Shown here: one piece after another, positions 1 to 34,943 of the stretch
Layout of the letters: each line of letters starts with the position of its first letter
How positions within the stretch are numbered: position 1 is the first letter of the stretch
NCBI GenBank assembly: GCA_016937945.1
Contig: JAFGVP010000068.1
Location: 1-34,943, forward strand
Direction: 5' to 3'
DNA: 34,943 nt
Origin: Pontiellaceae bacterium
Lineage (GTDB): Bacteria; Verrucomicrobiota; Kiritimatiellia; Kiritimatiellales; Pontiellaceae
Notes under the pieces: model-generated
The model's input: only the letters and a program-made list of their open reading frames with translations
The model's database searches: none
What the model was told of the DNA's origin: nothing
Translations under genes and position numbers: made by a program

Positions 1-321
1 AGGAGGGAGGAATCAAAGAACAACCGGAGTTATGCACTATAACTAAAACTGACCACCGAGTGGTTTAAAGGGTGAGTCCACTTCTGAGTCGGTCAAGAAA
101 GTAAGAATAAAATATAATTAAACTTAGCAAGTGATATGCGTGTTTTGTTGTCCGTCCTCCGGTAGATTCCATTCGGGGCGGGGAATGGGTGTATGACCTT
201 TGATTTTAGGTGGATAGGGAGTGTGTTCGTGCAAAAAACCTGTACTTGACCAATGCGAGCAACCCCCATAGACTACGCGCTCATTTTTTTGAGAGAAGCT
301 GTCTAAAGGAGCATTCAGTAT
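1..321. other. Leader region without a convincing gene
   Basis: I see no supportable gene here. A short minus-strand reading frame at 124-366 overlaps the start of the next gene and has no recognisable domain. There is an isolated TATAAT at 113-118 without a good -35 partner. A better promoter candidate lies at 246-274 and is listed separately. Confidence 0.5.
246..274 (+). promoter_or_regulatory. Putative sigma-70 promoter of the HAD-like gene
   Basis: TTGACC at 246-251 matches five of six bases of the -35 consensus. TAGACT at 269-274 matches four of six of the -10 consensus. The spacer is exactly 17 nt. The start codon follows at 322, with AAGGAG at 306-311 as ribosome binding site. The call rests on consensus match and placement only. 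Confidence 0.45.
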
Positions 322-1023
322 ATGAGTAATGTAGAGAAAACGGAAAAAAAGACCCGCGCCACCCATGCGTTGATTTTTGAGCTGGAGTATGTGGCCGCCA
401 AGACCCGTGCGGTGGAATACGAAGCAATCAAGAGCGCTGTTTCAACCAAGGGTGTTGAGCTGACTCCGGTACTGTTTTCCCGTTCCGGCATGTCCCCGAT
501 CCATCGCGCCGCGATCACGGATGTTCTGACGCTGGCCGGCAAGAAGGCGGATGCCATTGAAAAGGCTGTGGGCGAAGTTGATAAGTCTGTGGCGGACTAC
601 TGCGAAAACCAGGCAGTACTGGACAAGGGGCTTGAAAAGCTCATCAAAGCGACCATGGAACGCGGAATTCCGGTGATCACCTTTACCGCCCTGCCGCAGA
701 ATCTGGCTGAAAAGCTGATGGCTCGCACCGGTCTGGACAAGCTGGGTGTGGAACTTGTCGTGCCGGAAGAGGTGAAGGAATCCTTCCCGCGTGCCGATGA
801 CTGGCTGAAGATGCTCAAGCAGTGCAACAAGGAGCATGTGACGCTGGTGGCCGTAGTTTCCTCTCAGGTTGCCTGCAAGGGGGCTCTCACTGCCGGTGCC
901 GCCTGCATTGTGGTTCCGGATGCCTATACCTCTTTCCAGGATTTCGGCGGAGCTATGATGGTGCTTGATTCGCTGGAAGATGAAAAGCCGGACACCATTC
1001 TCGATATGACGCTTCGCATGTAA
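322..1023 (+). CDS. HAD-superfamily-like protein, probable pseudoenzyme
   Basis: The 233-residue protein follows the layout of beta-phosphoglucomutase-type HAD hydrolases: an N-terminal strand (HALIF, residues 15-19), a helical cap (about 25-110), a second strand with threonines (VITFT, 118-122), a lysine-containing helix (about 160-168) and a last strand followed by a GALTAGA helix (about 187-194). The residues that define the enzyme are changed. The catalytic DxD is E20-L-E22, and the acidic pair of motif IV is S180-S181. Loss of the nucleophilic aspartate makes ordinary phosphatase or mutase chemistry unlikely, so I infer a binding, structural or regulatory role. The start is the ATG at 322, with AAGGAG ten bases upstream. 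It is monocistronic: a strong terminator follows directly. The HAD assignment comes from motif layout, not a database search. Confidence 0.6.
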   Translation: MSNVEKTEKKTRATHALIFELEYVAAKTRAVEYEAIKSAVSTKGVELTPVLFSRSGMSPIHRAAITDVLTLAGKKADAIEKAVGEVDKSVADYCENQAVLDKGLEKLIKATMERGIPVITFTALPQNLAEKLMARTGLDKLGVELVVPEEVKESFPRADDWLKMLKQCNKEHVTLVAVVSSQVACKGALTAGAACIVVPDAYTSFQDFGGAMMVLDSLEDEKPDTILDMTLRM

Positions 1024-1040
1024 TCGATTGTCTGGTTTGC

Positions 1041-1072
1041 AAAAGGCGTCCCGTTGCGGACGCCTTTTTTTT
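1041..1072 (+). terminator. Rho-independent terminator
   Basis: A perfect 7-bp stem, GGCGTCC (1045-1051) with GGACGCC (1058-1064), has a 6-nt loop and is followed by eight T residues (1065-1072). It lies 17 bases after the stop codon of the HAD-like gene and before mazG, so it should separate the two transcripts. Confidence 0.9.
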
Positions 1073-1094
1073 AATAAAAGAACAGGAGCAGATC

Positions 1095-1895
1095 ATGTCC
1101 AAAGCGGGTGAATCAATGGAACGGTTGCTTGAGGTGATGCGCAGGCTTCGCGCGCCGGATGGCTGTCCGTGGGACAGGGAACAGACGCATGAATCGCTGA
1201 AATCGGATTTGATTGAGGAAGCCTACGAAGTCATTGATGCGATTGAAGGCGGTAATGTTTCACATCTCGAAGAAGAGCTGGGCGATCTGTTGCTTCAGGT
1301 TGTTTTTCATTCACAGATCAGTCGCGAAAACGGGAGTTTTGAGTTTTCGGATGTCGCCGAAGGCATTATTCAGAAACTGGAGCGCCGCCATCCGCACGTA
1401 TTCGGCGAAGTTGATGTTTCCGGAACCGGCGAGGTGCTTCAGAACTGGGACGCGATCAAGAAAGCCGAAAAAGCGGAAGCGGGGAAACCGGCCTCGATTG
1501 TTTCCGGCATTCCCAAACATCTTCCGGCGCTGCAGAAGGCGCATCAGATTCAGAAACGTGCCGCGCGCGCCGGATTTGACTGGAAACACATCGATGACGT
1601 TTTCGCCAAGCTGCATGAAGAGATTGATGAACTCAAGGAAGCCATCAATCGGAATCATGAACCGGATATCCGTGCTGAGCTGGGAGATCTGTTGTTTTCA
1701 GTGGTCAATGTCAGCCGTTTTCTCGGACATAACCCCGAGGAACTGTTGAATCACAACGTCAAAAAATTCGTGCGTCGTTTCCAGCGGGTTGAGGAGCTCG
1801 TTCATGCTTCCGGCAGGGATTTTAAAGCCTATTCGCTCGATGAGCTCGATGCTTTCTGGGATCAGGCAAAGCAGGAAGAGCGGGGACTTTTCTAG
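1095..1895 (+). CDS. mazG: Nucleoside triphosphate pyrophosphohydrolase MazG
   Basis: The 266-residue protein has the usual length and two-domain layout of MazG, which hydrolyses NTPs and dNTPs to the monophosphate and pyrophosphate in the cytoplasm. The N-terminal repeat opens with the conserved RAPDGCPWDREQTHESL stretch. It carries the metal-binding acidic helices EEAYEV and EEELGDLLLQ. The C-terminal repeat has FDW, EEIDEL and AELGDLLFSVVN in equivalent places. The ATG at 1095 is preceded by AGGAG at 1084-1088, ideal spacing. The gene sits just after a terminator and ends 11 bases before a convergent gene. House-cleaning of aberrant nucleotides is the family role. No promoter is obvious in the short gap upstream. 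Confidence 0.95.
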   Translation: MSKAGESMERLLEVMRRLRAPDGCPWDREQTHESLKSDLIEEAYEVIDAIEGGNVSHLEEELGDLLLQVVFHSQISRENGSFEFSDVAEGIIQKLERRHPHVFGEVDVSGTGEVLQNWDAIKKAEKAEAGKPASIVSGIPKHLPALQKAHQIQKRAARAGFDWKHIDDVFAKLHEEIDELKEAINRNHEPDIRAELGDLLFSVVNVSRFLGHNPEELLNHNVKKFVRRFQRVEELVHASGRDFKAYSLDELDAFWDQAKQEERGLF

Positions 1896-1906
1896 GTCTA
1901 CCCCGC

Positions 1907-2620
1907 TTACTGTCGCCAGATTTTGAGTGCGCTGACGGCTCCAAAGAAATCGGATGAATTGATTCCGGAAATATTCTGCAGAATCACCGGAAGCTCTTTG
2001 TGTGCTCCCAAGTGAATCGGCATCTCCTCTCCATTCAGCGGAGCGTCCAGCGTAACGATTGCGGCGCGTTTCCGGTTGATCGTGAGGAAGGCCATATCTT
2101 TCATAATCCTCAATTCGACGGTGCAGAGCTGGGTGCGGCAGTCTGTAATGCCCGATGCACGATCCTCTTTGAGAATCATGGAGCAATTACCGGTTCGGAC
2201 CACGGCGCGCGGAGATCCGTCTTTAAGATAGATCGCATACCCGAACTCATCATTGCATTGCGATAGAACCATGCCGTTGCCGCCTTCCGGATAGGCTCCG
2301 AGCTGAACGGTTACAATCCATTCGCTTCCATCGGGCTGAATCAGGGAACTGTGTGGAATATCGAGCCCTTCGCCGGGCATGAATACCAGCATGTTTTCGC
2401 CCAGTAACTCCTGAATAGTCAGGTCCCCATGGGGAACGTACAGGGGAAAGAACGCCCGATTGGGGATCAGTCCCTGTTCGCTGTGCTGGAAATCCAGATT
2501 CAGCATCAATCCTTTAGGAAGTGATGATCCTTTGCCGGCCACGGCCTGCTGACCGCTTCCATAGAGGACGCATCCCGTGAAAATGCAGCGAAAGATAAAA
2601 CTGAAAACGGTTCTTTTCAT
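1907..2620 (-). CDS. Secreted LamG/concanavalin-like domain protein
   Basis: The 237-residue protein starts with a basic stretch (MKR), a hydrophobic segment and a plausible signal peptidase I site after AVA (about residue 28). An FTGC at about residue 17 is a weak lipobox alternative. The rest reads as a beta-sandwich of the LamG/concanavalin-A type, with alternating strands such as EWIVTVQLGAY, GYAIYLKDGSPRAVV and a terminal FFGAVSALKIWRQ. That pattern, especially the closing phrase, is typical of LamG domains, which bind carbohydrate or protein outside the cell. The gene begins 6 bases after rmlC with no clear Shine-Dalgarno, so it is probably translationally coupled as the last gene of the dTDP-rhamnose operon. 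The specific ligand and function are unknown. Confidence 0.65.
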   Translation of the reverse strand: MKRTVFSFIFRCIFTGCVLYGSGQQAVAGKGSSLPKGLMLNLDFQHSEQGLIPNRAFFPLYVPHGDLTIQELLGENMLVFMPGEGLDIPHSSLIQPDGSEWIVTVQLGAYPEGGNGMVLSQCNDEFGYAIYLKDGSPRAVVRTGNCSMILKEDRASGITDCRTQLCTVELRIMKDMAFLTINRKRAAIVTLDAPLNGEEMPIHLGAHKELPVILQNISGINSSDFFGAVSALKIWRQ

Positions 2621-2626
2621 GACGAT

Positions 2627-3178
2627 TTAAAATAGATGGTTAGGAGTAAGATCGTTCAATAACGGGGCGGCATTGTCTTTATCTGATATATTCGGCGAGA
2701 TTATCGAATCCGGCCATTCAATCGCGATATCCGGATCATTCCAGCGGATACCATATTCATCTCCCGGAGTGTAGTAATCCCCGCATTTATAGGTCAGGTC
2801 GACCGTCTCGCTCAGTACGCAGAAACCATGGGCAAAGCCTTCGGGAACAAAAAGCTGTTCCCCGGTTTCGTCAGACAGGGTTGCCCCGACCCACTGTCCG
2901 AACGTCGGGGATGCTTGGCGTATATCAACGACCACATCATAAATTTCTCCGCGCAGAACACTGACCAGCTTTGCCTGAGGATGTTTCAGCTGATAGTGGA
3001 GTCCGCGGACGACACCGTGCGATGACCGAGACCAGTTGTCCTGAACGAAGCGGGTTGTAATACCGGTTGCAGCATATTCATCATATCGATAGCTCTGCTG
3101 GAAAAATCCACGGGCGTCATCAAATCGCCTAGGTCTAATCAGTTTGACATCCGGGATTGAGAGATTGATTACTTCCAT
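2627..3178 (-). CDS. rfbC: dTDP-4-dehydrorhamnose 3,5-epimerase RmlC
   Basis: The 183-residue cupin has the expected length and signatures of RmlC. These are [12 protein letters not shown] near the N-terminus, the substrate-binding VRGLHYQ with the catalytic-base histidine, [10 protein letters not shown], and [16 protein letters not shown] near the C-terminus. It epimerises C3 and C5 of dTDP-4-keto-6-deoxyglucose, the third step of dTDP-L-rhamnose synthesis in the cytoplasm. The start overlaps the end of rmlA by 10 bases (3169-3178), and the LamG-like gene follows 6 bases after the stop. The four rml genes are thus all present and translationally coupled. Confidence 0.97.
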
Positions 3179-4050
3179 TCGTTCTTCTCCGATGCAATCT
3201 GCAGCAGATATCTGCCGTAATCATTTTTCGCCATCGATTCGCCCAGTCGGATAAGCTGCTGCCTGTCAATGTAGCCCCGTCGGAACGCAATCTCTTCGAT
3301 GCAGGCAATTTTAAAACCCTGTCGTTTTTCAATGGTTTCGACATAGTTGGCGGCTTCGTGCATGGAATCATGTGTGCCGGTATCCAGCCATGCAAAGCCG
3401 CGTCCCAGGTTCTGGACGTTGAGTTCTCCCCAGTCGAGATACTGCTTGTTTACGTCGGTGATCTCCAACTCGCCGCGGGCGGATGGTTTCATCTTTGTTG
3501 CAATGTCGATCACGCGGTTGTCGTAGAAATAGAGTCCGGGAATGGCATAATTCGATTTAGGTTGCGCCGGCTTTTCCTCAAGGGAAAGCGCTTTGCCATC
3601 TGCATCGAATTCAACAATTCCGTAACGTTCTGGATCCCTGACCGGATAGGCAAAAATGGTGGCTCCTTGTTTTCTTGATGCGGCCTCCTTCAGCATTCCG
3701 GGGAAGCCGTATCCGTAAAAAATATTATCGCCAAGTACCATGGCAACGTTGTCGCTGCCAATAAAATCCCTGCCGATGACGAATGCCTGGGCCAGGCCGT
3801 CCGGGCTGGGTTGTTCTGCATAGCTGAAGCGGATGCCGATTTCACTTCCATCGCCGAGCAATCGTTCGAATAACGGGAGATCGTGCGGCGTGCTGATGAT
3901 CAGAATGTCACGGATCCCTGCCAGCATAAGTACAGACAGCGGATAGTAGATCATCGGCTTGTCATACACGGGCAGCATCTGTTTGCTGATCACCTTTGTC
4001 AGCGGATGAAGTCGCGTACCTGATCCACCTGCTAATATGATGCCCTTCAT
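3169..4050 (-). CDS. rfbA: Glucose-1-phosphate thymidylyltransferase RmlA
   Basis: The protein is 293 residues from the chosen start, the usual RmlA size. It opens with [18 protein letters not shown], the nucleotide-binding loop, and continues with [35 protein letters not shown] and LDTGTHDSM. It couples glucose-1-phosphate to dTTP to give dTDP-glucose. The frame stays open upstream to 4125. The ATG at 4050 was chosen because the conserved N-terminus begins exactly there and because it makes an ATGA overlap with the rmlB stop codon (4047-4050). Confidence 0.97.
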
Positions 4051-5120
4051 TGTTTTCCTCCCGGTTGTTTCGAGCTGCCGAGCCGTTCTCCGGAATATCT
4101 CGCCTCGCGGATGGGTTCCCACCACCAGTTGTTTTCAAGATACCACTGAACCGTCTTCCGGATGCCGGTATCAAAGTTTTCCCCTGCCTTCCAGCCCAGT
4201 TCTGTTTCGAGCTTGGTGGCATCGATGGCATAGCGCCGATCATGGCCGGGGCGATCGGTTACAAAGGTGATGAGATCTTGATAGGAGCCGGAGCCACGCG
4301 GGCGCAGTTCATCAAGGACACCGCAAATCGTCTGGACGACTTCCAGATTGGTACGCTCGTTGCGACCGCCTACATTATAAGTTTCTCCAACCCGGCCGGA
4401 TTCCACCACGGTGACCAACGCCTTCGCATGATCCTCGACATACAGCCAGTCGCGGATGTTGTCGCCTTTTCCATAGATCGGAAGCGGTTTTTCTTCCAGA
4501 GCGTTGAGGATCACCAGTGGAATCAGTTTTTCAGGGAAGTGATAGGGGCCATAGTTGTTTGAGCAGTTGGTGATCACGACCGGCAGTCCGTAGGTGTGGT
4601 GCCATGCCATCACAAGGTGGTCGCTCGATGCCTTACTGGCGGAGTAGGGAGAGCGGGGATCATAGGGTGTCGTTTCCTCGAAGAGACCTGTTTCGTCCAA
4701 TGATCCGTAGACTTCGTCTGTTGAAATGTGATGAAAGCGGAATCCGGCTTTGCGCGGTTCCGGCAGGTTGTTCCAGTATTCTCTTGAGCATTCCAAAAGG
4801 GTGTAGGTTCCTACTATGTTGGTTTCAATAAATGCAGCGGGGCCATCGATAGAGCGGTCGACATGCGATTCGGCCGCCAGGTGCATGATTGCATCCGGCT
4901 GGTATTCATTCAGCAGTTCGGCAATTCGACTGCGATCGCAGATATCCTCCTGTGCAAAATGATATAGGCCGTTAGATTCGATATCCCGCAGCGATTCGGG
5001 CACGCCGGCGTAGGTCAGCTTGTCCACGTTCAGGACTTCCACGCCTTTTTCCCCGACCAGATAGCGGCAAACCGCTGAACCGATAAAACCGGCACCGCCG
5101 GTTACCATCACTTTATTCAT
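4047..5120 (-). CDS. rfbB: dTDP-glucose 4,6-dehydratase RmlB
   Basis: This is a 357-residue extended short-chain dehydrogenase. The Rossmann motif [10 protein letters not shown] sits at residues 8-17. The active-site region has STDEVYGS and the YSASK catalytic Tyr/Lys pair. [17 protein letters not shown] and [13 protein letters not shown] complete the RmlB signature. It converts dTDP-glucose to dTDP-4-keto-6-deoxyglucose using bound NAD. That product is the branch point for rhamnose (RmlC/RmlD) and probably for the 3-aminosugar enzymes at 11481-13486. It overlaps both neighbours by the ATGA pattern. Confidence 0.97.
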
Positions 5121-5998
5121 AGTACACCTTCAAATTCCTGTCTCAGGGCATCTCCATGCCGCTGGATAAACTGCTCAAGTTCTACCTGCCAGTCCTGAAA
5201 TACGTTAATTTTATTCTCTTTCAGCCGGGTATTCTCAAGGATCGAGTTCGCCGGCCGCTGTGCGGCAGTCGGATACTCACTGGTGGAGCAGGGCACCACG
5301 GTATGCGGAACCTCCATGGCCGAGAGAAAGGTTTCCGCCAACTCAAACCATGAACAGAAGCCTTCCGATGTCGCATGAAAGATTCCGAACGCCTCATGGG
5401 CAATAACCTGCTTAATCTGCCGGGCAAGAGTCCGTGACCAGGTCGGCGATCCAAGCTGATCACTCACAACCCGCAAAGGATTTTCAGGATTTTTCAGTGC
5501 CAGCCTCAACATTGTTTTAAGAAAATTCCTGCCGGATGCCCCATAGAGCCAGGCCGTTCGCAGGATGGCGTAGCGGTCAGTTGCAGCCGCAATCGCCTGT
5601 TCCCCCGCCAGCTTGGAGCGGCCGTATTCTGAAACCGGGCCGGTGGCATCCGCTTCCGTCAGAGCTTCCGGAGGTGGTTTGTTTCCGGCAAATACATAAT
5701 CGGTGGACACATGAACCAGATACGCCTGATTGCGGTGGGTCCATTCCGCCATCCATTCAGGGGCCTCGGCATTAATGGCCCAGCACGATGGGTCTGTTTC
5801 ACAGGCATCCACTCCGGTATGAGCGGCGCAGTTTACGATTACGTCCGGCGCCATTGAATCCAGATAAGCAATGCACTCTTTCCTGAACAGGAGGTTGAAC
5901 TGCATTACATCTACTCCGGTAACATCTCCCAAGTCCGTAAGGATTTCTCGGCAGTCGTTTCCCAATTGTCCGTTTGCGCCTGTAATCAGTATTTTCAT
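5117..5998 (-). CDS. rfbD: dTDP-4-dehydrorhamnose reductase RmlD
   Basis: The 293-residue reductase has the N-terminal [10 protein letters not shown] nucleotide-binding loop, [13 protein letters not shown], the VSTDYVFAG strand and the catalytic YGRSKLAGE motif. It reduces dTDP-4-keto-L-rhamnose to dTDP-L-rhamnose, the last step. It is the first gene of the rml operon on this strand (order D-B-A-C) and overlaps rmlB by 4 bases at 5117-5120. Its promoter should lie in the divergent gap 5999-6212. Confidence 0.96.
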
Positions 5999-6212
5999 GG
6001 CAGTGTGTTCCCGTCTCCCGTACTCCTTTTGGCGGCACCGGAATGGAACCTACCTAATTCATCGTGAAATGTTGATTAAATATTGCCGGCGGTTTCCAAA
6101 TGAAATGCCTTCGTTTTCACAGAAATCGCAAGTTGATTTCCTCCGGATAAGACGACCATACTCAGCGGCTGTAGTGTGCTCTTGTTTCGAGGGCGGAAGC
6201 GTGTGTCGCTAA
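5999..6212. promoter_or_regulatory. Divergent intergenic region between rml operon and aminotransferase
   Basis: This 214-bp gap must drive rmlD leftward and the aminotransferase rightward. The best rightward candidate is a TTGATT near 6132, 18 nt before CATACT, which is only a fair match. I see no JUMPstart/ops-like element and no strong leftward promoter by eye. Confidence 0.3.
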
Positions 6213-7343
6213 GTGGATAAATATATGCAGTTCGAAGAGGTACTACATGTGGGAGCTCCGAACATCGGAGGCCGTGAGGAATTTCATCGTCTGATCGATG
6301 AAATGTTCGATCGTCGTTGGCTGACGAACCACGGAATGCTGGTGCAGGAGTTTGAGTCGCGTCTGGCAGACTATCTTGGGGTGAAACACTGCATCACCCT
6401 TTGTAATGGGACCACCGGGTTGGAGCTGGCAATACGGGCGCTGGATCTCTCCGGTGAGGTCATCGTTCCTTCTTTCACTTTTATTGCCACCGCACATGCC
6501 CTGAAATGGCAGGAAATCACGCCGGTCTTCTGCGATATTGATCGTTGTAGCTACACCCTTGATCCCGATGTGGTTGAACGGCGCATCACTGCTGAAACCA
6601 CCGGAATTCTTGGAGTTCATCTCTACGGGCGTCCCTGTGAGATCGATCGACTGCAGTCCGTTGCAGACCGGTATGACCTGAAGCTGCTGTTCGATGCCGC
6701 TCATGCCTTCGGCTGCTCGCATGGCGGTCGTATGATCGGGAATTTCGGCCGTTGTGAGGTATTCAGCTTTCACGCCACCAAGGTGTTTAACACGTTTGAA
6801 GGCGGGGCAATCACAACCAATGACGATCAGTTGGCACAGCGCATCCGGCTCATGCTTAATTTTGGTTTTGCAGAATATGATAAGGTCGTTTATCTGGGAA
6901 CAAACGGCAAGATGAGTGAAGTCTGCGCCGCCATGGGCCTGGTCAACCTGAATGAACTTGAACGCTTTATTGCAGTCAATCGAATGAACTATGAACAGTA
7001 TCGTGTCGGGCTGGAATCGATCAATGGGCTGGAGCTCATGCCATACCAGACATCGGAGCGGTGCAACTGGCAGTATATTGTGGTGGAGGTGCGAGATGCT
7101 TACTCAAAATCCCGGGACGAGCTGATAGACGTGCTTCATTCCACCGGCATTCTGGCTCGCCGATATTTCTGGCCCGGTTGTCATCGCATGGAGCCCTATT
7201 GTTCCCTGCAGCCGGATGCCGGGCAGTTTCTTCCTGTGACCGATCACGTTGCTGAACGCCTGCTTGTGCTCCCGAATGGAACTGCAACCAGTTCGTCGGC
7301 CATTAATCGAATCATCGGCGTATTGCGGGTCGCTGGAGGCTAA
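6213..7343 (+). CDS. DegT/DnrJ/EryC1/StrS-family sugar aminotransferase
   Basis: The 376-residue protein is a PLP-dependent nucleotide-sugar aminotransferase. NGTTGLELAI binds the cofactor phosphate. D161 in DAAHAFG contacts the pyridine nitrogen. K190 in SFHATKVFNTFEGGA is the Schiff-base lysine, and VHLYGRPCEID is also typical. The substrate is probably a dTDP-4-keto-6-deoxy sugar from RmlA/RmlB; the motif style resembles 4-aminotransferases of the VioA type, but this is inference. The reading frame opens at GTG 6213. An ATG at 6225 is an alternative, and neither has a good Shine-Dalgarno. It stands alone on the plus strand between two minus-strand operons and ends in a 4-base convergent overlap with the next gene. 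Confidence 0.9.
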   Translation: MDKYMQFEEVLHVGAPNIGGREEFHRLIDEMFDRRWLTNHGMLVQEFESRLADYLGVKHCITLCNGTTGLELAIRALDLSGEVIVPSFTFIATAHALKWQEITPVFCDIDRCSYTLDPDVVERRITAETTGILGVHLYGRPCEIDRLQSVADRYDLKLLFDAAHAFGCSHGGRMIGNFGRCEVFSFHATKVFNTFEGGAITTNDDQLAQRIRLMLNFGFAEYDKVVYLGTNGKMSEVCAAMGLVNLNELERFIAVNRMNYEQYRVGLESINGLELMPYQTSERCNWQYIVVEVRDAYSKSRDELIDVLHSTGILARRYFWPGCHRMEPYCSLQPDAGQFLPVTDHVAERLLVLPNGTATSSSAINRIIGVLRVAGG

Positions 7344-8191
7344 GCGGTATCCGCCGTATAAGAGGTCTTGTGTCCGGGTCTTTCCTGTGGACTTCCATCC
7401 GGAAGGAACGCTTTTTCTCCGGCAATGAAGGCCCGGGCTCCCTGTGCCTGGGCTTTGTATTTTATTCGTTTACGGCTGTCGGTTGAAATTATCGATTTCC
7501 AGCGGTAGAGGCGGTATTGGCGTTTTGGACTGCGTTTTCCTTCGCCAAGTCCTCGTTTATCGAAGTAGTAGCAGCGCGACCAGCCGTAGTGCCAGTTTTT
7601 CATCCACTCGATCGCTGAACTGGGCGTTGAGGCCTGCCCCAGCATGTGTTGGAACAGGACATCCGGGCAGAACCTGATCTCTCCTCCGGCATCCCTGATG
7701 CGTGAGCATAAATCAGTCTCCTCGAAGAACAGGAAGATGTTTTCATCAAACAACCCGATTTCCCGAAGCTTTTTCATGTTAAACAGCATGGCACAGCCGC
7801 TGATCCACTCCGCCGATTCAGGGGGCGACTGTACAACATCCTGTTCCTGTGATGCCGGTCCCCACGCAATGGCATTCGCTGTATCTGAACGTGCATGATT
7901 CAGCAGTCTCTCGATCGACTCGGGCGTCGCCGTCAGGTCCGGATTGAGCAGCAGGCCGTATTCTGTTTTCACCTGGTTCAGCCCGACATTTGCTGCGCGC
8001 CCGTAGCCGATATTCTTCGGTAGCGATATGATCGTCGCCTGAGGGAAGCGGTTGAGCAGAGTCGTCGCGCTTCCATCGGTGCTCGCATTGTCAATGATGA
8101 TAAACGGATATGCTTTTGAGTCGATCAGCGGTCCGAGACAGTGAGAAAGAATCTGGCTGCTGTTGTATGAGATGGTAATGATGGTGAGCAT
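7340..8191 (-). CDS. Family 2 glycosyltransferase
   Basis: This is a 283-residue GT-A enzyme of the rhamnosyltransferase-like GT2 type. The N-terminal TIITISYNSS strand is followed by IIDNASTDGS, GYGRAANVGL and LLLNPD (metal-binding position). ISGCAMLFNMKKLREIGLFDENIFLFFEETDLCSRI is the usual GT2 C-terminal signature. No membrane segments are evident, so it is cytoplasmic or peripheral. It is the last gene of the long minus-strand operon, 15 bases after the MBOAT gene. Donor and acceptor cannot be read from sequence, though the neighbouring rml genes make rhamnose a reasonable guess. Confidence 0.9.
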   Translation of the reverse strand: MLTIITISYNSSQILSHCLGPLIDSKAYPFIIIDNASTDGSATTLLNRFPQATIISLPKNIGYGRAANVGLNQVKTEYGLLLNPDLTATPESIERLLNHARSDTANAIAWGPASQEQDVVQSPPESAEWISGCAMLFNMKKLREIGLFDENIFLFFEETDLCSRIRDAGGEIRFCPDVLFQHMLGQASTPSSAIEWMKNWHYGWSRCYYFDKRGLGEGKRSPKRQYRLYRWKSIISTDSRKRIKYKAQAQGARAFIAGEKAFLPDGSPQERPGHKTSYTADTA

Positions 8192-8206
8192 GATCTTCCT
8201 GACTGG

Positions 8207-9715
8207 CTAAAACCTGAAATAGATGAACGGGTTAAAGGTTCCTGATGCCAAAAACATCGCCGAGAACAGAAGCAGGAGAATCAGTCCGAAAATCTGAATG
8301 ATGCGCAGCGGGTGGTTAAGGCCGCTCACACGATTCGCAAGCTTTAGACCGGTGTTACTGATCATCTGAAGCAGGGGCGTGGAAAAGACAATACCCCAGA
8401 CCATGGCGAGGATGAGGTCGGGTCGGAGATAGTCCTGATAGTATACGGGCTGGTCGGCCGAGTCGAATCCTGCCATGGCTCGCAGGAAAAACAGGGACTG
8501 GCTAAAGGTTCCCGAGGCAAAGAAGACCCAGCCGCCCATGATGACGAGTAATGCATAAATATGTCGGAGGACGCCCGGCATCCGATCGATAAGTCGTTTG
8601 AATCCGGCTCGTTCAATGATCAGGAAGAAGCCATGATAGAGGCCCCAGACCACAAAGGTCCAGCTGGCTCCGTGCCACAGGCCGCAGAGAAAAAAGACGG
8701 TCATGAGATTGGTGTAGGTGCGTGCGCCGCTTTTGCGGTTCCCTCCCAGCGGAATATAGAGGTAATCGCGGAACCAGGTGGAGAGCGAGATATGCCAGCG
8801 CCGCCAGAATTCCTGGATGGAACGGGCGATATAGGGATAGTCGAAGTTTTCGAGGAAGTTGAAGCCGAACATGCGACCGAGACCGATCGCCATGTCGCTG
8901 TAGCCGGAAAAGTCATAGTAAATCTGCAGGGAATAACAGACGATGCCAATCCATGCTAACGGGGTGGTCAGTTCATTTTCAGATAGAGAAAACGCCCAGT
9001 CGGCCATGCGGGCGACCGTATTGGCAATCAGGACCTTTTTGGCCAGTCCGAGAATAAAGCGCTGCAGGCCCGAGGAAAATGATTCCAATGAGATGGCGCG
9101 GTGGACTAACTGGTCGGCAATCGTACTGTAGCGAACGATCGGTCCGGCTACGAGTTGCGGGAACAGAGTGACATAGGCTGAAAAATCAATCAGATTGCGT
9201 GTTGCTTTTACGTGGCCGCGGTAGACATCGATCGTGTAGCTCATCGACTGGAAGGTATAAAAGCTGATGCCTAGCGGCAGGGTGACCTGAAGAACGTCGT
9301 GCAGCTGCCAGGCTTCCGGCACGACCGCGTTGAAGGAATCGATCCCGAAGTTGAAATACTTGAAGAATCCAAGGAAGGCGAGGTTCGAACAGATCGACAG
9401 GCACAGGCCGGTACGCTGAAGGGAGGTTCGAGGGGCGCCTTCGATGAGCTCCTCAATCCGTCCCTTGTGGAGCGCTCCGGCAATAAGAAGCCCGCAGAAA
9501 AAGTCGATGAAGGTTGAGGCGACAATGATCCAGACCAGCCAGCCTTCGCCCCAGAAGTAGAAGACCAGTGAGGAGAAAAGCAGGAACAGGTTGGCCAGAT
9601 GCCGCCAGACTTCCGAGCGTTTATGTTTTAGCGATACCGGAAGAAACAGCAGGTGATAGATCAGCAGTGTTACCGGCAGGAAGAAAAAGAGGAATACAAT
9701 AGAGCTAAAGACCAT
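8207..9715 (-). CDS. MBOAT-family polysaccharide O-acyltransferase (AlgI-like)
   Basis: The 502-residue polytopic membrane protein belongs to the MBOAT family, in the AlgI/DltB/PatA branch. The conserved blocks are FNFGIDSFN, LPLGISFYTFQSMSYTIDVYRG, FPQLVAGPI, YYDFSGYSDMAIGLGRMFGF, and SIQEFWRRWHISLSTWFRDYLYIPLGGN with H308. H348 in LWHGASWTF is the presumed catalytic histidine. Such proteins move an acyl group, usually acetyl, across the inner membrane for transfer to an exported polysaccharide. The partner is the AlgJ/AlgX-like protein encoded just upstream, whose end overlaps this start by 11 bases (9705-9715). The pair is a polysaccharide acetylation module. Confidence 0.95.
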   Translation of the reverse strand: MVFSSIVFLFFFLPVTLLIYHLLFLPVSLKHKRSEVWRHLANLFLLFSSLVFYFWGEGWLVWIIVASTFIDFFCGLLIAGALHKGRIEELIEGAPRTSLQRTGLCLSICSNLAFLGFFKYFNFGIDSFNAVVPEAWQLHDVLQVTLPLGISFYTFQSMSYTIDVYRGHVKATRNLIDFSAYVTLFPQLVAGPIVRYSTIADQLVHRAISLESFSSGLQRFILGLAKKVLIANTVARMADWAFSLSENELTTPLAWIGIVCYSLQIYYDFSGYSDMAIGLGRMFGFNFLENFDYPYIARSIQEFWRRWHISLSTWFRDYLYIPLGGNRKSGARTYTNLMTVFFLCGLWHGASWTFVVWGLYHGFFLIIERAGFKRLIDRMPGVLRHIYALLVIMGGWVFFASGTFSQSLFFLRAMAGFDSADQPVYYQDYLRPDLILAMVWGIVFSTPLLQMISNTGLKLANRVSGLNHPLRIIQIFGLILLLLFSAMFLASGTFNPFIYFRF

Positions 9716-10874
9716 TTTTATCTCCTGCCATGTCCAGATCGTCGAGCAGCGCGCCGTTCTCCTGATCCACTAAATGCCGTTCCACGCATTGCTCTATGAC
9801 CATGTCGGGATGGAAGCGTTCCACCACCAGTGGAAGCAGGGTCCGGTTTGAATATCGCCAGACGAAAAAGGTGTCTTTGAATTGGTGCGGCAGATATTCC
9901 ATCAGCCTTAGCGTAAATGAATCATGAAAGATTACGGCCGTTCCGTGACCGGCTGGATTATGCACAACAAATGGAGGTTTTCCATCGATCGGCATATGCT
10001 CGGGTATGAGGAATTCCGATTCAGCGATTTCATTGGTGGTCCATTGATTTTTGTTTACACAGGTGAGCAGGTCGATATCCATGGCATAACGCTCCGGGGA
10101 TACTGTCATCTTGGCCAGGTCCCCGATAAAGCGTTGGTGCGTTTGCACCAGCTGATCAAGAGGTATGGGTGGAGGTGAGTCGGGCAGCCGTTGCGCGATC
10201 CGATCCACGATGTTGGTATATGCATGATATGCCCCCGCCGGATTCCAGTGGGTGTCATTGCGCAGGTAGACAACCTGTCCGGTCTTTGCCTGCTGGATAA
10301 TCGGCGTCAGGTCGGTCACGGTTTCGGTCAGGTCGTCGGGAAGGCGTTCCATAAAATAGTTGCGGTTTGTCTTGTTCGCCTTGAGCGGTGCCATGTCCTC
10401 CGGCAGGTGCTCCGGATAAATTGTGGTCTTGTTCGGCGCAATCAGGAACAGGTAGGGAATTGACCGTTTTTCGAGCCAGTGCTTTCTCTGTTGGAGCCTT
10501 GCAACCTGTCGCTGTCGAATCGCCTCATCATATTCCCTCGTTCCGATAAAATCCTGCATGACCATGTCATCGTTGAAATAGAGCCAGTCATCCTGTCCAT
10601 AGATAACCCTATAGTCGCTGACGCCTGCACTGCGCATGATTTTCCGGTAGCGGTGGATAAAGGTGTTGCGGAAGCCGAAGTGGTCGTTGAAATAGGTTTC
10701 ATACGCTTCCGGCCATTGTGACATTGGAAGTGTGCTGAACTTTGGAAACTCGGCCAGCTTCCGGTTTTCCCGTTCCAATTCATAAAGGTCCCAATGGAAT
10801 AAGGTGCCCAAAAGGCATGCTAACAGCACCGTCGAAAACGATACGATCAATATAATGTGTTGATATACCCTCAT
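9705..10874 (-). CDS. AlgJ/AlgX-like SGNH acetyltransferase
   Basis: The 389-residue protein has one N-terminal membrane anchor (about residues 7-27) and a periplasmic SGNH-like domain. The AlgX/AlgJ signatures are present: ENRKLAEFP near the N-terminus, NDHFGFRN, the D207-T208-H209-W210 motif, and a nucleophile candidate S319 in FHDSFT. These proteins take acetyl groups delivered by an MBOAT partner and place them on exported polysaccharide. It overlaps the MBOAT gene by 11 bases and the upstream acyltransferase by 4, consistent with co-translation. Whether the target is O-antigen, capsule or another exopolymer cannot be seen. Confidence 0.88.
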   Translation of the reverse strand: MRVYQHIILIVSFSTVLLACLLGTLFHWDLYELERENRKLAEFPKFSTLPMSQWPEAYETYFNDHFGFRNTFIHRYRKIMRSAGVSDYRVIYGQDDWLYFNDDMVMQDFIGTREYDEAIRQRQVARLQQRKHWLEKRSIPYLFLIAPNKTTIYPEHLPEDMAPLKANKTNRNYFMERLPDDLTETVTDLTPIIQQAKTGQVVYLRNDTHWNPAGAYHAYTNIVDRIAQRLPDSPPPIPLDQLVQTHQRFIGDLAKMTVSPERYAMDIDLLTCVNKNQWTTNEIAESEFLIPEHMPIDGKPPFVVHNPAGHGTAVIFHDSFTLRLMEYLPHQFKDTFFVWRYSNRTLLPLVVERFHPDMVIEQCVERHLVDQENGALLDDLDMAGDKNGL

Positions 10875-11491
10875 TCCGTGATTTTTTCCTTAATGACCTT
10901 GGCCGGATTTCCCCCGGCAATTACATTCGCAGGAATAGATTTTGCAACGATTGATCCTGCCGCGATCACCGTGTTGTCGCCGATTGTGGTTCCTTTAAGG
11001 ATGATACTGCGGCTGCCGATCCAGACATTGTTGCCGATCACAACCTCCGAGACCTTGCCGTCTGATTCGCCCATTCTTTCGAGAGGATTGGTTTCGTGGA
11101 AGTCGCTGTCATAAATCGAGACGAGTTCTCCGATGAGGCATTCTGTGCCTATGCGAACCGATCGGTTGGCAATGATCTGCAGATTGTTGTTGGCGACCGT
11201 GCGCGATCCGATGGTGATTACGGCGTCGTTGGAACGAGCCTGCAGGAGGATTTCACCGTTGCCGTATCGCGGTCCCGCGCCATAGCCCAGCGTAACATCG
11301 GTTTCAAGTCTAACTGTGCCGGCGCCATCGCAACGCACGGGAACATTGTAGTGCACCCGCCCGGATTGTGCAATCGAGCCGCCGGCCATGGCCGACTGCC
11401 ATCGCGCCTGTCGGGCCCAGCGGCTTTTTTGAATCCTTCTACGTCGTTTTCCAAGGCGGCGAATAAAATGGAGCCATATGCTAGAAGCCAT
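10871..11491 (-). CDS. Left-handed beta-helix (hexapeptide) acyltransferase
   Basis: The 206-residue protein has a basic N-terminus ([11 protein letters not shown]) and then hexapeptide repeats. The C-terminal third has [41 protein letters not shown] and GGNPAKVI, the layout of WbbJ/NodL-like sugar O-acetyltransferases. It probably transfers acetyl from acetyl-CoA to a sugar hydroxyl or amine. It overlaps the aminotransferase gene by 11 bases and the AlgJ/X-like gene by 4. N-acetylation of the neighbouring aminosugar is less likely to be its job, because the FdtD-like fusion already carries that domain. Confidence 0.9.
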
Positions 11492-12581
11492 TCAACACCT
11501 CGGCTATGCACGCGGCTTCCTGCGGTGTATGCGCCGGACTGATGGGAAGGCTTAAGATGTCCCGATGGATCGCTTCCGTAATTGGAAATGAAAGATGGTT
11601 CCATTCGGCATACGCAGGCTGTTGATGGGGAGGAATCGGGTAGTGAATGGCGGTCTGGATGCCCTTGTCTGAGAGATACTCCATCCATTTGGCCCGGTTC
11701 GGCACCCGTACCACAAACAGGTGCCAGCACGGTTGTCCATAGCCTGCGACGTACGGAAGGCGGATATCCGGATGGGAAATGGCTTTCAGATAGGTTTCCG
11801 CAACGGTTTTCCGTGCGGCGTTATCGCGATCAAGATGCGGTAGTTTGACCCGCAGAATAGCAGCCTGAAGCTCGTCAAGCCGGTTGTTCATTCCCTTGAC
11901 CTGATTGTGGTACTTCTTTTCGGAACCATAGTTACGCATGATTCCGATCATCTGAGCCAGTTCGGGGTCATTGGTTGTGACCGCACCGCCTTCTCCGATG
12001 GCCCCAAGATTCTTGCCGGGATAAAAGCTGTGTGCCGCCGCATCAGACAGGTTGCCGGCCTTGCCGTTGCGATAGGTCGCACCCTGAGATTGCGCGGCAT
12101 CCTCCATGACCAGCAAGCCATGTTCTTTCGCGATGGAATGGATCGCATCCATGTCGGCGCATTGGCCGTAAAGATGAACGGCCATGATGACTCTGGTTCT
12201 GGGGGTGATTGCAGCGAGGGCCCGTTCGGGATCCAGATTGTAGGTCTGTTCATCCGGCTCGACCAGCACCGGTTTCAATCCCGCCTTCGTGACCGCAAGG
12301 ATTGATGCAATATAGGTATTTGCAGGGACGATGACTTCGTCGCCATCCTTGAGCGTTCCTAATTCCTTCCATGCTTCGAGGATCAGAATCAGTGCGTCGA
12401 GTCCACTGCTTACCCCGATACAGTGCTGTGTGCCGAGATATGCCGCATAGTCCCGTTCAAAGGCGGCGACCTCCTCTCCAAGTACATACCATCCGGATTG
12501 AAGCACACGCGTGACCGCCTTCTGTATGTCGTCAAAATAGGGCTCGTTCACGGCCCGGTAATCCAAAAAAGGAATGCTCAT
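11481..12581 (-). CDS. FdtB/QdtB-like nucleotide-sugar 3-aminotransferase
   Basis: The 366-residue DegT-family PLP enzyme has [22 protein letters not shown]161 in EDAAQSQGA and Schiff-base lysine K190 in [16 protein letters not shown]. The [10 protein letters not shown] form and its place next to a ketoisomerase fusion point to the FdtB/QdtB/TylB group. That group aminates the 3-keto group of dTDP-3-keto-6-deoxyhexose using glutamate. It would use the product of the adjacent FdtD-like enzyme, itself fed by RmlA and RmlB. The start overlaps the fusion gene's stop by 4 bases (12578-12581). FdtB and QdtB cannot be told apart here by eye. Confidence 0.9.
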
Positions 12582-13486
12582 TCACACTCTCTCTTCCATG
12601 CCTGAAAATCATTATAGTCGCGAATGTAATCCGATGCGTCGTAGCCATGTGATGCGAGCACCAGTAATACGGCATTTTCGGAATATTTATACTGGATGCC
12701 CCAGATGCCCGGTTTGATGTAAAGCCCCATGGACGCCTCTGAAAGGACGTATTCCTCTCTGCTTTTTCCATCGTCCAGGATCACGTTAACAGAGCCATGC
12801 GTAGCAATGAGGAACTGGTGACATTCCTTGTGGGCATGAGCGCCGCGCACCTTGCTGTTCGGGACGCCATAGACCATGAAAATCCGCTTTGGTTCGAAGG
12901 GAAGTTCTTTTGGATATTCCCCTACAACGAGGTTGCCGCGGATGTCCTGCACTGTTGACAGCGAATATAACACGGGGCCGCAATGTTTTTGGTTCTGCAG
13001 TGGATCGATGGTGTCGGTCGGGCGCAGTAATGTGTCCGTGTAACCGGTGATCTTGGCAGGGACTCCCATGACGATTGCATTTTCCGGAACATCCTGCGTG
13101 ACCACCGCTCCGGCCGCCACCATGGCGTTTTGACCGATGCTGACTCCCGGCAGAATCGTTGCATTTGCACCGATGGATACGCCCTTTCGCAACGTGGTCT
13201 GCAGGAAACGATCGGGGTACTGCTTGGACTTTGGATACTTGTCGTTGGTAAAGGTGACATTCGGTCCGATAAAGACATCATTTTCGATGCGGAGTCCATC
13301 CCACAGCTGCACGCCGCATTTGACGGTGACATTGTCGCCGACCACTACATCGTTTTCGATAAAGCAATGAGAGCATATATTGCAGTTGTTCCCGATCTGT
13401 GCGCCGGGAAGCACTACACAAAACTGCCATATGTTGGTCTCTTCACCGATATGCGGACTCTGGACGTCTGATAGTGGATGAATCAT
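12578..13486 (-). CDS. FdtD-like bifunctional acetyltransferase / 3,4-ketoisomerase
   Basis: Two domains are fused in 302 residues. Residues 1-145 form a left-handed beta-helix acetyltransferase ([57 protein letters not shown]). Residues 165-302 form a cupin of the FdtA/WxcM type, with the catalytic-histidine motif [12 protein letters not shown] (H217, H219), NVILDDG and a terminal YIRDYNDF. FdtA-type enzymes turn dTDP-4-keto-6-deoxyglucose into the 3-keto isomer, and the acetyltransferase then N-acetylates the 3-amino sugar made by FdtB. The same fusion is known as FdtD. The product would be dTDP-Fuc3NAc or dTDP-Qui3NAc. It overlaps both neighbours by 4 bases. Confidence 0.93.
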
Positions 13487-14442
13487 CCCTGCTCCTTTGA
13501 TTCAGCTTTTGCACGCTTCCGGTGTTTATATAGAGTGATGCCCAGAATGCGCAACACCGTTTTACTGGCGGTCCGGCTGTAGAAGAAAACCTTAACACCG
13601 CCGAGGAGAAACTCCTTCCTGAGCGGAAGGTATTTCCCATATCCGTGAGCTTTGGCATAGGGGATTTCATGGCGCAGCGTTTCTTCGTAGTAGCGTTCAA
13701 TGATGCCCCGTTGCTTGATGGTGTTTGTGTCGTGCCAACGGTATGAAAAAAGCACTTCGTCGATATATTTCAGCTTGGCATGCTTGGCAATCTGCAACAT
13801 CAGGTACATATCTTCGAGCGGGGCTTTTTCAGAATAGCCTCCGAATTTATCGAGAATGGATTTTCGGATCAGGTAGCCATTGGGAACATAGTTTCCGGAA
13901 AGCAGGCTTTTGTAGGAACCGAATGAGGGGCCGTTAAAGTCCACATCCTGCCTGCTTTGTTTGAGGTAGGCTGCATGGGTGCGATAGACGGCGGTCTCTG
14001 CTTCATACGTGATAGTTTGTTTATGCCCCCAGTAGCAGGTGCGTCCGTTTCCGTCGATAAATGCATTGTCACCTACGGCCAGTCCATAATCAGAATGGCT
14101 GCTTAGAAATCGGTGTAGAACGGTCAGGGCGTCGGGGTGGGCGACGTCATCCGACGCGATGACATAGATGTATTCGCCGGTGGCCTCTCCCAGACATTGG
14201 TTCAAGGAGCGGACATACCCCTCGTTGGGACGGTTAATATACTTAACCCGGACACAACGCGCGCGGCACAGCTGCAGCAGTTCTTCAATCTTTTCATGGG
14301 TATGGTCCGGCGATCCATCGTTGGTGATGACCAGCTCGATGTCCGGGTACGTCTGGTTCAGGATTGAATGAATGGTATCCTGCACATAGTTTTCGTGATT
14401 ATAGGCAGGTACAATAACTGAAATAAGGTCTGGACTACTCAT
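13483..14442 (-). CDS. Family 2 glycosyltransferase
   Basis: This is a 319-residue GT-A glycosyltransferase. [18 protein letters not shown] and [10 protein letters not shown] form the nucleotide-binding half. [12 protein letters not shown] supplies the metal-binding acidic pair. The C-terminal half has [19 protein letters not shown] and [10 protein letters not shown], common in O-antigen and capsule GT2 enzymes. There is no membrane segment apart from a basic C-terminal tail. It overlaps the FdtD-like gene by 4 bases and the acetyltransferase upstream by 8. It may transfer the acetamido-dideoxyhexose made next door, but that is only an inference from position. Confidence 0.92.
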
Positions 14443-15094
14443 TGGCGTCGGCTTCCGTTCTCATGATCTTCAATTCGGTTATACAGGCCTTCACATTTGA
14501 AAAATCCAGGTGCTTGATTCGGGACAGAGGAAAGTCCCACCATTTTAATGCATCGAGCGCACGGATGGTCTCTTCATCGAAGCGGTATTTAATAATCCTT
14601 GCCGGATTTCCGGCAACAACCGCATAGGGAGGGATGTCCCTCGTTACGACGGCGCCGGCGCCAACCACGGCGCCATTGCCAATGTTGCGCACCCTGCCCA
14701 GCAGGGTTGCGCGGTGACCGATCCATACATCGTTTCCAATGATCAACGGTTCGGTGGGTGTCGGTGCGGGACGCGCATTTTTGAAGTCGATGTTGCGGTA
14801 TTCTTCGCTATGGCCAAAGATTTCATTGTTATAGGTAAAGGGGTGCGTGGTCAGGTAGTCAAGGGGGTGGTTGCCGTAGATGATGGTGAACCCGCTCGCA
14901 ATGGAGCAGAAACGTCCGATCCGGACATCGCCGAATACAGTGCCCTGACCGATGTAGGTATAGCGGCCCACGAAAGACGCGCTGGTCAGTTTTGTTTTTC
15001 GGTCCACACTGCATGGCTCTTCATGTACATATGCCGCTTTTTCTGCATTTCGGGGGAAAAGCCGCTTCTTGATGGATCGGATCAGGTTGGCCAT
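14435..15094 (-). CDS. CatB-related hexapeptide O-acetyltransferase
   Basis: The 219-residue protein matches the xenobiotic-acyltransferase branch of the hexapeptide family (CatB/Vat-like). Seen blocks are [27 protein letters not shown], the [13 protein letters not shown] catalytic region with its histidine, [44 protein letters not shown] and WWDFPLSRI at the C-terminus. In surface-polysaccharide clusters such enzymes O-acetylate a sugar rather than an antibiotic. It lies 10 bases after the GT10 gene and overlaps the next GT2 by 8 bases. Confidence 0.92.
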
Positions 15095-15104
15095 GACATT
15101 TTCC

Positions 15105-16097
15105 TCATGCTTTCTTTTTCCGGGTCAGGTTGCGCCACTTCTGTCTGGCAAGTCCTGTCGTATGGACATGCGGCCGGAAGGCCATATCGAACAGACGCTT
15201 TTCCGACTTGATGCCCCAGCGGCTGCGGTTGCGGCGGTATGCGGACGCATGCGGCTGATCGAAAATATTATCCAGAAACCTTTCGATGGTTTCGCCTTTT
15301 AATGCGTCCGGCTCGCGTCCGTTCGGAAACCATGGTTCGGCGAGCATCTGGCGATAAAGCGTATCGTCGGCATCCACGGCTTTTACATATTCCACGGCGG
15401 CTTCAAGCGATGGAAAATCGTGGCAGTTGATGAAGGCTTTTGGGTTGATCACCCGGCTGATTTCAGGATCCCCCCAGTAAATCGGGATGGCATTCGATTG
15501 CGCGGCCTGTGCAAATTTTTCCGTGAGATAGCCGGGGGTGGAGCTGTTTTCAAAGGCGATCACAAATTTGTACTTGGACTGGAATGCCATCTTGTCGACC
15601 ACCGGTCCTCCGACATTATTGCGCCATTTCCCGCCGGAGGCCACGGGTTTGTATGCGGACAGCAGGTCGAAAATATGCGTGCGTTCGGAGGCGCTGTCGC
15701 TCAGGTTCGACATCACATAGGCGCAGAACCCTTCCTTGGCTGAAACAATATCTTCAACGGCGGGGCGCGGGTTACAGAGCGTGGCATAGGCATCGCAGTA
15801 GAGTCGGATCAGCGGCAGCCAATGGTAGCGGTCGCCGAACTCCATTTTATCAAAGGCGAGGGCGTAGTCGCTGATATTGAAGTTCGGTGATACGTTTTCG
15901 CCGGTCACAAAAATGCGGATGCCGGAATATTTCAGGACATCGTAGCCGAGGCAGGAGTGAAAGACATAGTCCGCATCCCGCTCATCCGTGCGAATCAGGT
16001 TATAGCGATCTTCAATGAACGGAAGGACCGCTTCAATGATTTCCGGTTTTCGGCCGGCATCGACCAGTGCGATGCGTTTAGTCGGTTTGCTGCTCAT
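15105..16097 (-). CDS. GT10-family glycosyltransferase (alpha-1,3-fucosyltransferase-like)
   Basis: The protein is 330 residues from the ATG at 16097. The defining GT10 block is present: [11 protein letters not shown], then [13 protein letters not shown], then [10 protein letters not shown]. The usual GT10 N-terminal half with [11 protein letters not shown] precedes it, and a basic tail (RRNRSRW, RKKK) follows, like membrane-associating tails in bacterial fucosyltransferases. GT10 enzymes transfer fucose from GDP-fucose. No GDP-fucose synthesis genes occur in this window, so the donor must come from elsewhere or be different. The frame is open to 16223, but 16097 is preferred because it makes an ATGA overlap with the upstream gene and starts where the conserved fold starts. 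Confidence 0.88.
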
Positions 16098-17182
16098 ATT
16101 GAAAAGTCCGCAAAATCGAAGCCGACGCTCCCCAGCACAAATCCGGTCATAAAAGCGGCAACCCGTCTGGTTGTGAAAACAGAGTGGCTCAGCTCCCACC
16201 CGTTTTGGGCAATAGTTTTCCATTTCCCACTGTTGAGCACATCCGAAAGTTGTTCAATCAGGTGGTCTGTGCTGTTGTAGTAGAGCATGGTGTCGGAGCC
16301 GTAAAGCTCATGCAGGTCGGCTTCAGCACGGGTGCAGGCAAGCAGTCCGTTGCCCATTAGGGAGGCAATGCGATCGGAGCTGTACCACTTCATCGGCTCC
16401 GGCAGGCGGGTGAGATTGAGCGCCGCCTTGCTGTGGGTCAGAACCATGTCCTTCTCGTATCCATAGATGCCCGGACGGTCAAGCGATCCGAAAATGCCGA
16501 CCTTGAAATCTTTGCCGAGCTTATCGTCAATCTCCTGCAACGTTGCCCGCCGCTCCGGGTCTTTGCGGTCAGTGCCGAAGAATACGAGGTCATAATCATG
16601 TTTTTCGGAATCAAAGGCCCGGTAACGCTCCAGCGCCGGATGAACCGGGTTGGGGATAAACGCCGTCCGGCAGCCTTTCTGATGAAAGGATTCCAGCTTG
16701 TCGCCGGCAGTTGTCGCGAAGAATGCATCGAGCAGGTCAAGGCGATCATAGATAAACTGAAACTTGAATGCGCGTACGCTGTAGAACCAGTCGCAGAACC
16801 ATTGTGCGATTTTAATCTCCGGCTGATTGGCGCGAATCGTCTTCAGGGTCTCGCGGGTGATCGACTGCGAATGCCCGAGCATCAGAATGTCCGGCCGGAC
16901 TTTGCGGCAGGTATCGATCAACGACTGGTTGGCCTTCTTGGCTCCCAGTCGCTTGCTGCTGCTCCAGTGCATCTGACGTCCGATGTCGTGGACGGGGAAA
17001 GGGTAAACATAGTGCCCGTTTTCAATCAGTCCGTGATGAATCCGGGCATCCATCGTATCAAACTTATCCCCGCTCTTGTTGTAATGAAAGTTGCAGGCAT
17101 GAACGATCCGTAGCGAGGAGAATGTGTCGGTTGAGACATCGTTTCGCGGCTTTGCGGCGTCGCGTGGGAGACCTCTGTTCAT
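16094..17182 (-). CDS. CgeB-like glycosyltransferase (GT-B fold) with repeat-derived start
   Basis: The 362-residue protein has a GT-B layout. The N-terminal half is [12 protein letters not shown] and [10 protein letters not shown]. The C-terminal half is of the Glyco_trans_1_2/CgeB type: [52 protein letters not shown] and a final [11 protein letters not shown]. The first seventeen residues ([17 protein letters not shown]) are not part of the fold. They are translated from the 93-bp repeat at 17143-17235, and the start codon lies in its loop. I see no ATG, GTG or TTG between the repeat and the conserved LRIVHA, so the repeat appears to supply the start. It overlaps GT10 by 4 bases. The substrate is unknown. 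Confidence 0.85.
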
Positions 17183-17235
17183 CTTGCACCTGCCGTTATG
17201 TAAAATTGATACACGCGAAGGCGCGAAGCCGCGAA
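17143..17235 (-). repeat. 93-bp inverted-arm repeat element, copy 1
   Basis: Left arm 17143-17166 is three 8-mers of the TTCGCGGC type. The centre is 45 nt (17167-17211). Right arm 17212-17235 is three 8-mers of the CGCGAA type and is the inverted complement of the left arm with a few mismatches. In transcript sense (minus) the loop holds GGCAGGTGCAAG followed by ATGA (17179-17182), a ribosome-binding-like stretch plus a stop/start overlap. It ends the 74-residue ORF and starts the CgeB-like glycosyltransferase. Confidence 0.85.
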
Positions 17236-17403
17236 GTGTGTATGCTGACTTAACTCTTGTTGACGCTCTTCTTTAAGAAAAAGGACTCCATTGTTCATTT
17301 GAAGTGCCGGCCAGAATCGGACGGTTGATAGACGTGTTTGAGAGCTAGTCCCATTGAGGAGCCTTCGCGTCATTGCGTCTTCGCGTGATACCCATATACT
17401 CAT
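17179..17403 (-). CDS. Small ORF between repeat copies 1 and 2 (doubtful gene)
   Basis: The 74-codon frame starts in the loop of repeat copy 2 and ends in the loop of copy 1, with ATGA overlaps at both ends. Its first residues ([14 protein letters not shown]) and last residues ([19 protein letters not shown]) are encoded by the repeats. Only about 40 residues in the middle are unique, and they resemble no domain I know. It may not be a functional protein. Its value may be only to keep ribosomes moving from the GxxExxY gene into the glycosyltransferase. Confidence 0.35.
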
Positions 17404-17456
17404 TGTGCACCTTCCATGTCATGGTTTTGATGCACGCGAAGACGCGAAGACGCGAA
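17364..17456 (-). repeat. 93-bp inverted-arm repeat element, copy 2
   Basis: Arms lie at 17364-17387 and 17433-17456, with a 45-nt centre (17388-17432), the same dimensions as copies 1 and 3. The 8-mers here are mostly TTCGCGTC and GACGCGAA. In transcript sense the loop carries GGAAGG six bases before ATGA (17400-17403), the best Shine-Dalgarno of the set. The right arm and loop encode the last residues of the GxxExxY protein, from FASSRLRV to its stop. Confidence 0.85.
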
Positions 17457-17876
17457 GTTTGTGTGATTATTTACCACCCGTTGAAGGCCGTCTCTGAGGA
17501 GCGGGGCACCAAAGTTGATCAGAAGCCCTACGGGCAGATTCATCAATCGCAGATAGGTCAGCAGTTGTTTCGGATGGGATGGGTGCAGTTTTTCAACGGA
17601 TTTTAATTCGATGATCAGGTGCCCATCGATGAGTAAATCCAGTCGGAATCCTTCATCAAACTCGATCCCCTGATAACAAAATGAAACCGCTTTCTGTCGT
17701 TCAACTGTCAGTCCTCGTTGTTGTAGAAGTTTAGCCAAAACCGCTTCATACACAGATTCCAGTAATCCCGGTCCTAGTTCTTTATGGATTTGCAACGCTA
17801 CATCAATCACGATTGATGCGGTCTCTTCTACATCTCTTCGCGTCTTCGCGTCTTCGCGTGGGAGTTCTCTGCTCAT
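17400..17876 (-). CDS. GxxExxY protein, PD-(D/E)XK-like (PDDEXK_3) family
   Basis: In the 158-residue protein the name-giving motif is G37-L-L-E40-S-V-Y43 within HKELGPGLLESVYE. A PD-(D/E)XK-like core follows: D80 in FRLDLLID, then E90-L-K92 in LIIELKSVE, then Q104-LLTY. The family has a nuclease-like fold but no established function. Both ends come from flanking repeats: residues 1-15 ([15 protein letters not shown]) from copy 3 and about the last 19 from copy 2. It sits in the middle of a polysaccharide operon, linked by ATGA overlaps to small ORFs on both sides, with no thematic tie to sugar chemistry. It looks like an inserted passenger, and possibly the gene that moves or maintains the repeats. 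Confidence 0.92.
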   Translation of the reverse strand: MSRELPREDAKTRRDVEETASIVIDVALQIHKELGPGLLESVYEAVLAKLLQQRGLTVERQKAVSFCYQGIEFDEGFRLDLLIDGHLIIELKSVEKLHPSHPKQLLTYLRLMNLPVGLLINFGAPLLRDGLQRVVNNHTNFASSRLRVHQNHDMEGAQ

Positions 17877-17929
17877 CTTGTACCCGCCGTTGTGTAGGAT
17901 GGATGCACGCGAAGGCGCGAAGCCGCGAA
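17837..17929 (-). repeat. 93-bp inverted-arm repeat element, copy 3
   Basis: Arms lie at 17837-17860 and 17906-17929 and the centre is 45 nt (17861-17905). The right arm is identical to that of copy 1, including the following GTGTGTA. The centres of copies 1 and 3 agree at 35 of 45 positions by hand count. The transcript loop has GGCGGGTACAAG before ATGA (17873-17876), which ends the 66-codon ORF and starts the GxxExxY gene. Confidence 0.85.
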
Positions 17930-18073
17930 GTGTGTACTATAATATGGATTGTTTTCTGGATGCGGACTGCAAACATGGACTGTCCCATTAGGAGAAGTCA
18001 TTTGTTCCGACACCTTGCTTCGCGGCTTCGCGGCTTCGCGTGAGACGAAAACGATGTTTATGCATTTGCTCAT
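17873..18073 (-). CDS. Small ORF between repeat copies 3 and 4 (doubtful gene)
   Basis: The 66-codon frame starts at the stop codon of the WaaE-like GT2 gene (ATGA at 18070-18073) and ends in the loop of repeat copy 3. Its early residues [11 protein letters not shown] match the repeat-encoded N-termini of the neighbours, and its tail [19 protein letters not shown] matches the tail of the 74-codon ORF. The unique middle is only about 25 residues. I do not recognise a protein. It may serve translational coupling only. Confidence 0.3.
18019..18073 (-). repeat. Partial copy 4 of the repeat element (left arm only)
   Basis: Three 8-mers, two TTCGCGGC and one TTCGCGTG, lie at 18019-18042. No matching right arm follows. 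The TGCTCAT around the start/stop junction is shared with copy 3, but the junction is 15 nt further from the arm than in the full copies, a multiple of three. It marks the boundary between the WaaE-like GT2 gene and the repeat island. Confidence 0.7.
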
Positions 18074-18867
18074 ATCTCGTTGCGTCCGTTTTTGCCGAGG
18101 TGGATTTCGTACATCTTGACGTCTTTGAGCCAGCGGTTGGAGGCGATAACGACAGCGCAGGCGAAGCCGTAGATGCCTTCGCGGAACATTTGCTGGAAGA
18201 TATATTTCTTGAAGAAGTAAAACGGGAATCCGAACAGGATGCGCAGGGCGAGCTGACCTTTCGGTTTCAGTCTGGTTTCGTTGGCGCGCACGGTGCTGAC
18301 GCGGTTCATCTTTCCGACCTGCTGTTCGATATCCAGGAATGAGTAGTGGAGCAGGGCGGCGTTGATCTTCTTTGCAGAAACTCCATCCGGAATTTTAAAC
18401 TGATCCCAAGCGGCGTGGGCCGGCATACGCACCACGGATTTGTGATAGAGCTTGTTGCGCCACATGATGGATGCGTGATGCCAGACGGCGCCTTTGGGAA
18501 CCGGCGGAACCGTGACGAGCTTCAGAGCATAGATACCCGGTTCCGGTGCGCCATTGTAAAACAGATTTTTGATTTCGTCCTGGAGTTCTGGACTGAGGAC
18601 TTCATCGGCATCGAGATCCAGCAGCCACTCATTGGATGCGGCATCCTCGCCGTTGCGTTTCTGGAATCCGTTACCTTCCCATGGTTTTTCAATCACCACG
18701 GCGCCGGCCTCGCGCGCAATTTCTCGTGTGTTATCCGTGGAGCCGGAATCGACGATAATCACCTCGGCGCCGATCTCCCGGACCTTGGTCACCACCGGTC
18801 CGATGCGCGCCGCCTCATTCTTTGTGCGGATGTAGCAGCTAAGCGGAATGCCGGCGGATTCAGTCAT
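18070..18867 (-). CDS. WaaE/KdtX-like family 2 glycosyltransferase
   Basis: This is a 265-residue GT2 enzyme of the LPS-core type. It has [63 protein letters not shown] and [18 protein letters not shown]. The DLDADE metal-binding motif with the KRNG segment and the late HYSF are typical of KdtX/WaaE, which add glucose or a similar residue to the inner core. A hydrophobic, aromatic stretch (about residues 208-240) may touch the membrane. It overlaps the GT2 upstream by 8 bases and the small ORF downstream by ATGA. It is the last ordinary gene before the repeat island. Confidence 0.92.
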
Positions 18868-19801
18868 TGTTAGAATCCATGGATGTTGATTTTACGATGT
18901 AGGCCGGCCGGTTTTTGACTTCGTCGTAGATGCGGGCGACATATTCGCCGACCAGCGCGATCGCCAGCAGGATCAGTCCGCCGAGGCCGCTGATCAGGAT
19001 GACGAGGGTTGTGAAACCGGTGAAGGCGATTTCATAACCGAGCAGGCGCTTGGCTGTAAAATAAAGCGCAATGGCAAATGCCATTACGGCGGTCATCAAA
19101 CCCATAAAGCCCAGAACGCGGATCGGCTTGTAGGAAAAGCTCATCACGCCGTCGCTGGCATATTTAATGAGCCGCTTAAAGGTCTGCTTGGGGGTGCCGG
19201 CAGAGCGATCGTCGCGGGCATAGTCGACAAAATTCTGTTTGAAGCCGACCCAGCTGTAGAGCCCCGGAAGAAAACGGTTGCGTTCGGGCAGCTTCTTTAC
19301 CTCGTTGATTGCACAGCGGTCGAGCAACGAAAATACGCCGACATTGGCCGGGATCGGAAAATCGATGGCATACCGGAAAAATTTATGGAAGGTCTCAAAT
19401 CCGAGCCGGCGCAACCCGGTTTCGGCCCGCTGGGTCCGGCGCGCAAAAACCACCTGATTGCCCGCCTGCCACGAAGCAATCAGTTTCGGGATCAGCGATG
19501 GCGGATCCTGCATGTCGGCATCCATAATGACTGCAGCCTGACCACGCGCGTGGGCGATAGCGGCTGTTACGGCGGCCTGATGTCCGAAATTCCGGGAGAG
19601 ATCCACCCATTCAAGCTGAGGAATGGCCTTCTTTTTTTCTTGAAGGATTTCGAGGGTCCGGTCGGCGGATCCATCGTTGACGAGCAGCAGTTCCCATGGG
19701 AGTTCCTGTTCGTTCATGACATCGGCCACTGCCTGAATGAACTCTTCAATGCCGTGTTCTTCGTTATAGACCGGCGCTACAATGCTGATAGTTGGATTCA
19801 T
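18860..19801 (-). CDS. GtrB/ArnC-like polyprenyl-phosphate glycosyltransferase
   Basis: The 313-residue protein has a GT2 catalytic domain and two C-terminal membrane helices (about 227-250 and 262-287). It shows [47 protein letters not shown], the MDADMQDPP metal motif, [14 protein letters not shown] and a closing [19 protein letters not shown]. This is the GtrB/ArnC/DPM1 type, which loads a sugar onto undecaprenyl phosphate at the cytoplasmic face. The gene upstream encodes an ArnT-like transferase that would use such a lipid-linked donor in the periplasm, so the two probably work together. Confidence 0.93.
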
Positions 19802-19813
19802 GAGGCGGACACT

Positions 19814-21301
19814 CTAGTTACTCGGCGGTATGTATGCAATCCCGTAGCGACCGGCCAGACCGCTGGAATTTCGCGGCCAGGGAATGATCAGATCCGGCAG
19901 TTCTTTCAGGGAGGAATAGCGTTCAGGAAGGTCAGGAAAGGCCCATTGAAGCGAAACTTGCTGTTCCTGTTCGGCATTGCGGTTTTTTAGCCAGATCACC
20001 ATGGCACCGTTTTTACGGACCTGCTCTTCCGTCAGATAGGCCGACCGTTCGAGGTCGCCCCGAATCATGACGGCCGGTTCGTCGGCGCCGTAATGGTTGA
20101 CAATCCCTCCGAGAAATTCATCGCCGATCACGTATTGCAGCGGCGCATTCTGTTTTTCGTGCCAGCGTTCCTCAACTGCTGCCGCAAGCGCTTTGCCGGG
20201 ATAGTTGACGCGGTGCGGCTTGTCGCGCATTTTAGGGCCCAGCCCGTACGTGACGCCGTAGCCGATCACAAACACGGAAGACATAACCACCATGGAGGTC
20301 AGCAGGGTGCGCGGAATCCGGTCCAGCTCGAAGCGGGGCACCAGCCAGAGTCCGACGGCCAGCGGCATGGGGGCGGCCCACATGGTTACCGGAGCCATTC
20401 CGGTGGCGAGGGAGAGAAGGGCAATGGCCAGAAATGCGCCGAGGGCGAGCCCCATGGCCCCATCTTTTCCGGGCGGGGAACTGGTGCGATTTCGGACTTT
20501 TCCTATGACGGCCACAATGATGACGGGGGCGAGGATCGCCGCCTGCGTAAGCAGGAATTCAAGCGGATTCCAGAGATGGTGCCACCAGAGGGTTTCCTCT
20601 TCGGCGCCGCGGCGCAGTCCGTAGGTGATGGTGATCCAGTCATGATTTTTCATCCAGATGAGGTGCGGCAGGAAGACGAGAATGGATAGGATGCCGGCCA
20701 GATAGAGCCCCGGCGATGTCAGGGCCTTTTTGAGTTCGCCACGCTGCCACCACGCCGCAAAGAGCGGCGCCAGCAGGAACACCGCGATATACTTGGTCAG
20801 GGCTCCGAGCGCGATGCAGATGCCCAGTCCGATCCATGAGCCATATTTTTTGCGGGAGACCGCATCGATCCCGAAATACCAGCCCCAGGCCCAGAGCGGC
20901 ATCTGAAGAATGTTGACGTTAAATTCAACGCTGATGAACTGGTAATAATAAATCGTGTCCAGCAGCAGCACGGCCACCAGCGATTGCCGAGCGGAGAGGT
21001 TGAGCCGGCGCCCGAGACGGTAAATGCCGAGTCCGGCGATGACCACGCAAAGCTGGCTGAGCAGATAAAGTCCGCCGTCGCCCATGAGGTCGGTCATCAG
21101 CTCCGGCGTCCATGCGCTCAGCGGCGGATGCTTGTCGTAGCCCCATTGCCACTGCGAGCCCCACATAACCGCCTCGATACTGTCGAGCGGCAGGCAGCTG
21201 TTGCAGAGCCATGGCAGAAAGGTCCATACGATCAGGTGATACGCCGACCAGATGGTCAGGGCCTTTTTCGGATTATCGAGGATGTCGTTCAGTTTGCTCA
21301 T
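19814..21301 (-). CDS. ArnT/PMT-family membrane glycosyltransferase
   Basis: The 495-residue polytopic protein has about ten hydrophobic segments and a soluble C-terminal part. The PMT_2 (GT83) catalytic region is seen in the first periplasmic loop: LPLDSIEAVMWGSQWQ and YDKHPPLSAW with the conserved acidic residue and KHPPL. A second typical stretch is FNVNILQMPLWAWGWYF. Such enzymes take a sugar from polyprenyl phosphate and add it to lipid A or another outer-surface acceptor. It is 12 bases before the GtrB/ArnC-like gene and overlaps the GT4 gene by ATGA at 21298-21301. The acceptor is unknown. Confidence 0.9.
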   Translation of the reverse strand: MSKLNDILDNPKKALTIWSAYHLIVWTFLPWLCNSCLPLDSIEAVMWGSQWQWGYDKHPPLSAWTPELMTDLMGDGGLYLLSQLCVVIAGLGIYRLGRRLNLSARQSLVAVLLLDTIYYYQFISVEFNVNILQMPLWAWGWYFGIDAVSRKKYGSWIGLGICIALGALTKYIAVFLLAPLFAAWWQRGELKKALTSPGLYLAGILSILVFLPHLIWMKNHDWITITYGLRRGAEEETLWWHHLWNPLEFLLTQAAILAPVIIVAVIGKVRNRTSSPPGKDGAMGLALGAFLAIALLSLATGMAPVTMWAAPMPLAVGLWLVPRFELDRIPRTLLTSMVVMSSVFVIGYGVTYGLGPKMRDKPHRVNYPGKALAAAVEERWHEKQNAPLQYVIGDEFLGGIVNHYGADEPAVMIRGDLERSAYLTEEQVRKNGAMVIWLKNRNAEQEQQVSLQWAFPDLPERYSSLKELPDLIIPWPRNSSGLAGRYGIAYIPPSN

Positions 21302-22383
21302 AGGATTTCGGAATAAACCGCCAGTTCAGTTTCGGTCATATGGTTAAGGCTGAAGTTTTTGTCGATGTGAGGGCGCATGTTGCTGAAGCGGAAATCCATG
21401 GCTTTCAGAATCTTTTCCGCAAGCGCCGCGGCATCTCCAGGCAGGAAGAGGAATCCGTTTTCGCCGTCGATCAGGATGTCCAGCGAACCGCCGTGGGCGC
21501 TGGCGATAACGGGCGTATCCATCGCAAGGGCCTCGGCGGCCGTCCGGCCGAAGGTTTCGGGTTTGGTGTTGGCGGCGGAGACGATCAGGCTGCTTAGAGC
21601 GTAGATTTCGCGCACCTGTTGCTGCGATCCGACAAAGCGGATTTCGGCGCCGGACTCATTCGCGAGGGTTTTAAGCTGATCGAGATAATCCTCCTTGCCG
21701 TGCCATACGCCGCCGGCGGCCACTCCGATCACTTTCGGATGCTTCTTCTGTACCTCGGCGAGCGCCCGGATAAAGCAGTCGTGTCCCTTCCACTCCGTGA
21801 TGCGCCCGACAATGGTTATGATATAGCGGTCTTCGAGATGGTGTTCTTTCCTGAAGCGGTCCATGAACGCACGGTCCACAGCGGCGGGGTCGAAATAGGC
21901 CATGTCGATGCCGCGCGGAACATAACGGAGAATGGCCGGGGCCACCTTATAGTTGGCGAGAATGTAGTCCCTGATCGCACTGCTGCCGTAAATAACCCGC
22001 TCGCCGCTCATCATGATTTCGCTGTATTTGCCGACACTGTTGAAGCCATGCACGGTGGTGATAAAGGGGATTTGCGGTTTCCTGTTTGCAAAACGGCAGA
22101 GCCATGCCGGTACGCGACTGCGGGCGTGGAGGATGTCTGCATTCAGTTTTAAGAGTTCATTTTTAAGTTTTGAGCATCGAGCGAAGAATGTGAACGGATT
22201 CTTGGAGCAGACATCGAGGGCGATGTGCCGTCCACCGTCCTTTTCAATCTGCGGGGCGAGGGTGCCGCCGGCGGAGATTACGGTCGATTGGTGCCCGCGC
22301 AGTACGAGCTCCCGACTGAACTCGACGACTCCGCGTTCGACGCCTCCCTGATTGAGTTCGGGTACTATTTGAACAATGTGCAT
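21298..22383 (-). CDS. Family 4 glycosyltransferase
   Basis: This 361-residue GT-B enzyme is the first gene of the 15-kb minus-strand operon. N-terminal features are VQIVPELNQGGVERGVVEF and ILHARSRVPAW. C-terminal GT4 features are YVPRGIDMAYFDP, IITIVGRITEWKGHDCFIRAL, and the KPETFGRTAAEALAMDTPVIASAHGGSLDIL donor-binding E-x7-E region. It resembles LPS core and O-antigen GT4 enzymes. The divergent promoter region is shared with the MsbA-like gene on the other strand. Confidence 0.95.
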   Translation of the reverse strand: MHIVQIVPELNQGGVERGVVEFSRELVLRGHQSTVISAGGTLAPQIEKDGGRHIALDVCSKNPFTFFARCSKLKNELLKLNADILHARSRVPAWLCRFANRKPQIPFITTVHGFNSVGKYSEIMMSGERVIYGSSAIRDYILANYKVAPAILRYVPRGIDMAYFDPAAVDRAFMDRFRKEHHLEDRYIITIVGRITEWKGHDCFIRALAEVQKKHPKVIGVAAGGVWHGKEDYLDQLKTLANESGAEIRFVGSQQQVREIYALSSLIVSAANTKPETFGRTAAEALAMDTPVIASAHGGSLDILIDGENGFLFLPGDAAALAEKILKAMDFRFSNMRPHIDKNFSLNHMTETELAVYSEIL

Positions 22384-22412
22384 CTGGAGAAACTATCAGT
22401 TTGCGTGGCTTG

Positions 22413-22431
22413 GTTTGAAGTCCTTTCAAAC
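22413..22431. promoter_or_regulatory. Palindrome in the divergent GT4/msbA promoter region
   Basis: GTTTGAA (22413-22419), a 5-nt spacer and TTCAAAC (22425-22431) form a perfect inverted repeat in the 119-bp gap between two divergent operons. The place and symmetry would suit a regulator binding site. A short hairpin (GCCTG, TTTT, CAGGC at 22439-22452) with seven T residues after it (22457-22463) lies between this site and the MsbA-like start and could act as an attenuator. Both are seen only by eye. Confidence 0.3.
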
Positions 22432-22502
22432 ATCATTTGCCTGTTTTCAGGCCGTCTTTTTTTGCTTTCCGTTTCATGGCAGTTCGTGAACTATGCGTGC
22501 CC

Positions 22503-24308
22503 ATGAGTAAGGATAAAAAAAGCCAGTCTAATATCTTTGGTGTCTATACCCGTCTGCTTCCTTTTGTACAGCCCTACCGGTTTCGTCTGCTTATCGGTAT
22601 TCTTTGCGGAATGTTGTTTGGCGCTGCGCAGGGAGGTCTGATTCTTGTTGTGCGGTGGGCCTTGGGCGGGATTTCGGGCGAGTCGTTCGACATTACCCAT
22701 ATGACTTCGATGGATGAAGTGCAGGGAAATGCCGGAGCGTTGAGCCTTCAACGTTTACTCTTAACCGTTTCATTGCTGCCGGTGGTTGCTCTTGTGCAGG
22801 GCGTATTCTTTTTTGCGGGCAAATACATGGTGGAATGGGTCGGGAATCGAGTCGTGGCCGACCTGAGAAGAACGCTTTTCGGCCACATCCATGAGCTCCC
22901 CATGAACTTCTTTTCCAAGAACCGCGTGGGGGACCTGATCTCGCGCATCATGGCCGATGCAGGGTTGCTGACGGAGCTGGTATCCAATGTGATCGGAGAT
23001 ATTATTCGTGAGCCTTTCACACTTATTGGTTGTATCGGTGCCATGATAGTATTGGATTGGCGTCTTTCTGTTGTTTCTCTTGTCATCTTTCCCATATGCA
23101 TATTGCCCGTGGCGATACTGGGTCGAAGGATCCGCAAGGCATCCAAGGTGGGGCTGGAAGGTCTGGGCGATATGTTGTCGGTTGTGGAAGAGACGGTCAG
23201 CGGAGCCTTGGTGGTCAAGGCCTTTCAGATGGAGAAAGAGGAGGAAAACCGCTTTAATTTCTACAATAACGGGGTTTTCAAGATGTTCATGAAGCAGTCT
23301 CGGGCCCGGTCGTTGAACGAGCCGATCATGACGGTTCTCTCCTCTTTTGCCATCGCCGGCGTTGTGGTCTATGCATACATGAATAATCTTTCCCTTGCAT
23401 TGTTGGCTGCGTTTGCCTTGGCAATGGGGCAGATGTACAAGCCGGCCAAAAAACTGAGCCAGATTCATATGCGCATTCAGCGCGCCACCCCTGGCGCGGA
23501 ACGAATCTTTGAAATACTCGACCAAACCAACACAATTGTGGATGCCCCTGATGCCATCAGCCTGGATGGCGGCGTGGAGACGGTGGCGTTTCGTGATGTC
23601 ACGTTTGCATATGACGAAAAGAAGGTGCTGGACGGTATAAACCTGCAGGTTCGGTCCGGACAGTGTTTTGCATTCGTCGGGGGCTCCGGGGCCGGGAAAA
23701 CCACGTTGGTTAATCTGATACCGCGCTTTTTTGATGTTACCAGAGGGCGGCTTGAGGTAAATGGCAGGGATGTGAGAAGCTACACGCTTCATTCGCTGCG
23801 CAAGCAGATCGGTGTCGTAACCCAGCAAACGGTGCTCTTTAATCGCAGTGTCGCGGAAAATATTTCTTACGGCACTGGAAATGCCTCCCGTGAAGAGATT
23901 GAAACGGCCGCCCGCCGCGCCAACGCCCACAAGTTTATCATGGAACTGGAAAACGGATATGACACGGTGATCGGCGAGCGCGGCTCGTTGCTTTCCGGCG
24001 GCATGGCCCAGCGCGTGGCGATTGCGCGGGCATTGCTGAAAAATCCGCCGATCCTGATTCTCGATGAAGCCACCAGCGCATTGGATACGGAATCGGAACG
24101 TCTGGTGCAGGAAGCGCTGGATGAGCTGATGAAGGACCGCACGGTATTCGTGATCGCCCACCGTCTCTCTACGATTGCCCACGCCGATTCAATCGTCGTA
24201 CTGGACAATGGGCAGATAGTCGAACAGGGTACTCACGCCGAGCTGCTTGATAAGGGCGGAAAGTATAAATACCTTTACGATATTCAATTTTCTGACAAGA
24301 TCGCCTGA
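22503..24308 (+). CDS. MsbA-like ABC exporter (lipid/LPS flippase family)
   Basis: The protein is 601 residues from the chosen start, with a fused six-helix membrane domain (about 25-325) and an ATPase domain (about 355-600). Walker A is GGSGAGKTT (393-401), the Q-loop is VVTQQTVLF, the signature is LLSGGMAQR (about 496-504) and Walker B is ILILDEATSALD. The size and domain order are those of MsbA, which flips lipid A-core across the inner membrane. The position between a glycan operon and lpxL/lptF-type genes supports that. The signature has M-A where Q-R or Q-Q is usual. The frame is open from 22437, but MSKDKKSQSN at 22503 is the most natural N-terminus. No clear Shine-Dalgarno is visible. 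Confidence 0.88.
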   Translation: MSKDKKSQSNIFGVYTRLLPFVQPYRFRLLIGILCGMLFGAAQGGLILVVRWALGGISGESFDITHMTSMDEVQGNAGALSLQRLLLTVSLLPVVALVQGVFFFAGKYMVEWVGNRVVADLRRTLFGHIHELPMNFFSKNRVGDLISRIMADAGLLTELVSNVIGDIIREPFTLIGCIGAMIVLDWRLSVVSLVIFPICILPVAILGRRIRKASKVGLEGLGDMLSVVEETVSGALVVKAFQMEKEEENRFNFYNNGVFKMFMKQSRARSLNEPIMTVLSSFAIAGVVVYAYMNNLSLALLAAFALAMGQMYKPAKKLSQIHMRIQRATPGAERIFEILDQTNTIVDAPDAISLDGGVETVAFRDVTFAYDEKKVLDGINLQVRSGQCFAFVGGSGAGKTTLVNLIPRFFDVTRGRLEVNGRDVRSYTLHSLRKQIGVVTQQTVLFNRSVAENISYGTGNASREEIETAARRANAHKFIMELENGYDTVIGERGSLLSGGMAQRVAIARALLKNPPILILDEATSALDTESERLVQEALDELMKDRTVFVIAHRLSTIAHADSIVVLDNGQIVEQGTHAELLDKGGKYKYLYDIQFSDKIA

Positions 24309-24313
24309 CGTTT

Positions 24314-24336
24314 GATTCCTGGGATGTGCAGGAATC
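24314..24336 (+). terminator. Hairpin after the MsbA-like gene, possible terminator
   Basis: A perfect 8-bp stem, GATTCCTG (24314-24321) with CAGGAATC (24329-24336), has a 7-nt loop and starts five bases after the stop codon. It is followed only by GGCTTTTC, a weak U-tract. It may attenuate rather than stop transcription into the next ABC genes. Confidence 0.5.
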
Positions 24337-24375
24337 GGCTTTTCGCTGTGTCTTCGACCCTTGAATTAAAACGAT

Positions 24376-25290
24376 ATGATAAAAGTTGATGGTTTAGCCA
24401 AGCGCTACAAGGACGTTCCCGCCCTGAACGGAATCAGCTTCGAGGTTTCGAGGGGGCAGACCTTTGGTCTGCTCGGTCCCAACGGAGCGGGAAAGACAAC
24501 GGCGATCAGTATCCTGTGCGGTCTTGTCCGTGCGGACGGAGGAACGGTTGCCCTCGCTGGTCAGACGGATCCCACCCGTCCGGAGGTCCGCCGGGTTCTA
24601 GGGCTGGCTCCCCAGAGTCTCGCCATCTATGAGGATCTGAGTGCCCAGAAAAACCTCGAATTTTTTGCCCGGCTGTATGGCTATTCCGGTAAGAACTTAT
24701 CCCGGCGTGTGGACTTTTGTCTGGATGTGGCGCAATTGACGGAACGCCGCAGGCATCGGGTCGGCACATTCAGTGGGGGAATGAAGCGCCGTCTTAATCT
24801 GGCCTGCGCCCTGCTGCATGAGCCGGATATTCTGCTGCTTGATGAGCCGACCGTGGGCGTTGACCCTCAGTCGCGTAATTTGATCTTCGATACGATCGAT
24901 CGGTTGAAAGAGGGCGGGGCAACCATTCTGTATACCACGCATTACATGGAAGAGGCGGAGCGGTTGTGCGATCGGGTCGCCATCGTGGATCACGGATTGC
25001 TGCTGGATGTAGACCGGGTGGATGCGCTCATAGAAAACCACGGCGGTTTATCGCACATCTCTCTGGAACTGAGCGGGCCGGTTGTTGATATTCTGCAACT
25101 TAAAAAGGCGCTTGGAGATGATTCGCTGACCCTCGAGGATCAGCAACTCCGATTCAAGTCCCTCGATCCTATGGAAGCGTTAAGTCAACTGCAGGGACTT
25201 GGGCTGGATCTTCATAAGCTGAGGATAGACCGTGCCAGTCTGGAAGACGTGTTTCTCAATCTTACCGGCAGGAGGCTTAGGGACTCGTGA
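24376..25290 (+). CDS. ABC transporter ATP-binding protein (DrrA/NatA-like)
   Basis: This is a 304-residue ATPase. Walker A is GPNGAGKTT (34-42), the Q-loop region is [15 protein letters not shown] (76-90), the signature is [17 protein letters not shown] and Walker B is [16 protein letters not shown]. The H-loop is [15 protein letters not shown]. The C-terminal 80 residues, ending [15 protein letters not shown], are the accessory domain of the DrrA/CcmA group. It powers the ABC-2 permease encoded next, which starts at a GTG overlapping this stop. The substrate is unknown; export of a lipid or polysaccharide precursor is possible from context. Confidence 0.95.
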
Positions 25291-26570
25291 AACGACTTTT
25301 CTATCTGGCGCGCAAGGATGTTGCCGTCCTGCTCAGTGATAAGGCCAACCTGTTCTGGGTGATCGGTTTCCCTGTGGTATTCGCCCTGTTTTTCGGGCTC
25401 GTTTTTTCAAGTACCAGCGGCGGCGACAGTGCGATGAATATGAAAGTCGGACTGGTTGATCTGGATCAAAGTGTTCAGTCGCGGCGATTCACGGAAGACC
25501 TAGGCGCCGAAGAGGGCGTTGAGCTGATCGCTATGTCCATGGATCAGGCCCGTGACGAGGTTCGCAAGGGAAAGGTGACTGCGGCCTTGATCCTCAACGA
25601 AAACTTCAGTGCGAACGACGGGATGGGATTCGGTCCCGACGCTTCGGCGATGCAGATTATGTCGGATCCTTCATGCCAGATGCAGACCGCCTATCTGCAG
25701 GGGATTGTCACCAAAACCCGTTTTACAGGATTCCGCGACTTTTTCACGGACAAGGAGCGCGCTGATGAGCAGTTTCAGTTCTGGCGGGATGGTATTGCGA
25801 AAGATGCATCGCTCAATCCATTGCTGCGCGCAACCTGCATGACTTTCTTTGATTCCCTCGAAAGTTTTACGGACCAGTTGCGCGAGAGCGAAGCCGGCGC
25901 CGAGATGCCGGACGATTTCATGACCATTGAGACTGTCAGCATTCAGGTGGATGAAGACGGGGGCGATTTCCCTGCGCAGGGATTCCAGGTTACACTGCCC
26001 CAATGCATCCTGTGGGGCATCATCGGGTGCGTTGCAACATTTGCGGTCTCCATGGTACGGGAACAGACGACCGGAACCTTTGCCCGCCTCTGTGTCGGAC
26101 CGGTCGAAAAGACGCACATCCTTGCGGGTAAAGGGCTGGCCTGCTTCTTTACCAGCGTCATGGTGGTGACCTTTTTATACGTTCTGGCCAAACTGCTATT
26201 CCATGTATCGATCGGGAACCTTCTCTATTTCGCCGTGGCCGTTTTCTGCACCATCTTCTGCTTTGTCGGCATCATGATGTTTGTCTGCACGCTGGGCCGG
26301 ACCGAGCAGGCCGTCGGAGCCGCAGGGTGGGGGCTTCTGATGATCATGTCCATGCTGGGCGGCGGCATGATGCCGCTGATATTCATGCCGAAATGGATGC
26401 AGGATGCCGGCGCCATCAGTCCCGTGAAATGGGGGATCTATGCGATGGAAGGAGCCGTATGGCGACAGTTCAGTTTTTCTGAAATGCTGGTTCCCTGCGG
26501 CGTGCTGCTGGGTATCGGCGTACTCTTTTTTGCCGTCGGTTCCACCATTCTCAATCGCAGAATTTCTTAA
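25287..26570 (+). CDS. ABC-2 type transporter permease
   Basis: The 427-residue protein has one N-terminal membrane helix (about 22-44, ANLFWVIGFPVVFALFFGLVF), then a long extracytoplasmic domain (about 45-240), then five helices at the C-terminus, the ABC-2/NatB/YhgE layout. The large domain includes KVGLVDLDQSVQS and VTAALILNENF, common in this family. It starts at GTG 25287 with GTGA overlapping the ATPase stop, and AGGAGG lies at 25270-25275. The two proteins must form one exporter. It ends 16 bases from the convergent cysK. Confidence 0.93.
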   Translation: MKRLFYLARKDVAVLLSDKANLFWVIGFPVVFALFFGLVFSSTSGGDSAMNMKVGLVDLDQSVQSRRFTEDLGAEEGVELIAMSMDQARDEVRKGKVTAALILNENFSANDGMGFGPDASAMQIMSDPSCQMQTAYLQGIVTKTRFTGFRDFFTDKERADEQFQFWRDGIAKDASLNPLLRATCMTFFDSLESFTDQLRESEAGAEMPDDFMTIETVSIQVDEDGGDFPAQGFQVTLPQCILWGIIGCVATFAVSMVREQTTGTFARLCVGPVEKTHILAGKGLACFFTSVMVVTFLYVLAKLLFHVSIGNLLYFAVAVFCTIFCFVGIMMFVCTLGRTEQAVGAAGWGLLMIMSMLGGGMMPLIFMPKWMQDAGAISPVKWGIYAMEGAVWRQFSFSEMLVPCGVLLGIGVLFFAVGSTILNRRIS

Positions 26571-26586
26571 TGGGTCCGGCGCCGGA

Positions 26587-27474
26587 TCAGAGCAGGGCGG
26601 TGCTGAAATAGCGTTCTGCACGGTCCGGCAGGATGGTCGCAATATTTCCGCCGATGCTTTTCTGAATCCTGCGGGCGGTCCAGACGTTGGCGCCGGACGA
26701 GATGCCGACCAGCAGTCCGTTGTTGCGTCCGAGCTGTCGCGTGGTTTCAATGGCATCGTCGTCGGTCACTTCAACCACCTCATCCACCAGCGAAACATCC
26801 AGAATATCCGGAACAAAGCCGTCTCCGATTCCCTGGATCTGGTGCAGGCCCGGTTCGTGTCCCAGCAGGGCGGATACATTTTTCGGCTCCACGGCAATAA
26901 TGCGGATGTCCTTGTTCCGTTCCTTCAGGAAACTTCCGATGCCCTGCAGGGTTCCGCCGCTTCCGATGCCCGCGATAAAGCAGGAAATATTTCCGTTCAT
27001 CTGCCGCCAGAGTTCGTGCGCCGTCTCTTCATAATGCACGCGGGCATTATCCTTGTTTCCAAACTGGTCGAGCATGACCGCCGCAGGATCTGCCGCAACC
27101 AGTTCTTTCGCTTTGTTTACAGCGCCCGGAATGCTTTCGCTGTCAGGCGTTAGGATCAGTTCGGCACCGAGCGCGGTGATCAGCTTTTTACGTTCTTCGC
27201 TCATGCCTTCCGGCATCACGATTTTTACTCGATAGCCTTTCAGTCGTCCGGCGAGCGCGAGGCCGATACCCGTGTTGCCGGAGGTCGGCTCAATAAGCGT
27301 GCTTTCCGTCGTGAGGCGTCCGTCGCGTTCGGCCCCTTCGATCATGGCGAGCGCCACGCGATCCTTGATGCTTCCGCCGGGATTAAGGAACTCCGCCTTG
27401 GCATAGATTGGTTCTCCCTGAAGTTGAATCAGGGGGGTATTCCCGATCAGGCTTAATATGTTGTCGGTCAGCAT
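26587..27474 (-). CDS. cysK: Cysteine synthase (O-acetylserine sulfhydrylase)
   Basis: The 295-residue fold-type II PLP enzyme has the Schiff-base lysine K37 in NPGGSIKDR, the phosphate/substrate loop TSGNTGIG, GIGSGGTLQGIG, EPKNVSALLG with the following GLHQIQGIGDGFVP, and GLLVGISSGAN. It makes L-cysteine from O-acetylserine and sulfide. The protein is slightly shorter than typical CysK and lacks extra C-terminal domains. GGAG lies five bases before the ATG. It is the last gene of a three-gene minus-strand set after the ELM1-like gene (18-base gap). A palindrome, GGTCCGGC/GCCGGATC, spans the convergent junction at 26573-26588. Confidence 0.95.
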   Translation of the reverse strand: MLTDNILSLIGNTPLIQLQGEPIYAKAEFLNPGGSIKDRVALAMIEGAERDGRLTTESTLIEPTSGNTGIGLALAGRLKGYRVKIVMPEGMSEERKKLITALGAELILTPDSESIPGAVNKAKELVAADPAAVMLDQFGNKDNARVHYEETAHELWRQMNGNISCFIAGIGSGGTLQGIGSFLKERNKDIRIIAVEPKNVSALLGHEPGLHQIQGIGDGFVPDILDVSLVDEVVEVTDDDAIETTRQLGRNNGLLVGISSGANVWTARRIQKSIGGNIATILPDRAERYFSTALL

Positions 27475-27492
27475 GGTGTCTCCGGACTCGGT

Positions 27493-28443
27493 TTATTCAG
27501 AGTGGGTAAGCAGGGTGGATACAGCTGACAGAAGCGGCACCGGATCAATTTTTTCAGCAGCATTTCCAAGCGTTCCGTCAAAAATGTGGACGGCGTTTTT
27601 CTGTTCCAGTCCGCCGATCAGTTCCTCAAATTTATTCGGGGTCTTGAGTTGGCGGTTCATCAGAATTTCCACTTTGGCGGTTCCAAAGCTGGCGCATTCG
27701 CTGATCATGGAGGCGGAGTCGGAGGTGACAAAGAGGCGGTCACAGAGTTGGATAAAAGCGGGAATCGGGTTATAGGCGTCGCGCGAGTTGATGAGTGTGT
27801 AATCAAACGGCATTGATTCGATGATGGCTTCCACTTCTTTCGGGGTCCGGCGCGAGGTTGTTACCCAGCGCTCCATTCCTTCGGTCAATGCGAAGACCCG
27901 TTCCAACTGTTGTTTAATCTGATCCGGATCAATATCCGAGATCGCGTTGGGGCCCCCGATCACAATGCCGGCCGCCGGCTTCGAGGTGCTGTGCTTTTGA
28001 GAAAATTCGGCGGCTTTCTCTTTAAAGAATGCCGGCTCGGCGGCACAGAGATTGAGCGGCAGTTCGGTGATATTGTTTCGTTTGGGTGGGTGATCGTAGG
28101 CCGGGCAGAGAATATGGCTGAAATCGAGCCGGTAACTTTTCGGATAAAGGATGGCAACGTTTGGAATCTTCATCCGGCGCGCCAGCAGTTTGTTGGCATA
28201 ATAGGTTGTGGAACCGGTGGAGATAATGAGTGTTAAGTGTTCAGTGTTAGGTTTTAAGTCGGCAGAAAGCAGTCTTCCAGTGAAAATTCCCAAGCGGTCG
28301 AGGAGATAGGAGCAGGCCTTGGCGGCACGGCTTTTGTAGGCCACTTCAATGATTTCATACTTCAGGCCCAGATGTTTGCACAGGGCGATGGACTGGTTGA
28401 AGTGGCCGGGTTTGCCGTCGCTGACAATCAATGCGAGTTTCAT
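27493..28443 (-). CDS. ELM1/DUF1022-family protein
   Basis: This is a 316-residue protein of the mitochondrial-fission-ELM1-like family. Typical blocks are LIVSDGKPGHFNQSIAL at the start, LIISTGSTT, VAILYPKS, IVIGGPNAIS, WVTTSRRTPKEVEAII and LFVTSDSASMISECASFGTAKVEI. The C-terminal block resembles the donor-binding half of GT-B glycosyltransferases. The bacterial function is not established. Here it is translationally coupled (ATGA 28440-28443) to an LpxL-type acyltransferase, so a role in lipid A or LPS synthesis is a fair inference. The frame is open to 28473; the ATG at 28443 was chosen for the overlap and because conservation begins there. Confidence 0.85.
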   Translation of the reverse strand: MKLALIVSDGKPGHFNQSIALCKHLGLKYEIIEVAYKSRAAKACSYLLDRLGIFTGRLLSADLKPNTEHLTLIISTGSTTYYANKLLARRMKIPNVAILYPKSYRLDFSHILCPAYDHPPKRNNITELPLNLCAAEPAFFKEKAAEFSQKHSTSKPAAGIVIGGPNAISDIDPDQIKQQLERVFALTEGMERWVTTSRRTPKEVEAIIESMPFDYTLINSRDAYNPIPAFIQLCDRLFVTSDSASMISECASFGTAKVEILMNRQLKTPNKFEELIGGLEQKNAVHIFDGTLGNAAEKIDPVPLLSAVSTLLTHSE

Positions 28444-29354
28444 CTTTTCTTCCGTGCTTTCCACAGGCCCCAACGGTCATGCACCCAGAACCACTGCTCA
28501 GGATATTCCAGGATAATCTGCTCGGCGATTTTCTGATGAACCGCCGTGAGTCCGGCAACCTGTTCCTCCATAGGCGCTCCGTTGTCCTCCCATTGAACCG
28601 GTTCGCCGATAATCATTCGGTAGCGTTTGTGTGCGAGTCGGATCATGAAAACCGGAATCGTGGTGATTCCGAATCGGATCTGGAGCAGGGCGGGGGTTGC
28701 CGTGGTGCCGGCCATCCGACCGAAAAATTCGGTGCGAATGCCCTCTTTAATGTTTAGCTTCTGGTCAATCATGATGCCGGCGGGTTCACCTTTGCGGGTC
28801 GCCTGCATGATTTTCATCATGGCGTTTTTCTTATAGAAAATCCTGACCCCGAAGCGTTCGCGCAAAGGGAGCATGATCCGTTCTTCAAGCAGGGCATTGT
28901 CGGTTTTCCGGGCAATGACGTGGCACTTGATCTTCAGGCGGAGCGCGGCATACTGGGGCATCAGTTCCCAGTTGCCGATATGGCAGGAAAAGAAGAGTGC
29001 GCCGTGCGGCGAGTCGTGTACGGCATGCTCAAGCCGCTCCCAATGATCCGCTTCAACCATGTCCAGCAGCTCTTCGTTGCTGATCCGGCCGCTCATGATA
29101 AGCGTATTCAGGGCCAGAGACTCGGAAATGTTCAGGAAGTGGGTACGAACGATCTGCATGCGCTCCGCTTCACTTTTTTCAGGGAATACCACCTCGGTAT
29201 TCATCAAAGCGGTGATTCGGCGCCGGGCGAGCAGAGAGCAGGAGAGGCGGCCGAGTCCGCGGTAGAGGCCAAAGACGCATGCTTCCGGCAGCAACCGGCT
29301 GAGGCCTAGCAGGAACCTGACGGCCCCATATTCAATGTAATCGGTTTTCTTCAT
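28440..29354 (-). CDS. LpxL/HtrB-like lipid A acyltransferase
   Basis: The 304-residue protein has the HxxxxE catalytic motif at H125-IGNW-E130, an N-terminal hydrophobic anchor (about 12-32), ISESLAL, ARKTDNALLEERI, and the GIMIDQKLNIKEGI and FFGRMAGTTATPALL blocks of the lauroyl/myristoyl acyltransferase family. It would add a secondary acyl chain to a lipid A precursor at the inner membrane. The frame extends upstream to a TTG at 29402, but the ATG at 29354, with GGAG 11 bases upstream, is more likely. It heads a three-gene operon and faces the divergent LptF/G permease gene. Confidence 0.92.
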   Translation of the reverse strand: MKKTDYIEYGAVRFLLGLSRLLPEACVFGLYRGLGRLSCSLLARRRITALMNTEVVFPEKSEAERMQIVRTHFLNISESLALNTLIMSGRISNEELLDMVEADHWERLEHAVHDSPHGALFFSCHIGNWELMPQYAALRLKIKCHVIARKTDNALLEERIMLPLRERFGVRIFYKKNAMMKIMQATRKGEPAGIMIDQKLNIKEGIRTEFFGRMAGTTATPALLQIRFGITTIPVFMIRLAHKRYRMIIGEPVQWEDNGAPMEEQVAGLTAVHQKIAEQIILEYPEQWFWVHDRWGLWKARKKR

Positions 29355-29476
29355 CGCAAAATAAACTCCGGAACAGTTAAACGGATTTGATGGAGACTTC
29401 AACTGGATTGCCTCTTAACTTGAGTCGGGCAGGTTTCCTCCATACAGTATACGCCTCTATTTTCGGGGGATTAACA

Positions 29477-30604
29477 TTGGTAAAGCTGAGCAAATATCTG
29501 ATCCGTGATTTTCTGGTGACCTTTTCCATGGCCATGCTGCTGATTACGTTCGCGTTCAGTATCGGAGCCATCTACAAGGCCGTTGATGTAATGGCCAAGG
29601 GGCTTCCGGTTTCCACCGTCGGTCGGTTTTTTCTCTATAATCTCCCGTATTCCATCGCTTTCACGATTCCGTTGAGTGCACTGTTTTCGGCCCTGCTGTT
29701 GTTCGGGCGGCTTTCCGCCGACAGCGAAGTCAGTGCCATGAAAAGCGGGGGGCTCAGCCTGTGGCAGATTGCTTCACCGATCGTATTTGTGTCGTTTATT
29801 CTGGTGTTGCTCTGTTTGTATAATAACTGCGTGGTTTACCCACGAGCCACGCTGGCGAATCGACAGCTTCTGGCGACCATGGGCGTGGCCGATCCGATCA
29901 AGCTGCTGGAAGAGGGGCAGTTTATCCGGGAATTTCCCGGCTACATGATTTATGTCGGTCAGAAAAAACAAAACCGCGTACGTGACCTGATTGTCTATGA
30001 AGTTGATGAGGATACCGGCCGGGTCACAGGTACGATCCGTGCCGCACGAGGAATCATGACGACCGATGATGAAAAATCGATCCTCAATATTGATCTGTAC
30101 GATGTCCGTATTGAGATCCCGAACGCGGAAGCGCCCAACGACGCAACAAAAACCCGCTATATCAGCGCCAGTGAATATCCGATCCGGCTCGATTTCAAGG
30201 AGTTGATGGGAAAGAACAAGATTCCTGTAAAGCGTAAGTATATGACGTTCTACGATCTGCTCGACCGCATCCGCCACCCGGGCGACTATTATCCTCTGGC
30301 CTACGAGCAGATGCGTCAAAGGGAGAGGGGGCGTGACCTGATCGAACTGAACCAACGGATCTGTCTCGCCGTTGCGCCGCTCATGTTTGTACTTATTGCG
30401 ATTCCTTTGGGTATCAAGTCGCACCGGAAAGAGTCGTCGGCCGGCATGCTGATCAGTCTCTGCGTGGTAACCATTTATTATATCTTCATCATTCTCTCCG
30501 ATACCTTCGAGGAAAGTTACGCGCTGAAGCCTTGGCTGTTTCCGTGGATTCCGATTGTCGGCGGGCAGATTGCCGGCATTCTGCTGCTCCGGCGCGCCGA
30601 TTAG
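29477..30604 (+). CDS. LptF/LptG-family permease
   Basis: The protein is 375 residues from a TTG start at 29477, with GGGGGA at 29465-29470 as a well-placed ribosome binding site. The N-terminal LSKYLIRDFLVTF and following helices (to about 130), a periplasmic beta-jellyroll domain (about 135-275) and three C-terminal helices match YjgP/YjgQ. GRLSADSEVSAMKSGGLS is the family signature in the first membrane half. LptF and LptG form the membrane part of the LptB2FG complex that pulls LPS out of the inner membrane. Only one such gene is in this window, so its partner lies elsewhere. The frame is open upstream to 29387, but that stretch lacks family features. Confidence 0.88.
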   Translation: MVKLSKYLIRDFLVTFSMAMLLITFAFSIGAIYKAVDVMAKGLPVSTVGRFFLYNLPYSIAFTIPLSALFSALLLFGRLSADSEVSAMKSGGLSLWQIASPIVFVSFILVLLCLYNNCVVYPRATLANRQLLATMGVADPIKLLEEGQFIREFPGYMIYVGQKKQNRVRDLIVYEVDEDTGRVTGTIRAARGIMTTDDEKSILNIDLYDVRIEIPNAEAPNDATKTRYISASEYPIRLDFKELMGKNKIPVKRKYMTFYDLLDRIRHPGDYYPLAYEQMRQRERGRDLIELNQRICLAVAPLMFVLIAIPLGIKSHRKESSAGMLISLCVVTIYYIFIILSDTFEESYALKPWLFPWIPIVGGQIAGILLLRRAD

Positions 30605-30721
30605 GGCTTTGGTCCAGAATCCTCAGGGACGGGCTTGCCTTGCTGCGGGGTCCCCTGTATCTTCTGCTCTTCTTTCTTGAAACCGGGAGGGCGTCGAGGC
30701 GATTCCCGGCGTACGTGTTGA

Positions 30722-30818
30722 AGGTTGGTCTCTGTGCGACGGATGCCGGGGAACCCCGTCAGGGCCGGAAGGCAGCAGCGGTAAACCGTGTTTTCCGGGT
30801 GTACGGAAGCATCGGCCT
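30722..30818 (+). ncRNA. ffs: Signal recognition particle RNA, small bacterial type (4.5S)
   Basis: The universally conserved apical region GTCAGGGCCGGAAGGCAGCA lies at 30758-30777, with the GGAA tetraloop and the asymmetric loop that binds Ffh. The outer stem pairs AGGTTGGT (30722-30729) with ATCGGCCT (30811-30818) over all eight positions, including G-U pairs. The length of about 97 nt is right for the small SRP RNA. A weak TTGAAA/CGATTC promoter with a 17-nt spacer lies at 30677-30705. The ends are estimates. It stands just before dnaX, a common arrangement. Confidence 0.93.
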
Positions 30819-30874
30819 GAGCGTATGCCGGGGATCTCTTCGGTGCCCTGCCGAAGGCGGAATAGCGGAGAACT

Positions 30875-32521
30875 ATGGCGTACGAAGTACTAGCGAGAAA
30901 ATGGCGGCCTCAGCAATTTGCGGATGTGGTGGGGCAGGATCACGTCACGCGGACGCTGGCCAATGCCATTGAGACCGATCGCGTGGCTCACGCGTATATT
31001 TTTGTCGGTTCGCGCGGAACCGGAAAAACGACCTCCGCCCGTATTCTTGCCAAGGCGCTCAACTGCATGGAGGGGCCGACGCCCAATCCGTGCGACAAGT
31101 GCGATGCCTGCCGCGAAATCATGGCGGGCAACAGTCTGGATGTCATCGAAATCGATGGAGCGTCGAATAACGGCGTCGATCAGGTGCGTGACCTGCGGGA
31201 TAACGCCCGCTATGCGCCGGCACGCGGTCCCTACAAAATCTATATCATCGACGAAGTGCACATGCTCTCGACTGCGGCCTTTAATGCCCTGCTCAAAACG
31301 CTGGAAGAGCCGCCGCCGCACATAAAGTTTATCTTTGCGACCACTGATGTACACAAGGTGCTCCCGACCATTCTGTCGCGCTGTCAGCGCTTTGATCTGC
31401 GTCGCATTTCCGTGCAGGACATCGTCGATCGCCTGCGCCGCGGCTGTGCGGAGGAGGGCATCACCATTTCCGAGGATGCCCTGCTGGCCATCGCCCGCGG
31501 AGCGGAAGGCGGCCTGCGCGATGCCGAATCGGCGCTGGACCAGTTGATTTCCTTCCGCGGCAAAGAGATTGATGAAGACGATGTGCTGGCGGTTTTCGGA
31601 CTGGTATCGCGTTCCGTGCTCGAAAATATGACGACCGCCATCCTGAAATCCGATGTGCCGCAAATCATCCATATTGTCTCCGCCATGGATCAGGCCGGCA
31701 AAGACCTGCAGCGGGTTGTCATGGAACTGCTCGAAAGCTTTCGGAATCTGCTCGTGGTGCTGTATGCGGGACAGGGCGCCGCATCGCTGGAACTTCCTGA
31801 AGCACAGCTGCAGTTTTATCAGGCTCAGGCGCCGTCCACTGAAGCGGGGCGCGTGCTGCGTATTATTGATGCACTGATCGAAACCGACAGCCGGATGCGC
31901 TATGCGCTTTCCAAGAAAACACTGCTTGAAACCGGGCTGATCCGCTGTTCGCGGGCGGCCGAAACGGCAACGATCAACGAGCTGCTTAAACAGGTGGCCG
32001 AGCTAAAAAAAAACTTTAAATCCGGCGCAACACTAGCGCCGACTGCCTCCGCGGCGGCTGCATCGCTCTATGGCGGCGATGCCGAAAAAAAAAAGCCTGA
32101 CGAGCCGGCTGAGCTGAATCTGCTCTTTATGAAATGGCACGCCATCATTGATCTGGTGGGGCGTGCGGACCCGCTTTCCCGCCGTTATTATCTCGATACC
32201 GCCCCGCTACGGGTGGATCACGATCATCTGGTGGTCGGTTTTGATCCTGAATTCAAGGCGGATCTTGAGCGCTTCGACGATGACCGCTCCAGGCTGGCGC
32301 TGGCCCGCGCCGTGAACCGGGTGCTCGGGCGTATGCTGGCCGTCTCTTTTGAACCGCTCAAGCCCGATGACCGACGGGCGCTGCCGGCCGATCACAAGGT
32401 GAAGAAGGAGGAAGGGAAGCCTGTCGAACCGACGAATGAGCTGGTAAAATGGTACTCAAATCCCGTTGTGAAAACCGTGGTCGAAGCCTTTAATGGGGAA
32501 ATTGACGACGTGCGCGAATAA
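30875..32521 (+). CDS. dnaX: DNA polymerase III subunits tau/gamma
   Basis: This is a 548-residue clamp-loader ATPase. Walker A is GSRGTGKTT (45-53), the zinc-binding cysteines are C64, C73, C76 and C79, Walker B/DExH is IIDEVH (124-129), sensor I is ATTD, and the arginine-finger motif is SRCQRF (168-173). The C-terminal third is the tau-specific, variable part. Runs of nine A (32005-32013) and ten A (32085-32094) sit where gamma should end. Slipping back one base at either run meets a stop at once (TAA 32017-32019, TGA 32098-32100), giving products of about 381 or 408 residues. CGGAG lies just before the ATG. The dnaX-ybaB-recR order is the classical conserved cluster. Confidence 0.97.
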   Translation: MAYEVLARKWRPQQFADVVGQDHVTRTLANAIETDRVAHAYIFVGSRGTGKTTSARILAKALNCMEGPTPNPCDKCDACREIMAGNSLDVIEIDGASNNGVDQVRDLRDNARYAPARGPYKIYIIDEVHMLSTAAFNALLKTLEEPPPHIKFIFATTDVHKVLPTILSRCQRFDLRRISVQDIVDRLRRGCAEEGITISEDALLAIARGAEGGLRDAESALDQLISFRGKEIDEDDVLAVFGLVSRSVLENMTTAILKSDVPQIIHIVSAMDQAGKDLQRVVMELLESFRNLLVVLYAGQGAASLELPEAQLQFYQAQAPSTEAGRVLRIIDALIETDSRMRYALSKKTLLETGLIRCSRAAETATINELLKQVAELKKNFKSGATLAPTASAAAASLYGGDAEKKKPDEPAELNLLFMKWHAIIDLVGRADPLSRRYYLDTAPLRVDHDHLVVGFDPEFKADLERFDDDRSRLALARAVNRVLGRMLAVSFEPLKPDDRRALPADHKVKKEEGKPVEPTNELVKWYSNPVVKTVVEAFNGEIDDVRE

Positions 32522-32565
32522 CGAAGCGCACATACGATGCTTTAAGCAAAGGAAGGATACACGCT

Positions 32566-32886
32566 ATGAACATGATGAAGATGATGAAGCAGGCCCAGGA
32601 TCTGCAGAAAAACATGAAGAAAAAGCAGGATGAGCTGGCAAAGACCGAAGTGCAGTTTACCGCCGGCGGCGGCATGGTTACGGCAACGGCCACCTGCGAC
32701 CTGAAAATTAAAAGTATTAAGATCAACCCGGATGCCGTGGATCCCGATGATGTGGAAATGCTTGAAGACCTCGTTTTTGCCGCTGTCGACGGCGTATTGA
32801 ATTCCGCGCAGGAAACCATGTCGAAGGAAATGGGCAAGCTGACGCAGGGCATGGGCCTTCCCGGCGGCATGGGACTGCCCTTCTAA
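32566..32886 (+). CDS. ybaB: YbaB/EbfC nucleoid-associated protein
   Basis: The 106-residue protein has a helical, lysine- and methionine-rich start (MNMMKMMKQAQDLQKNMKKK). The YbaB core follows: FTAGGGMVTATATCDLKIKSIKINPDAV, then DDVEMLEDLVFAAVDGVLN. It ends in a glycine/methionine-rich tail. YbaB binds DNA as a dimer and is encoded between dnaX and recR in very many bacteria, exactly as here. AAGGAAGG lies about 10 bases before the ATG. Confidence 0.97.
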   Translation: MNMMKMMKQAQDLQKNMKKKQDELAKTEVQFTAGGGMVTATATCDLKIKSIKINPDAVDPDDVEMLEDLVFAAVDGVLNSAQETMSKEMGKLTQGMGLPGGMGLPF

Positions 32887-32962
32887 ATTTTGGCCATAGA
32901 GATACGCCGGGTGAAGGGTTTTCCATGATCCCCTGTGTCTTCCGTGGTGGAATAGAACTTCT

Positions 32963-33568
32963 ATGCAGCATTTGATTCCTCTTGATAATCTGGTAGCGGC
33001 GCTCAGCCGGTTGCCCGGTATCGGACGGCGTACGGCTGAACGCATGGCGATGGCCCTGGTTCAGGACCAGAAGGGCCTCATGCGCATTCTTGCCAACGCC
33101 CTGCTGGAGGCCGACGATGCGATTGCCGCCTGCGAGCGCTGTGGAAACATCACGCTGTCATCCAAAAATCCATGCGACCTTTGCATCCGTCCCCGGCGCG
33201 ATGCGCAGGTTCTTTGCGTGGTGGAAAGTCCCGGCGATATCATCAAGATCGAGGAGTCCGGCGGTTTCCAAGGGCGTTACCATGCGCTCATGGGCCGCCT
33301 CTCTCCGATGCATGGCGTCGGCGCTGCCGATCTGCGGGTGGACCGTCTCCTGCGGCGTATTACCGATGAAAAAATCGAAGAGGTCCTGATTGCACTTGGG
33401 ACCGATGTAGAAAGCGATGCCACCTCCAGCTATCTTAAAGAGGTTCTTTCAACGCGCAACGTGAAGGTTTCTCGCATCGCCTTCGGTCTTCCGGCCGGCA
33501 GTGCGATTGAATATTCCGACGCGACAACCCTGGCCCGTGCCATTAAAGGTCGGCAGGAAATCGGGTGA
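32963..33568 (+). CDS. recR: Recombination protein RecR
   Basis: The 201-residue protein has the N-terminal helix-hairpin-helix LSRLPGIGRRTAERMA, the zinc finger with CERCGN and CDLC pairs, and a Toprim domain (VLCVVESPGDIIKIEESGGFQG). GRYHALMGRLSPMHGVG and a C-terminal RIAFGLPAGSAIEYSDATTLARAI complete it. RecR acts with RecO and RecF in gap repair by loading RecA. It ends one base before the convergent LRR remnant, with no room for a terminator between them. Confidence 0.98.
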   Translation: MQHLIPLDNLVAALSRLPGIGRRTAERMAMALVQDQKGLMRILANALLEADDAIAACERCGNITLSSKNPCDLCIRPRRDAQVLCVVESPGDIIKIEESGGFQGRYHALMGRLSPMHGVGAADLRVDRLLRRITDEKIEEVLIALGTDVESDATSSYLKEVLSTRNVKVSRIAFGLPAGSAIEYSDATTLARAIKGRQEIG

Positions 33569-33569
33569 T

Positions 33570-34687
33570 TCAGTATTGAACCGGTGGCGGACGGAATAAC
33601 GATCCTTGGTCAAAATAGATGGGTGCCGCTTCAAAAACCACGTTAGTCAGGTTTGTGCATCCCATAAACAGGCCGGCCTTTGTCGTTGGATACTTAATGA
33701 GCCGGGTCATGCCTTTATCGAACAGGACGCCGTCGAGTGAGCTGTAGTGCTGGTTTTCGGGGTCCACTTCAAATGCGGCAAGGTGCGGGCAACCGCTGAA
33801 CGAATCGAAGGGCAGGGTGGCAACTGTTTTTGGAATCCGGATGCTTCCCTCGATTCCTTCCGGGCAAGCGACGAGCTTTGTTTGATCCTTATTGTACAAT
33901 ACGCCGTCCTGGGTGCTGAAGATCGGATTGGATTCGCTGACTGAAATGCCGGTCAGTTTGTAACATCCCGTGAATGCGCTCCTGCGATATTGGTGACGTC
34001 GGAAAGGATCGTAACCGTTCCTGATTTATCCTTCGGGCAGAGAATGAGCCGGGTTTTATCCTTGTTGAGCAATACCCCGTCCTCACTGCTGAAAACCGGA
34101 TTCGCGTTATCCACGGTTATGGATTCAAGTTTTTCGCATTGCCAGAATAAGAAGTCATCAATCTGTATGGTTGTCGGCGGTATGTCCAAATGGGTCAGGT
34201 TGTTGCAATCGCAAAACGCCATGTCTTCGATGATGCATAGGCGATCCGGAAGCACGATGCCGGTCAGGTTGGTGCATTCGGCAAACGCGAATTTCCCGAT
34301 CTCCGTTACGGATAATCCCGCAATCATTTCAGGTATTGCGATCTCGGTGTCTTTGCCGATATAGCCGGTAATCGTGATGGTTTGGTTCGTGATGATGTAT
34401 GAGAAACCGGGGACGTTTGGATCGATGAATGCGGTGGGCCTCCCGGCTGGTTTCCGGCCCCATCCATGGGTACCCAGGGGATAGTGTAGCGTTGGCCAGC
34501 CACGATTAAATGCGGAGTCACTGATCGCAGGGGAATCGCCTTCGAAAAATACATGGTGCAACTTGCGGCAATCGGAAAAGGCGTCGTCGCCGATGGAGGT
34601 AATACTTTTTGGAATGGTGATGCGGGTTAAAGGGAACTGAATTTGCATCCTTATTGCTGAACAGCCCTCGGTTTGAATACGGTTCAA
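33570..34687 (-). pseudogene. Frameshifted BspA-type (LRR_5) leucine-rich repeat protein
   Basis: The reading frame from 34687 (TTG, or an internal ATG) to 33953 gives LRR_5 repeats such as ITSIGDDAFSDCRKLHHV and VTEIGKFAFAECTNLTGI. It then runs out in AGAHSRDVTN and stops. In the next frame the same protein continues without a gap as AFTGCYKLTGISVSE and on to 33570. A missing single base near 33985 explains the break. A unit of the type PVFSSEDGVLLNKDKTRLIL recurs three times. There is no signal peptide at the start, and the end (LFRPPPVQY) stops abruptly inside a repeat next to recR. So the gene looks truncated at both ends as well as frameshifted. Intact relatives are usually secreted surface proteins. 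Confidence 0.8.
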
Positions 34688-34836
34688 TCCATGAATTTCT
34701 TTGTTTCGGATGCCTTTTTTAAATTTGTCCGGCCACGTTGATTGGTCAACAGGTCTGTGTCTGGAGAATTTTTATGAGTAAAACTCTGGCGCAAAAGGTG
34801 ATGTAATAACGGGTAAAAAAAGTTGTTTTCGGGGTG

Positions 34837-34864
34837 TTGACAACATCAGGGATTCGTGTACCTT
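34837..34864 (+). promoter_or_regulatory. Putative promoter of tRNA-Asn
   Basis: A perfect -35 box TTGACA (34837-34842) is followed after 16 nt by TACCTT (34859-34864), a weak -10. The tRNA begins 20 bases further on. The strong -35 and distance make it the likely tRNA promoter. Confidence 0.55.
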
Positions 34865-34883
34865 GTGCACCTCTTTTGAGCAT

Positions 34884-34943
34884 TCCTGCGTAGCTCAGCG
34901 GTAGAGTAGGTGGCTGTTAACCACTTGGTCGTTGGTTCGAATC
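34884..34943 (+). tRNA. tRNA-Asn (GTT), truncated by the window end
   Basis: The first 60 nt of a tRNA are present: 5' acceptor strand TCCTGCG (34884-34890), D-arm GCTCAGCGGTAGAGT, an anticodon stem-loop with loop CTGTTAA giving anticodon GTT (34916-34918), variable region, and the T-loop start GGTTCGAATC. The 3' acceptor strand is outside the window. Confidence 0.95.

Follow-up and report, generated by a model that had tools for sequence, protein, structure and literature searches.

The closest described systems to the repeats studied here are REPINs with their RAYT genes, insertion sequences with their MITEs, PD-(D/E)XK homing endonucleases and the TnsA protein. A REPIN repeat is built on one REP palindrome with a tetranucleotide tag. 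I-Ssp6803I is an example of a PD-(D/E)XK homing endonuclease; such enzymes are small stand-alone nucleases, site-polymorphic and located in introns. TnsA of Tn7-like transposons has a PD-(D/E)XK fold and acts with TnsB and other proteins on transposon ends that each hold several protein-binding sites. In the available text of one study, REPINs are described as inverted doublets in extragenic space that also form ordered tandem clusters including flanking sequence, and three repeat groups of one genome each had a cluster beside their own RAYT gene (PMC3116915). The accessible part of another describes RAYTs as single-copy, vertically inherited and persisting for a long time, and states that RAYT genes have not been seen on plasmids (PMC8049555).

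We analysed a stretch of 34,943 nucleotides (the window) in which inverted repeats lie inside a glycosyltransferase operon. In our reading, these repeats are probably the ends of a small mobile-type element, whose sole gene encodes a GxxExxY nuclease that handles the element's own words in a REPIN/RAYT-like manner. As with REPINs, there are inverted doublets, ordered tandem clusters that include flanks, and repeat groups beside cognate genes, as far as the available text of PMC3116915 describes them, and the gene persists vertically, as the accessible part of PMC8049555 states for RAYTs. Dispersed inverted doublets with a cognate gene make GxxExxY elements comparable to REPIN/RAYT in the way of working only, and for the commonest repeat type of one genome (G003) no cognate turned up among the genes inspected. 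The two differ in their protein, which is a member of the PD-(D/E)XK superfamily and not a tyrosine (HUH Y1) transposase, in their ends, which carry three CRCNRAK words per arm instead of a single tagged palindrome, and in the presence of several GxxExxY gene types per genome (six here). Moreover, eight plasmid records carry a GxxExxY gene, whereas RAYTs are said not to have been observed on plasmids in the accessible part of PMC8049555.

Gene-less units share the terminal inverted repeats of the gene-bearing unit, as MITEs do with insertion sequences, but no known transposase was found in the GxxExxY unit with Pfam and NCBIfam. The GxxExxY protein resembles the PD-(D/E)XK homing endonucleases, as all are small, stand-alone, site-polymorphic nucleases of one fold class. 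In contrast to these, GxxExxY elements lie between genes and not in introns, carry inverted word arrays at their ends and have gene-less copies, and the empty sites seen are without words. A PD-(D/E)XK-fold enzyme and several binding sites per end would be shared with TnsA, both being predictions on the GxxExxY side, but the GxxExxY unit has room for one gene only. GxxExxY elements appear to be new in parts and design, and may work like REPIN/RAYT. No description of them was found in the literature searched, although this absence is weak because repeat sequences are hardly indexed; in the text available from that literature, GxxExxY was named in passing only, PF13366 rarely, and PDDEXK_3 or TIGR04256 not at all.

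On the minus strand, the window array reads glycosyltransferase, element A (no gene), a 45-nt spacer, element B (with the GxxExxY gene), a spacer, element C (no gene), a spacer, a single arm and the next glycosyltransferase. The features are as follows.

16094..17182, minus strand: host-operon glycosyltransferase ORF lying downstream of the array (PF13524)
17143..17166, minus strand: single arm, in the reading frame of the next glycosyltransferase ORF, at its start
17167..17211, minus strand: 45-nt spacer copy 1, contains the ATG that opens the 16094-17182 ORF
17212..17387, minus strand: element C, 176 bp, gene-less, arms of the same kind as element B (word model)
17388..17432, minus strand: 45-nt spacer copy 2
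17400..17876, minus strand: GxxExxY gene, 158 aa, PD-(D/E)XK superfamily (PDDEXK_3; TIGR04256, PF13366)
17433..17860, minus strand: element B, 428 bp, arm, GxxExxY gene and inverted arm (arms matching at 25/25)
17433..17457, plus strand: downstream arm of element B (complementarity, word model)
17836..17860, minus strand: upstream arm of element B, minus-strand sequence CACGCGAAG-ACGCGAAG-ACGCGAAG (complementarity, word model)
17861..17905, minus strand: 45-nt spacer copy 3, contains the ATG of the GxxExxY ORF
17906..18042, minus strand: element A, 137 bp, gene-less, arms as in element B (arm complementarity, word model)
18070..18867, minus strand: glycosyltransferase upstream of the array, host operon (PF00535)

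The two arms of element B are complementary at 25 of 25 positions, which is better than any arm pair within one of the 93-bp copies that had previously been delineated in this array (88-92% complementary, 45 nt apart). All seven window arms scored 22.6-30.0 with a word model that was trained partly on these arms; one more weak match was present at 34874 (score 14.3), and six order-1 resampled windows yielded 0-4 matches above 14. The 45-nt spacers are mutually alike, and the 35 of 45 identical positions reported for copies 1 and 3 were obtained again when recounted by eye. The single arm at 17143..17166 is translated in frame as part of the downstream glycosyltransferase ORF. The inner 3′ part of element C faintly resembles the gene end of element B (78.8% over 52 bp). 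Since this match includes the arm and a profile search gave no meaningful GxxExxY match in element C, its origin as a deletion remnant of a GxxExxY gene is not established. With Rfam, nothing was found in the array, the window matching only SRP RNA and tRNA elsewhere.

The protein of element B scored 133.5 bits against TIGR04256 (cut-off 35, E 4.3e-39) and 131.7 bits against PF13366, PDDEXK_3 (cut-off 22, E 2.1e-38). It is therefore above both curated cut-offs, and the GxxExxY motif and the D...ExK residues of the family are present. At E 0.001 the sole matches of the gene were PDDEXK_3 among Pfam families and GxxExxY among NCBIfam families, and among solved structures the single match was Endonuclease I, at E 0.91. 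In an alignment of 176 GxxExxY proteins, G37, E40 and D80 were found in all, E90 in 170 and K92 in 175; the conserved D80, E90 and K92 are putative catalytic residues. The genome from which the window comes has six GxxExxY genes. Five of these scored at least 14 for an inverted repeat from flank to flank, with different words, and L011 scored 9.5.

Inverted ends are a general property of GxxExxY genes. When 250-nt flanks were compared and scores of at least 14 were counted, inverted repeats were detected between the flanks of 210/265 genes in three pooled samples, compared to 4/499 shifted controls. In the genus/family sample the counts were 72/98 against 2/183 (98 genes chosen from the 169 matches that 29 genomes gave, with most fragments excluded, as were most members of a group whose frames measure about 260-300 aa), and in the phylum sample 73/91 against 1/174 (89 loci with 91 genes, the best of a longer match list). 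Among named genomes of many phyla they were 65/76 against 1/142; this sample of 80 loci and 76 genes represents the best 80 of 583 matches to peptide patterns that describe the GPGLLES[AV]Y subgroup and is therefore biased to the type of the window. Named genomes with repeats include records of Sphingomonas, Nostoc, Dolichospermum, Flavobacterium, Geobacter, Chloroflexi, Acidobacteria and Planctomycetes, and GxxExxY elements occur in many bacterial phyla. Some of the inverted repeats counted are not of the word type (e.g. L158, L171 and L199). Element length was 408-628 bp, with a median of 453 (n=188 measured). Neighbouring arm pairs that span a gene were oriented R-F in 146 of 186 cases and otherwise in 40. 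The gene-bearing unit is R...gene...F, the reverse of the unit that had been drawn for the window.

Relatives of the upstream glycosyltransferase were found at E 1e-30 in 3 of 28 other genomes of the family. In L332, the two glycosyltransferase genes (80% and 78% identity) overlap in ATGA without an insert, and in L334 (61% and 59% identity) they overlap in TTGA, with a TTG start and again no insert; in L333, the upstream glycosyltransferase is followed by a different gene. Because this junction is gapless in L332 and L334, nearly 1 kb of the window's DNA is additional here. Between gatC and gatA (27 loci) a full element is present in three (L104, L106 and L124) and a gene-less arm pair in one (L118); the gatC stop lies 5-11 nt before gatA in 21, and two (L113 and L115) hold other sequence. 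Between gatA and gatB (25 loci) we found elements in L109, L115 and L121, and a decayed one in L122. No target-site duplication was seen by eye at the gatC-gatA or the window junction, where the relatives are too diverged to fix the exact ends.

These site patterns bring in a first alternative, namely a homing-type selfish gene that would cut empty alleles and be copied to the same site by homologous recombination, with the words serving mainly as operator or immunity sites. All 16 element pairs with more than 78% DNA identity lie at homologous sites, as homing would have it, and recent jumps of gene-bearing elements are therefore not seen. In L045 and L060 the elements are 97.7% identical and their flanks 84-85%, as expected from same-site transfer, and unrelated element types occupy the same junction in different species (L009/L017, 41% protein identity). 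However, the words are absent from the empty sites seen, and homing leaves both the dispersed gene-less units and their word match to the local gene (see below) unexplained. We consider it unlikely.

An iterated word model on 268 genes gave the main form of the ends, three 7-nt words CRCNRAK per arm, 8-10 nt apart. Both ends had the same spacing in 97 of 108 strong-arm elements (26% expected) and in 137 of 179 under a laxer cut. The 99% null of the arm model was high, perhaps from further arms nearby, and a score of 12 for both arms was then applied. This was passed by 179 of the 268 genes, of which 176 were kept after removal of three with stops; the 92 genes left out comprise 89 with a low-scoring arm and these three with a stop in the domain. 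Genes outside the word analysis include other word skeletons, e.g. ACAGGATT in L052 and L030.

Comparison of the left with the right arm in the 137 equally spaced elements gave agreement at 2606 of 2877 word positions (90.6%) and at 269 of 467 linker positions (57.6%; chance 36%). Word positions 2, 5 and 7 agreed within an element at 0.83-0.88, compared to 0.47-0.57 by chance, both across and within arms. These positions are mostly uniform over the six words of an element and vary between elements, while position 4 is nearly free. Judged from the sequences, such uniformity is the pattern of protein-binding sites held alike by one reader. The excess of linker agreement over chance may leave room for common descent of the two ends or for some pairing.

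The same numbers bear on a structural role, in which the arms would form RNA or ssDNA hairpins (terminators or mRNA ends) and the nuclease would be a processing enzyme or a bystander. The window arms do pair strongly, each 93-bp copy beating all 200 shuffles in ssDNA folding (z -4.8, -6.2 and -5.1). Linker agreement above chance fits pairing as well, and the neighbours are often co-directional with the GxxExxY gene (right 134/169, left 104/164). However, linkers agree far less than words, which favours a protein reading the words over selection on pairing and goes against the selection on structure proposed for the 24-45-24 arrangement of the window. In addition, pairing by itself needs no three like words per arm, and the word co-varies with protein residues. 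Hairpin selection was rejected as the main explanation on the word and linker agreement, and we regard a structural role as distinctly improbable.

The word follows the protein. Among the 176 elements, positions 2, 5 and 7 were all equal in 93% of the 54 pairs with more than 80% protein identity and in 3-8% of the pairs below 40%. In 35 of these 54 close pairs both flanks are shared, so that the common word can be plain descent. Another 16 are without flank homology (in four of them one right flank is too short to test), and a hand count gave equal words at the three positions in 15 of these 16. The same word was also found in cross-phylum pairs at unrelated sites with 77-79% identity (L256/L065, L235/L231 and L267/L240). 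When residue columns 20 and 21 were left out in building the protein tree, word positions 2, 5 and 7 changed 28, 25 and 6 times on it, compared to shuffled means of 59, 54 and 41.

Co-variation with residues was analysed over 132 columns in window numbering, using pairs that have no protein in common, though branches of the tree may recur among them. Position 5 co-varies with the adjacent N-terminal residues 20 and 21: residue 20 differed in 53/59 pairs with unlike position 5 against 25/59 identity-matched pairs (p 3e-8), and residue 21 in 54/59 against 28/59 (p 1e-7). Thr20 occurred with G5 in 45/45 cases and Lys21 with A5 in 40/42. Position 7 points to residue 36 (17/19 against 5/19 pairs). 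For position 2 no residue stood out after correction (best p 0.005 of 132 columns), and for the free position 4 no column was below p 0.006. A strict tree-based test gave 8 supported pairs for position 5 and Thr20, with 4.2 the same way and 0 the other, and stayed short of significance (median p 0.125); for position 5 against Lys21 it gave nothing. At least 5 nt separate the end of the words from the domain, so that word and codons do not overlap. Taken as sequence comparisons, these data make recognition of the word by the GxxExxY protein a well-supported prediction.

In the loci taken, which partly overlap, 110 gene-less R-F units were present. At positions 2, 5 and 7 gene-less units matched the word of the local gene in 52, 55 and 58 of 61 cases (expected 0.50, 0.54 and 0.65), counted only in loci with one word-scored element; these matches are not independent, as many are tandem copies. 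Neighbouring gene-less arms at most 200 nt apart were oriented R-F in 108 cases, F-R in 52, F-F in 51 and R-R in 31. Tandem arrays of unit and spacer were also found in L239, L285, L299, L255 and L040.

Genome-wide, triple-word arms occur 34 times in the window's own genome and 287 times in G003 (control 1). The reversed control pattern occurred 0 times in the own genome, so the array is not due to chance and the arms are the real, recurring feature they had been taken for. Across 29 genomes, where the control pattern was found 0-4 times, 25 carry a GxxExxY gene and have 5-287 arms each, and the four without a GxxExxY match have zero; these four are the smallest genomes or nearly so. Among the matches listed and 20 stretches of G003, dispersed units of several word types were seen. 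The commonest type there (CACAGAG, 9/8 spacing) had no cognate gene among the 11 G003 elements looked at, of 15 matches that exist. In one miniature family of G003 the conserved sequence reaches well outside the arms, which may therefore be subterminal.

The end architecture, the word homogeneity, the co-variation of word and protein, the presence or absence at sites, the cognate gene-less units and the arrays are all observed. From the word/protein co-variation and the conserved D80, E90 and K92 we infer binding and cutting by the GxxExxY protein. Probably as an oligomer, it would bind the three words at each end and cut at or near the element ends, and cutting would move or copy its own unit together with gene-less units carrying the same word, so that the nuclease would be the mobilising activity. 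Host repair would finish the insertion, which would often fall between a stop codon and the start codon of the gene that follows, and local cutting and repair would also grow tandem arrays of unit and spacer, as in the window. With their own word three times per end, and this word changing with the protein, the elements look like undescribed selfish or mobile DNA. Whether they form a separate minimal class of mobile DNA (~430-530 bp), with a lone PD-(D/E)XK nuclease whose N-terminal helix reads the words and which mobilises cognate miniatures, and with a readable protein-DNA code, we judge to be evenly balanced.

A nuclease of this superfamily could also be an autoregulated defence or toxin-like enzyme, the words being operators or self-recognition marks and the miniatures decoys or decay products. 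Besides PD-(D/E)XK membership, weak matches of the GxxExxY protein to Cas4-type nucleases in PADLOC profiles (best E 2.8e-4) point in this direction. Equal-spaced inverted ends, presence or absence at sites and dispersed gene-less units would not be expected from such an enzyme, however, and a search with the window protein matched no phage record and 8 of 72,556 plasmid records. In viral contigs there were four pattern matches, none confirmed with this single query, which reaches close relatives only; a GxxExxY protein is named in an algal virus in the available text of the literature. We hold a defence role to be still less probable than a structural one.

The sequence-only reading had described the array as three 93-bp copies with 24-nt arms and a 45-nt centre, separated by 128, 380 and 89 nt counting a fourth copy reduced to its left arm. 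This layout is correct. Self-comparison of the window revealed a 107-nt repeat family at 17136, 17357 and 17830 that places all three copies in the same register; the lone left arm is present at 18018-18042, where it forms the far arm of element A. The suspected link to GxxExxY genes was likewise right, as an intact GxxExxY gene sits between copies 2 and 3 and fills most of the 380-nt spacer. The expected dispersal and fixed centre length were not borne out. A search of 29 genomes with the third copy recovered the full length at the three places in the window and nowhere else; the remaining matches listed were single arms of 22-25 nt. The F-centre-R spacing was 14-183 nt at other loci examined. 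Centre length is often constant within an array (49/49/49 in the window when the arms are cut back to 23 nt, seven centres of 18 in L239 and five of 25 in L285) and variable in L136 and L244. These results, which the sequence-only reading had itself named as refuting, rule out the 93-bp unit as the element and make it a local product of the tandem array; the 93-bp "hairpins" are junctions between tandem elements, and the earlier unit was drawn inside out. A 24-45-24 element family, for which the three fixed-size copies in the window speak, is hardly credible, with no other full copy in 29 genomes and a centre length that differs between loci.

The GxxExxY element, as proposed here, would supply a biology for a nuclease family that is common yet little studied, and would account for a large body of intergenic repeats, those of the CACAGAG, CGCAAAG and CACGGAT types. 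If the mechanism holds, it would be a transposition-like system without a known transposase, and very small for a gene-bearing element. It would also be a natural experiment in how a PD-(D/E)XK protein alters its DNA word: because word specificity has switched often in step with the protein, the natural diversity of these elements would amount to a readable protein-DNA recognition code.

A GxxExxY nuclease gene at locus L014 (1434-1879) is bordered on both sides by a perfect 27-nt inverted repeat (GCAACGAATGCAGGAAAAGCAACGAAT), the skeleton of which differs from that of the main word model, CRCNRAK, and one further copy of this repeat was found at position 2463. Words of the ACAGGATT/ACATGATT type, which are missed by the CRCNRAK model, occur in the elements of L052, L030, L142, L167 and L184 and perhaps represent a second word class. 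A gene-less unit in L003 (approximately 1497-1560) carries unlike words at its ends, CGCGAAG on one side and CACAAAG on the other, and looks as if it had been recombined.

The CACAGAG-type miniatures of one genus/family genome (G003; L303-L320) are embedded in a larger conserved unit. In most of the 10 aligned copies, approximately 20-30 nt on each side are similar (ttaacttgaa..gtctc / aaaaaac..aatcagtttaatttggtat). Since this conservation extends beyond the miniatures themselves, their word arms may be subterminal. Among the GxxExxY matches in the 29 genus/family genomes, a second group has much longer open frames of approximately 260-300 aa.

At the gatA-gatB junction, a different intergenic repeat, of the ATTACGAATTACGGATTACG type, was observed in L104-L110 and L114; it lies between these two genes in several relatives that have no GxxExxY gene at that junction. 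The window itself also carries the following RNA:

30723-30820, + strand, bacterial small SRP RNA

In the Sphingomonas pair L257 and L270, the flanks are 91-93% identical, whereas the element proteins share 67% identity and the words differ, which points to either replacement or very fast change at one site. In L045 and L060, the elements occupy the same site and are 97.7% identical, compared to 84-85% for the flanks. This higher identity of the element suggests that it was transferred into the same site.
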